64,000 bases of DNA, from contig NC_012029.1 of the NCBI RefSeq assembly GCF_000022205.1, positions 2,232,001-2,296,000 of the forward strand, read 5' to 3'. Shown in pieces: positions 1 through 64,000 of the stretch; position 1 is the first letter of the stretch, and every line of letters starts with the position of its first letter. Origin of the DNA: Halorubrum lacusprofundi ATCC 49239. GTDB taxonomy: Archaea > Halobacteriota > Halobacteria > Halobacteriales > Haloferacaceae. Made by a program: the position numbers and the translations under genes. Under the pieces are notes generated by a model. That model had not been told where the DNA came from, searched no databases, and worked only from the letters and a program-made list of their open reading frames with translations.

Positions 1-422
1 TCGTTCTCGATATCAGAACAGATGTTCCGCTCGTCGATTCTCGACGTTTTGATATATCTCGTGTAAACCGTCCGATCGGAATTTCTCAGGCGTGCATAGA
101 CATCTGTCCGAGTCGTAAAGATGGGACTTCTGTTCTGGAATAGAGAACACATGGTCTCGGCAGTGACGCGGCTCAGAGGGAGCGCCCCACACAGAGACTC
201 GCCGTATCAGCCGAAAGCAGCCGCCGCAGTACGTCTAAACAGCGCCGACTCTCTACCCGCCCCCCGATCGACATCACTCGTTCTGACATTGCGAACGGAA
301 ATCGTGTTACAAACGTATTGCTGTAATTCTACTATCTCCTCGGATGCTCCGGAAGGACGAGAAACAGAGAACGGGGAGCGTCGACCGCGGGTCCGAGACC
401 GCGGCCGACAGTCGATCGGTCG
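1..422. other. Left-edge region without a convincing gene
   Basis: No reading frame here has the codon pattern of the neighbouring genes. A short frame open from the left edge stops near 66, and another near 166; either could be the tail of a gene outside the window, but there is too little to tell. The first 120 bases are AT-richer than the rest. The region lies downstream of the leftward SMC-like gene, so it should hold that gene's 3' end and terminator. Confidence 0.4.
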
Positions 423-2351
423 TCAGTCGATGTTCTCGACGTAGGCGTACTCCTCGGGGAGGGCGTCGGCGTCCTCCGGCAGCAGCGCAGCGACGAGGTA
501 GTCGGCGTGCGTCCGGAAGTAGTCGACGACGCGCGCGATTCGATCCGAGTCGATAGCCTCCAGTGAGTCGAGCAGGATGAATGGGACCGTCTCGTGAACG
601 TCGTGGACGAGATATCCTGCGAGCGCGAACACGAGCCCCGTCACCTCCCGTTCGCTCTCCGAGAGGTGGTCCACGGTGTCCTCGTAGGCCGTTCCGTCCG
701 GCGACGAGCGAACGATGTGGAGGTCGAATCGAGTCCGCATGACCTTGCGACGGCCCTCGCGGACCTCCGTCTCCCGGCGCTCGATCCAGATCCGGTCGAG
801 GTTCTCGTACTCCAGAATGTCGAGGACGGTCCCCATGTGCTCGTTGAACTCTTCGACGGCGTTCTCCTCGATGCGGTCGACACGCGTCCGCAGCTCTGTC
901 AGCCGGTCGGCGAGCTCCTCGCGCTCCGCCTTCAGGTCCTCGCGGCGTTCGATCGCGGCCTCCCGCTCATCGATCTCGTCGTCGATCTCGTCGATCTTGT
1001 CTTCGATCCGCTCGATCCGGAGCTCGATCCCGTTCGCCTCGCGGTGGAGCTCCAGCGCCTCGTCGTAGCCGTCGACGTCGATCGACTCGGCGTCCGCCTC
1101 CAGCTCCTCGATCTCCTCGCGCTTCGATGCGATCCGGTCTTCCAGATCCGCGATCCGCGACTCGGTCGATTCGATCTCGGTTTCGACCGCGTCGAGCCGC
1201 TCCTTAGCGCGCTCGATCTCGCGTTGGGCCTCGCGGATCGCCGACTGCTCGTCGGTGAGCTCCTGTATCTCAGCGCGGATCTCGTTGCGCTCGTCGAGCT
1301 TGTCGGAGCGGAGTTCCCGGAGTCGATCGAGGGTCGCCTCGATTTGATCGGTCTCGACCTCGGATCCGCAGGTCCAACAGACCGTCTGGTCGCCCGCGGT
1401 CAGCGCGTCGGTCGGTTCGTCAGTAGTCGGTTCCCCGTCGATGTCGATCCCCGAGCCGTCCACCATGTCCTCGTTGAAGCCGATGACGCTCCCGAGTTCG
1501 TTGACGTCGTCGTCGAGGGAGCGCTTCCGGCGGCGCAGCTCGTCTATGCGCCCGGCGAGGCGGTCCGGGTTCTCGTCGGGGTCTTCGGCCTCCTCGACCG
1601 TCTCCCGAAGCTCTTCGCGCTCCGACTTCAGCTCGGCGAGCGTCGAGCGCTCCGTTTCGAGGTCGAACTCGAGGTCGTCGAGGGCGGAACGGGCGTCGCG
1701 GACCCGCTGGAACGCCTCCTCCATCTCCTGTTTGCGCGTCCGGCTCTCCTCCACCCCGGTGTCGAGATCGTCGAGCTTCTCGCGTACCGACTGGAGGTCT
1801 TCTTCCGCCGCCTCCAGCTCCTCGACCTTCTCGCGGCGATCCGCTTCGAGGTTGGGCAGGTCGCGTTCGAGGCTGTCGAGTTTCTCGATCTCGGTCTCCA
1901 GATCGTCGCGCTCGCGCTTGCACTCGCGGATCTCCGCGTCGATCGAGTCGGTGTCGATCGGACGCATGATGATCTCGCGGAGGTCGTCACCGCGCGCAAC
2001 AGCTTGGCGCGCCTCGTTGTTCTCCAGCAGGAACGCGAACAGGTCGGCCAGTTCCGGATCGTCGAGATAGGGATCGCCGCCGAACGCGACGGAGTCACCG
2101 CGGCGTTGCAGCGTCCGTGTGTACGTCTCGTCGCCGAGTTCGAGCGCCACCTCGCCCTCCTCGGCGTCGCCCTTCAGCGAGCTCTGCCGGCTCCCCAGTC
2201 CGGCCATCAGCGCCTGCAGGAAGGAAGTCCGATTCGTCGCGTTTCGCCCGGTCAAAATCGATACGCCGTCGGGGAGCGTCACCGATGCCTCGTCGATCCC
2301 ACCGATGTTCCGGACATCGACGCGAACGACAGGTTTGGAGATATGATCCAT
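423..2351 (-). CDS. Archaea-specific SMC/Rad50-related protein with zinc hook
   Basis: Protein of 642 aa with the Rad50/SMC plan: N-terminal nucleotide-binding half, long Glu/Arg-rich coiled coil, CxxC zinc hook (CWTC near residue 323), second coiled coil, and C-terminal half with a degenerate signature (SESEREVTG) and Walker B-like ILLDSLEAID. The Walker A-like loop (TGRNATNRTS, residues 34-43) has Arg where the usual Lys sits, and the Walker B has Ser where the catalytic Glu is expected. I recall this pattern from the haloarchaeal 'archaea-specific SMC-related protein' family, so it looks like a family trait, not local damage. The role is probably DNA or chromosome organisation; I infer this from architecture only. 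The start MDHIS was chosen because the longer frame upstream is not protein-like. An AT-rich TATA-like stretch lies at 2382-2390. Confidence 0.8.
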   Translation of the reverse strand: MDHISKPVVRVDVRNIGGIDEASVTLPDGVSILTGRNATNRTSFLQALMAGLGSRQSSLKGDAEEGEVALELGDETYTRTLQRRGDSVAFGGDPYLDDPELADLFAFLLENNEARQAVARGDDLREIIMRPIDTDSIDAEIRECKRERDDLETEIEKLDSLERDLPNLEADRREKVEELEAAEEDLQSVREKLDDLDTGVEESRTRKQEMEEAFQRVRDARSALDDLEFDLETERSTLAELKSEREELRETVEEAEDPDENPDRLAGRIDELRRRKRSLDDDVNELGSVIGFNEDMVDGSGIDIDGEPTTDEPTDALTAGDQTVCWTCGSEVETDQIEATLDRLRELRSDKLDERNEIRAEIQELTDEQSAIREAQREIERAKERLDAVETEIESTESRIADLEDRIASKREEIEELEADAESIDVDGYDEALELHREANGIELRIERIEDKIDEIDDEIDEREAAIERREDLKAEREELADRLTELRTRVDRIEENAVEEFNEHMGTVLDILEYENLDRIWIERRETEVREGRRKVMRTRFDLHIVRSSPDGTAYEDTVDHLSESEREVTGLVFALAGYLVHDVHETVPFILLDSLEAIDSDRIARVVDYFRTHADYLVAALLPEDADALPEEYAYVENID

Positions 2352-3024
2352 CGATATGATCAAAAAAACGGTACTAGCGGTGTTAAATCTATCCTTCGCC
2401 GTCGAACGCCGAGACACCGAACCGCCCCGTCGACGTCGACGCGTCGGATGGCTACCGAGAGACTGGGAGCGGCGCTGGTCTCGATCGGCTGGTGCCGCCA
2501 CGACATGTATGTCGATTATCGTAGTATTCAAAAGAACCATAAGAGAATAGAAAGATCTACGGACTCCAAATTTTGATATCGTTTTAATTGGGTTATCAAG
2601 ATATTTTAGTCGAATACGGTCAGTTTTCTCCGAATATAGTGGCAGAACGGAGAATATGTGCAAGACATACACTCCATTTTCAGCGTTCTGTAAACATAAT
2701 TAAGACATATTTAAACAAGCGGGGGAGAATTGGTGTGCCGATTGTGTACCTCTAAACCCGACACACATCCGTTTTAAACGACGATTTCCGTCCTCCTATC
2801 GTTTCCCTGCGATCCGGTTGGAACTCTCTGTGACTTCGGTTCCGTGGACGAAATCGGACACCACCATACCGGTTTAATACCAATTTACGTGTTAGTATTT
2901 GAAATTGGTGTGTTGGCGATAATCGGTGGCCGATCGGAACCAGTTGGAGTCGCTCGGAGACCGTCGAATACACCCGGAGACTGCGATCCCAATCGCTAAC
3001 TCGCGCTGTGTCCCACACCCGGAC
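2352..3024. other. AT-rich intergenic region, divergent promoters
   Basis: About 670 bases, clearly AT-richer than its surroundings, between the leftward SMC-like gene and the rightward methyltransferase gene. No frame looks coding. It should hold both promoters. A TATTT-containing box at 2891-2900 is placed correctly for transcription starting near 2926. The 10-mer AATTGGTGTG occurs twice, near 2730 and near 2902. Confidence 0.5.
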
Positions 3025-3618
3025 ATGGACCGCTTCCGGAACACGGGACAGCCGGACTGGGACTGGTGGGGACGGGTGTGGCCGACGCCGGGCGCCACCC
3101 TCCGCCAGCTCGGGCTCGTGCCTGGGGACCGCGTCGTCGAGATTGGCAGCGGAAACGGCTACTTCGCACTGCCCGCGGCGCGGATTGCCGACCCGGCGAC
3201 CGTGTACGCCGTCGACGTCGATAGGTCGCTGCTCGCCGAACTCGACGCGCTCGCGACGGAGCAGGGGATCGACAACATCACCGCCATCAAGGGGGACGCT
3301 CGGGCGCTCTCGGAGCTGCTCCCCGAGCCCGTGGATTTCGCGCTGCTCGCGAACGCGTTTCATGGTATCGAGGACCGTACCGCGTTCGTCGAGGCCGTCG
3401 CCGCTGCGCTCGCCGTCGACGGCCGGTTCGCCGTGGTGAACTGGCGCGACCGGCCGCGCGAGGAGACGATGATCGGCGGCGAGCCTAGAGGGCCGCCCAC
3501 CGATCTGCGCCTCTCGCCGGAGGCGACGCGCCGGGCCGTCGAGGAGGCGAGTGACCTACGCCTCGCGCAGGAGGTCGACCTCCCGCCGTACCACTACGGG
3601 CTCGTCTTCGAGCGCTGA
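3025..3618 (+). CDS. Class I SAM-dependent methyltransferase
   Basis: Rossmann-fold methyltransferase of 197 aa. The SAM-binding motif I is VVEIGSGNGYF, followed by an acidic loop at the end of the second strand (VYAVDVD) and a GDA motif III region. The N-terminal QPDWDWWGRVWPTPG block is typical of a haloarchaeal methyltransferase group. The substrate is not deducible. I used the ATG at 3025 because the conserved block starts there. A GTG at 2926 would add 33 residues and sits 27 nt after a good TATA-like box, so that longer start is a real alternative. The gene stands alone, with its 3' end facing the leftward zinc-ribbon gene. Confidence 0.75.
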   Translation: MDRFRNTGQPDWDWWGRVWPTPGATLRQLGLVPGDRVVEIGSGNGYFALPAARIADPATVYAVDVDRSLLAELDALATEQGIDNITAIKGDARALSELLPEPVDFALLANAFHGIEDRTAFVEAVAAALAVDGRFAVVNWRDRPREETMIGGEPRGPPTDLRLSPEATRRAVEEASDLRLAQEVDLPPYHYGLVFER

Positions 3619-3631
3619 GAGCGAGGTCGCG

Positions 3632-4264
3632 TCAGTCCAGCGCCGCCAGCGCCTCCGCCGCCTCGCGCGCCGCCTGCAGGTGGTCGCGAGCGCGTCGCGG
3701 GTCGTCCGTCTCCTCGGCCGCGCGGGCGAACCGCGCCAGCGTCCGCGTCAGCGACGCGCGGGCGTCGGCGACGGTCTCCGATCCGGCGGACTCGGCTGGC
3801 GGGGTCGTCGTCGGATCGTCACGCGATTTCTCGGTGGTCGGCTGGGGTGAGACCGCGTTCGAGGTGGCGGAGTTCTGACTCGCGCTCGCGGGAGCCGACT
3901 GATCCGCAGCCGGGGACTCCGACGCGTCTCGCTCTTTCTGCGGCGGGCTCTCATCGCTGTCCCCGGTCTTCACGACTGTTCGGGGCGCGTTCCCCGCCTC
4001 TTCCAGCGCCGCGGTCTGCGCACTCTCCTGCGACTCGCCCCGCGCGCCGTCGCCCGAGCCGATCGCCTGACACGACGGGCAGAACTCCTGCCCGTCGTGG
4101 CGGAAGATGGGATCGCCGCAGTCGTCGCAGTGGCGGTTCGTCATCGTCGCTCCCTGCAACAGTAGCTCGGACATCCGCTGGGTGTGTTCGCGCTTCTCGT
4201 CGTCGTCCGCGAGCTTCTCGCGGAGCTTCTCGCGTTCGGCCTCCTTGTCAAACCCGTCGCTCAT
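3632..4264 (-). CDS. Sjogren/scleroderma autoantigen 1-like zinc-ribbon protein
   Basis: Protein of 210 aa. The N-terminus is a charged helix (DKEAEREKLREKLADDDEKR), followed by RMSELLLQGATM and a four-cysteine zinc ribbon (CDDCG then CPSCQ). This is the pattern of the Sjogrens_s_AA1 family of archaeal and eukaryotic zinc-binding proteins, whose function is unknown. The C-terminal half is low-complexity, rich in Ser, Ala, Glu and Pro, and ends in a helical Arg/Ala-rich segment that may be a separate small domain. The start MSDGFDKE was chosen over an upstream ATG because the family domain begins there. It precedes, in the same direction, no tightly linked gene. Confidence 0.8.
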   Translation of the reverse strand: MSDGFDKEAEREKLREKLADDDEKREHTQRMSELLLQGATMTNRHCDDCGDPIFRHDGQEFCPSCQAIGSGDGARGESQESAQTAALEEAGNAPRTVVKTGDSDESPPQKERDASESPAADQSAPASASQNSATSNAVSPQPTTEKSRDDPTTTPPAESAGSETVADARASLTRTLARFARAAEETDDPRRARDHLQAAREAAEALAALD

Positions 4265-4340
4265 GCGCGGACGAACGTGACTCACGAGCAAAAGTCCGGT
4301 GGGCTCGGGACGGTCGGAATCGGTTGGCAGAGAAGACGAC

Positions 4341-4763
4341 CTATTCCTCGGTCTTCGTGCGGTCGTCGGGGTCGAGCTCGTCGCGGTGGATCTTCGAGCC
4401 GTCCTGCGCGACCTGCCGGCCCAGCACCGCGCACTTTACGCGCATCGGAGAGATGTCGACGCCGAGCATCTCGGTGATGTCGTCGGTGTCGAGCGCGTCG
4501 AGCTCCTCGATGGACATCCCGTGGAGCCGCTCGGAGAGCATACTCGCGGAGGCCATGGAGATGGCGCAGCCGTCGCCGGTGAACCGCACCGCCTTGATCG
4601 TCTCGCCCGCGTCGTCGAGGGCGACCTGCATCTGGATCGTGTCGCCGCAGGAGGGGTTCTCGCCGACGTGAGTGAAGTCGGGGTCCTCGAGTTCCCCGTA
4701 GTTGCGCGGGTTCTTGTAGTGGTCGAGGATCTGCTGCCGGTACATGTCCGAGCCCAGTCCCAT
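4341..4763 (-). CDS. sufU: SufU-type Fe-S cluster assembly scaffold/sulfur acceptor
   Basis: Protein of 140 aa matching the SufU/NifU-N family. It has the three conserved cysteines C39 (ENPSCGD), C66 (GDGCAIS) and C111 (KCAVLG) and the acidic residue D41. SufU accepts sulfur from the cysteine desulfurase during iron-sulfur cluster assembly in the cytoplasm. It lies 70 bases downstream of the sufS gene on the same strand, which fits co-transcription. The start MGLGSDMYRQQ matches the normal N-terminus of the family; the longer open frame upstream is out of phase with sufS coding and was rejected. Confidence 0.92.
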   Translation of the reverse strand: MGLGSDMYRQQILDHYKNPRNYGELEDPDFTHVGENPSCGDTIQMQVALDDAGETIKAVRFTGDGCAISMASASMLSERLHGMSIEELDALDTDDITEMLGVDISPMRVKCAVLGRQVAQDGSKIHRDELDPDDRTKTEE

Positions 4764-4833
4764 ATTGGTCACGAATAGACCCGTGTGAGTCAAAAGGGTT
4801 CCGTCGATCCGCGGACACGAGCGCCCCGCCGGC

Positions 4834-6111
4834 CTACGCGAACAGGTCGCGCGCCTCACCGACAGCCTCGACCAAGGCGTCGATCTCCTCGACGGTGTTG
4901 TAGAGGTAGAAGGAGGCGCGCGCGGAGGCGGCGACGCCAAGCTCGTCGTGGAGTGGCTGGGTGCAGTGGTCGCCGGCACGGATCGCGACGCCGTAGTCGT
5001 TGAGGATGCTGGACAGATCGTGGGCGTGGACGCCCTCGACGTTGAACGCGACGAGACCGCCGCGGTCGTTGCCCGGCGGCCCGTAGATCTCCACGCCGCC
5101 GAGGTCAGTCAGCTCGTCGTACGCGTACTCCGCCAGCAGATCCTCGTGGGCCTGCACGTTCTGCATGCCGATCTCTTCCAGATACTCGATCGCGGCCGCG
5201 AAGGCGATCCCCTGCGCGATCGAAGGCGTGCCGGCCTCGAACTTCCACGGGAGGTCTTCCCACGTGGAGTCCGTAAAGGAGACGCGTCGGATCATGTCAC
5301 CGCCGTAGAGGTACGGCTGCACCTCGTCGAGGATCTCCTCGCGGCCGTACAGCGCCCCGATACCGGTCGGGCCGCACATCTTGTGCCCGGAAAAGGCGAG
5401 GAAGTCCACGCCGAGGTCGTCGACGTCGACCGGCCGAGTCGGCACCGACTGCGCGCCGTCGGCGAAGACGTACGCGTCGTGGTCGTGCGCGAGGTCGGCC
5501 AGCTCCGAGATCGGATTGATCGTGCCCAGCGTGTTCGAGACGTGGACGACCGACACCATCTGCGTGTCGTCGTCGATGAGCTCCGCGGCGTGTTCCATGT
5601 CGAGCCGGCCCTCGTCGGTCACCTCGATGAACCGCACGTCGGCGCCGGTTCGCTTCCCGATCTGCTGCCACGTCACCAGCGACGCGTGGTGTTCCATCTG
5701 CGAGAGGACGACGTTGTCGCCCGGCCCGAGTTCTTCGAGCCCCCACGCGTATGCGACGAGGTTCATCGCCTCCGTGGTGTTTTTCGTGAAGACGATCTCC
5801 TCGCGGCCCGACGCGCCGATGAAGTCCGCGACGGTGTCGTGGGCCTCCTCGTAGGCGACGGAGGCCTCCTGACTCAGCTGATGGATCCCGCGGTGGACGT
5901 TGGCGTTGTAGCCGCGGTAGTAGTCCACAATCGTGTCGACGACCGGATCCGGCGTTTGCGAGGTCGCCGCGCTGTCGAGATAGACGAGCGGCGTGTCGTC
6001 GCCGGGACCCTCGCCGGGCGACTCCGGATCGCCGCCGACCAGCCGATCGAGGATCGGGAAGTCGGCGCGGACGGCCTCGACGTCGAACGGGTACTGTTCC
6101 TGAACTCCCAT
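4834..6111 (-). CDS. sufS: Cysteine desulfurase SufS
   Basis: Class V PLP aminotransferase of 425 aa. The PLP lysine is in FSGHKMCGPTG, the cofactor region shows NTTEAMNLVA and QMEHHAS, and the catalytic cysteine is in RAGDHCTQP. It removes sulfur from cysteine to feed Fe-S cluster building. The first gene of a sufS-sufU pair. The start MGVQEQYPFDV was selected because the longer frame upstream runs through the promoter region; a weak TATA-like box lies about 27 nt upstream near 6131-6140. Confidence 0.93.
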   Translation of the reverse strand: MGVQEQYPFDVEAVRADFPILDRLVGGDPESPGEGPGDDTPLVYLDSAATSQTPDPVVDTIVDYYRGYNANVHRGIHQLSQEASVAYEEAHDTVADFIGASGREEIVFTKNTTEAMNLVAYAWGLEELGPGDNVVLSQMEHHASLVTWQQIGKRTGADVRFIEVTDEGRLDMEHAAELIDDDTQMVSVVHVSNTLGTINPISELADLAHDHDAYVFADGAQSVPTRPVDVDDLGVDFLAFSGHKMCGPTGIGALYGREEILDEVQPYLYGGDMIRRVSFTDSTWEDLPWKFEAGTPSIAQGIAFAAAIEYLEEIGMQNVQAHEDLLAEYAYDELTDLGGVEIYGPPGNDRGGLVAFNVEGVHAHDLSSILNDYGVAIRAGDHCTQPLHDELGVAASARASFYLYNTVEEIDALVEAVGEARDLFA

Positions 6112-6412
6112 TACCCGGATCTGGGTCCCGAGCACTAACACACCTTCGGTCCGGTACGTGTTGCCAGTATCTGGGAGGCGAATCCGTATATAAATCGTCG
6201 TCCGGACGGTGAGACGGTTGGACAGCCTCGTCGGTCGATTGTAGTATTTGCGGCCGCTGGTGACGCGGTGGATTTTTCCAGCCATTCGGTCGGTCGTTTA
6301 TAAATATGCGTCAGCGGATCGACGCCGATCCAGTCGCCGTCGCTGAGCGTGACGATACCCGGACGTCTTTCATAGCGGTAGCTTCCCGTGACAGGTGAAG
6401 ACGATACCGCAC
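6112..6412. other. Intergenic region with two TATA-like palindromes
   Basis: About 300 bases upstream of sufS and downstream of the broken FkbM gene. No coding frame is convincing. It contains TTTATATAC on the minus strand (6187-6195) and TTTATAAAT on the plus strand (6298-6306). The first could be an upstream sufS promoter with a leader of about 50 nt. Confidence 0.4.
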
Positions 6413-6754
6413 TTACTGTGGAGAACTCTCTGCGCCGGGTGTTGTCGCCCACAGAAACTCCGTGTTACCTCGCTCTTTCAGTGTCGTTACGTCGAAACCG
6501 GCGTCGGTCAATCGTGAGATGACCTCGTCGACGTCGACGTGGTCAGTGTGGACCTCGATGAACAGTTCTCGGCACGAGTAGAGCGTTTCTTCACCCCCAT
6601 CGAGTACCTGCAGTTCGGCACCTTCCACGTCGATTTTAGCGACGGTGGGCTGTGGGAGGTCTTCCTGTTGGACAATTGTGTCCACCCGCGTTACGGGGAT
6701 TTCGGCGACATCGGTCGCGTCGTCCATGGGTACGACCGAGAACTCGCCGGTTCC

Positions 6755-6762
6755 AAGTTCTT
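6755..6762. repeat. Left copy of 8-bp target-site duplication
   Basis: AAGTTCTT immediately left of the insertion sequence, identical to 8207-8214. The neighbouring bases also match, so the exact duplication could be drawn as up to 11 bp; 8 bp is favoured because both element ends then begin with GGTCGTGT. Confidence 0.85.
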
Positions 6763-6789
6763 GGTCGTGTCGCAAAGTCCTCTAGAGTT
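6763..6789 (+). repeat. Left terminal inverted repeat of the IS
   Basis: Begins GGTCGTGTCGCAAAG and contains TCTAGA. It matches the reverse complement of 8180-8206 except at positions 9, 16-18 and 25. Confidence 0.85.
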
Positions 6790-6849
6790 CAGTAGTAACT
6801 GACTCCCGTGAAGGCGGGGTTGCCTCTGGTGTCCAAACCGAGGTACCCC

Positions 6850-8187
6850 ATGCACGCCACAATCGACGTGCGGTTCGAACTGAGTATCGACGACGACAAA
6901 ACGCTACCGCTCGCCACGCTTGCCGAGGCCGTCACTGACCAGAACCTCGAAGCAGTCCTTCTCGAATCGCTGGTCGAGAGCCTCGACGCCGCCAGCGTCG
7001 AGGCGCTCTGTGGTGAGAAACACGCACATGGCAACGGTGACCAGCGCTTCCAACGCGCCGGCACCGACACCCGCACAGCTGTCACAACTGCCGGAGAACA
7101 CGAGTTCTCTCTCCACTACGTCGAAGATACAGCCGCTTCCCCAGACGAATCCAGCTACTTCCGGCCCGTCGAAGACGTTCTCGACTTCGACGGGCAGAAC
7201 CGCTATCAGCAGGACATCGCCGCCAAAAGCGTCGATCTCGCTACCTCGCTCAGCTATCGAGACGCTGCCAATCACGGCGACAGCTTCGTCTCGATGCCGT
7301 CGCCGACCACCATCAACCGCCATGCCAAGAAATACGGCCACAAGCTCAAACAGTTCCTTCCAGACTGTGTCGCTGGCACAGACGCTGACGCCGTCATTCC
7401 TGACGGGACAAAGTGCCACAGCCAAGACGACGACCGCTCGTCCCACTCCGTCCAAGCAACGCTCGGCGAAGACACCGCCGAAGAGTCACGCTCCCTGCTG
7501 GATCTGTCGGTCAACGCTGACTGGGACGAAACTGCCGCCGAACTCGATGATATCGGCGCAGTCACTGACGACGCGACGGTCGTCAGTGACGCTGATAGCG
7601 GCATCGTCACAGCCTTTACCGACGAAAACCGTGACCACCAGCTCGATCTCGTCCACGTCGGCCGAACGCTGGGTTACACCCTCTGGGACGATGGCGTCTT
7701 CTCCTTGGACCGTCGGAAGGAGATCGTTTCGGAGGTGATCGACGAGGTGTTCCATCTGAAGAACTCTGTGGCGAAGCATCGTCCAGCGGAGGAGTTCGCG
7801 GCGATCCGCTCGCGGATCGCGCGAACGAGAGAGCGATTAGAGAAGACAGCGTGGCAACTGGAGCAGTTCGGGTCAGCAAAGGCTGCAGGGTATCTTCGGC
7901 GGTGGCTGCCGTCGATTGTGACGTTCGCCGAGCACGCTGTCGAGGGGTTCGAGGTTCCGTGGACCTCGAACCCCGTCGAACGACTGATGGGCGAGGTCAG
8001 CAAGCGGTGCAAGAACCAGTGGATGCGCTGGACAGCAGAGGGATTGGAAGCGATACTCCAACTTCGGTTGGTGAAGTACGCCGACCCCGAGTACTACCAA
8101 GCGTTCCTCGACGAACTGCTCCAACGTTCGACCAAAACAGCAATCAACTGTGACCTCTCAATTGAGAGTACCAGCGGCAAAGTCTAG
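6850..8187 (+). CDS. ISH6-family transposase
   Basis: Transposase of 445 aa filling nearly the whole element. The start MHATIDV was chosen as the usual family start; a GTG 14 codons upstream is open but lies close to the terminal repeat. Candidate DDE residues are D in VIPDGTKCHS, D in VVSDADSG, and E in TSNPVERLMGEVSKRCKN, a Mutator/IS256-like arrangement. A CGEKHAHGNGDQRFQRAG block in the N-terminal part is typical of the family. No internal stop or frameshift is visible, so the enzyme is probably functional. Confidence 0.9.
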   Translation: MHATIDVRFELSIDDDKTLPLATLAEAVTDQNLEAVLLESLVESLDAASVEALCGEKHAHGNGDQRFQRAGTDTRTAVTTAGEHEFSLHYVEDTAASPDESSYFRPVEDVLDFDGQNRYQQDIAAKSVDLATSLSYRDAANHGDSFVSMPSPTTINRHAKKYGHKLKQFLPDCVAGTDADAVIPDGTKCHSQDDDRSSHSVQATLGEDTAEESRSLLDLSVNADWDETAAELDDIGAVTDDATVVSDADSGIVTAFTDENRDHQLDLVHVGRTLGYTLWDDGVFSLDRRKEIVSEVIDEVFHLKNSVAKHRPAEEFAAIRSRIARTRERLEKTAWQLEQFGSAKAAGYLRRWLPSIVTFAEHAVEGFEVPWTSNPVERLMGEVSKRCKNQWMRWTAEGLEAILQLRLVKYADPEYYQAFLDELLQRSTKTAINCDLSIESTSGKV

Positions 8188-8206
8188 ACCGCTTTGCAAC
8201 ACGACC
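8180..8206 (-). repeat. Right terminal inverted repeat of the IS
   Basis: Read on the minus strand it begins GGTCGTGTTGCAAAG and contains TCTAGA, the inverted partner of 6763-6789. It overlaps the last codons of the transposase gene. Confidence 0.85.
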
Positions 8207-8214
8207 AAGTTCTT
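8207..8214. repeat. Right copy of 8-bp target-site duplication
   Basis: AAGTTCTT immediately right of the insertion sequence, identical to 6755-6762. Confidence 0.85.
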
Positions 8215-8893
8215 GAGGGGACCGTCGTGGGTGGGCCAGTGATGCGGTCCCCTCGTAGTCAGCAACCGCAGTCTGATACACCGTAACGTCGATATCGTTT
8301 AAATCGACGTTTTCGCGCAGTCGAGTTGCCGTCCCTTCGTGCGGTTCAAACGCAACAACGCGGTCTGCGTGCTGACCAGCGAAACAGGTGTAGACACCGA
8401 CATTTGCTCCGATATCATAGTACATCGTCGTCGGCTATCGATTCCAAGACCGCCTTCAGGATATCCGTCTCGTACATCAGCGTCTGAATCCGTCGAGACT
8501 CTCGACTCGTCCCGATATGAAATACCGCTTCGGTATCGTTGACGGTCTGATCGAGTGTCTCCACTTTAAAGAGCCAGCCCAGGAGCTGTTTCTGTGCTTC
8601 CGTACTGGACTGTTGTTCGGGGGAGGACGTGTCCACAATACGAACAACAACCGTTTCCCGACGCTTTGTTAGAAAGGACGTATTCGGAGAAATAGTGGCT
8701 TACTCTCTGGGACGGTGTTGGTCTACAGTGTCTTTGCGGAGTGCACCTCGAGCGTTCAGACGTACAAGTACGTTACCGTGCTTAAACGATAACGTGCCAC
8801 ACAGTCACCGACGCAGACCGGCCCCAGTTATAAATGGTCGTGTCGGCGTTCCGCGCTCCGTTCGTATTTCGACGCGACGACCGAACTAGTGCG

Positions 8894-8900
8894 CTTTTGA
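8894..8900 (+). promoter_or_regulatory. TATA-like box for the hemC operon
   Basis: CTTTTGA centred 27 nt before the hemC ATG, the spacing expected for a leaderless archaeal transcript. A second TATA-like sequence (TTATAAAT) lies further upstream near 8828-8835. Confidence 0.5.
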
Positions 8901-8923
8901 ACGCGGAGGACCTCAGTCCGGGT

Positions 8924-10081
8924 ATGACCGATACACTCAGGCTCGCTACGCGCGGGTCGGATCTGGCCCTCCGACAGGCCGGAACCGTCCGCGACGCGCT
9001 GTCGAGCCGCCGACGCGACGTGGAACTCCGACGCGTCGAGACCCGCGGCGACCAGATCCCCGACGAGATGATCCACCGCCTCGGCAAGACGGGGGCGTTC
9101 GTGCGAGCACTCGACGAGGAGGTACTCGGCGGCGACGCCGACCTCGCTGTCCACTCGCTGAAGGACGTGCCCACCGAGGGGATGGACGACATGGTGATCG
9201 CCGGCGTTCCCGAGCGCGCGCCCTCCGGCGACGTGCTCGTCCACCCCGACGGCCTCGGCATCGAGGACCTCCCGTCCGGCTCCGTCGTCGGGACCGGATC
9301 GCTCCGACGAACCGCACAGATCAAGGCCGCGCGACCGGACCTCGTCGTCGAGCCGCTGCGGGGCAACGTCGACACCCGGGTCGAGAAGCTGCTCGCGCCC
9401 GACCTGCAGGCGGAACACGAGCGGCGGTTGATCGCGTCCGGCGAGGCGAGCGCGGCGACGGCGGAAGGAAGCGACGATGACGACGCGGACGACGAGAGCG
9501 CCGACGCCGACGAGATCGACGAGGAGTTCGATCGCACCGTCGAGGAGTGGTTCGACTCGCTCTCGGACCTCGAGCGCTCGGCGATGGAGCGGAAGGTCGA
9601 GACGGAGTACGACGCCATCGTCCTCGCGGAGGCGGGGCTCCGGCGTTCGGAGCTGTTCTACGAGGTGCCGACGACCAGACTCCCCCGCGAGGAGTTCGTC
9701 CCCGCGGCCGGACAGGGCGCCATCGCCGTCACCGCGACCGACCCGGACGTGATCGAGGACGTGCGCTCCGCGGTCGACCACCCGCGGACCCGGGTAGCCG
9801 TCACCGTCGAGCGCACGATTCTCGGCGAACTCAACGGCGGCTGCGTCGCTCCGATCGGCGTCTCGGCGCTCGTACAGGGCGAGCACGTCCACACCCGCGT
9901 TCGCGTGCTCTCGACCGACGGCACCGAAGAGGTGGCCGACACCCGAGACCTCCCGATCCGGTCGCACGCGAAGGCCGCCGAGGAGTTCGCGGCGGACTTG
10001 GCCGACCGAGGAGCCGCCGAACTGATCGAGGCGGCGCGCGAGGAGACCCGCGCCGATGAAGAGGCCGACACCGATGAGTGA
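8924..10081 (+). CDS. hemC: Hydroxymethylbilane synthase (porphobilinogen deaminase)
   Basis: Enzyme of 385 aa that joins four porphobilinogen units into hydroxymethylbilane for heme, siroheme and cobalamin. Visible family motifs are LATRGSDLALRQ at the start, AVHSLKDVPTE, GTGSLRRTAQ, RGNVDTRV, and NGGCVAPIG with the dipyrromethane-binding Cys. Bacterial homologues are about 310 aa. The extra length is an acidic insertion after the LLAPDLQ segment (SDDDDADDESADADEIDEE), a common halophile adaptation in this enzyme. First gene of an operon with cobA and hemD; its stop overlaps the cobA start by a few bases. Confidence 0.95.
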   Translation: MTDTLRLATRGSDLALRQAGTVRDALSSRRRDVELRRVETRGDQIPDEMIHRLGKTGAFVRALDEEVLGGDADLAVHSLKDVPTEGMDDMVIAGVPERAPSGDVLVHPDGLGIEDLPSGSVVGTGSLRRTAQIKAARPDLVVEPLRGNVDTRVEKLLAPDLQAEHERRLIASGEASAATAEGSDDDDADDESADADEIDEEFDRTVEEWFDSLSDLERSAMERKVETEYDAIVLAEAGLRRSELFYEVPTTRLPREEFVPAAGQGAIAVTATDPDVIEDVRSAVDHPRTRVAVTVERTILGELNGGCVAPIGVSALVQGEHVHTRVRVLSTDGTEEVADTRDLPIRSHAKAAEEFAADLADRGAAELIEAAREETRADEEADTDE

Positions 10082-10874
10082 GGGAGACGGCGCCGCGGGC
10101 GACGGTGTCGGTACGGTCTACCTCGTCGGTTCCGGTCCGGGCGACCCGGACCTGCTGACGGTGCGGGCCGCCAAACTGATCGAGTTGGCCGACGTGGTCC
10201 TCCACGACAAGCTCCCCGGCCCGGAGATCCTCGGACGGATTCCGGAGGCGAAGCGCGAAGACGTGGGGAAGCGCGCCGGCGGCGAGTGGACCCCGCAGGA
10301 GTACACGAACCGGCGGCTGGTCGAACTGGCGCGCGAGGGGAAGTCGGTCGTCCGCCTGAAAGGCGGCGACCCGTTCGTTTTCGGTCGCGGCGGCGAGGAG
10401 GCCGAACACCTCGCGGAGGCCGGGATCCCCTTCGAGATCGTTCCCGGCGTCACCTCCGCGATCGCGGGTCCCGCGGTCGCCGGAATTCCGGTGACGCACC
10501 GCGACCACGCCTCCTCCGTCTCCTTCGTCACGGGCCACGAAGACCCGACGAAGGAGGAGTCGGCGGTCGACTGGGACGCGCTCGCGGCCACCGGCGGCAC
10601 CATCGTCGTGTTGATGGGCGTCGGCAAGCTCCCGGCGTACACAGCCGAACTCCGCGACGCCGGCCTCGACGGTGACACTCCGGTCGCGCTGATCGAACGC
10701 GCGACGTGGCCCGACATGCGCGTCGCGACGGGCACGCTGGACACCATCGTCGAGGTCCGCGACGAGGCGGGGATCGAGCCGCCAGCGATCACCGTGATCG
10801 GCGACGTGGCCGCGACGCGCGAGCGGGTCGTCGAGTTCCTCGAAAACGACGATACGCAGGGTGACGACGAGTGA
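10074..10874 (+). CDS. cobA: Uroporphyrinogen-III C-methyltransferase
   Basis: SUMT of 266 aa. It transfers two methyl groups from SAM to uroporphyrinogen III, giving precorrin-2 for siroheme and cobalamin. Motifs: VYLVGSGPGDPDLLT near the N-terminus, LHDKLPG, VRLKGGDPFVFGRGGEE, and VPGVTSAIAGPA. The ATG at 10074 overlaps the hemC stop (ATGAGTGA), implying translational coupling; an ATG 18 bases upstream is less likely. Its own stop overlaps the hemD start. Placed between HemC and HemD, it uses the product of the two flanking enzymes. Confidence 0.95.
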   Translation: MSEGDGAAGDGVGTVYLVGSGPGDPDLLTVRAAKLIELADVVLHDKLPGPEILGRIPEAKREDVGKRAGGEWTPQEYTNRRLVELAREGKSVVRLKGGDPFVFGRGGEEAEHLAEAGIPFEIVPGVTSAIAGPAVAGIPVTHRDHASSVSFVTGHEDPTKEESAVDWDALAATGGTIVVLMGVGKLPAYTAELRDAGLDGDTPVALIERATWPDMRVATGTLDTIVEVRDEAGIEPPAITVIGDVAATRERVVEFLENDDTQGDDE

Positions 10875-11632
10875 GCGACGGCAACTCCAATACCCCCCGC
10901 GTCGCCGTCTTCCGCCCCGCCGACGAGCGGATCGAGGACGCGAAGGCGCTGTTGGCGTCGCTCGGTGCCGACCCGGTGGCCGACCCGATGCTCGCGGTCG
11001 AGCCAACGGACGCGACGCCCGAGGATGCGCCGTACGTCGTCCTCACGAGCAAGACGGGCGTCGAACTCGCCGCCGAGGCGGGCTGGGAGCCCGGCGACGC
11101 GACCCTCGTCGCCATCGGCCCTGCGACCGCCGAGGCGGCGCGGGCGGCGGGCTGGACCGTCGACCTCGTGCCGGACGAGTACACCTCCGCCGGGTTGGTG
11201 GCGGCGCTGGAGGATCGCGTCGACGGCGAACACGTCGAGGTAGCGCGCTCGGACCACGGGAGCGACGTGCTCTTAGCGGGGCTCCGTGAAGCCGGCGCGA
11301 CCGTGACCGAGACGGTGCTGTACCGGCTGACGCGCCCCTCGGACGCCGGCGAATCCGCGGCGATGGCCGCCGCGGGCGACCTCGACGCCGCCGCGTTCAC
11401 TTCGTCGCTCACGGTGACGCACTTCCTCGACGCCGCGGCGGAACGCGGGGTCCGCGAGGCGGCGATCGAAGGGTTGAACGACGCCGTCGTGGGCGTAATC
11501 GGGCCGCCGACGGCGGAGACCGCCGCAGACAGTGGGATCGACGTCGACGTGGTCCCCGACGACGCCGACTTCGAGGCGCTCGCGCGAGCCGTCGCCGACG
11601 CGGTCGTCGAACGCTCCTCGGCGAAGCGGTAG
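10871..11632 (+). CDS. hemD: Uroporphyrinogen-III synthase
   Basis: Protein of 253 aa, a fast-diverging family that cyclises hydroxymethylbilane with inversion of ring D. Supporting features are two similar alpha/beta halves, the N-terminal VAVFRPADER, VVLTSKTGVE, the ETVLYRLTRP connector between the domains, FTSSLTV and a late VIGPPTAETA block. The GTG start overlaps the cobA stop in a GTGA tetranucleotide, so the three genes read as one coupled operon. Confidence 0.92.
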   Translation: MSDGNSNTPRVAVFRPADERIEDAKALLASLGADPVADPMLAVEPTDATPEDAPYVVLTSKTGVELAAEAGWEPGDATLVAIGPATAEAARAAGWTVDLVPDEYTSAGLVAALEDRVDGEHVEVARSDHGSDVLLAGLREAGATVTETVLYRLTRPSDAGESAAMAAAGDLDAAAFTSSLTVTHFLDAAAERGVREAAIEGLNDAVVGVIGPPTAETAADSGIDVDVVPDDADFEALARAVADAVVERSSAKR

Positions 11633-11776
11633 GTTTCAGTACCGATACCGAGCCGGTTATCGGAGATCGTGTCCCGGAGATGCCGGGAAGTTCGAGATGA
11701 TGAGAGTGGTTTTCGTGCGACCTCGATCTCGCTTATTTCTGCTCTGAATATCATATCCGATATCTAGGTGCGTACG

Positions 11777-11785
11777 TTTATTAGC
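11777..11785 (+). promoter_or_regulatory. TATA-like box of the 11807 gene
   Basis: GTTTATTAG centred about 27 nt before the ATG at 11807, consistent with a leaderless mRNA and with that start choice. Confidence 0.5.
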
Positions 11786-11806
11786 CGACAGGTGAGAACG
11801 GTTAGC

Positions 11807-12205
11807 ATGGAACCGAGCGACCGATGGTCGATCCGAGTCGACGACGGGGTGCTCGTCGTCGAATTTCCACACGGGACGGGCCTCTCGCCGTCAGACAGCG
11901 AGGCGCTGCTCGACCGGTGGCGGACGCTCGCAGTCGAGCGGCGGATCGACGCCGTCGTGCTCGTCGTGCGGACGTCGCGCCCCTGCTCGGACGCCGGCCG
12001 ACAGATGCTTCGGCTCGCAGCGCAGGCCGCCGCCGCCCGCGGCGTCGGGCGGTTCGCGGTGGTCGCGGAGCGTCCCAAGCGGCGATACCTCGAACGGACG
12101 ATGGACGTCAAGGGGATCGACGCCGAGCCGTTCAACGACGCCGCGACCGCAGTTCGATGGGCGAAGTGCCCATCGGAGCCGACCGCGTCCGTCGTCACCG
12201 AGTGA
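11807..12205 (+). CDS. Small haloarchaeal protein, possibly STAS-like
   Basis: Protein of 132 aa that I do not recognise with certainty. The pattern of alternating strands and helices (GVLVVEFPHG, IDAVVLVVRTSRP, GRFAVVAERPKRRYL) resembles a STAS/SpoIIAA-like alpha/beta fold, but no diagnostic residue settles this. There is no signal peptide or membrane segment. It stands alone between hemD and the convergent glmM gene. The ATG fits a TATA-like box 27 nt upstream; an earlier GTG at 11768 would start inside the promoter. Confidence 0.6.
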   Translation: MEPSDRWSIRVDDGVLVVEFPHGTGLSPSDSEALLDRWRTLAVERRIDAVVLVVRTSRPCSDAGRQMLRLAAQAAAARGVGRFAVVAERPKRRYLERTMDVKGIDAEPFNDAATAVRWAKCPSEPTASVVTE

Positions 12206-12255
12206 ATCGGCGTCGCTGACAGCGTTATAACCAACAGCCGTGAGCAGCAGCCGCG

Positions 12256-13617
12256 CTACCGTCCGCTCTCGACTGCGACGTACATGTCTGTCGCCAGCCG
12301 CTCGGCGCGGTCGGCGTCGGCGGACTCGGCGTAGATCCGGATCTTCGGTTCGGTGCCGGAGGGGCGCACGAGCACCCACGCGTCCCCGTAGTCGAGACGG
12401 TAGCCGTCGGTGGTGTTCGGCTCCGCGTCCGCGGTCTCAACGTAAGCTCGCGCGGCTGACAGCATCTCGTCGCGCTCGTCGTCGTCCGCGTACTCGACGT
12501 TGCGCCGCACGAAGTGGTAGTCGGCGTAGGGGGCAACCACCTCGCTGACCGGGTCGCTGGCGGCCGCGAGCAGCTCAAGGAAGCGCGCGCCGATGTACGC
12601 ACCGTCGCGCGAGAGCCGATACGGCGGGAAGAACACCCCGCCGTTCCCTTCGCCGGCGATGGGGACGTTCGTCCCCTCGTCGTGGAGGTCGCGCGTTCGC
12701 GTGATGATGTTCGTCGCTCCGATGGGGGTCAGCTCCAAGTCAGCATCGTTGGCGTTGCAGACATCGACGAGCCGCTGGGAGACGTTCACCGCGCTGACGA
12801 CGGCATCACCGGGTTCGAGGCAGGCGTCTGCCATCACTGCGAACGAGGTGTCACCGTCGACGAACTCCCCGTTCTCGTCGACGAACACCGCTCGGTCCGC
12901 GTCGCCGTCGTGGGCGATCCCCACGTCGGCGTCGGTGGTCGCGACGAGCCGTTGAAGGTCGTCGAGGTTCTCCGGGACCGGCTCCGAATCCCGGCCGGGG
13001 AAGTGACCGTCCGGTGTCGCGTTCACGGTCAGCACCTCACAGCCGAGCTCTCGGTAGATCCGCGGCGACGACACTGACGCCGCGCCGTGGCCGGGGTCGA
13101 CCGCGACCGTGAGGTTCGCGTCGGCGATCGCCTCGCGGTCGACCGCGTCGAGCAGCTGGTCGACGTAGTCGTCGACGGCGCACTCGACGCGGGTTGTAGC
13201 GCCCGCGTTCCGCCAGTCGGCGTGGTCGTACTCGTCGTCGAGGACGCGACGTTCGACGCGTTCGAGCACGTCGACCGACAGCTCCACGCCGTCGTCGCCG
13301 ACGAGCTTGATCCCGTTGAACTCCGGCGGGTTGTGCGAGGCCGTGACGAGGACACAGGGAATGCCGGCCGACTCGCAGTAGTTGCCGACCGCTGGCGTCG
13401 GGACGACGCCGAGCCGGTCGACGTCGCAGCCGACCGCGGCCAGCCCGCTCGCAGCGGCGTTGGCGAACAGCTCGCCGGTGGTACGGGTGTCGCGGGCGAC
13501 GGCGACCCGGTCGGCGTCCCAGGTCGTGCCGGCGGCCTTCGCGATTCCGAGGACGAGTTCCGGCGTGAGATACCGGAGCGCGACCCCGCGAATGCCGCTA
13601 GATCCGAACAGCTCCAT
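12256..13617 (-). CDS. glmM: Phosphoglucosamine mutase/phosphomannomutase
   Basis: Alpha-D-phosphohexomutase of 453 aa. The active-site phosphoserine loop is TASHNPPEFNG, the N-terminal motif is FGSSGIRG, the metal-binding loop is HDGDADRAV, the sugar-binding loop is GEGNGGVFF, and the C-terminal phosphate-binding loop is RPSGTEPKIR. All four catalytic segments are intact. The enzyme interconverts hexosamine or hexose 6- and 1-phosphates for nucleotide-sugar synthesis, which haloarchaea need for glycosylation. Single gene; start at MELFGSSGIRG. Confidence 0.93.
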   Translation of the reverse strand: MELFGSSGIRGVALRYLTPELVLGIAKAAGTTWDADRVAVARDTRTTGELFANAAASGLAAVGCDVDRLGVVPTPAVGNYCESAGIPCVLVTASHNPPEFNGIKLVGDDGVELSVDVLERVERRVLDDEYDHADWRNAGATTRVECAVDDYVDQLLDAVDREAIADANLTVAVDPGHGAASVSSPRIYRELGCEVLTVNATPDGHFPGRDSEPVPENLDDLQRLVATTDADVGIAHDGDADRAVFVDENGEFVDGDTSFAVMADACLEPGDAVVSAVNVSQRLVDVCNANDADLELTPIGATNIITRTRDLHDEGTNVPIAGEGNGGVFFPPYRLSRDGAYIGARFLELLAAASDPVSEVVAPYADYHFVRRNVEYADDDERDEMLSAARAYVETADAEPNTTDGYRLDYGDAWVLVRPSGTEPKIRIYAESADADRAERLATDMYVAVESGR

Positions 13618-13734
13618 GAGCGATCATGCGCCGGCCGACGGGAAAGCGGTTCCGAACCGGGGCGGGCGGGATGCATGCTGACACGGGCGGAGCCGACGCG
13701 TGCGGTTCAAACCGGCCGCACCCCAACGGGTCGC

Positions 13735-14337
13735 ATGGAGCGCACGCGACGTGATCTGTTGGCGACGAGCGCGGCGACCCTCACGGCCGCCGGCTCGGTC
13801 GGGGTCGCGGGGTGTCTCGACTTCGCCGCGGGCGACGGCCCGCAGGGCCCCGAGGGGGTCCCAGAGACCCTGACCTGCGAGGACGACTCGTTCGTCCGGC
13901 TGACAGCCCCCTTCGACGAACCGGTCGAGGGGACTATCGTCGACGCCGCCGGGACGCGGTTCGAACTGGCGACGGAGGGGAACGCCGAGACGTACGGCCA
14001 GTCGATGCGGCTCGTGTTCCGCAACACCGGCGACGAGCCGGCGACGGTCCTCGGCAAACACGCCTACTCGCTCCAGCGCGAGACGGGCGAGGGGTGGCTC
14101 GACATCCGCGGGTCGCCCGCGGGCGAGGCAGTCGAGCTTCCTCAAGCCGAGGAGACGTTCGACGCGGGCAGCGCGTACATCTGGTCGATCGACCTCGAAG
14201 AGGCGGCGATCGCGTCGGCGGTCCCCGATCGGGATCTGGCGGTGTGCCCGCCGCTCGGGGCCGGTACGTACCGGTTCGTCTACTGGGGGATCCCGGACGG
14301 CCCGCCGCTGGGTGCCAAGTTCAAGCTGGTCGGGTAA
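13735..14337 (+). CDS. Tat-exported lipoprotein, haloarchaeal
   Basis: Protein of 200 aa. The N-terminus RTRRDLLATSAATLTAAG then VAGC is a twin-arginine signal with a lipobox, so it is predicted to be exported folded and anchored by lipid at Cys. The mature part is a beta-rich domain with FRNTGDEPATVLGKHAY and a C-terminal GTYRFVYWG block. The same block (RYRFVFFG) ends the larger lipoprotein encoded at 26887-28044, so the two share a domain. Function unknown. It faces glmM across a 117-base divergent promoter region. Confidence 0.8.
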   Translation: MERTRRDLLATSAATLTAAGSVGVAGCLDFAAGDGPQGPEGVPETLTCEDDSFVRLTAPFDEPVEGTIVDAAGTRFELATEGNAETYGQSMRLVFRNTGDEPATVLGKHAYSLQRETGEGWLDIRGSPAGEAVELPQAEETFDAGSAYIWSIDLEEAAIASAVPDRDLAVCPPLGAGTYRFVYWGIPDGPPLGAKFKLVG

Positions 14338-14361
14338 TCCGATGAAAAAGCGACGAGCCTT

Positions 14362-14970
14362 CTAGAACGCGGTCCATTCGGAGGGCTTCCCGACCCGGCC
14401 GCGGACGCGGAACTCTCGGTCGTCTCCCTCGACGCGGGTCTCGACGACCACGTCGAACGGCTCGTGGAGGGTATTGACCACCTGCTCGTCGTGGGCGGCC
14501 GAGTTGACCACGCCGACGAACGGCCATCCCTCCCCGGACGTCTGGGAGGTCATGACGCGAGTGAACCGGTAGATCCGCTCCGGATCCCAGTACATCAATA
14601 GCTGGGACAGCGAGTAGACGCCGACGGCGCGGTCGCGGCCGGCCGAGGACTCGACGACGTCGGTGAACTTGATCCCGATATCGGTAAGGTTGCCAGCGCT
14701 GGCGACGTACTTCGTCGTCGGCGTGTCGTCGCGTTTATCGCCCTGCTCGTGGGTGATGCAGTCGATGACGATCACGTCGTCGCCGTCACGGCCGGTGATC
14801 GTCTCGTAATCCTGTCGGATCTTCTCCGCGGTACGGCCGGTAGAGATGACGACCGGCCCGGTCGACCACTCGGCGAGCAGTCGGTTGAACAGATCATACT
14901 TCCCGCTCATCGGCGGCCCGGTGACGAGCACGCTGTCGGCGTCGCGGACAGCGTCGGGAAGTACGGTCAT
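14362..14970 (-). CDS. RecA/RAD55-superfamily ATPase, haloarchaeal (DUF7504-like)
   Basis: Protein of 202 aa with a Walker A-like loop GPPMSGKYDL and a Walker B-like strand VIVIDCITHE. The overall layout (VVISTGRTAEKI, SSAGRDRAVGVYSLSQLLMY, a late FVGVVNSAAHD strand) is that of KaiC/RAD55-like P-loop proteins without a DNA-binding module. I believe haloarchaeal databases call this family DUF7504 or 'HTR-like'. It is the last gene of a minus-strand run cheW, KaiC-like ATPase, small protein, this gene, which suggests a role linked to taxis or motility control. Confidence 0.7.
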   Translation of the reverse strand: MTVLPDAVRDADSVLVTGPPMSGKYDLFNRLLAEWSTGPVVISTGRTAEKIRQDYETITGRDGDDVIVIDCITHEQGDKRDDTPTTKYVASAGNLTDIGIKFTDVVESSAGRDRAVGVYSLSQLLMYWDPERIYRFTRVMTSQTSGEGWPFVGVVNSAAHDEQVVNTLHEPFDVVVETRVEGDDREFRVRGRVGKPSEWTAF

Positions 14971-15013
14971 GTGTCTGGCTTGAGAGGGTATCGGGTAAAA
15001 CCCTTCCGAGGGG

Positions 15014-15400
15014 TCACTTCCGGAGCATCGACGGGAGGTCGAGCGACGACGGGGGGCCCTCGCGGGGGCGCCTCGTGAGTGTCAGTTCCGTTATCGCTCC
15101 GGGGAGGGCGGCCGATACGGGCGATCCTCGGGGAGAGCCAGCGCCGTCGACGAGTTGGTCCCAGACCGCCTCGGCGTCGGCGGCCTCGGTGGTGGCTTCG
15201 AGCGCCTTGGTCCGCCCCTCGTCGTACGCGAGTTCGATCAGGCTCCGGTCGTACGCGTTCCCGAAGGCGTCGAGGACGCGGTCGAGTTCTGCCGGCCGCT
15301 CGCTGCCGACGCCGTCGGCGACGCCGAGCGCGAACGCGCGCTCGACCGCCTCCTCGCGGGTAAGCTCGTCCCACTCCGTGCCGAAGGTCCGGTCGTACAT
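15014..15400 (-). CDS. Small unknown protein in the cheW-ATPase operon
   Basis: Protein of 128 aa, mostly helical and acidic (LTREEAVERAFALGVADGVG, YDRSLIELAYDEGRTKALEA), with a basic C-terminal tail. No known motif is visible. Its ATG shares one base with the stop of the KaiC-like gene (TGATG), so it is translationally coupled to it, and the second ATPase gene follows 43 bases later. Position between two ATPases suggests a partner or adaptor; that is inference only. Confidence 0.65.
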   Translation of the reverse strand: MYDRTFGTEWDELTREEAVERAFALGVADGVGSERPAELDRVLDAFGNAYDRSLIELAYDEGRTKALEATTEAADAEAVWDQLVDGAGSPRGSPVSAALPGAITELTLTRRPREGPPSSLDLPSMLRK

Positions 15401-16095
15401 CAGTGGCTCACCGTCGCGGCCGAGCCGACCCGAAGCCCGCCGTCGGTGAACTCGATACCCTGAATATCGGTGTCGACATCGGTTCCGCGCATCTTCAGCA
15501 CCTGGATCCCGCGCTGCATCCCGCCGTCTTCGAGGTAGTTGTGCATGAAGACGACGCCGTGCGCGAGGTAGTGCTCCTCCGAGTAGGCGCTCGGGTCGGT
15601 CATCTCCGAGATGAGCAGGGTGGTCGCGTCGGTCCGCTTCAGGGAGGAGAGCAGCTGGATCATCGTGTCCTCGTCGTCGTCGAGCAGGAACCGCAACAGC
15701 ATGGTGGAGTCGAAGACGACCCGGTCGATATCGCGGGAGTTGATGAAGCCGGTGAGCCGGTTCGTCACGCCGGAGTGGTCCCGCCGTTCGCCCGGCAAGC
15801 CGAAGAACCGCCGGCCGTCCGAGGAGAAGGAGTCGAGGAAGGTGATCCGGTCGCTGTCGAGCGCGCGGTCGAACCCGAAGTCGTACCCGCCCATGTCGCG
15901 ACGGATCCCCTCCTTCGTCTCGTGCATGCTGACGTACAGCACGTCTTCACCGTTGCGGGCGCCCTGCGCGGCGAACTGCGAGCAGAACGTCGTTTTCCCG
16001 CTGCCGGGGGGGCCGCTGACAACGTACAGGCGATTCTCCGGGAAGCCGCCGTCGACGAGAGCGTCGAACCCGGGAACGCCGCTTGAGGCGCGCAT
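15400..16095 (-). CDS. KaiC/RAD55-like ATPase linked to taxis genes
   Basis: Protein of 231 aa with the start of a KaiC domain: SSGVPGFDALVDGGFPEN, Walker A GPPGSGKTTF, and Walker B-like IDRVVFDSTMLLRF. The segment YVSMHETKEGIRRDM matches the KaiC-domain pattern after the P-loop. Haloarchaeal single-domain KaiC-like proteins have been tied to motility control (the Cir proteins of Haloferax). Linkage here to cheW supports a similar role but does not prove it. A CTTATCTG box at 16117-16124 is placed for leaderless transcription of this gene, apart from cheW, and an 18-bp inverted repeat lies just upstream. Confidence 0.8.
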   Translation of the reverse strand: MRASSGVPGFDALVDGGFPENRLYVVSGPPGSGKTTFCSQFAAQGARNGEDVLYVSMHETKEGIRRDMGGYDFGFDRALDSDRITFLDSFSSDGRRFFGLPGERRDHSGVTNRLTGFINSRDIDRVVFDSTMLLRFLLDDDEDTMIQLLSSLKRTDATTLLISEMTDPSAYSEEHYLAHGVVFMHNYLEDGGMQRGIQVLKMRGTDVDTDIQGIEFTDGGLRVGSAATVSH

Positions 16096-16116
16096 ACCGA
16101 TCGACTTGTCGGTAAT

Positions 16117-16124
16117 CAGATAAG
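16117..16124 (-). promoter_or_regulatory. TATA-like box of the KaiC-like gene
   Basis: On the minus strand CTTATCTG, centred about 26 nt before the ATG at 16095. It gives the ATPase genes a promoter of their own downstream of cheW. Confidence 0.5.
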
Positions 16125-16136
16125 GGTTGCCTCCCG

Positions 16137-16154
16137 GTTCTCACGGGTGAGAAC
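16137..16154. promoter_or_regulatory. 18-bp perfect inverted repeat, likely operator
   Basis: Eight-base arms GTTCTCAC and GTGAGAAC separated by GG. It lies 12 bases upstream of the TATA-like box of the KaiC-like gene, where archaeal activators or repressors bind. No T-run follows on either strand, so an operator is preferred over a cheW terminator. Confidence 0.55.
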
Positions 16155-16217
16155 GATCGCGAACGATTTCGAGACGGCACGCGAGCGACCGATGGCCGGC
16201 CGCCGGCGACCGACGCG

Positions 16218-16703
16218 CTACGCTTCGGCCTCTTCGCCCTCTGCGCCGAGCTCGGCGGCGTCGAGATCTCCGATCTCCTCGACATCGGGGGAGACCCAGA
16301 CCACGAAGCGGTCGTCGGACTTGACGATCCCGTTTACCCCCTTGTCGTCGACGGTCGTCGCCTGATCGACGTCTTCCGGAGCCACATCGCGGACCTGGAA
16401 CACCTCGTCGACCATCCAGCCGACGGTGCCGCCCTCGTCGATCTCGTCGTCGTCGAACACGACGATCCGCTCGCGGGGGCCCTCCTCATCGATCGCGAAG
16501 AGCGTCTTCGGGTCGACGATCGTCGTCGTGCGTCCTCGCAGGTCCATCACACCCTCGACGTGGTCGGGGGAGTTGGGAATGCGCGTGAGTTCGCCGGCGT
16601 CGACGATCTCGTCGATGACCCCAATATCCAGACAGTACGTCCCGTCGCCCAGCCCGAACTCCAGTACCTTCGTGGGTTCGGCGTCCGTCTCGATGGCTGC
16701 CAT
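16218..16703 (-). CDS. cheW: Chemotaxis adaptor CheW
   Basis: CheW-domain protein of 161 aa that links taxis transducers to the CheA kinase at the inner face of the membrane. Typical segments are VLEFGLGDGTYCLDIGVIDE, RIPNSPDHVEGVMDLRGRT and VGWMVDEVFQV. The acidic C-terminus (ELGAEGEEAEA) is halophile-like. The start MAAIETDAEP is supported by a TATA-like TTATTGG about 27 nt upstream. It is transcribed away from cheB-cheA-cheR across a 102-base divergent promoter and heads the minus-strand run with two RecA-like ATPases. Confidence 0.93.
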   Translation of the reverse strand: MAAIETDAEPTKVLEFGLGDGTYCLDIGVIDEIVDAGELTRIPNSPDHVEGVMDLRGRTTTIVDPKTLFAIDEEGPRERIVVFDDDEIDEGGTVGWMVDEVFQVRDVAPEDVDQATTVDDKGVNGIVKSDDRFVVWVSPDVEEIGDLDAAELGAEGEEAEA

Positions 16704-16740
16704 GAGAACCTCTGCGGCGAAGATACCAATAACCGTGTCC

Positions 16741-16754
16741 CCTGAATTATCAGG
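16741..16754. promoter_or_regulatory. Inverted repeat in the cheW/cheB divergent promoter
   Basis: CCTGA and TCAGG arms around ATTA, roughly midway between the cheW and cheB start codons. It could coordinate the two operons; short arms keep confidence low. Confidence 0.35.
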
Positions 16755-16774
16755 TGTGATTACCGGGTCCGTGG

Positions 16775-16780
16775 ATTTAT
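16775..16780 (+). promoter_or_regulatory. TATA-like box of the cheB operon
   Basis: ATTTAT centred about 28 nt before the cheB ATG at 16806, typical for a leaderless haloarchaeal transcript. Confidence 0.5.
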
Positions 16781-16805
16781 GCTGATTCTGGGCCCGCTTC
16801 CGCAC

Positions 16806-17918
16806 ATGAGTAGGACGACGGATCGGCGAGGCGGTCGCGACGACTCCTTGCGGGTAGTTGTCGTCGACGACTCGCCGTTCATGCGAGGGTTGATCTCCGA
16901 TCTCTTGACCGACGCGGGGGTCGCGGTCGTCGGCGAGGCGGGCGACGGCGCCGAGGCGCTGTCGGTGGTCGCCGAGACGCGTCCGGATGTTGTGACGATG
17001 GACGTCGAGATGCCGGGGATGGGCGGGCTCGAAGCCGTGGAACGGCTGATGGACGAGACGCCGACGCCCGTGCTGATGCTCTCGGCGCACACTGCCGAGG
17101 GCGCCGAGGTGACGTTTGAGGCGCTCGAACGCGGCGCGGTCGACTTCTTCTCGAAGCCCGGCGGCGAGGTGTCGACCGGGGTCTCCCGCGAGTCGGATCG
17201 GCTCGTCGAGGCCGTCCGGTCGGTCGCGGACGCCGACCTCGACGCGGCGACCCGCGACCGACGCGAGCGCGAGGCCGCCGACAGCGACCAGAATGCGACG
17301 ATCTCCAGAGTGTCGACCACCTCGACGCCGCCCGCGACCACTGAGATCGACGGCCCGCTGACGGTCGTGATCGGCGCATCGACCGGTGGACCGAACGCGG
17401 TCGAGCGCGTCATGTCGGCGCTGCCGATGGCCGACTGCCGGGTTGTCATCGTCCAGCATATGCCGGAGGCGTTTACCGCGCGGTTCGCCGACCGACTCGA
17501 CGAGGCCTCGGCGTACGACGTGCGCGAGGCGAGCGACGGCGCTCGGATCGGCTCCGGTGAGGCGCTCGTCGCCCGCGGCGGAAGCCACACCCGGATCGAC
17601 AGCTACCGGTCGGGCCGGCTCCGCGTCAAGCTCGACGAAGACGACTCGCAATCGGTCACGCCCGCCGCCGACGTGACGATGCGCTCTGCGGCCGCAGTCG
17701 TCGACGGCCCACTTGTGGGCGTCGTGTTGACCGGAATGGGTGCCGACGCCTCAGAAGGGATCCGAGCGATGGCCGACGCCGGCGCGCGGACGATCGCACA
17801 GAGCGAGGACACCTGCGTCATTTACGGGATGCCGAAGCGCGCGGTCGAGACGGGCGGCATCGGCGAGATACACGACCTCGACGACGTGGCCGGCGCGATC
17901 GTGGGGGGTGAGGCCTGA
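16806..17918 (+). CDS. cheB: Chemotaxis response regulator methylesterase CheB
   Basis: Protein of 370 aa with a receiver domain followed by a methylesterase/deamidase domain. The receiver has the acidic pair in VVVVDDSPFM, the phospho-acceptor Asp66 in TMDVEMPGMGG, and the conserved Lys in FFSKPGG. The catalytic domain has the Ser in IGASTGGPNAV, the His in VQHMPEAF, and the Asp in TGMGADASEG. It demethylates taxis transducers, opposing CheR encoded two genes downstream. The stop codon overlaps the cheA start by one base. First gene of the rightward taxis operon. Confidence 0.95.
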   Translation: MSRTTDRRGGRDDSLRVVVVDDSPFMRGLISDLLTDAGVAVVGEAGDGAEALSVVAETRPDVVTMDVEMPGMGGLEAVERLMDETPTPVLMLSAHTAEGAEVTFEALERGAVDFFSKPGGEVSTGVSRESDRLVEAVRSVADADLDAATRDRREREAADSDQNATISRVSTTSTPPATTEIDGPLTVVIGASTGGPNAVERVMSALPMADCRVVIVQHMPEAFTARFADRLDEASAYDVREASDGARIGSGEALVARGGSHTRIDSYRSGRLRVKLDEDDSQSVTPAADVTMRSAAAVVDGPLVGVVLTGMGADASEGIRAMADAGARTIAQSEDTCVIYGMPKRAVETGGIGEIHDLDDVAGAIVGGEA

Positions 17919-20143
17919 TGGACTCGCACCGCGCCGCGTTCGTCGCCGAGGCGGAAGACGGGATCACCGACCTGAACAACGCTCTCCTCGCCTTGGAGGC
18001 CGACCCCGAGGACGCCGAGGCGATGGACGACGTGTTCCGCGTCGCCCACACGCTGAAGGGCAACGCCGCGGCGATGGGCTACGAAGGCGTCTCCGACTTC
18101 GGACACGCCCTCGAAGACCTGCTCGACGCGGTCCGGCAGGGCGACCGCGAGGTGACGCCCGAGCTGATGGACCTGCTCTTCGAGGGGGTCGACACCGTCG
18201 AGGCGATGGTGTCGGAGATCGCCGACACGGGCGACGTGTCGACCGACCCCTCCGATCTGGAGGGCCGCCTCCGCGAGATGGAGGAACACGGGACCGTCGG
18301 CGGCGAGGACGGAGACGGCGACGCCGACTCCGGTACCGACGCCAGCGATGCCGACGATGCTGACGCAGACGGCGGCGACGAGGACGGTGGCGTCAACGAG
18401 GCCTCCGCCGATGAGGACCCCGAGAGCAGCGAGGACGACGCGGAGGATATCTCTGTCCCCGAACTCCCCGACGCGGCGGCCGCCCTCGACGACCCGGTCG
18501 TGTACGCAGACGTGACGATCGGCGAGGCCGCGATGGCGGGCGTCGACGCGGCGCTCGTGTTGCAGGCGCTCGACGGTCAGTTCGGCGAGTACGTCACGGT
18601 TCCCGGCCCCGAAGCGCTGGAAGACGGAGAGTACGACGAGCGGTTCGACGTCTTCGTCGCCGACGCCGACCCCGGGGTCGTCGCCGAGGGGCTTGGCGCG
18701 CTCACGCAGGTCGAGTCGATCGCGACGGGCCTCGTCGAAGATGGCGAAGATGGCGAAGATGTCGAACATGGCGAACATGGCGAAGATGGCGAAGATGGCG
18801 AAGATGGCGACGCAGTCGACGACGGCTCCGAAGCGGCTGTAGGTGTCGGCGGTGCCGACGACGCAGACGATGCGAACGAGAGCGCCAAAGACGACTCCTC
18901 GTCCAACTCCAAATCCGACTCTAACTCCGGTGACGAGATCAAGTCCATCCGGGTCGACGTCGATCAGGTCGACGAGCTGTACGGGCTCGTCGAGCAGCTG
19001 GTGACGAGCCGGATCAAGCTCCGGCGGGAACTGGAGGCGACCGACGCTCAGTCGGACACCTTAGACGAGCTCGATAAGCTCGCGTCCAGCCTGCAGGACA
19101 CGGCGATGGACATGCGCCTTATTCCGTTCTCGCAGGTGTCGGACTCGTTCCCGCGGCTCGTCCGCGACATCTCGCGAGACCTGGGCAAGCGGATCGACTT
19201 CGAGATCGAGGGTGACGACGTGGAACTCGACCGAACCATCCTCACGGAGATGCGCGACCCGCTCGTCCACGTCCTGCGGAACGCGGTCGACCACGGGATC
19301 GAGACCCCCGAGGAGCGCGAGGTCGCCGGGAAAGAGCCGACTGGACACGTCAGACTCACGGCCGAACGCGAGCGCGACCACGTCATCATCGAGGTGGCCG
19401 ACGACGGCGGGGGGCTCGATCCCGACCAGCTCCGCGAGAAGGCGGTCGACGAGGGCGTCAAGAGCCGCGAGGCGGTCGAGGCGATGGAGAACGAGGAGGT
19501 GTACGACCTCGTCTTCCACCCCGGCTTCTCCACCGCGGAGGAGGTGACCGACGTCTCCGGGCGCGGCGTTGGGATGGACGTGGTCCGGACGACCGCCCGC
19601 GACCTCGACGGCTCCGTCTCAGTCGAGAGTGAACCGGGCGAGGGAACAACGGTCCAGTTCCGGCTCCCGGTCACCGTCGCCATCGTGAAGGTGATGTTCG
19701 TCGACGTGGGCGGCACGGAGTACGGGATCCCGATCAAGTCGATCGCCGAGGTCGCCCGCGCGGACGATGTAGAAGAGGTCCACGGCGACGAGATCGTCCG
19801 CCACGAGGACGATCTCTACCCCGTGATCCGACTGAACGAGCGGCTCGCGAACGGCGGCGCTACGGCGGCCGGGCCGGGAGACGACGATCCCACAGACGGC
19901 GACGCCGCCGGAGGTGACGCCGCGGCCGCGACGACCGACGGCGGCGTGACCGACGAGGGGATGCTCGTGCGGATCCGGGAGGAGACGCGGCAGGTTGCGC
20001 TCCACTGCGACGCCGTGCTCGATCAGGAGGAAGTGGTCGTGAAACCGCTCGATGGGCCGTTGTCGGGAACACCGGGGCTCAGCGGCACGGCGGTCCTCGG
20101 CGATGGCGATGTCGTGGCCGTCCTCGACGTGGTGAGCCTATGA
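17918..20143 (+). CDS. cheA: Chemotaxis histidine kinase CheA
   Basis: Histidine kinase of 741 aa. Domains in order: Hpt domain with phospho-acceptor His44 (AHTLKGNAAA); a long acidic linker; a central region likely to bind the response regulators; dimerisation helices (ELYGLVEQLVTSRIKLRREL); HATPase with HVLRNAVDHGIE, EVADDGGGLDP and SGRGVGMDVV; and a CheW-like C-terminal domain. It autophosphorylates and passes phosphate to CheY and CheB. No cheY gene is in the window. The linker includes an in-frame 9-base tandem repeat coding Glu-Asp-Gly units. The ATG overlaps the cheB stop (TGATG). Confidence 0.95.
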   Translation: MDSHRAAFVAEAEDGITDLNNALLALEADPEDAEAMDDVFRVAHTLKGNAAAMGYEGVSDFGHALEDLLDAVRQGDREVTPELMDLLFEGVDTVEAMVSEIADTGDVSTDPSDLEGRLREMEEHGTVGGEDGDGDADSGTDASDADDADADGGDEDGGVNEASADEDPESSEDDAEDISVPELPDAAAALDDPVVYADVTIGEAAMAGVDAALVLQALDGQFGEYVTVPGPEALEDGEYDERFDVFVADADPGVVAEGLGALTQVESIATGLVEDGEDGEDVEHGEHGEDGEDGEDGDAVDDGSEAAVGVGGADDADDANESAKDDSSSNSKSDSNSGDEIKSIRVDVDQVDELYGLVEQLVTSRIKLRRELEATDAQSDTLDELDKLASSLQDTAMDMRLIPFSQVSDSFPRLVRDISRDLGKRIDFEIEGDDVELDRTILTEMRDPLVHVLRNAVDHGIETPEEREVAGKEPTGHVRLTAERERDHVIIEVADDGGGLDPDQLREKAVDEGVKSREAVEAMENEEVYDLVFHPGFSTAEEVTDVSGRGVGMDVVRTTARDLDGSVSVESEPGEGTTVQFRLPVTVAIVKVMFVDVGGTEYGIPIKSIAEVARADDVEEVHGDEIVRHEDDLYPVIRLNERLANGGATAAGPGDDDPTDGDAAGGDAAAATTDGGVTDEGMLVRIREETRQVALHCDAVLDQEEVVVKPLDGPLSGTPGLSGTAVLGDGDVVAVLDVVSL
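18737..18808 (+). repeat. 9-bp tandem repeat inside cheA
   Basis: Eight units of the type gaagatggc (with variants gaagatgtc and gaacatggc) in frame, coding (E-D/H-G/V)x8 in an acidic linker. Such a perfect short repeat can vary in length by replication slippage without breaking the frame. Confidence 0.9.
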
Positions 20144-20949
20144 GCGGCGAGAGCGAGACGCCCTTCGAGGGCGTCCTCAGGCAGATAAACGACACCGTGC
20201 CGTTCGAGCCCGGGTACTACAACGAGTCGTACCTTGACCGCCGGATCACCGCCCGGATGCGCCGGCGCGACACCGAGTCGCACACCGAGTACGAGCGGCT
20301 GCTCCGGGAGGACGACGGCGAGCGCGAGGCGCTGATGGACGCGCTCACGATCAACGTGACGGAGTTCTTCCGCAACCCGGAGATGTGGGACGCGCTCCGC
20401 GGCGTGCTCCGCGAGCGGACGAGCGAACAGCGCCGGGTCCGCGTCTGGTCGGCTCCCTCGGCGGACGGTCGGGAGCCGTACTCGGTCGCGATGTTGGCCT
20501 GCGACGACCCCGAGATCGACGAGTCACGCGTCGAGGTGCTCGGCTCCGATATCAGCGAGGAGGCGCTCGACAGCGCCCGCGAGGGCGTCTACCACACTAC
20601 CCGCACGACCGACATCGCCGAGGAGCTGGAGCCGCTCTCGGACCCTGACCGCTACGTCGAGCGCGACGAGGACGCGTTTCGGGTGCGCTCGGAAGTCCAG
20701 CGGCTCGTCGACTTCGAGGCGCACGACCTGATCCGCGATGGCGCCCGCGATCCCTTCGACGTGGTGTTGTGCCGCAACCTGCTGATCTACATCGACGTCG
20801 ACCACAAGGGGGCGCTGTTCGACACGCTCGAAGCGTCGCTCGCGGACGACGGTGTGCTCGTGCTCGGCATGACCGAGAGCGTCCCGCCGGACCGCTCGGA
20901 CAGGTACGAGCCGATCGACAAGCGCCGACGGGTGTTTCGGAGGGTCTGA
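20140..20949 (+). CDS. cheR: Chemotaxis protein methyltransferase CheR
   Basis: Protein of 269 aa that methylates glutamates on taxis transducers using SAM. It has the helical N-terminal domain (GYYNESYLDRRITARMRRR), the TINVTEFFRNPEMW motif, a SAM loop in haloarchaeal form (VWSAPSADGREPYSVAM), LGSDISEEAL, and DVVLCRNLLIYI. The ATG overlaps the cheA stop (ATGA) and its own stop overlaps the next start (TGATG), so expression is tightly coupled within the operon. Confidence 0.95.
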   Translation: MSGESETPFEGVLRQINDTVPFEPGYYNESYLDRRITARMRRRDTESHTEYERLLREDDGEREALMDALTINVTEFFRNPEMWDALRGVLRERTSEQRRVRVWSAPSADGREPYSVAMLACDDPEIDESRVEVLGSDISEEALDSAREGVYHTTRTTDIAEELEPLSDPDRYVERDEDAFRVRSEVQRLVDFEAHDLIRDGARDPFDVVLCRNLLIYIDVDHKGALFDTLEASLADDGVLVLGMTESVPPDRSDRYEPIDKRRRVFRRV

Positions 20950-22157
20950 TGTCGCTGTACCAGCACGCGCGAGATGGGAACGCCGAGCGGCTCAGAGACG
21001 CCATGGGCAGCGACAGCGCCGCGGTCCGGAAGCGTGCGGCCGAGTTCCTCGGCGAGGTCGCCGACCACGGCGACCAGCCGTCTATCGACGTACTCCTGCG
21101 CGCCGCGACCGGGGACGAGGACGCACAGGTCCGCGGGGGCGCTGTCGATGCGCTCGACGAGATCGGTGAGGCGGCGCTCGAACAGCTCCTCTCGGAGCTC
21201 ACCGGCACCAAAGGGTCCGAGGCGGAGTGGGTCACCGCCCGGAAGTTCGCCCGCGCGCTGCAGGCCGACCGCCCGGAGCTACGGATGGCCGCCGCCAACG
21301 CGCTCGGCCGACTCGACGACGGGAGCGGTCTCCAGCACCTCGTCGAGGCGCTCGACGACGAGGACGCCCGCGTCAGGCTCCGGGCGTGTCAGGCCTGCGG
21401 GACCTTCGCCGATCCGCGTGCAATCCCCGGGCTGACCGAGCGGCTCGACGACGAGCCGCGAGTCCGGCGGGCCGCCGCCAACGCCCTCGGAAACATCGGT
21501 ACCGATCGGGCGCTTTCTCCCCTCCTGGACCTGCTCGACGACGCCGACGAGTCACTCCGGCGCATCGCCGCCGGCGCGCTCGGGAAGGCGAACAACCCCG
21601 AGCCGGTCGAGCCGCTGGCGCGCGCGCTCGGCGACGAGAGCGCGGTAGTGCGCAACGCCGCGGTGTACTCGATCATCGAGCTGCTCTCGAACGTACCGAC
21701 TCAGCAGAGCCACGCGGTCCGCGATCGAGTCGTCTCCGAGCTGAAGCAGGCCGACGACGAGACGGTCGTCGAGCCGCTGGTAGAGATCCTCACAGACGGC
21801 CAACAGAGCCGCCAGCGACGGAACGCGGCGTGGATCCTCGGCCGCGTCGCAGAACGGGAGTCGACGGTCGCAGTCGAGGCGCTCGCGGACGCGCTCGCGG
21901 ACGACGACGCGCAGACCGCGCAGTTCGCGGCCACCAGCCTCAAGAGCCTCGGCGGGCCGATCGTCGAGGACCGCCTCCTCGACCGGCTCGGAACCGAACA
22001 CCCCGAGGACGCCCGGGCGAAGGCGGTGTTCGTGCTCGGTCAGGTGGGTGGACAGGAGACGCTCAACCGGCTCGAAGAGTTCACTGACGACGAGAGCCCT
22101 GCGGTCCGGAAGCGGGTGTTCTCGGCAGTCTCGAAGCTCCGGGCCGGGGGTCCGTAA
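20949..22157 (+). CDS. HEAT-repeat protein of the taxis operon
   Basis: Protein of 402 aa made almost entirely of HEAT/PBS-lyase-type helical repeats, for example VRKRAAEFLGEVADHGDQ, VRLRACQACGTFADPRA, and VRRAAANALGNIGTDRA. Such solenoids bind other proteins. In Halobacterium a HEAT-repeat protein next to the CheF genes was reported to interact with taxis and archaellum components; this protein has the same neighbourhood and is probably its counterpart. Start ATG shares a base with the cheR stop, and the cheF start follows its own stop directly. Confidence 0.85.
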   Translation: MSLYQHARDGNAERLRDAMGSDSAAVRKRAAEFLGEVADHGDQPSIDVLLRAATGDEDAQVRGGAVDALDEIGEAALEQLLSELTGTKGSEAEWVTARKFARALQADRPELRMAAANALGRLDDGSGLQHLVEALDDEDARVRLRACQACGTFADPRAIPGLTERLDDEPRVRRAAANALGNIGTDRALSPLLDLLDDADESLRRIAAGALGKANNPEPVEPLARALGDESAVVRNAAVYSIIELLSNVPTQQSHAVRDRVVSELKQADDETVVEPLVEILTDGQQSRQRRNAAWILGRVAERESTVAVEALADALADDDAQTAQFAATSLKSLGGPIVEDRLLDRLGTEHPEDARAKAVFVLGQVGGQETLNRLEEFTDDESPAVRKRVFSAVSKLRAGGP

Positions 22158-23030
22158 ATGTCCGACAGCGACGGCGAGTACAAGGTGACAGACACCCAGG
22201 GACGGTTCGCGGTCGCCGTCCGCGAGGGACGGAAGGTGAGCGACGTCTCGTGGACGCCGGGCCGGGTGCTCCTCTCGAACCGGCGGCTGATCCTCGCGGG
22301 CAACGACGGAAAGCGCACGATCCCCCTCTCGAAGCTTCGGGGGCTGGGGGGGCGCCACGACGCCAACCAGTCGGTCGCGCGGGTCTCCAACTACGTCAGC
22401 TTCGACCTCGGCGATCAGGTGCTGATCGTCGCTGCCTCGGATCACGAGGCGTTCGAGCGCGACGTGTACCGAGCGCTGCTCGACCAGCGAACGGTAACCG
22501 CGAAACACCCCGCGATCGAGGGCGGCGTCGTTCAGGAGACCGAGTGGGAGCAGGCGCGGGTGAAGATCGACGAGAACGGGCTCAACGCGGCCTTGGAGAG
22601 CGGCGCGTTCGTGAAGTTCGACCTCGACGACATCAGCGGACTCGACGCCGCGAAACGCACCGTCAACGGCGAGAAGAAGCCCGTGATAGAGGTGTCACAC
22701 ACCGACGACGAGGGGACGAGCATCGAGACCCACATCGCCGGCGACCCCAACCGGATGCGGTTCGTCGAGGCGTGGCTCCAGAAAGGCGAAGAGCGCAGTT
22801 CGACGAACGTTGACCTCTCCAGCCGTGACCGGGAGGTGTTGATGGCGCTGTACTCCGGCGTCTCACCGTTCGAGATCCCGTCGTTCCTCGGAATGGAGGT
22901 TGACGGAGTCGAGGAGACGTTCGAGCGACTGATCGATCTCGAAGTGGTCGAAGAGGTGCGGGTGCGTCGCGAGGTGGCGTTGAACTCTCGCGGCCGCAAC
23001 ATCGCCAGTGAGGCGATGAACGAGCAGTAG
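22158..23030 (+). CDS. cheF: Taxis protein CheF
   Basis: Protein of 290 aa of the archaea-specific CheF (DUF439) family, the adaptor that links phospho-CheY to the archaellum motor. Recognisable segments are SWTPGRVLLSNRRLILA, KRTIPLSKLRGLGGRHDA and a C-terminal winged-helix-like end (SRDREVLMALYSGVSPFEIP). It begins at the base after the HEAT gene stop, the last gene of the cheB-cheA-cheR-HEAT-cheF operon. No archaellin or arl genes are in the window. Confidence 0.92.
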   Translation: MSDSDGEYKVTDTQGRFAVAVREGRKVSDVSWTPGRVLLSNRRLILAGNDGKRTIPLSKLRGLGGRHDANQSVARVSNYVSFDLGDQVLIVAASDHEAFERDVYRALLDQRTVTAKHPAIEGGVVQETEWEQARVKIDENGLNAALESGAFVKFDLDDISGLDAAKRTVNGEKKPVIEVSHTDDEGTSIETHIAGDPNRMRFVEAWLQKGEERSSTNVDLSSRDREVLMALYSGVSPFEIPSFLGMEVDGVEETFERLIDLEVVEEVRVRREVALNSRGRNIASEAMNEQ

Positions 23031-23213
23031 ACGGTCCGATATCTCACTGGCGGGCCGAATGGCGAACAGCCGGCGCAGCCGCTTCCCCGCGGCGGTGCGC
23101 CGGGCTCCCGCCTCGGCCGCCACGGACGACGACTCAGTTCACGGGCGCGATGGCCGCGTCATCGGTGATAAGCGGTAGGTTCGTCGGGAAAGTTCCGTGC
23201 CGTCGTCGAACCA

Positions 23214-23221
23214 CTCTTAAG
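23214..23221 (+). promoter_or_regulatory. TATA-like box of the HAD phosphatase gene
   Basis: CTCTTAAG, centred about 27 nt before the ATG at 23245, consistent with leaderless transcription. Confidence 0.5.
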
Positions 23222-23244
23222 TCACAGCCCGACAGAGACGACCC

Positions 23245-23958
23245 ATGAGCTACGAGGCGGTGTTCTTCGACCTCGATAACACCCTGTACCCGTACGCCCC
23301 CTGCAACGAGGCGGGCAAGCAGGCCGCCCTCGCGGCGTTCCGCGAGCGCGGGTACGAGATGGACCGCGAGACGTTCGACGAGCTGTACGCGGCCGGGCGT
23401 CGGGAGGCGAAACGCGAGACCCGCGGCACCGCGGCCTCCCACGACCGGCACATCTACTTTAAGCGCGCACTCCGGGAGTACGCCGGCGAACGCGACGCCG
23501 CTGACGCGCTCGCGATCGGCGACGCGTACTGGGAGGGGTACGCGAGCCAGATGGAGCTGTGTGACGGAGTCGAGCGCGTCTTCGACGCGCTCACCGAGGC
23601 GGGGACAGATGTCGCAATCGTGACCAACCTCACTACCCGCGTCCAGCTACAGAAGCTCTCGCGGCTCGCGATCGACGACCGGATCGACCGGCTGGTCACC
23701 TCCGAGGAGGTCGGCCGCGAGAAGCCGAGCGCGATCCCCTTCACGACCGCGCTCGCGGCGTTCGATCGCCGACCGAGCGAGGCGCTCATGGTCGGCGACA
23801 ACGTCGACGCCGACGTGGCCGGCGCGAACGCGGTCGGGATGGACACGGCGCTGTTCGTCGCCGACGGCGACGCGCCCGCCGACGCGGAGCTCCCTGAGCA
23901 ACGGCGCCCAGACTACCGGCCGGACACGTTCGGCGACCTGACGGAGGTGGCGGCATGA
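23245..23958 (+). CDS. HAD-superfamily phosphatase, candidate RuBP phosphatase
   Basis: HAD hydrolase of 237 aa with all four motifs: [10 protein letters not shown] (nucleophile and acid Asp), IVTNLTT, Lys in [10 protein letters not shown], and [10 protein letters not shown]. Generic annotation would stop there. The next three genes encode a class II aldolase, ribose-1,5-bisphosphate isomerase and a PfkB kinase. That set matches the haloarchaeal non-carboxylating pentose bisphosphate pathway, where a HAD enzyme converts ribulose 1,5-bisphosphate to ribulose 1-phosphate. I infer that role from context. Its stop overlaps the aldolase start. Confidence 0.85.
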
Positions 23959-24644
23959 GCCGAGAGGATCCCGATTTTGACGCCAACGCCAATCCCGACC
24001 TCCTGCGCGACGCCCGCGGGGCGGTCGTGGAGTACGCACCGGCGCTCGCGGACCTGACGCCCGGGCGGACCGGGAACCTGAGCGTCCGCGAGGGCGACGC
24101 GGTCGCGGTGACGCCGACTGGAGTCCCGTACGACTCCTTCGACGCGACCGACGTGCCGGTGGTCTCGCTGGAGGGCGAGCGCCTGGCGGGCCGGATGGCC
24201 CCGTCGAGCGAGGTGCCGATGCACACGGGCATTTATAAGCACGACCGACCGGGCGCGATCGTTCACACCCACTCGCCGTGGGCGACGACGATGGCGACGC
24301 TCCACCGGAAGCTCCCGCCCGTTCACTACATGATCGCGGCCGTGGGGCGGGAGGTTCCGCTGGCCGACTACGCGCCATACGGCACCGAAGAGCTGGCCGC
24401 GAACGTGGTGGCTGCGATGGCCGAGGCCGACTCCGACGCCGCGATCCTCGCAAACCACGGGCTCGTCGTCACCGGGCCGGACATCGAGACGGCGGTCGAG
24501 AACACCCACCACGTCGAGGACCTCTGCCGGCTCTACCTCCGGGCGTCGGCGGTCGGCGAGCCGCACGTGCTCTCCGACGAGCAGATGGCGACCGTCGAGG
24601 AGCGGTTCGAGAGCTACGGCCAGCAGCCGAACGACGACTCGTAG
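23955..24644 (+). CDS. Class II aldolase, candidate ribulose-1-phosphate aldolase
   Basis: Class II aldolase/adducin family protein of 229 aa. Zinc ligands are visible as HTHSPWA and the late [23 protein letters not shown] fits the phosphate-binding region and [13 protein letters not shown] carries the catalytic Glu-type segment. In the haloarchaeal pathway such an enzyme splits ribulose 1-phosphate into dihydroxyacetone phosphate and glycolaldehyde. The assignment to that substrate is from gene context. ATG overlaps the phosphatase stop (ATGA), so the pair is coupled. Confidence 0.87.
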
Positions 24645-24693
24645 CTGGGGACAAGGGGCGGACGCTGCCGGCCCGGTGTGCCGGTCACTTCCC

Positions 24694-24716
24694 GCCCGGT
24701 TTTATAAATACCGGGC
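24694..24716 (+). promoter_or_regulatory. TATA box enclosed in a 7-bp inverted repeat
   Basis: GCCCGGT, then the TATA sequence TTTATAAAT (24701-24709), then ACCGGGC. The TATA centre is 28 nt before the R15P isomerase ATG, so this is an internal promoter of the cluster. A protein binding the flanking arms would directly block TBP, so the site is a candidate operator. Confidence 0.7.
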
Positions 24717-24732
24717 CGGCTACTGGATCGGT

Positions 24733-25704
24733 ATGACCGACACAGAGCCGGCGGCCCCGGTCCGGGAGACCGCCGAATCGATCGCGACGATGGAGATCCG
24801 CGGCGCGGCGACCATCGCGTCCGCGGCCGCGGAGGCGCTCGCCGAGCAGGCCGAGGCGGCGGCCGCGTCCGGCGAGACCGCGAGCGACCCCGCCGCCTTC
24901 CGCGCGTCGATGCGCGCCGCGGGCCGATCTCTCCGCGAAACCCGACCGACCGCCGTGTCGCTGCCGAACGCGCTCCGCTACGTCCTCCAGCGAATGGAGG
25001 GGGAGACGGTCGACGAGCTGCGCCGCAGCGTCGTCGACGCGACCGAGGCGTTCGTCCGCCAGCTCGACCGCGCGCAGGACGACCTCGGACAGGTCGGCGC
25101 GAACCGCCTCGCCGACGGCGACACGGTGATGACCCACTGTCACTCGACGGACGCGCTCGCGTGCATCGAGGCGGCCGTCGAGCAGGGGAAGTCGATCTCG
25201 GCGGTCGTCAAGGAGACCCGTCCGCGCCAGCAGGGCCACATCACCGCCGAACAGCTCCGCGACGCCGGCGTCCCCGTTACCCTGATCGTCGACTCCGCGG
25301 CGCGACGGTACCTCGACGAGGTCGACCACGTCGTCGTCGGCGCCGACTCGATCGCCGCGGACGGCGGCGTGATCAACAAGATCGGCACGTCGGGACTCGC
25401 GGTCAACGCCCGCGAGCGAGGGGTCCCGATCATGACCGCCGCTCAGACGATCAAGCTCCACCCGGAGACGCTAACGGGCCACACCGTCGAGATCGAGATG
25501 CGCGACGAAAGCGAGGTGATCGGTTCCGAGGCCCGCGAGGAGATCGGCGAGATCGCAGTCGAGAATCCGGCGTTCGACGTGACGCCGCCGCGGTACATGG
25601 ATGCGATTGTCACCGAACACGGCCAGTTCCCGCCCGAGAGCATCGTGGCGCTGATGCGGGAGCTGTTCGGCGAGGGCGCCGCCGAGCCGTGGGCCGAACC
25701 ATGA
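24733..25704 (+). CDS. Ribose-1,5-bisphosphate isomerase
   Basis: eIF-2B-family sugar phosphate isomerase of 323 aa that converts ribose 1,5-bisphosphate to ribulose 1,5-bisphosphate. The catalytic Cys is C136 (MTHCHSTDA) and the catalytic Asp is D205 (VVGADSIAADGG); these match Cys133 and Asp202 known in the Thermococcus enzyme. The RGAATIASAAAEAL segment near the N-terminus is also conserved. No Rubisco gene is in the window, so the ribulose bisphosphate probably goes to the phosphatase and aldolase upstream. Start supported by the TATA box 28 nt upstream. Confidence 0.92.
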   Translation: MTDTEPAAPVRETAESIATMEIRGAATIASAAAEALAEQAEAAAASGETASDPAAFRASMRAAGRSLRETRPTAVSLPNALRYVLQRMEGETVDELRRSVVDATEAFVRQLDRAQDDLGQVGANRLADGDTVMTHCHSTDALACIEAAVEQGKSISAVVKETRPRQQGHITAEQLRDAGVPVTLIVDSAARRYLDEVDHVVVGADSIAADGGVINKIGTSGLAVNARERGVPIMTAAQTIKLHPETLTGHTVEIEMRDESEVIGSEAREEIGEIAVENPAFDVTPPRYMDAIVTEHGQFPPESIVALMRELFGEGAAEPWAEP

Positions 25705-26864
25705 GCGGACGCGACGGTGACGGCCCCGGGACCGACGGCGACGACCGCAGGTCTGACGGCTGGGAGGAAGAGCTCGCGGAGTGGGACGAAGAGGTCTCCG
25801 AGTGGGAGGCCGGCGAGGGGGACGACGAGAGAGACGAGGCTCTCGACGGCGACTCAGACACCGACGACCCTGTCGACGACGATCCCGATCTGGAACCGGA
25901 GTCCGCCAGCCACGTTCCGAAGGTTGTCTCGGCCGGCCACATCAACTGGGATGTGACGATCCACGTCGACGAGCTGCCGGAGCCGGACGGAGAGACCCGG
26001 ATCGACTTACTCGAACAGTCCGGCGGCGGCAGCGCCGCGAACGTCGCAGTCGGGCTCGTGGGACTCGGCGGCCAGTCGGTCGTCTACGGGAGCGTCGGCG
26101 GCGACGAGTCGGGCGCGCTGGCGCTCCGCGAACTCGCGAGCGCCGGCGTCGACCCCGGACAGGTCCTCGTCGACGCGGACGAGCCGACCTCGGTGAAGTA
26201 CGCGATCGTCGACGGCAGCGGCGAGCTGTTGATGTTGGCGAACGACGGCGCTAACGAGTCGTTCACCGCGGCCGAGCTCGACCGCGACACGCTGGCGGCG
26301 GCCGACCACCTCCACCTCACCGGCCAGCAGCCGGGGACCGCGGCCGCGCTTGCGACCGCCGCCGGCGAGGCCGGAACGACGCGGAGCTTCGATCCGGGGC
26401 GTCGCGTGGGCGACCGCGAGTTCGAGGCCGCGCTCCACGCCACGGACGTGCTCTTCGTGAACGCCCCGGAGGCGGACGCGCTCGCCGACTCGACCGACAT
26501 CGATCCATGGGAGCCCGACGACCGCGTCGTCGCGATCAAGCTCGGCGAGGAGGGCGCAACCGTTCGGACCCCTCACGGCGACGTGTCCCACCCCGGCTTC
26601 GACATCGACGCGGTCGATACCGTCGGGGCCGGCGACGCGTTCGCGGCCGGCTTCCTCGGCGCCGCCCTCCGCGATCCCGAGATCGCCGGTAACGGGTTCT
26701 CCCACGACCCCCGCGACTATCAGGTGCCGCTACTCGTCGGCAACGCCTGCGGCGCAATCGCGGCCGAGACGGTGACTGCCCGTGCGGAACTCTCGTGGGA
26801 CCGCGTCCGCTCGATGATGGGCGAGTCACCCGAGTCGGACCTGCTGATCGAGATCCGGGCCTGA
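25701..26864 (+). CDS. PfkB-family kinase, candidate ribose-1-phosphate kinase
   Basis: PfkB sugar kinase of 387 aa. The N-terminal substrate motif is GGGSAANVAVGLVGLGG and the C-terminal motif DTVGAGDAFAAGF contains the catalytic Asp. A 70-residue acidic N-terminal extension (WEEELAEWDEEVSEWEAGEG and following) precedes the kinase fold, unusual for PfkB enzymes. The ATG overlaps the isomerase stop. In the pentose bisphosphate pathway an ATP-dependent ribose-1-phosphate kinase makes ribose 1,5-bisphosphate, the substrate of the isomerase encoded just upstream; the specific substrate is inferred from that. Confidence 0.88.
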   Translation: MSGRDGDGPGTDGDDRRSDGWEEELAEWDEEVSEWEAGEGDDERDEALDGDSDTDDPVDDDPDLEPESASHVPKVVSAGHINWDVTIHVDELPEPDGETRIDLLEQSGGGSAANVAVGLVGLGGQSVVYGSVGGDESGALALRELASAGVDPGQVLVDADEPTSVKYAIVDGSGELLMLANDGANESFTAAELDRDTLAAADHLHLTGQQPGTAAALATAAGEAGTTRSFDPGRRVGDREFEAALHATDVLFVNAPEADALADSTDIDPWEPDDRVVAIKLGEEGATVRTPHGDVSHPGFDIDAVDTVGAGDAFAAGFLGAALRDPEIAGNGFSHDPRDYQVPLLVGNACGAIAAETVTARAELSWDRVRSMMGESPESDLLIEIRA

Positions 26865-26886
26865 AGCAACCCGAACCCGGACCGCG

Positions 26887-28044
26887 CTAGCCGACGTAGT
26901 CGAACGCCACCGCGATGTCGGCGGCGCCGAAGAAGACGAACCGGTAGCGACCCGGCCGGAGGTCGGGACAGACCCGCAGCCCGTCGGGCTGGTTCTCCTC
27001 GGCGACGAGCCCCGACTCGGTCATCGTGAACTCCCACACGACGGTCTCGCCGGGTGGGTGGGCGATCGCCTCGTCGGTGTAGTCGAACTGGCCGTCGTCC
27101 CCGCCGCGGACATCGGTCCACCCCTCCTCAGTCAACACCTCGACGTTGTATTTCCCGTGATTGCCGACGGACACCTCTCGGTTCGAGACGTTGGTCAGCT
27201 CGATCCGCACGTCGTCGCCGCGCTCGAACGTCAGCGCCTCCGCGGGGTCGTCGCCGTCGTAGGCGGGGTTCACGACGCGGAGTTCGAGTGCTCCGTCGCC
27301 GTTATCGCCGACGCGGCCGCCGGATTCCCACGATACGCCCTCGGAGTAGGCGGCGGGATGGCGCTCGAAGGAGTCGTCCTCGCAGTCGAGCGCCGCGGGC
27401 ACGGTCCGGGGGTCGCCGTCGGGCCTACCGAACCCGTCGAGCGCGTCAGGGTCGCGGATGCCTTCGTCGCCGGTCAGCTCCGCGGTCTCGCCCCAACCGT
27501 TCGTTACCGACAGCCGGAGCGAATCCGGCAGCGGGTCGGCGGTAACCCGGAGCAGCGCGGCCGAGTAGGTGATCGCCTCGCCGCAGAGCTCGTCGTCCGC
27601 GGCGGTGCTCTCGACGGTCGCGCTGGCGACGAGCGTCCCGTCCTCGACGCCGATGTCGGCGAAGGTGATCTGACTGTAGCAGGTCGTCGGCCCGACCGAT
27701 TCGACGTACGCGAGCACGGACGACGAGAAGTCGGTCGCCTCGACGAATTCCCCTACCTCCGCGGAGGCGTCGTCGAACAGCCACCGAATCTCGTCCTCGT
27801 CGGTGAACAACGTGCAGAAGCCGCGCCGCGACTCACGGTCCCACGCCGGGCCGGAGAGCGCGGCGCCGACCTGCTGGACTTCGGTTTCGGGAGCGCCGTC
27901 ACTGCCGTCTCCCACGTCACCGCCGTCGCTCCCGTCGGTGCCGTCGCCGCTTCCCGGGTCGCCCTCGGTCGTGCAGCCGGCGAGCGCGGCGACGCTCCCG
28001 CCGCCGAGGCCGTACAGGACCGTTCGCCGTGTGCGTCGAATCAT
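26887..28044 (-). CDS. Haloarchaeal lipoprotein with two beta domains
   Basis: Protein of 385 aa. The N-terminus RRTRRTVLYGLGGG then ALAGC is a signal with a twin-arginine-like start and a lipobox, followed by a Gly/Asp/Ser-rich linker typical of haloarchaeal lipoproteins. The first half of the mature part is cysteine-containing and unassigned. The second half (EVSVGNHGKYNVEVLTEEGW to RYRFVFFG) resembles the whole mature domain of the shorter lipoprotein at 13735-14337. Function unknown; probably at the outer face of the membrane. The ATG at 28044 was preferred to a GTG three codons earlier. Confidence 0.8.
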   Translation of the reverse strand: MIRRTRRTVLYGLGGGSVAALAGCTTEGDPGSGDGTDGSDGGDVGDGSDGAPETEVQQVGAALSGPAWDRESRRGFCTLFTDEDEIRWLFDDASAEVGEFVEATDFSSSVLAYVESVGPTTCYSQITFADIGVEDGTLVASATVESTAADDELCGEAITYSAALLRVTADPLPDSLRLSVTNGWGETAELTGDEGIRDPDALDGFGRPDGDPRTVPAALDCEDDSFERHPAAYSEGVSWESGGRVGDNGDGALELRVVNPAYDGDDPAEALTFERGDDVRIELTNVSNREVSVGNHGKYNVEVLTEEGWTDVRGGDDGQFDYTDEAIAHPPGETVVWEFTMTESGLVAEENQPDGLRVCPDLRPGRYRFVFFGAADIAVAFDYVG

Positions 28045-28103
28045 GGCCGTCACTACGCGGGGCGCGCATAAGGGTTTCCCGTAGGCACGAACGCTTCCCG
28101 GTG

Positions 28104-29207
28104 TTACGCCGGTCGATTTTTCCCTTGCGGCGTCCGGAACAGGTCGGCGAGGGCGTCGGCATCGGTGTCGCCCGCTTCCCCGTCGCGGTCGAGGTCGGCC
28201 GCGAGTCCGAGTGCGAGCGCGATCCGCGCCTTCGACGCCGGGAGGGGGCCGGCGAACGTCACACCGTGCTCCGCCAGCGTGACCGCGCCGCCGGGCGTCC
28301 CGTACACCGGTTCGGTGGGACCCGCTGGAGGACGACCGGCGACGACCACGGGGACCTCCGGGAGGACGTCAGCCACGGCGTCGCCGATCGCGGCGGTCGC
28401 GTTGCCGAGGCCGGTTCCCTCGATCACGAGCCCGCAGACGCCCGCGTCGACCGCGCGCTCGACCGCGCCCGCACTGACCCCCGTCCCCGAGTGGATCACG
28501 GGCACCTCGGGGACGACATCGGCGCTCTCGATGCCATCGACGAGCGGGTCGATGTCGACTCCGCGCCGCGGCTCGCGGACGAGCCTCGACCCGGCGCGGG
28601 TGACCGTCGCCACCGGCCCTGTCCCGGGCGAGGTCATCGTCGAGAGCGCGTTGCTGTGGCCCTTGACCACGTCGCGGGCGGCGTGGATCTCGTCGTCGAA
28701 CGCGACGTGGACCCCCGGCGCGAATCGATCGTCTGCGGCGGCCCGGACCGCGAGCGTCAGGTTCGCGGGCACGTCGCTGGAGGGCTCGTCGAGTCGGCGC
28801 TGGGCCCCCGTGACGACCACCGGTGCGGGAAGGTCGGTGAGCAGGTCGAGCGCGAACGCGGTATCGGCGAGGGTGTCGGTCCCGTGAGTGACGACGACAC
28901 CGTCGGCGCCGTCCGCGACCGCCTCTCGCGCCGCGGTCGCGGTCGCGAGCACGTCGCGCCACCGCACGTCGAACCCGGGCTGCGAGCAGACCTCGCGAGC
29001 GCTCACGGCCGCGTACCGCTCGATGCCCGGCACTGCCGCGACGAGGTCGTCGCCGGTCTTTGCCGGCGCCGCGCCACCGTCGTCCGGCTCGGACGCGATG
29101 GTGCCGCCGCAGGCGACGACGGTAACGCGAGGATTCGCTCCGCCGGCGATCGCGGTCCGTCTCCCGTCGGGTGCCTCGCGGTCCGTGGTCGGCTCCGTGT
29201 CTGTCAT
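28104..29207 (-). CDS. Asparaginase (L-asparagine amidohydrolase)
   Basis: Enzyme of 367 aa in the asparaginase/GatD family. The first catalytic Thr is in VVACGGTIASE and the second in VVTHGTDTLADTA; the Lys is in HAARDVVKGHSNALST. No signal peptide is visible, so it is cytoplasmic. It lacks the N-terminal domain of GatD and does not sit next to gatE, which favours a free asparaginase over a tRNA amidotransferase subunit. The start MTDTEPTTD was used; the longer frame upstream runs through the promoter. Confidence 0.88.
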   Translation of the reverse strand: MTDTEPTTDREAPDGRRTAIAGGANPRVTVVACGGTIASEPDDGGAAPAKTGDDLVAAVPGIERYAAVSAREVCSQPGFDVRWRDVLATATAAREAVADGADGVVVTHGTDTLADTAFALDLLTDLPAPVVVTGAQRRLDEPSSDVPANLTLAVRAAADDRFAPGVHVAFDDEIHAARDVVKGHSNALSTMTSPGTGPVATVTRAGSRLVREPRRGVDIDPLVDGIESADVVPEVPVIHSGTGVSAGAVERAVDAGVCGLVIEGTGLGNATAAIGDAVADVLPEVPVVVAGRPPAGPTEPVYGTPGGAVTLAEHGVTFAGPLPASKARIALALGLAADLDRDGEAGDTDADALADLFRTPQGKNRPA

Positions 29208-29460
29208 ACCTGTCGGTACGTTCGGAAGAACAAAGCGGTTGGTCCCCGGCAGCCGCGCGACTCGCCGCGCTGGCGGGGGTGACCCGCGGCGATCTGCGGC
29301 GATCGTCGATTGCAGCTGAAAAAAGATAAGAGGGCCGTATAAACGGTTAAATCGTTTCTGAACCTGTTTTAAAACGTCCATTACCCGCCGAGAAACGTAG
29401 TGAAATTCCCCGAACCCTCTGCGGGCTATATGGGATCGTCGGTCGTAGGAGGTAGTGTCC
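29208..29460. promoter_or_regulatory. Divergent intergenic region, asparaginase/small membrane protein
   Basis: About 250 bases without a gene. It holds a CTTTGTT box near 29229-29235 (minus strand) for the asparaginase gene. For the rightward gene it holds CTATATG near 29426-29432 and a Shine-Dalgarno-like GGAGGT at 29446-29451, 9 bases before the ATG at 29461. Confidence 0.4.
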
Positions 29461-29682
29461 ATGTCCATCCCCGCACCCACGCGCCTCGCCTCCGGCCAGC
29501 AGGTGGCCGGGCTGATGACCGGCACGGTGAAGGCCGCCGCCTTCTGGGCGGCGATCGCCATCCCGGCCACGTATCCCATGCTCCTCTACATGGGGCTCGA
29601 AGGCACTCCCGGTCTGCTGTTCGTCGCTCTGCTGTTCGCGAACGCCCTCGCGCTCGCGATCGGCCACGACCACAAGCGCTGA
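29461..29682 (+). CDS. Small membrane protein, haloarchaeal
   Basis: Protein of 73 aa with two hydrophobic segments (AAAFWAAIAIPATYPMLLYM and LLFVALLFANALALAI) and a short cytoplasmic HDHKR tail. I do not recognise a family with a known role. A GTG at 29455 is an alternative start. The protein is short but its composition and Lys/Arg placement fit a real two-helix membrane protein. Confidence 0.65.
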   Translation: MSIPAPTRLASGQQVAGLMTGTVKAAAFWAAIAIPATYPMLLYMGLEGTPGLLFVALLFANALALAIGHDHKR

Positions 29683-29838
29683 GGCTGTCGCGCCCTCCGA
29701 ATCGCGTTGCTCGCCAATCCGAATTGCATCGCAGGACACCCGAACGCCCTCCGACCGGCTTCCTCTCTCCCGCTGACCACCCGCCCCCGCACCGGCCGGT
29801 CTCGAAGCGCTTACCCACCGTCCGACTCGACTGTCGGT

Positions 29839-31497
29839 ATGACCGACGAGACGCACGTCGAGTGGCTCGATTGGGGCGCTGAGGCCTTCGCCGAGGCCGA
29901 CGAGCGGGACTGTCCGGTCCTGCTGTCGCTCTCAGCCACGTGGTGTGAGGGCTGTCACGAGATGGACGCGGTCACCTACGCGGAGCCGCGGATCGCCGCC
30001 AACGTCAACGAGGGGTTCGTTCCGATTCGCGTCGACGTCGACCGCCATCCGCGAGTGCGCGAGCGGTACAACATGGGCGGGTTCCCGACGACGGCCTTCC
30101 TCACGCCGGAAGGCGAACTGCTCACCGGGGCGGGCTACCTCGACGTGGACGGGATGCGGCAGGTGCTCGAATCGGTCCGGCAGATGTGGGCCGACAAGGG
30201 ACGTTCGGCGGGCCGGGTTCCCCGCGCGCTCGACGCCGACCTCCCGCCGAGGGGGGAGCTGACGGACGCGATCGAGAGCCACCTCGCCGGCCAGATCGAG
30301 GCCAAGTACGACGAGGAGCACGCCGGCTGGGGGTCGGACGCGAAGTTCCCGCTTCCTCGCACCATCGAGTTCGCGTTGAAGCGCGACCGCGGTCGGGCCC
30401 TCCGGACGCTCGACGCGGTGCGCGATCACCTCGCCGACGACGTGGCCGGCGGCTTCTTCCGGTTCGCGGGGACGCCCGACTGGGGCGACGTGGCCTACGA
30501 GAAGCCGATCGACACGAACGCGGCCGTCACCCGGGCGTTCGCGAACGCCTACCTCTACACGGGCGACGAGGCGTACCTCGCGCCCGCGACCGACGCGGTC
30601 GACTTTCTCACCGACGGCCTCTGGACCGGCTACGGCGTTGGCGGGAGCGTCGGCCCGGGGCTCGGACGCGCCTACTACGCCGCCTCCGCCGCGGACCGCG
30701 AAGAACTCGACCCGCCTCGCCGGGACCTGACCGTCTTCGCGGGCGGGAACGCGCTCGCGGCCGACGCACTGCTCGCGGTCGCCGCCTACACCGACGACGA
30801 GCGCGCGCGCGAGTACGCCGAGCGGATCCTCGACGGGCTCGAACGCGACCTGATCGACGCCGACTCCGGGGCAGTGACCCACTACCGCGGGAGCGACGAG
30901 GTCGGCGAGACGGACCTCCTCGCCGATGCCGCCCGCGTCGTGAGCGCGTACACCCGCGCCGCTGGCGTGCTCGGCGAGGGCGCCACCGTCGCCCGCGCGG
31001 TCGCGGACCGAGCGATAGATCGGCTTCGCGTCGACGGCTCCTTCGTCGACGGGCCGCGGTCCGGGGCAGGGCTGCTCGACCGCCCCTTCCGCCCGCTCGA
31101 CGGCAACGTGGAGATGGCGACCGCGCTGCTCGATCTGGCGGCGCTGACCGGCGAGGAGCGCTACGAGACGGTCGCCCGCGAGACGGCCGAGTCGTTCGCC
31201 GGGGCGACCGAGCGGCTGAGCGTGCAGGTCGCCGAGTACGGGAGTCTCGCGGGGCGACTCCTCCGCGGCACGACCGTCGTCGCCGTCGGCGACGAGCCCG
31301 GCAGCGACCTCCACCGCGCCGCGTGGCGGGTCGCCGACCACGAGAAGGTCGTCGTCCCGAACGCCCACCGAGAGGATGCACCTGCCCCGCGGTCGGTCCC
31401 GGTCGGCTCGGCGGTCGTGCTCGCCGGGGATGTCGCCTCCCAGCCGGCGGAAACACCGGACGAGTTGATGACGCGGGTCGCCGAGACGGTTGAGTGA
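29839..31497 (+). CDS. Thioredoxin-domain (DUF255/YyaL-like) protein
   Basis: Protein of 552 aa with an N-terminal thioredoxin-like domain whose active site is WCEGC (SATWCEGCHEMD), followed by an alpha/alpha-barrel-like region of the N-acylglucosamine 2-epimerase type (GGFFRFAGTPDWGDVAYEKP, GGNALAADALLAVA). This is the known YyaL/spermatogenesis-associated protein 20 architecture. The biochemical role of the family is unsettled. The active site has both cysteines, so redox activity is possible. A weak TATA-like GCTTACC lies about 27 nt before the start. Confidence 0.87.
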   Translation: MTDETHVEWLDWGAEAFAEADERDCPVLLSLSATWCEGCHEMDAVTYAEPRIAANVNEGFVPIRVDVDRHPRVRERYNMGGFPTTAFLTPEGELLTGAGYLDVDGMRQVLESVRQMWADKGRSAGRVPRALDADLPPRGELTDAIESHLAGQIEAKYDEEHAGWGSDAKFPLPRTIEFALKRDRGRALRTLDAVRDHLADDVAGGFFRFAGTPDWGDVAYEKPIDTNAAVTRAFANAYLYTGDEAYLAPATDAVDFLTDGLWTGYGVGGSVGPGLGRAYYAASAADREELDPPRRDLTVFAGGNALAADALLAVAAYTDDERAREYAERILDGLERDLIDADSGAVTHYRGSDEVGETDLLADAARVVSAYTRAAGVLGEGATVARAVADRAIDRLRVDGSFVDGPRSGAGLLDRPFRPLDGNVEMATALLDLAALTGEERYETVARETAESFAGATERLSVQVAEYGSLAGRLLRGTTVVAVGDEPGSDLHRAAWRVADHEKVVVPNAHREDAPAPRSVPVGSAVVLAGDVASQPAETPDELMTRVAETVE

Positions 31498-31613
31498 CGC
31501 TCCGGGAACGATATTTCTACTCGATCTCGGCGTTTCGGTCCGGAGTCGTTTCGATCCCATCGAAAGCGAGTCGGTCCGTCGACCACCGCCGCCCCGTGTA
31601 AACCTGCGACGTG

Positions 31614-31620
31614 TTTATAC
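31614..31620 (+). promoter_or_regulatory. TATA box of the TrmB-family gene
   Basis: TTTATAC centred 26 nt before the ATG at 31643, supporting leaderless transcription and the chosen start. Confidence 0.6.
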
Positions 31621-31642
31621 GGATGCCGACGGATGGGTCGGT

Positions 31643-32449
31643 ATGGCATCTCTCCGCGACCTGGGACTCTCCGAGTACGAGGCCCGCGCGTATCGCGCGC
31701 TCCTGCGCACCGGGCCCACGACGGCGAAGGACCTCTCGCGGGCCAGCGAGGTCCCGATGGGTCGGGTGTACGACGTGCTCAACAGCTTGGAACAGCACAA
31801 CCTGGTCCGGAGTCAGGCGGCCAGCCGCCCGAAGAAGTACGCCGCGGTCGAGCCGGACGCCGCACTCGACCGACTGTTGGAGGAGAAAAAGCGGGAGCTG
31901 GAGACGCAGGCGGAGCAGTACGAGGGCGTGGTCGACGACCTCTCGACGGAGCTCGACGCGGGTGAGCCCGTCGACGGACAGTTCTGGACCGCGGCCGTCG
32001 GCGCGGAAGACGCGACCGACCTCCTCTTAGAGCGGATCGCGGCTGCCGAACGTCGCATGGTCGTCGTCGCCGGCGCGCCCGCGACCGGCTTCGACCTCGG
32101 GACGATCGGCGAGCGGGTGACCGACGAGCTGGAGGCGGCGTTAGACCGGGGCGTCGAGATCCGGGTGCTGTTGTCGCCGGCAACGGTGGACGCGCTCCCG
32201 CGGAGCGTCGGGCGGCGGTACACCGCCGACCTCTCGGACATGGAGGGGTTCGAGGTGCGCACGATCGCCGGCGTCGACGGGACCTTCTCCGTGTTCGACG
32301 GGATCGAGGTCTGTATCGAGGTGCCGCATCCGCTCTCCGCCGACGAGCCGTTCGCGATGATCGATGTGAAGGACGCGGAGTTCGCAACGAGCGTGAAAGA
32401 TCAGTTCGAACCGCAGTGGGGAGAGGCGGAGCCGCTGACGTTCGGGTGA
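31643..32449 (+). CDS. TrmB family transcriptional regulator
   Basis: Protein of 268 aa with an N-terminal winged helix-turn-helix (LGLSEYEARAYRALLRTGPT, DLSRASEVPMGRVYDVLNSL), a coiled coil, and a C-terminal TrmB effector-type domain. In haloarchaea TrmB proteins control sugar and central metabolism genes. The C-terminal part is short compared with sugar-binding TrmB of Thermococcus, so the ligand cannot be predicted. Single gene; its target is not evident from the neighbours. Confidence 0.88.
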   Translation: MASLRDLGLSEYEARAYRALLRTGPTTAKDLSRASEVPMGRVYDVLNSLEQHNLVRSQAASRPKKYAAVEPDAALDRLLEEKKRELETQAEQYEGVVDDLSTELDAGEPVDGQFWTAAVGAEDATDLLLERIAAAERRMVVVAGAPATGFDLGTIGERVTDELEAALDRGVEIRVLLSPATVDALPRSVGRRYTADLSDMEGFEVRTIAGVDGTFSVFDGIEVCIEVPHPLSADEPFAMIDVKDAEFATSVKDQFEPQWGEAEPLTFG

Positions 32450-32509
32450 CACCGCGCTACTCGAGGAGTGACGGCCAAAATCACTCGGCGAAAAATGCTC
32501 TGACCGCGT

Positions 32510-33439
32510 CTACTCCGCGTCCAGTTCGTCCCGCAGGTCGCCCATCGTGACCTCGCGTTCGGCGTGGGCGTTGTGCTGGTGGATCGACTCGTCGTTCGAC
32601 TGCTTCATGTGGATCACGGCGTCGTCCGAGAGGTGGCCGAACTCCTCAATGGTGCCCTCAGCGAGGGCGCGGACACAGTCCTCGACGAACTTCGCATCGG
32701 CGTGGGCCTCGTAGGTCATGTGGTCCTCGTCCGGGCGCTTCGCCATGTTGTATATCCGGGCGCTCATCGAGTCGCGAGCGACGTCGATCAGGTCCCGGAG
32801 GTCGATATCGGGGTGGCCGTCGGTGGTGACGGTGAGCGTCGCGTGGCCGCGCTGAGAGTGGCCCGGCTGCGGGACGGCCTCCAAGAACTCCTCGGTCGTC
32901 TCCTCGTCGACACCCAGATCCGCGAGCTTCTCGCGGGCGCGAGACTCGCTCATCCCCTGCGAGCAGGGACAGACCGTCATGCCGGTGACCTCGGCGCCGA
33001 TCTCCTCGCGGGTGTCCTCCTCGGTCGCCGTGGCGCTGGCGACGATAGTCGCTGTACTCTGCGTCTCGATGCCGGACGCCGGTGTGTCCTCGCGGGTGAC
33101 GAGCTCCGCCGACATCGACACCTCGGCGGTGGTGGTGTAGTCGTGCTTTTCGAGGAGTCGCTCGGCGGCGTCGCCACAGACCTCCTCGACGCGGTACGCC
33201 TCCTCGCGGGTGATCTCTTCGAGGATCTCGTCGATCGTCGCGAGGTTCCGCGACATATCGATCCCCTTGCGACCGCTCGGGAGGTCGACGAACACCTCGA
33301 ACTCCGCCATGAGGACGATGGGGCGCTTGTCCCCCCGAGCGATCTTGACGAGCTTCTCCACGCCGGTGACGCCGACCTGCGAAAGCCCGACGGAGACGTC
33401 GGGCGCCGACGCCTGAACGTCCGGCAACTGGTGACTCAT
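32510..33439 (-). CDS. mptA: GTP cyclohydrolase MptA (type IV)
   Basis: Protein of 309 aa of the FolE2/MptA family. The archaeal enzyme is Fe(II)-dependent and makes 7,8-dihydroneopterin 2',3'-cyclic phosphate from GTP, the first step to tetrahydromethanopterin-type or folate-type cofactors and possibly archaeosine precursors. Typical segments are [47 protein letters not shown] and [10 protein letters not shown] perfect 14-bp palindrome lies just upstream of the promoter, so expression may be regulated. Confidence 0.93.
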
Positions 33440-33469
33440 TACGAATGGGGTAGGGAGTCAGAGGATTAG

Positions 33470-33483
33470 CCCTTTCGAAAGGG
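33470..33483. promoter_or_regulatory. 14-bp palindrome upstream of mptA
   Basis: CCCTTTCGAAAGGG, a perfect palindrome 31-44 bases upstream of the mptA start, overlapping the BRE position of the weak TATA-like GGGCTAATC. It is a candidate operator. Confidence 0.5.
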
Positions 33484-33612
33484 GGAGTCGCGTGGGGTTG
33501 TTCGAGGTCGATAGGGCGACGGAGGCGGAGAGATTTCGGCGTCGATGGCGGCGGCGGACGGGTCTCGGCGCCGGTATGGTACCGGCACCCGATCGAGGGC
33601 CGTAACGCACCA

Positions 33613-33619
33613 TTTATAA
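33613..33619 (+). promoter_or_regulatory. TATA box of the rpl21e-rpoF operon
   Basis: TTTATAA. Transcription about 27 nt downstream would start near 33643, which lies after the ATG at 33636 and just before the ATG at 33648, supporting the latter as the L21e start. Confidence 0.6.
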
Positions 33620-33647
33620 CCGCGGCAGCGGAAGAATGCCCAAGACC

Positions 33648-33941
33648 ATGCCGAGTTCCAATGGGCCTCAGAAGGCGACCCGCGACAAGCTCTCGAACAA
33701 ACCCCGCGACCGCGGCACGTCGCCGCCACAGCGAGCGATTCAGGAGTTCGACGAGGGATCGCAGGTCCACCTCAAGATCGACCCGAGCGTCCAGAAGGGC
33801 CGCTTCCACCCGCGCTTCGACGGCCGCACCGGCACAGTGCTGGGCAAGCAGGGCGCCGCGTTCAAAGTCGAGATCCCGGACGGCGGCAAGACGAAGACGC
33901 TCATCGTCACCGCCGCCCACATGAGCGCACAGCAGAACTGA
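33648..33941 (+). CDS. rpl21e: Ribosomal protein L21e
   Basis: Protein of 97 aa that matches archaeal L21e, a basic protein of the large ribosomal subunit. Diagnostic segments are [51 protein letters not shown] and a final IVTAAHM. The start MPSSNGP is the usual haloarchaeal N-terminus. rpoF follows after one base, as in other haloarchaea. Confidence 0.95.
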
Positions 33942-33942
33942 G

Positions 33943-34299
33943 ATGACGATATTCAAAGAGAAAATCGACGAGGAGTACGTCACCACCTCCGAGGCGAAGG
34001 AGATCCTCGTGGAGATCGAAGCGGAGCGCGCGGACGACGAGGACCGCGACCTCCGCTACGAGCTCGCCCGCGCGATCGAGCACGTCAACCGGTTCGCCCA
34101 CCTCGACGCCGAGGAATCCCGGGAACTGGTCGAGGAGCTGACCGAGATTGAGCAGATCGACCTGCCGACCGCGGTGAAAATCGCGGACCTCCTCCCCGAG
34201 GACCGCACCGAGCTCCGGTCAGTGTTCGCGCAGGAGCGCTACTCGCTGGACGGCGACGAACTCGACGACGTGCTCAACGTCGTTGCGAAGTACGCCTAA
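33943..34299 (+). CDS. rpoF: RNA polymerase subunit Rpb4/RpoF
   Basis: Protein of 118 aa of the archaeal Rpb4 family, which pairs with RpoE' to form the polymerase stalk. The segment DLPTAVKIADLLPEDRTELRSVFAQERY is recognisable in two halves and matches the HRDC-like domain of the family, and the start TIFKEKIDEEYVTTSEAKEI is typical. Usual haloarchaeal neighbours downstream (a DUF655 gene and ksgA) are absent here. Confidence 0.93.
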   Translation: MTIFKEKIDEEYVTTSEAKEILVEIEAERADDEDRDLRYELARAIEHVNRFAHLDAEESRELVEELTEIEQIDLPTAVKIADLLPEDRTELRSVFAQERYSLDGDELDDVLNVVAKYA

Positions 34300-34770
34300 C
34301 GCGTATCTGACCGGCTTTTCACTCGCATTTCGTTCGGCCACGTCGTCGACTCTCTCGTTCGTCGGATCGGTCTCATCTCTTTATAGACAGCTGTAGCGGC
34401 GTGGATAGCGGTAACACCGGCGTCGACGATGTTCCGTTGCTCGCTTCTAGACCATTGGCGCTCGATCTGCAGAGTACACTTCCAAAGCCCCAGACGCACC
34501 GCAACCGCAGCCTCACACCTCCCCAGCCGCGTCGCCGGCGGCTTTGCCGCCGACTGTCAGAGGCACTTTGCGCCTCGCGGTCACCGGACTACGTCCGATT
34601 GCAAGCGAGGGCTTCGCTCTCGCCCTACTCGCGGCCTACTGGCCGCTCGAAGGCACGCGCCACCGTGGACGAATATGTACGACGGTAGTCAGTCGGTCGA
34701 TCTGATTCACGCTCTCTCCGTCCGACAAGACCCCGGAACCCCTTTGAATTGGGACGACGACTCTTCGAGT
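34300..34770. other. Intergenic region after rpoF holding a structured repeat
   Basis: About 470 bases without a convincing gene. The first part has a TTTATAG sequence near 34380-34386; 34476-34668 is a hairpin-rich repeat also found near the right end of the window; CCTTTGAATT at 34741-34750 is placed as the TATA-like box for the next gene. Confidence 0.6.
34476..34668 (+). repeat. Hairpin-rich dispersed repeat, copy A
   Basis: Shares three linear blocks with 63525-63757: ACACTTCCAAAGCCCCAG (34476-34493), CCTCACACCTCCCCAGCC (34511-34528) and a final GCACGCGCCACCG-type block. Between the second and third blocks lie four short hairpins: GGCGGC/GCCGCC, GAGGC/GCCTC, GCGAG/CTCGC and GCGGCC/GGCCGC. 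The hairpin sequences differ from those in copy B. Confidence 0.75.
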
Positions 34771-35613
34771 ATGATTGACGAGACCGTCGCCGAGATCCGG
34801 GCGATGCGGACCCACAGCACGTCGGCGGTGGCCGTGAAGGCGACGCGGTCGCTCGCGGACCTGCTCGACCGCGAGTACGTGACTGTCGACGAGTTCGAGC
34901 GCGACCTCGAACACAACGCCGGTGTGTTGCGGCGGTCGAACCCCTCCCACGCCGCGCTCCACAACGCGATGCGCGAGGTCGAGCGCTCGATCGTCGGCGA
35001 GGCGACGAGCGTCGAGGACGGCAAACAGCGACTCGAAGACACTATCGACCGCGTCGTCGACGACATCGAGACGGCGAAAGGGGAGGCCGCCGCCAACGCG
35101 ACCGAGCGCATCGAGGACGGCGACACCCTGCTGGTCCACGACTATTCGACGACGGTGCTTGAGGCGATCGAGAACGCGGCCCGCGACGGCGCCCACCTGA
35201 CGGTGTACGTCACGGAGGCGCGCCCGCGCACCCTCGGTCGGAAGACGGCCCGCGTGCTCGCCGGCATCGCACGGGTCGACACCCGGATGGTGGTCGATAG
35301 CGCGATGGGGTACGCCCTCCGCGACTGCGACCAGGTCCTCCTCGGGATCACGTGTATGACCGGGGGCACGTACTACAACCGCATCGGAACGTTCCCGCTT
35401 GTCGTCACCGCCCGCGAACTCGGCGTCCCGGTGACCGCCGTCGGCTCCGACGCGAAGCGGATCGAGGAGTTCCGGTTCGAAAACGAGTTCCGCGACGCTG
35501 TCGAGGTGATGCGCGAGCCCGTCGAGGACGTGACGATCGAGAACCCAAGCTACGACGCGACCCCGATCGGCATGCTCGACACCATAATCACCGACGACGG
35601 CATCGTCGAGTAG
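34771..35613 (+). CDS. eIF-2B-family protein lacking R15P isomerase residues
   Basis: Protein of 280 aa of the aIF-2B/R15P isomerase superfamily, about 40 residues shorter than the isomerase encoded at 24733. The position of the catalytic Cys reads LLVHDYSTTVLE (Cys replaced by Asp) and the catalytic Asp region reads VLLGITCMTGGTYYNRIG (Asp lost). It is therefore unlikely to be an R15P isomerase. It keeps the helical N-terminal part and the sugar-phosphate-like TREARPRTLG region. Databases usually call it 'translation initiation factor eIF-2B', a name that does not establish function. Confidence 0.82.
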   Translation: MIDETVAEIRAMRTHSTSAVAVKATRSLADLLDREYVTVDEFERDLEHNAGVLRRSNPSHAALHNAMREVERSIVGEATSVEDGKQRLEDTIDRVVDDIETAKGEAAANATERIEDGDTLLVHDYSTTVLEAIENAARDGAHLTVYVTEARPRTLGRKTARVLAGIARVDTRMVVDSAMGYALRDCDQVLLGITCMTGGTYYNRIGTFPLVVTARELGVPVTAVGSDAKRIEEFRFENEFRDAVEVMREPVEDVTIENPSYDATPIGMLDTIITDDGIVE

Positions 35614-35752
35614 CTGGACCGCCGTTGCATTCCGTGTTCCCTCGTCTCGGAGCACGCCGAATGACTCGCGAACGCCCGATTTCGGGAACCGTCGTGTCAG
35701 GTGTCGAAATCCGCCACAAGCACTTTGTACGTGTGCCGTGTTAGCGCATACA

Positions 35753-36718
35753 ATGAGCACGAGACAGGGGGCGGCGGGGATCTTTCGGATCCAGAGCGCG
35801 GAGCCCGCGACGGAATGTACCAGCGTCTCGTGTGACCTCGCCTCGATCGCGAGCGAACCCGGCACCGTCACCGCGCTGGTCATCGCCGGCGTCGTCGCGT
35901 TCGTCGCGCTGGCGTACATCCGCGACGCCGAGGCCGACTGCCGCAACGAACGCCGGCGGGTCCTCGACGAGCGCGACGCCTTCGAGGAGTTCGCTGACCG
36001 CGTCTCTGGACTCGATCCCGCGCCCGTCTCGTCGACCGCGTCGTCGCTCGACGGGTCGGCGGCCACGGTTCGCATCGTCTCTACGGCTAACGGAGCGAAC
36101 GGGGTCGGCAACGATGTCCGGCTCCGGCGCGTGCTCGTGGCGTACCGGGACACGGTGATGTCGTTGCCTCACTACAGGGAGGAGTACGACGAGACGATCC
36201 CCGAGAGTCTTGCGGCCGAGCTGGGCCCGGATACGGCCACCGCGCTGGCCTCCAACGGCACCCTCTCGACCGGGGCACAGTCGGCCCTGGTGCGGCGCAG
36301 CCGGCGGGCAGCCGACGCCCGGTCGTCGCTGGCGGATGCGATCGGCGCGGAGATCGATGCGCTGTCCCGGTTCGAGGCTGATCTGACCCGCGTCGACCGA
36401 CGACGCCGCCGTCTCATCGAACACCTTGACGGCGTGGCGGGTGATCGGACGGGTGCCGCGATCGACGTCTGGCGGCAGCTGGACGGGCTCGAAGACGACT
36501 GCAACGATATCGCCGGCGAGCGCCAACGCACGCTCGACGACCCGCCGATGACCGTCGATGCACCCAACGCCGACGAAGGACGGCGGACATTCCACGAGTA
36601 CCTGTACGGATCCGACTCCGGACACCCCCACCCCGTGTTGGCGCAGGTCGCAGAGATCGCCGGGCGGATCCGGACGGACCGCGACCGGGTTGCGACCCAG
36701 ATCGCCGGCGGCGAGTGA
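35753..36718 (+). CDS. Single-helix membrane protein with coiled coil, haloarchaeal
   Basis: Protein of 321 aa with one transmembrane helix near the N-terminus (VTALVIAGVVAFVALAYI) and a long charged, helical remainder (DCRNERRRVLDERDAFEEFA and later Arg/Asp-rich helices). Possibly the haloarchaeal DUF7260 family; that name is from memory. Function unknown. A CTTTGTA box 27 nt before the ATG supports the start. The MFS gene follows after 40 bases. Confidence 0.65.
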   Translation: MSTRQGAAGIFRIQSAEPATECTSVSCDLASIASEPGTVTALVIAGVVAFVALAYIRDAEADCRNERRRVLDERDAFEEFADRVSGLDPAPVSSTASSLDGSAATVRIVSTANGANGVGNDVRLRRVLVAYRDTVMSLPHYREEYDETIPESLAAELGPDTATALASNGTLSTGAQSALVRRSRRAADARSSLADAIGAEIDALSRFEADLTRVDRRRRRLIEHLDGVAGDRTGAAIDVWRQLDGLEDDCNDIAGERQRTLDDPPMTVDAPNADEGRRTFHEYLYGSDSGHPHPVLAQVAEIAGRIRTDRDRVATQIAGGE

Positions 36719-36758
36719 GTCCCCCCGCTTTCATCCGTCCCCGCTACGTGACGACGCC

Positions 36759-38081
36759 ATGGGCAGAAGCTGGCTGTTCGCGTGGGGGCTCGCCGCCGTG
36801 GCGTTCGGCGGCGCGTCGCTCATCGTTCCCTTGTACGTCGTCGAACTGGGCGGTGGGGCGTTCGTGCTCGGTGTGCTCTTCGCGACGGCGTCGTTCGTCG
36901 GCGTTCCCGGCGCCCTCGTCTTCGGCAATCTGGCGGACCGGACGGGGAAGCGTCGACCGTTCGTTCTCGCGGCGCTCGTCGTCGCGACCGCCACGACGCT
37001 CGTCATCCCGACCCTGGAGAGCGTTCCCCTCGTCATCGCCGCCAACGCGGCGCTTTGGCTCGGGTTCGCGGCCGCCGTCCCAGTGCTCACCCTGCTCGCG
37101 GTCTCCGGCGAGCCCGAGCACCGGTGGACGGCGGTCATCGCCCGACTGAACGAGTATCAGGGAATCGGCTGGGCGGCCGGTCTCGGGCTGGGATTCGTCG
37201 TTACCGCAGTCGTGTCGCTGCGGTACGATCCGGTCACCGCCCAGCGCGCGTTCCTGTTCGTGTGCGCCGCGAGCGCCGCCGCCGGTCTCGCGCTGGCCGC
37301 GCGAGCGCTTCCACCGGACTCCGGGACAGTGTCGGAACCGAGCCCCACGCGGCTCCGCCGCCGCGTCCGCGAGGCGTCGCGGTTCAACGTCCGCGGCGCC
37401 GCCTTCCCGTTCACTCCTGCCCGGTTCGACCCGCGAGGGCTCCGTCCCCGGGTGCTCATCGATCGCTTCTCTCCGGCGCTTGCGACGTACTTCGCGGCCG
37501 TTCTCGTCGTGTTCACCGGCTTCGGCGTCTTCTTCGCGCCACTGCCCGCGTACCTCGCCGGCGTCGGCTTCGGGTCGAGCGAGACCTTCGCGCTGTACTT
37601 CGCGCTGAACGCCGCGGCCGCCGCCTTCTACGGACGGGCCGGCCGCCTCGCCGAGGCGTACGGCGTGTACGAGGTACACGCCGGCGCGCTGCTCGGACGG
37701 GGCGTCGCCCTCCCGACGGTCGCGGTCGTCGGTGTCGCGGGCGGGAGTACCCTCTTCGCGCTGAGCGCGACCGGCGCCGCCTTCGTGGCAATCGGAGTGA
37801 CGTGGGCCGCCATCGCGGTGACGGCGGCGGCGCTCGTCACTCGGCTCGCGCCGCCCGCGATACGCGGCGAGGCGCTCGGCGCGTACGGCGCCCTCGTGGC
37901 GGTCGGTGGCGGGTTCGGCGGAATCGTCGGCGGGTGGCTCGCGTCGTCGGGATACCCGATCGCGTTCGTCGCGGCCGGCGGAACCGTCGTCGTCGGGACG
38001 GGAATCGTCGTCGCGCTCGCGCGGCGACCAGGGCAGCGATCGGAGCGCAGACACGGCACCGGCGAGGAGACGGGACAGTGA
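36759..38081 (+). CDS. MFS transporter
   Basis: Protein of 440 aa with about 12 hydrophobic helices and the MFS motif A-like loop GNLADRTGKRRPF between helices 2 and 3. A charged loop rich in Arg (around residues 200-240) separates the two six-helix halves. The substrate is not predictable; the topology suits an efflux or drug-type transporter. The stop overlaps the GTG start of the LLM oxidoreductase gene, so the two are co-expressed. Confidence 0.87.
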   Translation: MGRSWLFAWGLAAVAFGGASLIVPLYVVELGGGAFVLGVLFATASFVGVPGALVFGNLADRTGKRRPFVLAALVVATATTLVIPTLESVPLVIAANAALWLGFAAAVPVLTLLAVSGEPEHRWTAVIARLNEYQGIGWAAGLGLGFVVTAVVSLRYDPVTAQRAFLFVCAASAAAGLALAARALPPDSGTVSEPSPTRLRRRVREASRFNVRGAAFPFTPARFDPRGLRPRVLIDRFSPALATYFAAVLVVFTGFGVFFAPLPAYLAGVGFGSSETFALYFALNAAAAAFYGRAGRLAEAYGVYEVHAGALLGRGVALPTVAVVGVAGGSTLFALSATGAAFVAIGVTWAAIAVTAAALVTRLAPPAIRGEALGAYGALVAVGGGFGGIVGGWLASSGYPIAFVAAGGTVVVGTGIVVALARRPGQRSERRHGTGEETGQ

Positions 38082-39016
38082 CCGACCTCGACGCGCGGGA
38101 GCGCGACGGCCACGCCAACGCCGGCTTCCGGCGGCTGTTCGGCGGCGGGCTCACGTTCGGACTCGGGTTCCCGCTGACGGGCGAGCGACGCGGAACGCCG
38201 GACCCCACCGAGGAGGTCCGGCTCGCGGAGCGCGCCGAGGCCCTCGGCTTCGACGGGCTCTGGGCGCGGGACGTGCCGACCTACTGGCCCCGGTTCGGCG
38301 ACGCCGGCGGGGCGTTCGACCCGTGGGCGCTGCTCTCGCACGTGGCCGCCCGCACCGAGGAGGTCGCGCTCGGCACGTCGAGCGTCGTCCTCCCGCTCCG
38401 ACACCCGATCCACCTCGCGAAGTCCGCCGCGACCGTCGACCGGCTCTCAGACGGGCGGGTCGTCCTCGGAGTTGCTTCCGGCGACCGCGATCCCGAGTAC
38501 GCGGCGTTCGGCGTCGACCCCGAGAAGCGAGGAGAGATGGTCCGAGAGCGGATCGCAGCGATGCGCGCGTGCTGGCGCGAGGACTTTCCCGAGATCGACG
38601 GCGAGTGGGGCGAACTCGGTGGCGACCTCGACGTGCTCCCGAAGCCGACGACGGAGACGCTCCCGGTGTTGCCGACGGGTAACGCGCGACAGTCGACCGA
38701 GTGGATCGCTGAGCACGGCGACGGCTGGCTGTTCTACCACCTCCCGGACGAGACGCTCCGGAGCTACGTCGCGGAGTGGCGCGAGCTCGCGGGCGCGAAA
38801 CCGTTCTCCATCGCCGTCGGCGTCGAGTTCGCCGACGATCCGACCGCCGAGCCTGAACCCCTCCATCTCGGCTACCGCGCCGGCGTCGACTGGTTCCGGG
38901 AGTACTTCCGGCGGCTCGACGAGTTCGGGGTCGATCACGTCGTCGTCGACCTGCGCGGCGACGACCCGGAGACGGCGATGGAGACGTTCGCGGACGAGGT
39001 GAGCGGGCCGCTTTGA
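38078..39016 (+). CDS. LLM class (luciferase-like) oxidoreductase
   Basis: Flavin- or F420-dependent oxidoreductase of 312 aa with the luciferase-like TIM barrel pattern: GLGFPLTGE, ERAEALGFDGLWARDVP, VALGTSSVVLPLRHPIHLAK and the DRLSDGRVVLGVASGDRDPEY signature. The substrate is unknown. The GTG start overlaps the MFS transporter stop in a GTGA, suggesting a transporter-enzyme pair. Haloarchaea make coenzyme F420, so either cofactor is possible. Confidence 0.88.
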   Translation: MTDLDARERDGHANAGFRRLFGGGLTFGLGFPLTGERRGTPDPTEEVRLAERAEALGFDGLWARDVPTYWPRFGDAGGAFDPWALLSHVAARTEEVALGTSSVVLPLRHPIHLAKSAATVDRLSDGRVVLGVASGDRDPEYAAFGVDPEKRGEMVRERIAAMRACWREDFPEIDGEWGELGGDLDVLPKPTTETLPVLPTGNARQSTEWIAEHGDGWLFYHLPDETLRSYVAEWRELAGAKPFSIAVGVEFADDPTAEPEPLHLGYRAGVDWFREYFRRLDEFGVDHVVVDLRGDDPETAMETFADEVSGPL

Positions 39017-39068
39017 GTCTCCATCCCGTGAGCCGACCCAGGGCTTCGGTCGGTCCATCGCGGGAGGT

Positions 39069-39074
39069 TTATAC
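39069..39074 (+). promoter_or_regulatory. TATA box of the candidate sRNA
   Basis: TTTATA in GAGGTTTATACCC, centred about 27 nt before the first base of the predicted RNA stem at 39099. No protein gene starts at that position. Confidence 0.5.
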
Positions 39075-39097
39075 CCGGTGACGGCCACGCTGCAGAC

Positions 39098-39163
39098 GGT
39101 GGCCATGACGACGTGTTACCCCCACTGAGCCCCTTGTGATGAGGGTTTTCCACCGAGCCACCA
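39098..39163 (+). ncRNA. Candidate box C/D guide sRNA
   Basis: A terminal stem GGTGGC (39099-39104) with GCCACC (39157-39162) encloses, in order: a box C-like ATGACGA (39106-39112), a 12-base guide, box D' CTGA (39125-39128), a 7-base spacer, box C' GTGATGA (39136-39142), a 10-base guide and a box D-like CCGA (39153-39156). C' and D' are canonical. The outer pair differs from consensus at one base each, and at positions that face each other in the kink-turn (U-U replaced by C-C). Length, guide length and promoter spacing fit archaeal C/D sRNAs that direct 2'-O-methylation. I could not assign a target. Confidence 0.5.
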
Positions 39164-39357
39164 CTTCGAGACCGCGAGCGGCAGCGCTTCCGGTTCACCG
39201 GGGTCGCGCGGCACGGACGATATCGCCCGATCCGACGAGACATGGTGGCATGGAACACGAGACGGTAGCACGTGACAATCCGTGGTGAAAGTAGACAATT
39301 GGCTCACCGTCGACTCGCAGTCCTGCGGTCTCGACGGGAAACGGGCGGGTCGGCGAC
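39164..39357. other. Intergenic remainder after the candidate sRNA
   Basis: About 190 bases between the candidate sRNA and the 3' end of the aldo/keto reductase gene. No gene is visible. Confidence 0.4.
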
Positions 39358-40431
39358 TCAGTACGACGCGGCGCGCTTGTCGAGGCCGGCGGCCTCGATG
39401 TCTTCGCCGTCGACGGACGTTCGGAGCACGTCCATCCCGTCGTCGCGGTCGATGTCGAAGTTGCGCGCGTACAGCTCCTCGACCCGGTCGTACTCGGCCT
39501 CGGAGAGCGGCGGCACGTCGCTCGCCGCGCTCCACTCGGCGATGTCGTCGCCGTCGCGGAACGTGGGCGTGACGGAGGCGACCTCGTCGTGCGCGAGCAG
39601 CCAGCGGATCGCGGCCTGCGCCATCGTGCGGGTCCCCTCGACGCCGTCGGGGTCTTCGAGGAAGCGGATGGCGTCGACCTTCTTCCAGCCCGTCTCGTAC
39701 CACTCTTGCGGCCGGTGCGAGCGGTGGTCGCCGTCTTCGAGGACGGTGTCGGGCGTCACCTGCTCGTTGAGCAGGCCGGAGGAGTGCGGGACGCGAGCGA
39801 TCACCGAGGTGTCCGAGCCCGTCTCGCGGATGGTGTCGACGAAGTGGCGGCCGGGCTGCTGCTCGAAGAGGTTGAAGACGGTCTGGACCGCGTCGAACTC
39901 CTCGTACTCGACGGCGGCGTCGCCCTCGGCCAGCCAGCCGATGGAGGGGCCGAGCGCCCACCCGAGCGCGCGAACGCGCCCGTCGGCTTTCCACTCGCGC
40001 AGGAGATCGCGCACCTCGGGCGTGATGTCGTCGACGTTCGCGTTGTGCAACTGGAGCAGGTCGACGTAGTCGGTGTCGAGCCGGTCGAGCGAGCGTTCGA
40101 AAGCGGTTTCGAGGTACTCGCGGTCGAGCTCCTTCGGAAGCTCGCCGTGTCCGGCCTGCGGATTGTTGTAGAAGTCGTAGCCGATCTTCGTCGCGAGCGT
40201 CACCTCGTCGCGACGGCCGCCGATCGCGCGGCCGATTATCTCCTCGCTGTCGCCGTGGCCGTACACGTCGCCGGTGTCGACGTACGTGACGCCCGCGTCG
40301 AGCGCGTCTTCGACCATACCGACCGCCTGTTCGTCCGAGCGGTCGCCCCACCAGTCGGTGCCGACGACCCACGCGCCGAAGCCGATCTCCGAGACCTCGA
40401 CGCCGGAGTTCCCGAGTTCGCGGTGCTGCAT
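39358..40431 (-). CDS. Aldo/keto reductase
   Basis: NAD(P)H-dependent oxidoreductase of 357 aa with the aldo/keto reductase barrel. Catalytic tetrad candidates: Asp and Tyr in VDTGDVYGHGDSEE, Lys in LATKIGYDFY, His in LLQLHNANVDD. The substrate is unknown. The start MQHRELGNSG was chosen as the usual family N-terminus; a GTG eight codons upstream is open. A CTAAG box about 27 nt upstream fits. A TTTATAAG at 40501-40508 could be a second promoter. Confidence 0.9.
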   Translation of the reverse strand: MQHRELGNSGVEVSEIGFGAWVVGTDWWGDRSDEQAVGMVEDALDAGVTYVDTGDVYGHGDSEEIIGRAIGGRRDEVTLATKIGYDFYNNPQAGHGELPKELDREYLETAFERSLDRLDTDYVDLLQLHNANVDDITPEVRDLLREWKADGRVRALGWALGPSIGWLAEGDAAVEYEEFDAVQTVFNLFEQQPGRHFVDTIRETGSDTSVIARVPHSSGLLNEQVTPDTVLEDGDHRSHRPQEWYETGWKKVDAIRFLEDPDGVEGTRTMAQAAIRWLLAHDEVASVTPTFRDGDDIAEWSAASDVPPLSEAEYDRVEELYARNFDIDRDDGMDVLRTSVDGEDIEAAGLDKRAASY

Positions 40432-40535
40432 ACCCCGAATTGGGAATCGGGACACTTAGCGGGTGCGGTCTCCCCCACGCGCCGGGACCGCGAGGGAGGG
40501 TTTATAAGACCGGTTACGAGCGCGGAGTGCCCCGG

Positions 40536-42230
40536 TCAGTGGCTCAGCGCCCACGGGTAGCCGCCGTCATGGCCGCCGCTTCCGTGTTCACCACCGCTTC
40601 CATGGGCGTGGCCGCTCTCGTGGGTGTGGCTGTCGTCTCCGCCATGAGCGTGTCCGTGGTGTCCATCTCCGGCGACGCCGGACCCTGCCGGCTCCGCGTC
40701 CAGCGTCTCGTCGACGCGCAACACGAGGCTCGCGGTCCGCACGGCAGTCTCGAGACAGCGCGCGGGGACCGCGACCGGCTCGACCACGCCCGCGTCGAAC
40801 ATGTCGCCGACTGCGCCGGAGCGCGCGACGCCCGCCGCCGTCTCCCCGTCGTGGTGACGGTTGCGGAGCGCAGCCAGCGCGTCGATCGGGTCCGCACCGG
40901 CGTTCCTCGCGAGCGTTCTCGGAATCACGGTCACCGCGTCAGCGAACGCCTCGAGCGCGAGCGCCGACCGATCGTCGACGCTCGACGCGCGGTCGGCCAC
41001 GGCGCGGGAGACGACCATCATACCGGCGCCGCCGCCCGGAACGACACCGCCACCGTGGGCGGCGTGGCGCGCGACTGCGAGGCAGTCCTCGACGATCCGC
41101 TTCGTCTCCTCGGCGACGTGCGGCGTCCCGCCGCGCAGGAGCAGCGACTCGTGCGATTCGCCCGGGAGTCCCGAGAGTTCGATCACGCCGCCGCCGACTG
41201 ACCGACGGCGAACAGCTCCGACCGTCCCGAGCGCGTCCCGATCGAGGTCGGCGATCGCGGCGACCGCGGTCGCGTTCGCGGCGCGAGCGATCGCGTCGAA
41301 CTCGTCGCGTCTGGTCCGTTCGACGGGAAGCACGCCGGCGCGTGCGAGGTCGGTCTTCACCGCGTCGTCGATCGACTTCTGACACACGAGCACGTCGACG
41401 TCGCGGTCCGCGATCGACCGGATCAGCCTCTCGTCGGCTGCCCGTTCGTGCTCCCTGACGGCTGCGAGGTCGTCGGGGGTTCGGACCCTCACCGTCCCCG
41501 ACGCCTCGGCGGTAGGGGGCGTCAGTTCGCCGTCGACGAGCGCAACCGTCGGATCAGTGAGCGCCCGGCGGTCGTTGGTGCCGAACCCGTCGATCGTCGT
41601 CGACGACCCCTCCAGGTCGACGAGGATCCCCTTCACTCGCTCGGAGTCGGTCAGTTCGCCGCCGGGATACGCCTGAATCGTGAGCCGGGCGGCGTCGAAG
41701 TCGACCGAGCGGAGCGCGTCAACGGTGATATCAGCGAACCGCCGGGCCGACGCCGCGTCCCAGCGTCCGGTAACCGCCGTCGACGCGACCTCGCGGAGCC
41801 GCTCGTCGTCCGGATCGACCGGGACGCTGAGCTCGTCGAGGGCGTCACGGGCGTGCGAGGCCGCGCGGGCGTACCCGTCGACGATCGAGGTCGGGTGCAG
41901 CCCTCGCTCGGCGAGCGTGTCGGCCGCGTCGAGGAGTTCGCCGACGAGCAGGGCCGTCGTGGTGGTCCCGTCGCCGACGTGTCGCGCGTGGGCTTGGACC
42001 GCATCTCGGATCACGCGACCGATCGGCGCGTCGATCTCCAGTCCGTCGAGAACGGTCGCACCGGTGTTTGTCACGACGACGCTTCCGCTTCGGTCGATCA
42101 CCATCTTGTCCAACCCGTTCGGGCCGAGCGTGCTTCCGAGCGTCGCCGCGATCGCTTTCCCCGGTCCGAGCAGATCGTCGGATCGTTCTTCGGTACTCGA
42201 TTCCTCGGTCGCTTCGGTCGTGAATGCCAT
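40536..42230 (-). CDS. Divergent group II chaperonin (thermosome) paralogue, His-rich tail
   Basis: Cpn60/TCP-1 family protein of 564 aa. The family fold is clear (LGSTLGPNGLDKMVIDRSG, HVGDGTTTTALLVGELLDAA, VPGGGAGMM, RNAGADPIDALAALR), but it diverges at key positions. The NDG nucleotide motif reads NTGATVLD (Asp lost) and GGGAxE reads GGGAGM (Glu lost). The C-terminus carries 11 His residues in about 44 (GDGHHGHAHGG and following), unlike the Gly/Met tail of standard thermosomes. It is probably an accessory subunit or a specialised form with altered ATPase, perhaps metal-binding. No TATA box is obvious at the usual position. Confidence 0.85.
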   Translation of the reverse strand: MAFTTEATEESSTEERSDDLLGPGKAIAATLGSTLGPNGLDKMVIDRSGSVVVTNTGATVLDGLEIDAPIGRVIRDAVQAHARHVGDGTTTTALLVGELLDAADTLAERGLHPTSIVDGYARAASHARDALDELSVPVDPDDERLREVASTAVTGRWDAASARRFADITVDALRSVDFDAARLTIQAYPGGELTDSERVKGILVDLEGSSTTIDGFGTNDRRALTDPTVALVDGELTPPTAEASGTVRVRTPDDLAAVREHERAADERLIRSIADRDVDVLVCQKSIDDAVKTDLARAGVLPVERTRRDEFDAIARAANATAVAAIADLDRDALGTVGAVRRRSVGGGVIELSGLPGESHESLLLRGGTPHVAEETKRIVEDCLAVARHAAHGGGVVPGGGAGMMVVSRAVADRASSVDDRSALALEAFADAVTVIPRTLARNAGADPIDALAALRNRHHDGETAAGVARSGAVGDMFDAGVVEPVAVPARCLETAVRTASLVLRVDETLDAEPAGSGVAGDGHHGHAHGGDDSHTHESGHAHGSGGEHGSGGHDGGYPWALSH

Positions 42231-42400
42231 ATCGAATCGTGTCACGTCGATCGCAGCGCAGCGTGCATCTCGGAGTCGGTCCCTCTCTCCGCCCGGAACG
42301 AGCTCTCGTCATTCCGGAACGAGCTCCCGCCATTTCGGAACGAGCTCTTTGTCGGGGACGCGAGCGACCCCGTCGACAGTCGCTCGGCCGGCCCGACCGA

Positions 42401-43672
42401 TCACTCAAGGGGATCGTCGGTGACGACAAGATCGCCGCGATCGGCTCGGTTGTCCAGATTCCCGGGAGAGATGTCGAACTCGAAGACGCCCTTCGGCACC
42501 GCCAACGTCGAGCACGCGTTCGGGACGTCGACGACGCCGCTCTGACGCCCCTCGGCCGGGACGGTGCCAAGGATGTGGAGCGCCTGTTGGCCCGTGTAGC
42601 CGAACTTCTTGAGGTAGTCGATCGCCTGTAGACACGCCCGGCGGTAGGCGGTGTGCGAGTCGATGTAGCGCTGCTCGCCGTCCTCCGTCACGGAGTAGCC
42701 GCAGAACGTGATGTAGTCCTCGAAGTTGGGGCCGCGGTGGCCGGGCTCGAAGATCGGGTGGTCGACGCCGTGTTCCTCCATGCCGTTCTTGACCAAGTCG
42801 AACTCCACGTCGGCGTAGCCCGCCATCTCGATCGCGCCGCAGAAGGTGATCTCGCCGTCGCCCTGCGAGGCGTGGAAGTCGCCGAGCGCGAAGTTCGCCC
42901 CCTCGACGTAGACGGGGAAGTACACCGTCGAGCCGATGGAGAGGTCCTTGATGTCGTGGTTCCCGCCGTGTTCGCGTGGCGGAACCGTCCTCGCGGCCTC
43001 CTTCGCCGCCTCCTCGGCCGCGTCGGGGTCCATCTCGCCCATCTGTGCGCCCTCCGTGGTCGGCGGGTTCGCGACGCCCGGCTCCGCCTCCCCGGTCGGG
43101 TGGTTCGGGATCGAACTCGGGTCTTCCTCGTGTTTGTCGATCAGCTCCTGCTCCCGCTCGTTCCACTCCTCCAACAGCTCTTGGCTCGGCGCACAACCCG
43201 CGAGTCCGGGATGGATCTTCCCCTCGTAGCGGACATCGGGGACGTGCCGGGACGAGACGGTGTAGCCGTCGATCTCCCAGATCGACTTCGCGGCGTCCGG
43301 GAAGTGGTCGGTCAGAAAGCCCCCGCCGTTCTGCTGTGAGAAGGTTCCGGTGAAGCCGAACTCCGAGCGGTCGTTCAGCGGCCCCATGTCGTGGAACTCG
43401 ACTTTCAACAGGTCACCGGGCTCCGCCCCCTCGACGCGCACGGGGCCGGCGAGGTAGTGGACTTGCGTGAGGTCGACGTCTCGGACCTCGTTGGGGTCGT
43501 CGTTGTCAGATATCTGTCCGCCTGTCCAGTCTAGCGCTTCGAGTCGAATCGTTTCTCCGGGTTCTGCCTCCACGACCGGCGGGATGTCCGGATGCCATCG
43601 GTTGAACGGTTTGGCCGTCGGCTGTTCGTCCGGCGGGCTGTCGACATCAACTTCGAATTTGACTTCTGGCAT
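42401..43672 (-). CDS. fmdA: Formamidase/acetamidase
   Basis: Protein of 423 aa of the FmdA/AmdA family, which hydrolyses formamide or short amides to ammonia and the acid, providing nitrogen. Recognisable segments are TIRLEALDWTGGQISDNDD, HYLAGPVRVEGAEPGD, KIHPGLAGCAPS, LSIGSTVYFPVYVEGANFALGD in part, and HASQGDGEITFCGAIE. No signal peptide. A 13-base palindrome lies just upstream of its promoter, suggesting controlled expression. Confidence 0.92.
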   Translation of the reverse strand: MPEVKFEVDVDSPPDEQPTAKPFNRWHPDIPPVVEAEPGETIRLEALDWTGGQISDNDDPNEVRDVDLTQVHYLAGPVRVEGAEPGDLLKVEFHDMGPLNDRSEFGFTGTFSQQNGGGFLTDHFPDAAKSIWEIDGYTVSSRHVPDVRYEGKIHPGLAGCAPSQELLEEWNEREQELIDKHEEDPSSIPNHPTGEAEPGVANPPTTEGAQMGEMDPDAAEEAAKEAARTVPPREHGGNHDIKDLSIGSTVYFPVYVEGANFALGDFHASQGDGEITFCGAIEMAGYADVEFDLVKNGMEEHGVDHPIFEPGHRGPNFEDYITFCGYSVTEDGEQRYIDSHTAYRRACLQAIDYLKKFGYTGQQALHILGTVPAEGRQSGVVDVPNACSTLAVPKGVFEFDISPGNLDNRADRGDLVVTDDPLE

Positions 43673-43710
43673 ATGGTACCACGAAACAATACAGGGAACT
43701 GAAACAAAAG

Positions 43711-43723
43711 TGTTGCTGCAACA
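43711..43723. promoter_or_regulatory. 13-bp palindrome upstream of fmdA
   Basis: TGTTGCTGCAACA, a perfect palindrome around a central T, 39-51 bases upstream of the fmdA start, directly upstream of the expected core promoter. It is a candidate binding site for a regulator of amide or nitrogen use. Confidence 0.5.
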
Positions 43724-43851
43724 ATAAGTTTTTTGAGACAACATGAACGGAGACGGGCGTCGGTTCCGGCGCGACGGCATCGGGGTGAGCAGTCGGTGCG
43801 CGGGCGTCGCACAACCGAATCCCTTTGAGTGATGGCGACGAACGTGCGACG

Positions 43852-44763
43852 ATGACAAAGCGACACGTCTCCCTGCCCGACGGTGCGGAGGCCGGGGTCC
43901 GAGGGTTTATCGACGAGGTGGACGAGCGCCTCTCCTCGGAGGAGGACACCTGCGAGGTGGTCCGAGACACACTGATCGACCTCCACGGCGACCGCGAGCG
44001 CTGGGAGGCGTGGCAGGACGGCGAGTCGGTGCCGAGAGCCGAACGCGTCCGCCTGCAGGGGTACGACCCGTGCAACGCCACGCTGGAGTCGGAGTACTAC
44101 GCCGAGAAGGACGAGGAGCAGTTCCAACGTTCCAAACACCTCCAGTGGCTCTGGCGGCAGTTCGACGCCACGCCGATGGCCGACAACGTCGATTTCGCGC
44201 TCCGATTCCGACAGATGCTCGGCAACCACCTGTTCGCCGAGTGCGGCGACGACTGCCGGTTTTTCAAGGGCATCTCCGTCACCTACGGCCACAACATCGA
44301 GGTCGGCGACAACGTCGTGATCCACGACGGTGTCCACCTCGACGACCGCGGGAAGCTAACGATCGGTGACCGCGCGTCGATCTCGGACGGCGTCCACCTC
44401 TACAGCCACGACCACGACCTCGTCGACCAGACCGAGGTCCGGAACTTCCACACGATCGTCGAGGACGACGCTCGCGTCACCTACGACGCGATGGTCCGGG
44501 CCGGCTGCCGGGTCGGCGAGAACAGCGTCGTCGGCGCGCGCTCGGTCGTGCAGGGCGACGTGCCCGCCCACCACGTCGTCGTCGGCTCACCCGCCCGGAG
44601 CGTCCGCGTGAAGCCGGGGTGGGAGGAAGTCGCCGACGAGCTGGAGGACGGTCGGCTCCCCGACCGGCAGGACGAACGCGAGATCGAGTACGACCTCCCC
44701 GACGACCTCGATCAGTTCGACGAGTTCCAGCGCGACCTGCAGCCGCCGAGTTCGCCGCAGTGA
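43852..44763 (+). CDS. Left-handed beta-helix acyltransferase
   Basis: Protein of 303 aa whose central part is a hexapeptide-repeat acyltransferase of the maltose/galactoside O-acetyltransferase type: GHNIEVGDNVVIHDGVHLDD, IGDRASISDGVHLYSHDHDL and the closing VVGSPARSVRVKPGWEE. The N-terminal 90 residues and the acidic C-terminal tail are extensions of unknown role. The substrate could be a sugar. A CCTTTGAG box 27 nt upstream supports the ATG; the genes around it are not functionally linked. Confidence 0.85.
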   Translation: MTKRHVSLPDGAEAGVRGFIDEVDERLSSEEDTCEVVRDTLIDLHGDRERWEAWQDGESVPRAERVRLQGYDPCNATLESEYYAEKDEEQFQRSKHLQWLWRQFDATPMADNVDFALRFRQMLGNHLFAECGDDCRFFKGISVTYGHNIEVGDNVVIHDGVHLDDRGKLTIGDRASISDGVHLYSHDHDLVDQTEVRNFHTIVEDDARVTYDAMVRAGCRVGENSVVGARSVVQGDVPAHHVVVGSPARSVRVKPGWEEVADELEDGRLPDRQDEREIEYDLPDDLDQFDEFQRDLQPPSSPQ

Positions 44764-44777
44764 GTCCATCGGAAACC

Positions 44778-44787
44778 TATTATTAAG
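44778..44787 (+). promoter_or_regulatory. TATA-like box of pgi
   Basis: TATTATTAAG centred about 28 nt before the ATG at 44811, indicating a leaderless transcript. Confidence 0.55.
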
Positions 44788-44810
44788 TTCCGGTCGCACC
44801 CACGTCCGGT

Positions 44811-46103
44811 ATGCACGTCGACCTCGGCAACGTCCTAGACACGACACCGGGACTCACGGAGGAGACCTTGGACCGACTCGATTCGCGGGTCGCGGACGCA
44901 CACGACCGGATCGCCACCGGCATGGCCGACGACGAGTTCGGCTACGCCGCGCTGAACCTCCCGGAGACAGCCGACCCGGACGCGATCCGCGCCGCGACCG
45001 ATCAGTTCGACCGCCTCGAAGCGGTCCTGACCGTCGGGATCGGCGGGAGCGCGCTCGGCGCGGCGACGCTCGCGAACGCCCTCGAAAGCGACGTGGACGC
45101 GTACTTCCTCGACAACGTCGATCCCGACGCGGTGGCGTCGCTGCTCGATCGCCTTCCCCTCGATGAGACCGTCGTCAACGTCGTCTCGAAGTCCGGGACG
45201 ACCGCGGAGACGCTCGCGAACTTCCTCGTCGTCCGCGAGGCGATGGCGGAGGCGGGCGTCGACTGGACCGACCGCACTCTCGTGACGACCGGCGAGGAAG
45301 GGAACCTCCGCGCGCTCGCCGACGCCCACGACCTCCCCGTGCTTGACGTGCCCGACGGGGTTCCGGGTCGCTTCTCGGCGCTCTCGACGGTCGGGCTCGC
45401 GGTGCCGGCCCTGCAGGGCCACGATATCGAGGCCATTCTCGCGGGCGGACGCGACGGGATGGAGAGCCTGTCGGGGTCGCTGTTCGAGACGCCCGCCTAC
45501 GCCTACGGCACGGCGACGTACGCGCTCGCCGAGCGCGGCGCGCTCACCAACGCCGTGATGCCGTACGCGGAGTCACTGGAGACGTTCGCCGAGTGGTTCG
45601 CCCAGCTGTGGGCCGAGAGCCTCGGCAAGGACGGGCTCGGCCAGACTCCCGCCCGCGCGCTCGGCGCGACCGACCAGCACTCTCAGCTCCAGCTGTACCG
45701 CGCCGGCCCGCCGGACAAGCTCGTGTCGCTGATCCGGCCGACCGAGCGCGCCGAGACCGAGATTCCGGAGACCGATCTCGACGGGCTGGCGTACCTCGGC
45801 GGCTCGTCGCTCGGCGACCTGCTCGACGCCGAGTTCGAGGCGACCGAGGCGAGCCTCGCGGCCGCCGACGTGCCGAACCTCCGCGTCGAGATCGACCGCG
45901 TCGACGAGCGGGGGCTCGGCGAACTCCTGTACGCGATGGAGGCCGCCTGCGTGCTGTACGGCGAACTCGCGAGCGTCTCGACGTTCACGCAGCCCGCGGT
46001 CGAGTGGGGGAAGAAGGCGGCTCGGGGACTGCTCGGCGGCGGCGATTTCCCGGAGGCCGACGCCGTGGCCGACAAGCGCGAACTGCGGATCGACGGCTCC
46101 TGA
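44811..46103 (+). CDS. pgi: Glucose-6-phosphate isomerase
   Basis: Phosphoglucose isomerase of 430 aa that interconverts glucose 6-phosphate and fructose 6-phosphate. Motifs: VGIGGSALGAATLANAL, VVSKSGTTAETLANFL (phosphate-binding), LGATDQHSQLQLY (catalytic His) and VEWGKKAARGLL (catalytic Lys). It belongs to the bacterial-type fold and not the cupin type found in some archaea. Haloarchaea use it mostly in gluconeogenesis. Confidence 0.95.
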   Translation: MHVDLGNVLDTTPGLTEETLDRLDSRVADAHDRIATGMADDEFGYAALNLPETADPDAIRAATDQFDRLEAVLTVGIGGSALGAATLANALESDVDAYFLDNVDPDAVASLLDRLPLDETVVNVVSKSGTTAETLANFLVVREAMAEAGVDWTDRTLVTTGEEGNLRALADAHDLPVLDVPDGVPGRFSALSTVGLAVPALQGHDIEAILAGGRDGMESLSGSLFETPAYAYGTATYALAERGALTNAVMPYAESLETFAEWFAQLWAESLGKDGLGQTPARALGATDQHSQLQLYRAGPPDKLVSLIRPTERAETEIPETDLDGLAYLGGSSLGDLLDAEFEATEASLAAADVPNLRVEIDRVDERGLGELLYAMEAACVLYGELASVSTFTQPAVEWGKKAARGLLGGGDFPEADAVADKRELRIDGS

Positions 46104-46182
46104 GCCGGGCGAGTCGATCAGTCCGATTCCCTCGCCGTGGACTTCCGGAGCGCCTAACACACCGTGCGCTCAACCACCAGCG

Positions 46183-46908
46183 ATGACAGACGACCTCCCG
46201 GTCCCGGTTGATCGACTGACCCACGCCGCGAGCGCCGTCTTCGCACTCATTTTCGCGCTCGTCGTCGCTAGCCTCATCTCCCAACTGGCCACCTCAGCCG
46301 CGGTCGGCGTCGGCGTCGTCGCGCCCGACACGAACGCGTTCACGATCGTCCGGACCGTCGCCAATTTCGTGGGATTCCTCCCAGCCGTGGTCGGCTACCT
46401 CCTGATCACCGACCAGCGGGATCTCGTTTCGGTCTCTCTCCCGTCGCTCCGAGAAGTCGGACTCATCGTGGGTTCCGCGATCGTCCTCTACGGGCTCCAG
46501 ATCGGGATCCTCCTCACGCTCCGCGAGTTCGGATTCCGGACCGGAGAGAATCCGGCGACGATCGCCGCCGGCGACCCGGTGGTTTACTACGCCGCGATGA
46601 TCGTCGTCTCGCTTTTGATCGTGGGGCCCGCAGAGGAGCTGCTGCTTCGCGGCGTCGTCCAGGGTGGACTGCGGCGCTCATTCGACGCCGCGCCGGCGAT
46701 CCTCATCGCGGCCCTCATATTCGGAGCGCTCCACGGGAACGTCGAGGGCACCGCCGTCGAACAGGTCACGTACATGGGCGTGACGGTGGTCCTCGGTGCG
46801 ATCCTCGGCGTCCTCTACGAGCGGACGGAGAACGTGCTGGTCCCGGGGTTCGCACACGGGCTGTACAACGCGATCATCTTCGCGGGGTACCTCTGGCGCG
46901 TGCTGTGA
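46183..46908 (+). CDS. CPBP family intramembrane metalloprotease
   Basis: Protein of 241 aa with about six transmembrane helices and the CPBP/CAAX-protease motifs: EELLLRGVVQGGL (EExxxR), FGALHGN (His) and a late FAHGLYNAI. In bacteria and archaea the family includes prenyl-protease-like and bacteriocin-immunity-like proteins; the substrate is unknown. It follows pgi by 80 bases in the same direction. Confidence 0.88.
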   Translation: MTDDLPVPVDRLTHAASAVFALIFALVVASLISQLATSAAVGVGVVAPDTNAFTIVRTVANFVGFLPAVVGYLLITDQRDLVSVSLPSLREVGLIVGSAIVLYGLQIGILLTLREFGFRTGENPATIAAGDPVVYYAAMIVVSLLIVGPAEELLLRGVVQGGLRRSFDAAPAILIAALIFGALHGNVEGTAVEQVTYMGVTVVLGAILGVLYERTENVLVPGFAHGLYNAIIFAGYLWRVL

Positions 46909-46935
46909 TCCCTCGCTGAGCGCGGCCGTCCCGGT

Positions 46936-48201
46936 TTAATACGGCTCTTTCCCCCACCGCCGATCGTCGTAGGTCGCCTGCTGGTCGCTGTCGAAGCGTT
47001 CCTCGAACTTCCGGCGGAGCGCGATCTTTTCCGTCGCCGCGATCCGCGCCAGCTCGTCGGCCTTCGCGACCGCCTCCGGCGGACCCCGGGTCGTCGCCAC
47101 GTCGGCGAGGACCTGTCGAGTGAGCCGCTCGCGGATCGACGGGTCGCGGGCGAACGCGTACGGCGCCTCCAGCTTGTAGGTCACGTCGGTCCGGGGGTCG
47201 TACACGACCATGAACGTCGGCTCGTACAGCTCCGGGTCGAGCTCGCGTTCGATGCCGAGCGCGTCGCCGTCGGCGGCCATCGTCGCGTCGGCGCCGCCCC
47301 GACTGCGGAACCACGTGGTGAAGGTGAGCTCGTCGTCGACGCGGTCGGGTCGGCTGCCTCCGCCTTCCCCGTCGCCCTCTCGCCGCTCCAAGAGCCGGGT
47401 GAAAAGCGCCGTGTCGTCGGGCCACGGCGGTTCGACGCCCTTCCGAGCCAACGCGCGAACGATCGTCCCGCTGGAGGGGTTCTTCACGAACCCGGCCAGC
47501 GGCACGTCGCGCTCGACGAACCGCTCGACCAGCCGGACGTACTTCTCGACTACGGCGCGGGGCTTCGCCTCGCGGGCGAGCGCGCCCAGTTCGGGGTTCC
47601 GGTCGTCCCACGTGAACAGCTCTTTCGGGTAGATCGGGCCGTCTAACACGAGCAGGTCGTCGACCTCGTCGGCGTGGTCGAGCGCGTGGGTCCCCTCGGC
47701 GAGGTATAAGGCGAGCGCGTGGACGACCCCCTCGGCGTACCGGTTCACCCGCGGCGCGTGGAGCACGCGCTGGCGGGTGTGGCCGTCGTCGCGCGAGGTC
47801 CACTCGCCGTCGAAATTCGCGGTCGAGTCGCCGGCGTGAACCGTCGCGACGATCGTTCGGTCGCGGTGGAGGTCCAAGTCTGTCGGCGCGCTCGCCATCG
47901 CGGCGTGGGCCACGTCGACGACGAGCCCGTTTTTAAATGTGGTCGGGTTGATCGTGCCGGAGTCGAGCCCGTGGACCGTCTCGAACGGGCGGTCGGTGAG
48001 GGCGGCGTCGTCGATCGGCGCCCGCCGGCGCTCGTGCTCGTCGACGGGTTCGATCACGACCCGCCCGTCGTGGCGGAGTTCGGGGAGCCACTCGCGCCAC
48101 ACCCGTCCCGCGAGGTCGTCGTGATCGGTCGTGTCCACGTCGCCCGCGATACCGTACGCGAGCTGCGCGATGTTCTCGACGTGGATCGGATCGAGCGTCA
48201 C
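46936..48201 (-). CDS. nurA: DNA repair nuclease NurA
   Basis: Protein of 421 aa of the NurA 5'-3' nuclease family, which works with the HerA translocase and Mre11-Rad50 to resect DNA ends. Putative metal-binding acids are in VHGLDSGTIN and VLDGPIYPKEL; a basic and Tyr-rich late region (FMVVYDPRTDVTYKLEAPYA) is also family-typical. HerA, usually adjacent in archaea, is not in the window. The start is GTG at 48201, supported by a CTTTTAAG box at the right distance. Confidence 0.92.
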   Translation of the reverse strand: MTLDPIHVENIAQLAYGIAGDVDTTDHDDLAGRVWREWLPELRHDGRVVIEPVDEHERRRAPIDDAALTDRPFETVHGLDSGTINPTTFKNGLVVDVAHAAMASAPTDLDLHRDRTIVATVHAGDSTANFDGEWTSRDDGHTRQRVLHAPRVNRYAEGVVHALALYLAEGTHALDHADEVDDLLVLDGPIYPKELFTWDDRNPELGALAREAKPRAVVEKYVRLVERFVERDVPLAGFVKNPSSGTIVRALARKGVEPPWPDDTALFTRLLERREGDGEGGGSRPDRVDDELTFTTWFRSRGGADATMAADGDALGIERELDPELYEPTFMVVYDPRTDVTYKLEAPYAFARDPSIRERLTRQVLADVATTRGPPEAVAKADELARIAATEKIALRRKFEERFDSDQQATYDDRRWGKEPY

Positions 48202-48224
48202 GGCCGTACTGCGGGCCGGGGTGA

Positions 48225-48232
48225 CTTAAAAG
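48225..48232 (-). promoter_or_regulatory. TATA box of nurA
   Basis: On the minus strand CTTTTAAG, centred about 27 nt before the GTG start at 48201. Confidence 0.55.
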
Positions 48233-48359
48233 CGTTCGGCCGCGGTGCCGTCCCTTCTGGGACCGCTAGGACTACACACGTTCGACGGCTCCCCTCACGG
48301 AGTATCAGAAGGAATACTCGGACGCCAACCTTCTTTGTCGGATCCTCGCTCTCGTGACC

Positions 48360-50309
48360 ATGGCCGAATCAGCAGTCGGGTCGAATAGGGAGAGCCACGG
48401 CCCGTCGGGAGCGGGGGAGAATGGTCCGTCAGGACCGGTTGGAAAGGTTCGAGAAGTACTCAGATACATACCGAACGGTACGTCGATGCCGGCGTCGATG
48501 TGGCGCGGTCGCCACCGGAACATCCTGCTGGCGATCCTCGTGCAGGTGCCGCTGTTGCTCGCGTTAGGGCTCTACGAGGGGACGGAATCGGTCACGGGCG
48601 CGGAGATCCCCGCGACGCCGACGTGGATGCTCGGCGGCATGATCGGGGCCGTCGTCGGAACTGTGGCGCTGGCGAACTGGCCGCGACTCGGGCGCCGGAC
48701 GCGGACCGTCCTCGCGGCGTTCAGCGTGATGACGGTGTCGATGGCGTTGGTCAAGTTCTCTGGGGGGTACATCGAGGCACACTTCCACTTTTTCGTGTTC
48801 CTCGCCGTGCTGGCGGTGTACGAGGACTGGCTGCCCTTCGCGGTGGGGATGGGGTACGTCGCGGTCGGGCACGGCACGTTCAGTCTGATCGACTCCAGTC
48901 TCGTCTACAACCACCCCGCCGCGATCGCGAACCCGATCGTCTGGGGCGGGATCCACGCGGTGTTCGTCACGGCGCTGGCCGCGGCGCTGATGGTCAACTG
49001 GTACTCCATCGAGAAATCGCGAGAGGAGGCACAACGGCAGCTCGACCTCGTCGCTGCGCAGAAAGCCGAGATCCAAGACGTCGAGGCGGCGAAAGCGGAG
49101 GCCGAGGCGCGCAGCGCAGAGGTCGAGCGATTGAACCGGCGCCTCGAAACGACGGCCGACGACTACAGCGCGACGATGGACCGCGCGGCCGACGGCGACC
49201 TCACAGTGCGGCTGGACGCTGACAGCGAGAGCGAGGCGATGGAACAGATCGGTGCCGGGTTCAACGAGATGATGGACGAGATTGAGGCGACGATGGGGGA
49301 GATCCAGTCGTTCGCCGGTGAGGTGTCCGCGGCCAGCGAGAAGACCGTCGCAGGCGTGGACACGGCCGAGGCTCGCAGCGAGGACGTGAGCCGATCGGTC
49401 ACCGAGATAGCCGAGGGCGCCGACGACCAACGCGAGATGCTCGAACGGGTCTCCGGCGAGATGAACACCCTCTCGGCGACGATCGAGGAGGTCGCCTCCT
49501 CGACGGAGACCGTCGCGGACGCTGCCCAAGAGACCGCCTCGATCGCCGACGAGGGGCAGGACACCGCGGGCGAGGCGATCGACAGCGTCGGGGAGTCGCG
49601 GGACGCGATCGGCGAGACGGCAGAGAAGGTCAAGATTCTCGACGAGCGGATGGAGGATATCGGCGAGATCGTCGACCTCATCGGCGACATCGCCGGGCAG
49701 ACCAACCTGCTCGCACTCAACGCGAACATCGAGGCGGCGCGGGCCGGCGGCGGTGGCGGCGGTAGCGGCGGAAGCGACGGGTTCGCAGTCGTCGCCGACG
49801 AGGTGAAACAGCTGGCCGAGGAGACCCAAGAGGCGGCCCAAGAGATCGAAGAGCTCATCGCCGGCACCCAGGCGCAGACGCAGGCGGCCGTCGAGGGAAT
49901 CCGAACCGCCGAAGCGCACATGCAGGGCGGAGCCGAAGCCGTCAGAGACGCTGCCGACGCGTTCGCCGAGGTGGCGGACAACGCGGGAGAGACCGACGAC
50001 GGGATCCGCGAGATCAGCAAGGCGGCCGACGATCAAGCCGCGAGCACAGAGGAGGCGGTGTCGATGGTCGAGGAGGTCGCGGGGATCAGCCGGTCGACCG
50101 CCGACGAGACCGACGAGGTCAGCGAGGCGGCCGACGAACAGCTCGCCGCGATGTCGCAGGCGACCGCCGAGGCCGACTCGCTCGCCGAGCAGGCCGAGCG
50201 GCTGCAGGCGCTGCTCCGGAAGTTCGAGGTTTGCGGGGAGTCACCCGACGACCCGTCGGCGCCGGGAGCGCGCGACGTTGCCGTGAGCGACGGCGGGAGA
50301 GCGGAGTAA
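48360..50309 (+). CDS. Methyl-accepting taxis transducer, multi-helix sensor
   Basis: Transducer of 649 aa. The N-terminal part has about six transmembrane helices, including [20 protein letters not shown], a His-rich helix seen in membrane sensor domains of other signal proteins; there is no large extracellular domain. Then come a helix, a HAMP-like segment ([18 protein letters not shown]) and the signalling hairpin ([20 protein letters not shown]). Just after the hairpin tip it has a Gly/Ser insertion ([12 protein letters not shown]) before [14 protein letters not shown]. It presumably signals to the CheA/CheW system encoded at 16-20 kb. The ATG at 48360 was preferred to the GTG two codons upstream. 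Confidence 0.9.
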
Positions 50310-50344
50310 GACGGGCGAGCGGAGTAAGACGGCGATCTGGGGCG

Positions 50345-50815
50345 TTACTCGCTTTTGCCGGTCGCGGCGACGACGGCTTCGAACACAGAGAGCACCCGCT
50401 TTACCTGCGCGCCGTCCTCGACGAACACCAGCGTCCGCGGCGGCCGGACCGCCTTCGGTCTGACACGGAGTCCGGCGCTCTCGGCGGCGTCGGCGGCGAC
50501 TGCGGGGAGGCCGGACCCATCACTTCTCCCCGCCCCCGTGACAAATTCGATCCGGAGCCGGTCCGGCTGAACATAGGCCTCGGCGACGAGGTCCCTCTCG
50601 CTTTCCTCACTCTCCGCCTTGACTTCATCGCCGTCCGCCCCGCTTCCCTCGCCGCCGCGAACCACCCTGTACGCGAGCGCGCCGTCGGGGGTCGGCTCGA
50701 CATCTGGGTCGGCGTCGGCCACCGCGAGGTTCCGCAGTCGGCCCTCGTTGCCGGCGATTTCCGAGGCGAGCAGCTGGCCGATCCGCACCCCGTCGGTCAG
50801 GCGCTCTCCGACCAT
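50345..50815 (-). CDS. Conserved haloarchaeal protein coupled to DUF2240
   Basis: Protein of 156 aa, not recognised. The N-terminal helix (RLTDGVRIGQLLASEIAGNE) and a later beta-rich part (RLRIEFVTGAG, RTLVFVEDGAQVKRVLSVFE) suggest a small alpha/beta domain interrupted by an acidic low-complexity stretch. Its ATG overlaps the DUF2240 stop (TGATG), so it is translated with it; function is likely shared. Confidence 0.65.
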   Translation of the reverse strand: MVGERLTDGVRIGQLLASEIAGNEGRLRNLAVADADPDVEPTPDGALAYRVVRGGEGSGADGDEVKAESEESERDLVAEAYVQPDRLRIEFVTGAGRSDGSGLPAVAADAAESAGLRVRPKAVRPPRTLVFVEDGAQVKRVLSVFEAVVAATGKSE

Positions 50816-51339
50816 CACTCCGCCTCCGCGGCGCCTGTCGTCGCGTCGGCCCCGGTGTCTCCCTCGCCGTCCGCGTCGCCGGCTGCGTCGCCGGCGGCGG
50901 CCAGCTTCTCGCGAACGTCGGCGGCGAGGTGGTCGACAGCGGCACCGTGCTCCTTCGCGAAGAGGACCGCGGCCGCCTCGATGCTGACCGCGAGGGCTCG
51001 CTGGCGCTCGTTGATACCGGCGACCGCGCGCTGTTTCTCAACGCCGGCAGCGACGATCGCGTCGAGCGCCGTCTCGAAGGTGGACTGTTCGCGGAGGATC
51101 GACTCGTCGGGCGTGAAGTCCTCGGGGACAGTCACGTCGGCGGGGTCGAACTTCGCGACGAGATCGCCGTCCTCCTCGGTGACCAGCCCGCGACCGACCG
51201 CGACGTCGACGAGCCGCTTCGCCTGATCCGGGGAGAACCAGTCCCGATCGAGCGACAGCGCGACGACGAACTCCCCCTCACCCAACTGCTCCGTCGCCCG
51301 CTGTTTGAAGGGCATGGCGACGGCGGCCTCAAGGCTCAT
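50815..51339 (-). CDS. DUF2240 family protein
   Basis: Protein of 174 aa. The start MSLEAAVAMPFKQRATEQLG and the segment ALSLDRDWFSPDQAKRLV are typical of the archaeal DUF2240 family (function unknown); an N-terminal winged-helix-like region is likely. The C-terminus is a Gly/Asp/Ala-rich tail. A GTTTACC box 27 nt upstream supports this start over the longer frame. First gene of a two-gene unit. Confidence 0.8.
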   Translation of the reverse strand: MSLEAAVAMPFKQRATEQLGEGEFVVALSLDRDWFSPDQAKRLVDVAVGRGLVTEEDGDLVAKFDPADVTVPEDFTPDESILREQSTFETALDAIVAAGVEKQRAVAGINERQRALAVSIEAAAVLFAKEHGAAVDHLAADVREKLAAAGDAAGDADGEGDTGADATTGAAEAE

Positions 51340-51458
51340 GTCCGAATGGCGGGGCGGCGACGGCGGTAAACCTACCGAACCGAGAGCCGGGCTCGGGCCG
51401 GGTACAGGTCGGCTCGTGGCCGACAACTGTTATCACGCGTCGGAGTGATTGCGCACGC

Positions 51459-52343
51459 ATGGAGACTCGCCCGCTCGGCGACACCGGCCACGACAGCACC
51501 GTCATGACGTTCGGCGCGATCGCGCTCAACTGGCTCGAACAGGAGGGCGCGAACCAACTGGTCGAACACGTCCTCGACTACGGCGTCAACCACTTCGACG
51601 TGGCGCCGACGTACGGCGACGCGGAGCTGAAGCTCGGACCGAAGCTCCGCCAACACCGCGAGGAGATCTTCCTCGGCTGTAAGACCCAAGAGCGAACCTA
51701 CGAGGGCGCGTGGCGCAAGCTCGACCAATCGCTGAACCGGCTCGGCGTCGACACGATCGACCTGTATCAGGTGCACGGGCTCGAGTACGACGAGGAGCTG
51801 GACGAGATCACGGGCGACGACGGGGCGCTCGCGGCGTTTCGCGAGGCCAAAGAGCAGGGGCTGATCGACCACATGGGCCTGACGAGTCACGGCGACCCGG
51901 GGCTCATCCTCGATGCGCTCGACCGTATCGACGACCTCGAGTCGGTGATGTTCCCCCTGAATCCCGTCGTCGCCGGGAAGGACGACGACGAGTACGACTA
52001 CGAAGCGGTCCTCGCCCGCGCCGACGAGAAGAACGTCGGCACGCTGGGGATCAAGGCGTTCGCCGGCGGCTCGTGGCCCCCGACCGACGAGCTTCCCGAG
52101 GCGGACCGACCGTTCGCGAACTGGTACCGACCGGTCACCGCGCCCGACGAGATCCGCGAGCGGTTCGACTTCGCCGCCGCACAGGGACTCACCAGCGTCA
52201 TCAACGCCGGCGATCCGAAGCTCGTCACCATGATCCTCGAAGCCGCCGCCGACTACGATGGAATGGACGAGGTCGCCCAACGGTCCCTGATCGAGCGGGT
52301 GCGCCACGACGACAGTCCGGTTCCCGAACAGCTGCACCACTGA
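51459..52343 (+). CDS. Aldo/keto reductase-family protein
   Basis: Protein of 294 aa of the aldo/keto reductase superfamily. Catalytic positions: Asp and Tyr in FDVAPTYGDAE, Lys in LGCKTQERT, His in YQVHGLEYD. The product is shorter than classical members but complete in barrel pattern; the AKR-like subgroup with this layout is common in haloarchaea and often of unknown substrate. A methyltransferase gene follows after 9 bases. A GTTATCAC box is 27 nt upstream. Confidence 0.88.
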   Translation: METRPLGDTGHDSTVMTFGAIALNWLEQEGANQLVEHVLDYGVNHFDVAPTYGDAELKLGPKLRQHREEIFLGCKTQERTYEGAWRKLDQSLNRLGVDTIDLYQVHGLEYDEELDEITGDDGALAAFREAKEQGLIDHMGLTSHGDPGLILDALDRIDDLESVMFPLNPVVAGKDDDEYDYEAVLARADEKNVGTLGIKAFAGGSWPPTDELPEADRPFANWYRPVTAPDEIRERFDFAAAQGLTSVINAGDPKLVTMILEAAADYDGMDEVAQRSLIERVRHDDSPVPEQLHH

Positions 52344-52352
52344 GCGGGACGG

Positions 52353-53105
52353 ATGGACGTTCCGCACACCGTCACGGCCGCGCTCGACGATCGGTCGGTG
52401 GCCGGGAAGCGGTGTCTGGAAGCCGGTGCGGGTGCCGGGAACGCGACCGCCGGACTGCTCGCGAACGGCGCCGATCGGGTGTACGCCGTGACGAACGACC
52501 GGGATCACGCGCGGACGACGCGACGGCGCGTTGACGACGACGGTGACGATGGGGACGACGACGGTGACGACGGCGACGGCGACCGCTTGGCGGTGCTGGA
52601 GGCGGACCTCCGAGCGACTCCCCTTCCCGCCGACTCAGTCGACGTGATCACCGCGCACGGACTCTGTAACGTCCTCGATCCCGCGGCGCTGGCGGCGATC
52701 GCCGAGGAGTTCTCGCGGGTCGCGGCCCCGGGCGCGCAGCTCGTCGTCGACGACTACGACCCGTTGCCCGACGGTGCCGCGGTCAGAGAGCTGTTCGCCG
52801 TCGAAAACGCCGCGTCGGAACTGGCCCGCGGCCGCCCGGCGCTCACCTTCTACCCGGCGGCGTTCTTGCGGCGGTTCTTCGCGGGCCACGGCTGGGAGTT
52901 CGAGCGGGAGCGGACGCTGCTGGAGCCGGTCCCGTGGACCGAGAGCCACGTCTCCGCACATGCCGACCGAGCGGCCTCCATGGCCGCGGAATGCCCTGGT
53001 GAAACGAGCGACGCGCTGTCGGCGACCGCCCGTCGGCTCGCGGCCGAGATCGGGTCGGAATCGGTCGGACGGATGTACGGTCTCGCGTTTCGTCTCCCGG
53101 AGTGA
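52353..53105 (+). CDS. Class I SAM-dependent methyltransferase
   Basis: Protein of 250 aa with SAM motif I KRCLEAGAGAGNATAGLL, motif II VYAVTNDRDH and the later VDVITAHGLCNVL. An acidic Asp/Gly insertion (DDDGDDGDDDGDDGDGD) sits between motif II and the next strand, a likely halophile expansion. The substrate is unknown. It follows the aldo/keto reductase gene by 9 bases, so they are probably co-transcribed. Confidence 0.82.
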   Translation: MDVPHTVTAALDDRSVAGKRCLEAGAGAGNATAGLLANGADRVYAVTNDRDHARTTRRRVDDDGDDGDDDGDDGDGDRLAVLEADLRATPLPADSVDVITAHGLCNVLDPAALAAIAEEFSRVAAPGAQLVVDDYDPLPDGAAVRELFAVENAASELARGRPALTFYPAAFLRRFFAGHGWEFERERTLLEPVPWTESHVSAHADRAASMAAECPGETSDALSATARRLAAEIGSESVGRMYGLAFRLPE

Positions 53106-53125
53106 CGGCCTCGGAAATAGCGGTT

Positions 53126-53135
53126 CTGTTGAAAC
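53126..53135 (+). repeat. 10-bp direct repeat left of the antiporter gene
   Basis: CTGTTGAAAC, repeated exactly at 54471-54480 on the far side of the antiporter gene. Confidence 0.45.
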
Positions 53136-53273
53136 TCCCTGTAGTCGAGAGAAACGCTATGCGGCATACAGATCGTGTATGGATCGGGAGAACTGCCGGT
53201 GAACTCGTGCGTTTTGTCAAAGTTCGCACATTGGGAGCAAGAAACAAGCATATTCGAGCGCATCTCGTTGCTG

Positions 53274-54434
53274 ATGGCGGATATACTGCTAGTGGTCGGC
53301 GTGACGTTGCTGGTCGCGTTTGTCTTCGGTGAGGCCCTCGAACGGGTTGGTGAACCTGCTCTCGTCGGTGAGATCATCGCAGGACTGGTTCTCGGGCCGT
53401 CCATCATTGGTCTCATTGACTACGATGAGACATTCGCTGTGTTCGGGATCATCGGCGCAATGCTCCTCTTTTTCGATATCGGCTACGAGCATCTCGACCT
53501 TACAGAACTCCTGTCAGTCGGTTCTGCCGCCGTCAGTATCGCGCTGTTTGGGATGATAATACCCGCGGGCACCGGTCTCGCACTCGGCCTCGCGTTCGAC
53601 TACAGCGTCACCGAGAGTGCTTTCCTGGCACTCGCGCTCTCGGTGACTTCTATCGCCGTAACCGCTCGAACGTTACTTGACCTACACCAGCTCGATTCGC
53701 GTGTCGGGCATCGTGTTGTCGGGGCCGCAGTCGTGGACGACATCGTCGGTCTCGTCGCGTTCGCACTGCTCTTGCTCGCAGTCTCCGGGGGCGGTACCAT
53801 CGAGGCCGTGACGACTCTCGGACAAGTGATCGGGTTCTTTGCCCTCGCCGTGATCGCTCGGTTCGCCGTTATCCAACAACTGTCGTCACTTCTGGCGCGT
53901 TCACGGCAGATAGAAGCAGATATACTGGCCCTCTTTGGTGTGGTATTCCTCGTTAGTTTCAGTGCTGAGGCGGTCGGTCTCGATGTTACCCTCGGGGCAC
54001 TCATGATCGGTCTGCTTGTGGGTGAAGATGAGCGTCTCTCGCGGTTGGAAGTCCGTGAGGGTATCGCCGGTATCGCGTACGGGATGTTTATTCCACTTTT
54101 TTTCGCAGGCGTGGGAGCGCAGATCGATCTTCGTGTCCTGACCACGCTTGACACATTCGTCATCGCCGTCGTTACTTTCGGTCTAGCGGCGAAGTTTGTC
54201 GGCGGGTTTATCGGCAACCTGATAGCGGGCGGAGATGTCCACGAGTCCGCCGCGATCGGCGTCGGTATGACTCCAAAGGCGGGAGTCGAACTGGCGATCA
54301 TCAGTGCCGCTCTCGCAGAAGGACTCATCTCAATACGGCTGTTCTCGGCCATTGCAGCGCTCGTACTGGTGTCTGTGTTGATCTCTCCATCTCTTCTTCA
54401 AGCTGTGTTGAACCGGACGAACAGTCCCGAGTGA
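53274..54434 (+). CDS. CPA2-type cation:proton antiporter
   Basis: Protein of 386 aa with about 12 hydrophobic helices of the Kef/NhaP-like monovalent cation:proton antiporter family. The Asp pair in VVDDIVGLVAF matches the transport site, and VGEIIAGLVLGPSIIG is the typical first-helix region. There is no cytoplasmic TrkA-N domain, so it resembles the shorter antiporters. Its codon usage is visibly less GC-rich than its neighbours and short direct repeats flank it, which suggests transfer. A second antiporter (NhaC family) follows convergently. Confidence 0.88.
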   Translation: MADILLVVGVTLLVAFVFGEALERVGEPALVGEIIAGLVLGPSIIGLIDYDETFAVFGIIGAMLLFFDIGYEHLDLTELLSVGSAAVSIALFGMIIPAGTGLALGLAFDYSVTESAFLALALSVTSIAVTARTLLDLHQLDSRVGHRVVGAAVVDDIVGLVAFALLLLAVSGGGTIEAVTTLGQVIGFFALAVIARFAVIQQLSSLLARSRQIEADILALFGVVFLVSFSAEAVGLDVTLGALMIGLLVGEDERLSRLEVREGIAGIAYGMFIPLFFAGVGAQIDLRVLTTLDTFVIAVVTFGLAAKFVGGFIGNLIAGGDVHESAAIGVGMTPKAGVELAIISAALAEGLISIRLFSAIAALVLVSVLISPSLLQAVLNRTNSPE

Positions 54435-54470
54435 CGGCGCTCCGAGAGAGACGTGTTGTGTTCGGCACGG

Positions 54471-54480
54471 CTGTTGAAAC
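54471..54480 (+). repeat. 10-bp direct repeat right of the antiporter gene
   Basis: CTGTTGAAAC, exact partner of 53126-53135. Both copies follow a GAGTGACGGC sequence at the preceding stop codons. Confidence 0.45.
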
Positions 54481-54576
54481 CTGTCTCCGACTGAGGATTT
54501 CGACGAAGGCGAAACAGCGGGAACGCGTCGTCCAACCGCCGAAACGATCCGTCAGTCGGCCGTCGCCGTCGACTCG

Positions 54577-56040
54577 TCAGTCGTCGTCGGTCGCCACGGC
54601 CGGTTCGTCGGCGGCGGGCGCCCGGTCCGCGGCCGGCGTCACGTTCAGCGAGTAGCCGGTCGCCGCCATGACGAACAGCACGAGGGGCGACAGGAACGCG
54701 AACAGGTAGTACGGGGCGTACTCTAGGGTCGGAACTCCGGTGACACCCGCCATGTAGACGGCGCCCGCGTGCCACGGGAACAGCGCGCCGGTCGGCGTCC
54801 CGGCGGCCTCGACCGCACGGGAGAGTTGGTCGCTGTCGAGTCCGAACTCGTCGTAGGTGTTCCGAAGGGTGACGCTCGGGAGGACGATACTCATGTACTG
54901 CTGGGCGGTGAGCGCGTTGATGACGATCGCCGAGACGCCGGTCCCGGCGACGAGCGCACCCGGGCTCTTCACGGACGAGGTGAACGAGTGGGCGATCACC
55001 GCCAGCACGCCGGTCCGCTCCAAGATACCACCGAGCGCGAGCGCGGCGACGACGACCGTGATCGTCCATGCAGAGCCGGTGAGCCCGCCCGTCGCGAGCA
55101 GTTCGTTCACCAGATCGGACCCAGACTCCGGCGCGGTGCCGTACATGAAGGTGTTCCACGCGGCGACGAAACCGGACCCCTGCACGAGAATCGTCGTGAT
55201 CGCGCCGGCGAACACGCCGGCGACGAGGGTCGGCAACGCGGCGTACCCGCGCAGCGCCAGTCCGAAGGTAACCACGAGTGGGATAAATGCGAGCAGCGTG
55301 ATTGCGTACGTCCCGCCGAGCGCGCCCTGGATATCGGCGATCCGACCCACCGGGATCTCCCCACTGGCGCGGAGTCCGAGCGCGAGGAAGCCGAGCACCG
55401 CGAGCCCGAAGGCGACGGCGGTACCGGTCCGCATCCGGCGAATGTGCGTGTACAGATCGGTGTTGGTGACGCCGGCTGCGAGGTTCGTCGTGTCGGAGAG
55501 CGGCGACTGCTTGTCACCGGCGTACGCACCCGAGAGGACGGCGCCGACCGTCATCGGGGCGGGAACGCCGAGCCCCGCACCGATGCCGACGAAGGCGACA
55601 CCGAGGGTGCCGACCGTGGTCCACGAGGAACCGATGGCGAACGCGACGACGGCGGCGACGACCGCGGCCGCCGGCAGGAACGTCGTCGGCGAGAGAATCT
55701 CCAGCCCGTAGTACATCAGTCCCGGAATCGTGCCGGCGCTGACCCACGTCGCGATGAGCCCGTAGATCGTGAAGATGATGAGAAGCGCCTGTAGCCCCAT
55801 CACGAGCCCGTTGGCGATTCCGTCGAACAGTTCCTCCCAGTCGTAGCCGAGCCACAGGCCGAACCCGCCGACGAAGGCGATGCTCCAGAGAAGCGGGGGG
55901 TGCGGGTCCAGTCCGAGGACGGCCGAGCCGATACCAAGGAACGCCACGACGGCGAGGACCGGGATCAGCGCCGCCGCGAGACTCGGGCGGCGATCCGGAT
56001 CGAGGTCCTCGTACGTTGTGGGCGTGAACGAGCGTGCCAT
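54577..56040 (-). CDS. Na+/H+ antiporter NhaC family
   Basis: Protein of 487 aa with about 12 helices and features of the NhaC family: SGAYAGDKQSPLSDTTNLAAG in two parts, SSWTTVGTLGVAFVG, and a late PTGALFPWHAGAVYMAG. It exchanges sodium for protons across the membrane, which suits a salt-loving cell. The start MARSFTPTTYEDLD is supported by a TTTATG box 26-27 nt upstream on the minus strand (56062-56068). The divergent NOG1-like gene begins 211 bases away. Confidence 0.9.
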   Translation of the reverse strand: MARSFTPTTYEDLDPDRRPSLAAALIPVLAVVAFLGIGSAVLGLDPHPPLLWSIAFVGGFGLWLGYDWEELFDGIANGLVMGLQALLIIFTIYGLIATWVSAGTIPGLMYYGLEILSPTTFLPAAAVVAAVVAFAIGSSWTTVGTLGVAFVGIGAGLGVPAPMTVGAVLSGAYAGDKQSPLSDTTNLAAGVTNTDLYTHIRRMRTGTAVAFGLAVLGFLALGLRASGEIPVGRIADIQGALGGTYAITLLAFIPLVVTFGLALRGYAALPTLVAGVFAGAITTILVQGSGFVAAWNTFMYGTAPESGSDLVNELLATGGLTGSAWTITVVVAALALGGILERTGVLAVIAHSFTSSVKSPGALVAGTGVSAIVINALTAQQYMSIVLPSVTLRNTYDEFGLDSDQLSRAVEAAGTPTGALFPWHAGAVYMAGVTGVPTLEYAPYYLFAFLSPLVLFVMAATGYSLNVTPAADRAPAADEPAVATDDD

Positions 56041-56218
56041 ACCCCGACATATTCCCTTGAAGCATAAATATGACTCGAAATATGCATGGAAAAGATAACG
56101 ATCATTCATCTCGTTTCTGGCGGGGCGGCGGCGATGGGAGGCGAACGCCGAGAAGTCGCCGACTCCCGGCGCGTCCGACCGTGTGCCGCCGTGTCGCGGG
56201 GGTCATCGAACGGACGGT

Positions 56219-56225
56219 CTTATAC
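56219..56225 (+). promoter_or_regulatory. TATA box of the NOG1-like gene
   Basis: CTTATAC centred about 28 nt before the ATG at 56251; supports leaderless transcription and that start. Confidence 0.55.
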
Positions 56226-56250
56226 GCGTCGGCAGTCAAGTCGGGGCAAC

Positions 56251-57237
56251 ATGATATTTGAGGGCCTCCCGACGACCCCCCGCTCGGAGGAACTCGTCGA
56301 CAAGGCATTCTCGCGGGCGGCGCGCGCGGGGCGCGCCAAACACGGGCACGAGGCGCAGGAGTCGATGCTGCGGACGGCCGGCAACGTGCTCTCGGACAAC
56401 TTGGAGAACGTCGTGGTGTCGTGGCCGGACTTCGGCTTCGACGTGGAGCCGTTCTACTACGAGCTCGCCGACGCCATCGTCGACGTCGACCGGCTCCGGC
56501 AGGCGCTCTCACAGGTGATGTGGGCCAGCCGGCAGATCGAGGACCTTCGCGACGAGTATACGACGAAGATCCGGAACTCGGACGTCGACACCGCGCGGAA
56601 ACACCGCAAGCAGGCGTTCGCGCGCATGGCCGACGTGATGGACCAGATCGAAGACGATCTGCGGTACATCGGCGACTCCCGGGACCAGCTGAAAGTGCTC
56701 CCGGACATCCGACCAGACGAACCCGCCATCGTGATCGCGGGCTACCCCAACGTGGGCAAGTCGTCGTTCGTCAACCGGGTCACCCGCGCGTCGAACCAGA
56801 TCGCGGAGTACCCGTTCACCACGAAAGGCGTCCAGATCGGGCACTTCGAGCGCGACCACGTCCGGTACCAGATCGTCGACACCCCCGGCCTGCTCGACCG
56901 GCCGGAAGACGAGCGCAACGACATCGAGCGGCAGGCGGTCAGCGCCCTCGAACACCTCGCGGACGTTGTCGTGTTCGTGCTCGACCCCTCCGGCGACTGC
57001 GGCTACCCCCTCAATGTCCAGCTCGAACTCCGCGAGGAGGTCCGCGAGCTGTTCGGCGAGGCCGTCCCGTTCCTCACGGTGGCGAACAAACACGACCGCT
57101 TCGAGGCGGTACAGGCGGAATCGGTCGACGCGACGATGAGCGTCACCGAAGACGAGAACGTCGAAGACGTGCTCGACATGGCCGTCGAGGCGGCCGCGTT
57201 CGAGCCCGACCTCCCGACCCGCGACGGCGAGGAGTGA
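56251..57237 (+). CDS. NOG1-family GTP-binding protein
   Basis: GTPase of 328 aa. G1 is GYPNVGKSSFVNRV, switch I region EYPFTTKGVQIGHF, G3 VDTPGLLDRP, and G4 VANKHDRF. The N-terminal 150 residues are the helical domain of Nog1/Obg-like proteins (IFEGLPTTPRSEELVDKAFS). In eukaryotes Nog1 acts in 60S ribosome maturation; the archaeal protein probably has a similar role, by homology. It is complete and single. Confidence 0.9.
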   Translation: MIFEGLPTTPRSEELVDKAFSRAARAGRAKHGHEAQESMLRTAGNVLSDNLENVVVSWPDFGFDVEPFYYELADAIVDVDRLRQALSQVMWASRQIEDLRDEYTTKIRNSDVDTARKHRKQAFARMADVMDQIEDDLRYIGDSRDQLKVLPDIRPDEPAIVIAGYPNVGKSSFVNRVTRASNQIAEYPFTTKGVQIGHFERDHVRYQIVDTPGLLDRPEDERNDIERQAVSALEHLADVVVFVLDPSGDCGYPLNVQLELREEVRELFGEAVPFLTVANKHDRFEAVQAESVDATMSVTEDENVEDVLDMAVEAAAFEPDLPTRDGEE

Positions 57238-57241
57238 GCGG

Positions 57242-57276
57242 CCGTTTATAAGCGGTCGGTGGTCGCTTATAAACGG
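57242..57276. terminator. Long inverted repeat with two TTATAA cores
   Basis: CCGTTTATAAGCG and CGCTTATAAACGG, perfect 13-base arms around a 9-base spacer, starting five bases after the NOG1-like stop and between two convergent genes. As RNA it forms a strong hairpin on either strand, so a bidirectional terminator is the simplest reading. Each arm also contains a TATA-like sequence, as do palindromes at 63.4-63.8 kb. Confidence 0.5.
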
Positions 57277-57338
57277 TGAGCGCCGCGGCTCGACGGAGGC
57301 GCCCCATTCTCCCAAAAAGTCACCAGCTGAGCGCCGTC

Positions 57339-58094
57339 TCAGGCCTGTTCGGCGGCGTAGATGACGTTGACGCTGACCCGCACGCTCACGTCGCCGGTCT
57401 CGATGCCGGTGGCGGCGCCCGCACCGTCGCTCTCGGCCATCACGGCGGCGTCGGACACCCGATACGGCGTCACGCCCGCGTTGGCGGTGGAAACGCTGTA
57501 GGCGCCGGCCAACTCCAGCCCGCTGGAGTCCGCGAGGACGGTGGCGTCGCCCTCGGCGTTCGCCATCGCGTTCTCGATGGCGGTCTCGCGGACCTCGCGC
57601 TCGCGTTCCTCGCTGAGCCCGAACTCGATCCGCTGGACCTCGTCGGCGCCGGCGTCGATCGCCACGTCGATGACCTCGCCGACCGCGTCCACGTCGTCAA
57701 GCGCGATCGCGTAGCGGTGAACGCCTTGATACTCCGTCCGCTCGGGATTCTCGCGCGTCTCGTAGGATTCTCGGACGTCGTACTGATCGGTCCGAATGTC
57801 GTCCTCGTCGAGCCCCCAGTCGGTGAGTGCCGCGCGGACCGCCTCATCGCCGGCGGCGAGTTCGTCGCGAACGGCTGCGGAGTCGTTGCCGGTCGCGGTC
57901 ACCGCGACCTGGATCGTCGCGCGGTCCGGCTCGGCCGTGGCCTCGCCGCTCGCGGTCACCTCGATGTTCCTGTCGAGCGTCGATTTGTCGCCCGTATCGA
58001 CGCCGGCGGTTCCGGTCGACCCGACGAGTCCCGAACAGCCCGCGAGCGCGACGAGCAGCGCGACGCCCACGGCAGTTGCCAGTTTCCTGTTCAT
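57339..58094 (-). CDS. SIMPL-domain lipoprotein
   Basis: Protein of 251 aa with a lipoprotein signal (LATAVGVALLVALAGC) and a SIMPL (DUF541) domain: IEVTASGEATAEPDRATIQVAV in two parts, DIRTDQYDVRESYE, and a final VSVRVSVNVIYA. The family name comes from an interaction with an immune signalling protein in mammals; the microbial role is unknown, possibly in the envelope. The start MNRKLATA fits the signal peptide and a CTTATTGG box about 27 nt upstream. Confidence 0.88.
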   Translation of the reverse strand: MNRKLATAVGVALLVALAGCSGLVGSTGTAGVDTGDKSTLDRNIEVTASGEATAEPDRATIQVAVTATGNDSAAVRDELAAGDEAVRAALTDWGLDEDDIRTDQYDVRESYETRENPERTEYQGVHRYAIALDDVDAVGEVIDVAIDAGADEVQRIEFGLSEEREREVRETAIENAMANAEGDATVLADSSGLELAGAYSVSTANAGVTPYRVSDAAVMAESDGAGAATGIETGDVSVRVSVNVIYAAEQA

Positions 58095-58184
58095 ACCCGA
58101 CCTCTCGTCGGGAACCACCAATAAGTCGCCGAAAGGACAAAGAATCGTTTGTGCTATCGGACGGGGGGATCCTGATCGACCCGA

Positions 58185-60416
58185 TCAGGCGGAGCGGGTC
58201 TCGTCGTCCGTCTCGCTCTCGTCACCCTCGTCGTCCGCTTCCTCGCTGTCTTCCTCCTCTTCGTCGGGCTCGTCGTGATCCGTGATCACCGCCGGCTCTC
58301 GCGAGAGGCTGTCATCCGCCTCGCCCTCGTCGTCCTCCTCCTCGGGATCGTCGTGATCCGTGATCACCGATCGGTCTGCGGCTTCGTCGCCCTCGTCACT
58401 GTCGTCGCCGTTCCCGTTATCGCCAGCGTTGCCGTCGTTGCTAACGTCGCCGGCGTCATCCGTTCCGTCGTCGTCTCCCGACGCGAGATCATCGGACTCC
58501 TCGTCCCTCCGTCGGCCCGAATCGCCAATCTTCGCCCCGCTTGCCTCGTCCGGATCGCGCTCGACGCCTCCGTCCGGCGGCCCGGACACCCGCCGTCCGG
58601 GACCGAAGAGCCGATCCCGGAGCGAGCGGTTGCTCGGGCGCTCGGCGAGCAGCACCGAACAGTCCACGTCGTGGATCACGTCGAGATGCAGGGAGTTCGA
58701 GACGAGCCGCGAGAGCAGCCCCTTCTCCGTCGCGCCGATGATGACGAGGGTGTTGTCCGCGGCCTCCCGAGCGATGGCTCCCTCGACGTCGCCGCTGTCG
58801 TCGACGATACGCTCGGCGTCCGAGAGCCCGTTCTCCGCGGCCCAGGCGGTGAGGAACCCCTCGCCCTCGGTGCGGTTCTCGGGACCGTTGACGACGTGAA
58901 GCAGGCTCACCTCGGCGTCGGCGGTCCGAGAGAGCACGCTCGCGACCTCCGCGCCCAGCGTCGAGTCCGGGCCGCCGGAGGTCGGGAGCAGGACCCGCGA
59001 GGTGTCGAGGTCGCTCTCGTTCAGGATGAGGAAGTCGCACGGGAGCTGGTTGGTCAGCTCGTCGATCGGTCGCTCCGCACGGGCGGCGTTCCACAGCTGG
59101 TCTTCGCCCCATCCCATCAACACGGCGTCCGGACGGGTCCGACGGGCCATGTTGAACACCTCCTCGAAGGAGCGGTGCGAGACGACCGTTGAGGTGGAGA
59201 CGTCGATGTCGTACTCCTCGGCGGTCTCGCGGAGCCCGGCCATCCCCTCCTCGGAGACGTCGGCGATCCGGCCGGCGCCCGCCGACAGCGACATCCGCTC
59301 TGGCGCCTGCACGACGTGGACGATGTGGACGAGTCCGTCCTCGTGGTCGCTCGCGATCTGACTCGCAAGCTCGACGATAGGGCCGTCGGTCCGCGGGTTC
59401 GTGATGGGGACCATGATCCGGTAGCCTTCGTTTGCGAACAGCGTCGCCTCCGTGGCGTCCAAGATCGGGACGTACGAGCGCCCGGCGGCGCGACCGAGCA
59501 CCCACTCCGGCACCGTGAGCCGGCGGGTGACTCCCTCGAAGCGCGCCTCCTCTAAGCGCTCCTGGCTGGTCTGGAAGTAGTTCACCAGCGTGACCAAGAC
59601 GATCCCGCCGATGGTGTTCCCGATCAACACCGGGATCACGAAGCCGACGATCCCGGAGTAGAGGCTGATCTCCGCACCGTACAGCGGGATATTGTACTCG
59701 AAGAACAGGTAGAGGACTTCGGTGAACGAGACGACCACGTGGAACAGGTCGCCGAGCGGGATCGCGAGGAACGCGAGGTAGACGACGAGCATCCGGCTCA
59801 CGGAGTCGGTCGAGGCGAAGCCGACCCAGACGACGCCGGCGACGATCAGTCCCGCCATCGCGGCCTTGAAAAACAGTGGGACGGCGCCGATGCTGAATCC
59901 ACCCTCGGAGATGTACCGCGCCGCGTCGACGGTGTCGCCCGTGAAGACGCCGCCGTACGAGAGCACGAGCGCGCCGATCCCGCCGCCGATGAAGTTGCCC
60001 GCGAGCACGATCGTCCAATGGCGGAGGAGTGTGGGGATACTCGCAAGCCGTTCCAAGGTCAGCGCGACCGGCGGGAGCGTGTTCTCGGTGTACAGCTGGT
60101 AGCCGCCGATGATGATGTAGATGAACCCGAGCGGATAGAGGAGCACGCTCAAGATCGGATGGGAATCGGTCGCGGCCGTCAGCGATGCGTACAGCATGAA
60201 GGTGATCGTGATCGCCAGCCCCGCCGCGAGCCCGCTGAAGAAGAGTTCGCGGCTCCCGGAGGTCACCTCCTCGTCCGCGGCAGCGATGATCCGCTGGAAC
60301 ACCTCGTCGGACGAGAAGCGGTCCCGAACCGCTTCGCCGACCGCGGGCGCACCGCTGCGGGAGCGCTCGACGACTTCGCGCATCGAATCGTCGTCGGGGC
60401 GTGTCGAGTCGGTCAC
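58185..60416 (-). CDS. Formate/nitrite transporter fused to UspA domains
   Basis: Protein of 743 aa. Residues 1-300 are a formate/nitrite channel-family (FNT/YfdC-like) membrane domain, with LLYPLGFIYIIIGGYQLYTENT. Then follow two UspA-like segments (RIMVPITNPRTDGPIVELAS and TSRVLLPTSGGPDSTLGAEV, the latter with a late VIIGATEKG). The last 130 residues are an acidic tail that twice contains VITDHD followed by an acidic run. The fusion suggests channel activity controlled by nucleotide binding. GTG start at 60416, supported by a CTTTTCA box 27 nt upstream; an in-frame ATG lies 11 codons in. Confidence 0.87.
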   Translation of the reverse strand: MTDSTRPDDDSMREVVERSRSGAPAVGEAVRDRFSSDEVFQRIIAAADEEVTSGSRELFFSGLAAGLAITITFMLYASLTAATDSHPILSVLLYPLGFIYIIIGGYQLYTENTLPPVALTLERLASIPTLLRHWTIVLAGNFIGGGIGALVLSYGGVFTGDTVDAARYISEGGFSIGAVPLFFKAAMAGLIVAGVVWVGFASTDSVSRMLVVYLAFLAIPLGDLFHVVVSFTEVLYLFFEYNIPLYGAEISLYSGIVGFVIPVLIGNTIGGIVLVTLVNYFQTSQERLEEARFEGVTRRLTVPEWVLGRAAGRSYVPILDATEATLFANEGYRIMVPITNPRTDGPIVELASQIASDHEDGLVHIVHVVQAPERMSLSAGAGRIADVSEEGMAGLRETAEEYDIDVSTSTVVSHRSFEEVFNMARRTRPDAVLMGWGEDQLWNAARAERPIDELTNQLPCDFLILNESDLDTSRVLLPTSGGPDSTLGAEVASVLSRTADAEVSLLHVVNGPENRTEGEGFLTAWAAENGLSDAERIVDDSGDVEGAIAREAADNTLVIIGATEKGLLSRLVSNSLHLDVIHDVDCSVLLAERPSNRSLRDRLFGPGRRVSGPPDGGVERDPDEASGAKIGDSGRRRDEESDDLASGDDDGTDDAGDVSNDGNAGDNGNGDDSDEGDEAADRSVITDHDDPEEEDDEGEADDSLSREPAVITDHDEPDEEEEDSEEADDEGDESETDDETRSA

Positions 60417-60441
60417 TGTGCTATGGCACTGGGGCCGCGTT

Positions 60442-60448
60442 GAAAAGT
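60442..60448 (-). promoter_or_regulatory. TATA-like box of the FNT-UspA gene
   Basis: CTTTTCA on the minus strand about 27 nt before the GTG start; it makes that start credible. Confidence 0.45.
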
Positions 60449-60615
60449 ACTTCTACTTCCGTCATGCACCGTAAAAACCGCTGATACTAAACTTTTGCTG
60501 GAGTAAAGATAGTTTCTGTTCATGTTTATTGGGGAACAGAGGAAATCGTTCGGTCGAGATTCCGCGCCGAGGGCGGAGACGCGTTCGGTTGCGGTCCAGC
60601 GGGTTCGACCGTCAG

Positions 60616-61908
60616 TCAGGCGCGGCTGACCGCCACGAGCCGAACCTCGACTTGCACATCCTCGCCGATCGCCGACTCGATCCGTTGGTCAAGGGCCCGG
60701 GCGACTGTCTCTGCACCGACGTCCGGGGGCGCCCCGACGGTAACCACCACGCGTTCGGTGTTGCGGGGCGGTAGCGTCCCGCCCCGATCGACCTCGAGTT
60801 CGATCAGTTCCATCCCGGGGTTTATCGCGTCCAGCTCGTCGCCGACGGCGGTCCGGATGTCCGCCTCGGTCGTCGAGGCGACGTACGAGTCGTAGGTGAC
60901 GCCGCCGAGGAACACCGACAGCACCGCGATGGCAGCGACGAGGATGGCCGCGCGCTTCAGGAAGGCCGCGCGCGCGTCGTCCTCGCGGAACCAGCGCTGC
61001 GGGCGATACCCCTCGTACCACAGCGTCACCAGCGCGGAGAGGTTGATCGAGAGGACGTTCACCGCGACGATCACGCCCGCGCCGATCACGAGCCGCGGGA
61101 TCTGAAAGGCGATCCCGATACCGACGGCGGCCGCCGGCGGAATGAGCGCCACCGCGATCATCACGCCCACCAGCGCCGCGGAGACGCCCGTCATCAGCGA
61201 GATGATCCCGGCGAGACCGGCGCCGATCGCCACGACGAGCACTAAGACGTTCGGCGCGAGCCGCTCGGAGACCTCGGCGAGATCCAACGGGTCGAGTCCC
61301 GGCGGGACGAGCGCGAGCCACCGCAGCGCGAACGCGAACAGCGTCGCGGCCGCGATCGCGACCGCGACCCCAAGTACCTGCATCCGTACCCCGCGCCGAA
61401 ACATCTCCTCGTCGTCCACGACGGTGCCGACCGCCGCCGACATCGCCGGTCCGATCAGCGGCGCGATCACCATCGATCCGACCACGGTCGCCGGCGAGTT
61501 CAAGAGCAGTCCGGCCGTCGCGATCACGGCGGAGATAACGGTCATCAGCACGTACGTCCGGATCCCGGAGGCGAGGTCGTCGGCCTTCGCCTGCAGCTCC
61601 TCCCGCGAGATATGCTTGCCTGCGTGTTCGGCCTCCTCGGCGTACTCGTCTTCGAGCGCCTCGAACCGGCGGGAGATAACCGTCTCGGCCGCGACAATGA
61701 CGGTGTAGGTGCTCTCGTCGATCCCCACCTCTCGGAGCCGTTCGAGTACGGGTTCGACGGCGGCAGTCGGGAGCGGGAACGTCGCGACCGCGGTGTACTC
61801 ACGGCCGCTCGTTTCGTCGGTGACGACGTAGTCGACTCCCTCGTCGTCGAGCGCGCGGATAACGGCCGCGCGCTTCCCCGCCGGGATCATGACCTGAACG
61901 AGTCGCAC
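60616..61908 (-). CDS. DUF389 (TIGR00341) membrane protein
   Basis: Protein of 430 aa with a soluble N-terminal domain (LVQVMIPAGKRAAVIRALDD) and about six to seven transmembrane helices of the DUF389 type (VVGSMVIAPLIGPAMSAAVG, SLMTGVSAALVGVMIAVALIPP). A soluble C-terminal domain follows (ERVVVTVGAPPDVGAETV). Function unknown. The GTG start has a CCTATAAG box at 61932-61939 at the correct distance. It is upstream of the FNT-UspA gene on the same strand, with 199 bases between them. Confidence 0.88.
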   Translation of the reverse strand: MRLVQVMIPAGKRAAVIRALDDEGVDYVVTDETSGREYTAVATFPLPTAAVEPVLERLREVGIDESTYTVIVAAETVISRRFEALEDEYAEEAEHAGKHISREELQAKADDLASGIRTYVLMTVISAVIATAGLLLNSPATVVGSMVIAPLIGPAMSAAVGTVVDDEEMFRRGVRMQVLGVAVAIAAATLFAFALRWLALVPPGLDPLDLAEVSERLAPNVLVLVVAIGAGLAGIISLMTGVSAALVGVMIAVALIPPAAAVGIGIAFQIPRLVIGAGVIVAVNVLSINLSALVTLWYEGYRPQRWFREDDARAAFLKRAAILVAAIAVLSVFLGGVTYDSYVASTTEADIRTAVGDELDAINPGMELIELEVDRGGTLPPRNTERVVVTVGAPPDVGAETVARALDQRIESAIGEDVQVEVRLVAVSRA

Positions 61909-61931
61909 GGTCGGTCGTCTCGCCGGCGGGA

Positions 61932-61939
61932 CTTATAGG
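61932..61939 (-). promoter_or_regulatory. TATA box of the DUF389 gene
   Basis: CCTATAAG on the minus strand, centred about 27 nt before the GTG at 61908. Confidence 0.55.
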
Positions 61940-62109
61940 AGGCGATGCCGCTGGCGGTGATTGCGGCGGGAGCGACACAGCGGGCGATCAGTCGATCCGA
62001 GAGCGGGATCCAGTCAGTCGACCCGGTCAGACGATCCGAGGGCGGGACCCCGTCCGTCCCGCGCGAAACGGAACTTTAATGCGCGAATCCCTCGCACGTT
62101 CAGACAAGA

Positions 62110-62361
62110 ATGCTCTCGCCGCTGTTCATCGACACGTTCCTGCTCGATTACCACCTCGGGCACGTCATACTGCTCGGGTTCGTCGTCTCGCTTCTGGCGA
62201 CCGTGCCCCTGAAGTCCCTGAAGGTGATCGCGTCCGTCTTCGCCGGCTTCGGGACGATCTTCCTGGTCGCCCCGTACACGACGATGCCGCAGACGTACGT
62301 CCTCGCGGGCATTCCGATGATCCTGATCGGCGCGCTACTGTGGACGATGGCCGGCCGGTAA
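62110..62361 (+). CDS. Small membrane protein, haloarchaeal
   Basis: Protein of 83 aa with three hydrophobic segments: VILLGFVVSLLATVPL, VIASVFAGFGTIFLVA and YVLAGIPMILIGALLW. No family with a known role recognised. A CTTTAAT box at 62074-62080 fits a short leader before the ATG. It lies between the divergent DUF389 gene and homoserine kinase. Confidence 0.75.
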   Translation: MLSPLFIDTFLLDYHLGHVILLGFVVSLLATVPLKSLKVIASVFAGFGTIFLVAPYTTMPQTYVLAGIPMILIGALLWTMAGR

Positions 62362-62499
62362 CGCGGTTCGCACCACAAATTCCCGGTTTTCTGCGGTTTC
62401 CGTTTCGTTTTTGTCTGTTTCCGACAGCGTCGCCGTTTCGTCTCACCGCGCCGTTGTTCGATCCCGCCTCTTTTTGCACCCCGGGCGACACTCCCCGCC

Positions 62500-63381
62500 A
62501 TGGTCACGGTACGGGCACCCGCCACGAGCGCGAACCTCGGCAGCGGGTTCGACGTGTTCGGAGCGGCCCTCACACGGCCGGCGGACGTCGTCACCGTCGA
62601 GAAGGCGGCAGAGACGACGATCGAGGTCACCGGCGTCGGGGCGCAGTACATCCCCGAGGATCCCAAGAAGAACACGGTCGGCGCCGTCGTGGAGGCGCTC
62701 GACGCGCCCGCGCGGATCCACATCGACAAGGGGGTCCGCCCGGCGTCCGGGCTCGGCTCCTCGGCCGCCAGTGCCGCCGGCGCCGCCGTCGCGCTCAACC
62801 GACTGTACGACCGCGGGCTCTCGCGCTCGGAGCTGGTCCCGATCGCCGCCGAGGGCGAGGCGGTCGTCTCCGGCGTCGCGCACTCGGACAACGTCGCGCC
62901 CTCGATCCTCGGCGGGTTCACGGTGACAACGAGCGAGGGGACCCACGCCGTCGACGCCTCGATTCCCCTCGTGGTCTGTCTCCCCGACGTCGCCGTCTCC
63001 ACTCGCGACGCGCGCCGGGTCGTCCCCGAGACCGCCTCGATGGACGACCTCGTCGAGACGGTCGGCAACGCCGCCACTCTCGCGATCGGGATGTGCCGCT
63101 CCGATCCCGACCTCGTGGGCGCCGGCATGAGCGACCCCGTCGTCACCCCCGAGCGCGCCCGCCTGATCACGGGGTACGACGAGGTGCGCGCCGCCGCCTT
63201 CGACGCCGGTGCAACCGGGGTCACCGTCAGCGGCGCCGGTCCCGCGATTCTCGCCGTCTGCCGCGACGGGCAGCGACGCGGGGTCGCCGCCGCGATGCTC
63301 GACGCTTTCTCCGACGCTGGCATCGACTCCCGCGCCTACCAGACGCGGATCGGGCGGGGGTCGACGGTGCTTGAGGAGTGA
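62500..63381 (+). CDS. thrB: Homoserine kinase
   Basis: GHMP-family kinase of 293 aa that phosphorylates homoserine for threonine synthesis. Motifs: APATSANLGSGFDVFGAAL at the N-terminus, PASGLGSSAASAAGAAVALN (ATP-binding), and a late VTVSGAGPAILAV. The start MVTVRAPATSAN has a CTTTTTGC box 27 nt upstream. No other threonine genes are in the window. Confidence 0.95.
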   Translation: MVTVRAPATSANLGSGFDVFGAALTRPADVVTVEKAAETTIEVTGVGAQYIPEDPKKNTVGAVVEALDAPARIHIDKGVRPASGLGSSAASAAGAAVALNRLYDRGLSRSELVPIAAEGEAVVSGVAHSDNVAPSILGGFTVTTSEGTHAVDASIPLVVCLPDVAVSTRDARRVVPETASMDDLVETVGNAATLAIGMCRSDPDLVGAGMSDPVVTPERARLITGYDEVRAAAFDAGATGVTVSGAGPAILAVCRDGQRRGVAAAMLDAFSDAGIDSRAYQTRIGRGSTVLEE

Positions 63382-63668
63382 GGCGATGACGTGGAGGTGG
63401 CTGAGGTTTCAGTCGATCGCTTATAAGTCGTTGATGACAGATAGGTAGCGAGAGTCTCCGACTCTCTAGTCACTCATTTATAAGTGATCAACTAACTCGC
63501 GGTGAGCACTTCCAAAGCCGATGAACACTTCCAAAGCCCCAGCCGGGAGGCGGGCGCACGCTCGCTGCGCTCCTTGCGGTGCTTGCGTCGCCCGCGCCCG
63601 CCTCCCGGCTGCCCCTTTGAGTCCCGCCCCGCACAGCGACCACACCTCACACCTCCCCAGCCTCACCG

Positions 63669-63692
63669 CGACGGCGTTTATAAACGCCGTCG
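63669..63692. repeat. 24-bp perfect palindrome with TTTATAAA core
   Basis: CGACGGCGTTTA followed by its exact inverse. It lies inside repeat copy B. Confidence 0.8.
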
Positions 63693-63713
63693 TCTCCCTC
63701 GCGCGGGCTGCTC

Positions 63714-63735
63714 GCGGCCGCTTATAAGCGGCCGC
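63714..63735. repeat. 22-bp perfect palindrome with CTTATAAG core
   Basis: GCGGCCGCTTA followed by its exact inverse, 21 bases after the previous palindrome. Confidence 0.8.
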
Positions 63736-63825
63736 TCGCAGGCGCACGCCACCGCAGTTCACTTATAAATAAAGCCAAGGATACCTCGTCTCCTCCGACG
63801 AGTTCCGCTCGCACTTATAAGGCAC

Positions 63826-64000
63826 CTACGGCGCGCGGGCGACGACGGCGAACGTCTCGGTGCGCTCAGAGGCGGAGATCACGTCGAAGCCCGCCGCCTC
63901 CAGCGCCTCGACCGCGTCGTTCGCGGCGAACCGCTCGTCGGCCGGCGGGCCGTGGTCGCCGTCGCCCGCGGCCGACCAGTCGAAGAGCGCAAGCCGGCCG
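63826..64000 (-). CDS. C-terminal end of a SAM-dependent methyltransferase (partial)
   Basis: Frame open from the right edge, 58 codons then TAG at 63826-63828. The sequence GRLALFDWSAAGDGDHGPPA followed by DERFAANDAVEALEAAGFDV and a final ETFAVVARAP matches the C-terminus of haloarchaeal class I methyltransferases (late strand with FDW, then the antiparallel last strands). The N-terminal SAM-binding part lies beyond the window. Confidence 0.7.
   Translation of the reverse strand, partial: GRLALFDWSAAGDGDHGPPADERFAANDAVEALEAAGFDVISASERTETFAVVARAP

Follow-up and report, generated by a model that had tools for sequence, protein, structure and literature searches.

The element of ∼65 nt at positions 39098–39162 on the plus strand is, judging from its sequence, very likely a box C/D sRNA of Halorubrum with counterparts in other archaea, whose role is to direct 2'-O-methylation to Gm1950 (Haloarcula numbering; E. 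coli 1909), a nucleotide of 23S rRNA helix 69. We assign it to this haloarchaeal guide because its guide pairs with helix 69, a Gm has been published at that site, a candidate was described in 2008, and the same guide is found in methanogens. The window, i.e. the whole stretch of 64,000 nucleotides that was analyzed, is part of C2, the largest replicon of a 3.69-Mb haloarchaeal genome. The element lies in an intergenic gap (39017–39357) flanked by two genes named by reading their ORFs, one on the plus strand resembling LLM-class oxidoreductases and one on the minus strand resembling aldo/keto reductases. The features of the element, together with its predicted target and partner genes elsewhere on C2, are as follows.

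39069–39074, plus strand: TATA-like box TTTATA, putative promoter, read directly
39098–39162, plus strand: very probable box C/D guide sRNA, stem-to-stem element of ∼65 nt
39098–39103, plus strand: closing stem, 5' arm GGTGGC, read directly, with both-side changes in the class alignment
39105–39111, plus strand: box C, ATGACGA, with C instead of U at position 5
39112–39124, plus strand: D' guide interval, 13 nt, with core GTTACCCCC at 39115–39123
39125–39128, plus strand: box D', CTGA, read directly
39129–39135, plus strand: D'–C' spacer GCCCCTT, 7 nt, strongly conserved in the class
39136–39142, plus strand: box C', GTGATGA, read directly
39143–39152, plus strand: D guide GGGTTTTCCA, 10 nt, differing among species
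39153–39156, plus strand: box D, CCGA, with C at position 2, opposite C39109
39157–39162, plus strand: closing stem, 3' arm GCCACC, read directly
C2:24508–24516, own rRNA operon: predicted target site GGGGGUAAC in 23S helix 69, an exact 9-bp complement
C2:1035085–1035651, own genome: fibrillarin gene
C2:1034546–1034965, own genome: Nop (Nop5) gene, adjoining the fibrillarin gene

Archaeal guides of this kind are ∼50–70 nt long, with consensus boxes C (RUGAUGA), D' (CUGA), C' (UGAUGA), and D (CUGA). All four boxes (C, D', C', and D) are present in the correct order, with C and D each showing one deviating base that is conserved in the class. The preliminary description of this DNA had given the box order, the closing stem, and the strand just as they are read directly in the sequence, and its 7-nt D'–C' spacer and 10-nt second guide agree with what we measured. 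The first guide interval, which it put at 12 nt, is actually 13 nt long (39112–39124). As it had also pointed out, the deviating bases of the outer boxes face each other, and we find C39109 and C39154 at position 3b.3n of the kink-turn.

The target is indicated by the D' guide. In 104 of 112 parsed class sequences, it closes with GTTACCCCC and a single further base. This core is nearly invariant in the class, whereas the D guide varies freely. In Halorubrum, GTTACCCCC (39115–39123) pairs at 9/9 positions with GGGGGUAAC of the cell's own 23S helix 69, which is the longest Watson–Crick run of the guide within the own rRNA operon. In that operon, GGGGGTAAC has one exact occurrence, in the 23S rRNA, and its context, GGCGGGGGTAACTATGACCC, is helix 69. 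The pairing spans guide nucleotides 2–10 upstream of D', with guide nucleotide 1 unpaired, and at 9 bp it is on the short side of the usual range. The guide nucleotide in fifth position before D', C39120, is paired to C2:24511, the fourth G of GGGGGUAAC, which is six nucleotides before the U equivalent to Ψ1956. The 23S rRNA of Haloarcula marismortui, the only species for which this methylation is reported, carries a Gm at position 1950 (E. coli 1909), followed by pseudouridines at 1956 and 1958 (PMC2584109). Counting back from the U (1956) of ...GUAACU, the fourth G is 1950, and the fifth-nucleotide rule and the published Gm1950 (PMC2584109) thus pick the same G. The preliminary description had asked whether rRNA or tRNA contains a complement to the guide, modified at the nucleotide paired to 39120. 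An exact 9-bp match lies in helix 69, and the predicted site is the right one, since C39120 pairs with the G at the Gm1950 position.

Could the helix 69 match be secondary, the main target of the guide being elsewhere, for example 16S UGGGGUAAC or a tRNA? We consider this very unlikely. It is true that an 8-nt part of the guide (GGGGUAAC) is the Watson–Crick complement of 16S GUGGGGUAACGGC, and that some genomes have a further, related RNA that lacks one C (GGTTACCCC) and would put the 16S site in register. However, helix 69 offers one more base pair than the 16S site, the pairing there has the register of the known Gm, and there is no Gm among the listed 16S modifications of H. volcanii (PMC2584109).

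Several related RNAs were noticed. The second C/D RNA, which has the same boxes and spacer and a guide that is shorter by one C (GGTTACCCC or a similar sequence), is found at four loci, L142–L145 (genomes G195, G207, G231, and G198), and a guide of this type would shift the helix 69 target by one nucleotide, or better fit 16S UGGGGUAAC. Two further C/D RNAs (L146 and L140) keep the GCCCC spacer and have a different or altered D' guide (ATCACCAACCTCT and GTATTTTGCCCCCGCA), and are possibly retargeted duplicates. Some Halorubrum genomes (L331 in G004, L332 in G017, L333 in G034, L334 in G021, and L102 in G050) have a partly degraded second copy in tandem, ∼110 nt downstream. In these pairs, the first copy has kept its guide with D' altered in most cases (CTAA, CTCGA, or CTTA), and the second copy has kept D', C', and D with its C box lost and CTATTAGTAGTTCTC or a close variant in its place.

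For the D guide, no convincing target was found in the own rRNA or tRNA. Its longest complement to the own rRNA has a mean of 7.17 nt versus 6.92 nt after shuffling (best shuffle, 7.06 nt). The most shared rRNA sites are purine-rich, of the GGAGG type, because the guide is pyrimidine-rich, and the shuffles lose this shared make-up. tRNA targets were rejected, as the matches depend on G-U pairs. The D'–C' spacer reads GCCCC[TG]TG in 98 of 112 parsed class sequences and is thus conserved nearly as well as the boxes. Spacers of C/D RNAs are usually free in sequence. A search for a spacer target in the own rRNA gave best runs of 9 with G-U pairs included, which is not convincing. Since so conserved a C-rich spacer is superfluous for a plain methylation guide, we considered a regulatory or RNA-chaperone sRNA using the C/D fold without guiding methylation. 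This appears even less probable than a different main target, because guide sequence and register are an exact fit to the known Gm, and neither the spacer (searched in the own rRNA) nor the D guide (own rRNA and tRNA) yielded a second conserved target. Within a Gm1950 guide, the GCCCC spacer and the D guide may be structural or idle.

Conservation was the decisive test of whether the sRNA element is real, and it confirmed that it is. The box-order pattern combined with a 6-bp stem matches once in the window and not at all in 150 simulated windows that keep the dinucleotide make-up of the window. A DNA search with 39060–39200 matched 52/52 genomes of the genus, with a shared core (39098–39167) that coincides with the stem-to-stem element. 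We built a covariance model on 30 copies from the genus. It matched 242/242 genomes drawn from the class, representing 74/74 genera, and in the own genome it yielded a single strong match of 97.2 bits (next best, 18.8 bits, E = 0.7). Conservation in related genomes, whose absence the preliminary description had named as one of its refuting conditions, extends to every genome searched in the genus and the class. In the class alignment, which is fitted to the covariance model, 7/8 stem pairs have changed in both arms, 92.4% of stem cells are able to pair, and the covariation score of the stem is 0.283 (0.128 shuffled, and ≤0.055 in slid versions). The register of the stem arms is not in doubt, because they adjoin invariant boxes. 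Element lengths differ by single bases among copies. Although spurious open frames cross the element, the possibility that its boxes fell into this order by chance within a GC-rich gap between genes, or belong to a coding sequence, is refuted to a vanishingly small likelihood by the 242/242 class genomes, the compensatory stem changes, the single-base length variation, and the near-zero frequency of the pattern in simulation. No Rfam family was matched at the gathering threshold, and a permissive Rfam search gave only scores far under the cut-offs, including SNORD103 at 22 bits and sR1 at 14.7 bits. The predicted minimum free energy is unremarkable (z = −0.73), as expected of a C/D RNA.

The sRNA appears to have its own promoter, as had been proposed. 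In each of the 30 genus loci, a TTTAT box precedes the first stem base by 30–32 nt, and in 56 class loci the A+T content peaks at 0.65 (versus ∼0.3 around) at −26 to −30 from the stem. The strict TTTA[TAG] pattern occurs in only 4/56 of these loci, although the A+T peak is at the same place. From this position, transcription would start near the stem. In the haloarchaeal family f4 (L165–L167, L174, L178–L180, L192, L196, and L199 among its loci), a string like GCGACAGACCGAAA, ∼28–42 nt upstream of the stem, occupies the place of the Halorubrum TTTATA and is possibly another form of promoter. The aldo/keto reductase gene is nearby in 22/29 genus loci and in only 8/80 pattern-scan loci (some of them non-haloarchaeal). 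Considering the latter figure, a host-gene arrangement with aldo/keto reductase was rejected, and class-wide the sRNA gene keeps no single neighbour.

In box C/D RNPs, assembly begins with L7Ae on the kink-turn and continues with Nop5 and fibrillarin, the latter being the enzyme that methylates whichever target nucleotide pairs with the fifth guide position. The Halorubrum genome encodes both fibrillarin and Nop5. In the proposed mechanism, a TATA-type promoter of its own probably drives transcription of the sRNA, and the transcript would fold back on its 6-bp stem. L7Ae would bind the C/D kink-turn and the C'/D' kink-loop, allowing Nop5 and fibrillarin to assemble. Once the D' guide had paired with GGGGGUAAC in the nascent 23S rRNA, methylation by fibrillarin would fall on the G facing 39120, the fifth guide position before D'. 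Transcription, RNP assembly, and methylation in Halorubrum are what we infer from these sequences. The earlier reading of the element as a box C/D guide sRNA is thus upheld by conservation, compensatory stem changes, the helix 69 pairing, the published Gm, and the genes for fibrillarin and Nop5.

The kink-turn departs from the canonical form. U.U, the canonical 3b.3n pair, is absent in this sRNA, which has C.C instead. In haloarchaea, the outer 3b.3n is C.C in 93/112 distinct sequences, C.U in 9/112, U.U in 5/112, and something else in 5/112, with relatedness of the sequences inflating these counts. C.C facing in the kink-turn is the class-wide haloarchaeal state, whereas U.U occupies 3b.3n of both kink-turns in 11/11 non-haloarchaeal relatives. 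At the inner pair, a D' box of CCGA always goes with a C' of TGACGA (55/55), and CTGA goes with either form of C'. In the class alignment, the G-C pair after 3b.3n is invariant and the G.A/A.G positions are conserved. We regard C.C as marking a distinct type among box C/D RNAs and as no bar to membership. U.C at 3b.3n was seen in 0/112 sequences of the model-aligned set. A strict rule excluding U.C was nonetheless rejected, since in a looser named set L214 has an outer and L261 an inner U.C. The papers that we consulted do not mention a class-wide haloarchaeal C.C.

Published work by the Lilley group gives this state a possible physical meaning. Archaeal box C/D kink-turns are mostly U.U and unfolded without L7Ae, whereas 3b = C or 3n = G (not both) lets kink-turns fold in metal ions alone, and a C:G closing pair favors such ion-induced folding (PMC4382518, PMC5689011). 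In the haloarchaeal RNA, 3b is C, and the closing pair is C:G in most members. Because 3b is C, these published rules predict that the C.C kink-turns of the haloarchaeal sRNA should fold in salt without protein, unlike those of standard box C/D RNAs. It is conceivable, though rather doubtful, that haloarchaea adapted RNP assembly to their multimolar-salt cytoplasm by switching their guides from U.U, as used by other archaea, to C.C (3b = C plus a C:G closing pair), with ion-induced folding independent of L7Ae. The same C.C letters would also arise, as may well be the case, if these GC-rich genomes simply drifted toward G+C. The class-wide C.C kink-turn offers a natural test of the ion-induced folding rules.

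These findings extend a one-genome prediction of 2008 to a gene that is essentially universal in haloarchaea, with a precisely defined target and >100 aligned sequences, of a kind that no Rfam family catches. The helix 69 site is at the subunit interface, beside two pseudouridines. Haloarchaea have very few guided rRNA methylations, and since a single universal guide serves this site, a clean deletion test of the role of helix 69 methylation is possible. The haloarchaeal Gm1950 guide is ordinary biology, well identified and of modest novelty, and its interest rests on its universality in the class, its exact target, and its C.C kink-turn.

The Gm1950 guide was already predicted in 2008, and the Halorubrum sRNA is a new member of this known kind of RNA. 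Grosjean et al. described a candidate C/D sRNA of Haloferax volcanii for Gm1934 (Gm1950) in 23S rRNA, reported homologues from 25 archaeal genomes, and noted that Halobacteria may use non-canonical sRNAs, degenerate boxes having to be allowed (PMC2584109). The H. volcanii guide shares RNA kind, target nucleotide, and organism group with the Halorubrum sRNA, which is almost certainly its orthologue, an identity drawn from target and guide logic. Pyrococcus sR41 was suggested for the equivalent of G1950 (PMC2584109), which likens it to the Halorubrum sRNA in its suggested target. In the own genome, the pre-tRNA-Trp intron is a box C/D guide too, but it is intron-encoded and has a tRNA target (Cm34 and Um39). 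By reading, this intron (L330, ∼position 1500) has apparent boxes GGACGA, CTGA, TGACGA, and CCGA, and its outer kink-turn is also C.C. A pattern scan of named genomes found the same guide, GTTACCCCC, in the same C-D'-C'-D layout at 11 methanogen loci (Methanoregula, Methanoculleus, Methanolobus, Methanocalculus, and Methanothermococcus), as expected from the 25 archaeal homologues (PMC2584109). These relatives differ from the haloarchaeal sRNA in their U.U kink-turns, in having no GCCCC spacer, and in D guides of another kind (e.g. GCAGGGGT in Methanomicrobia).
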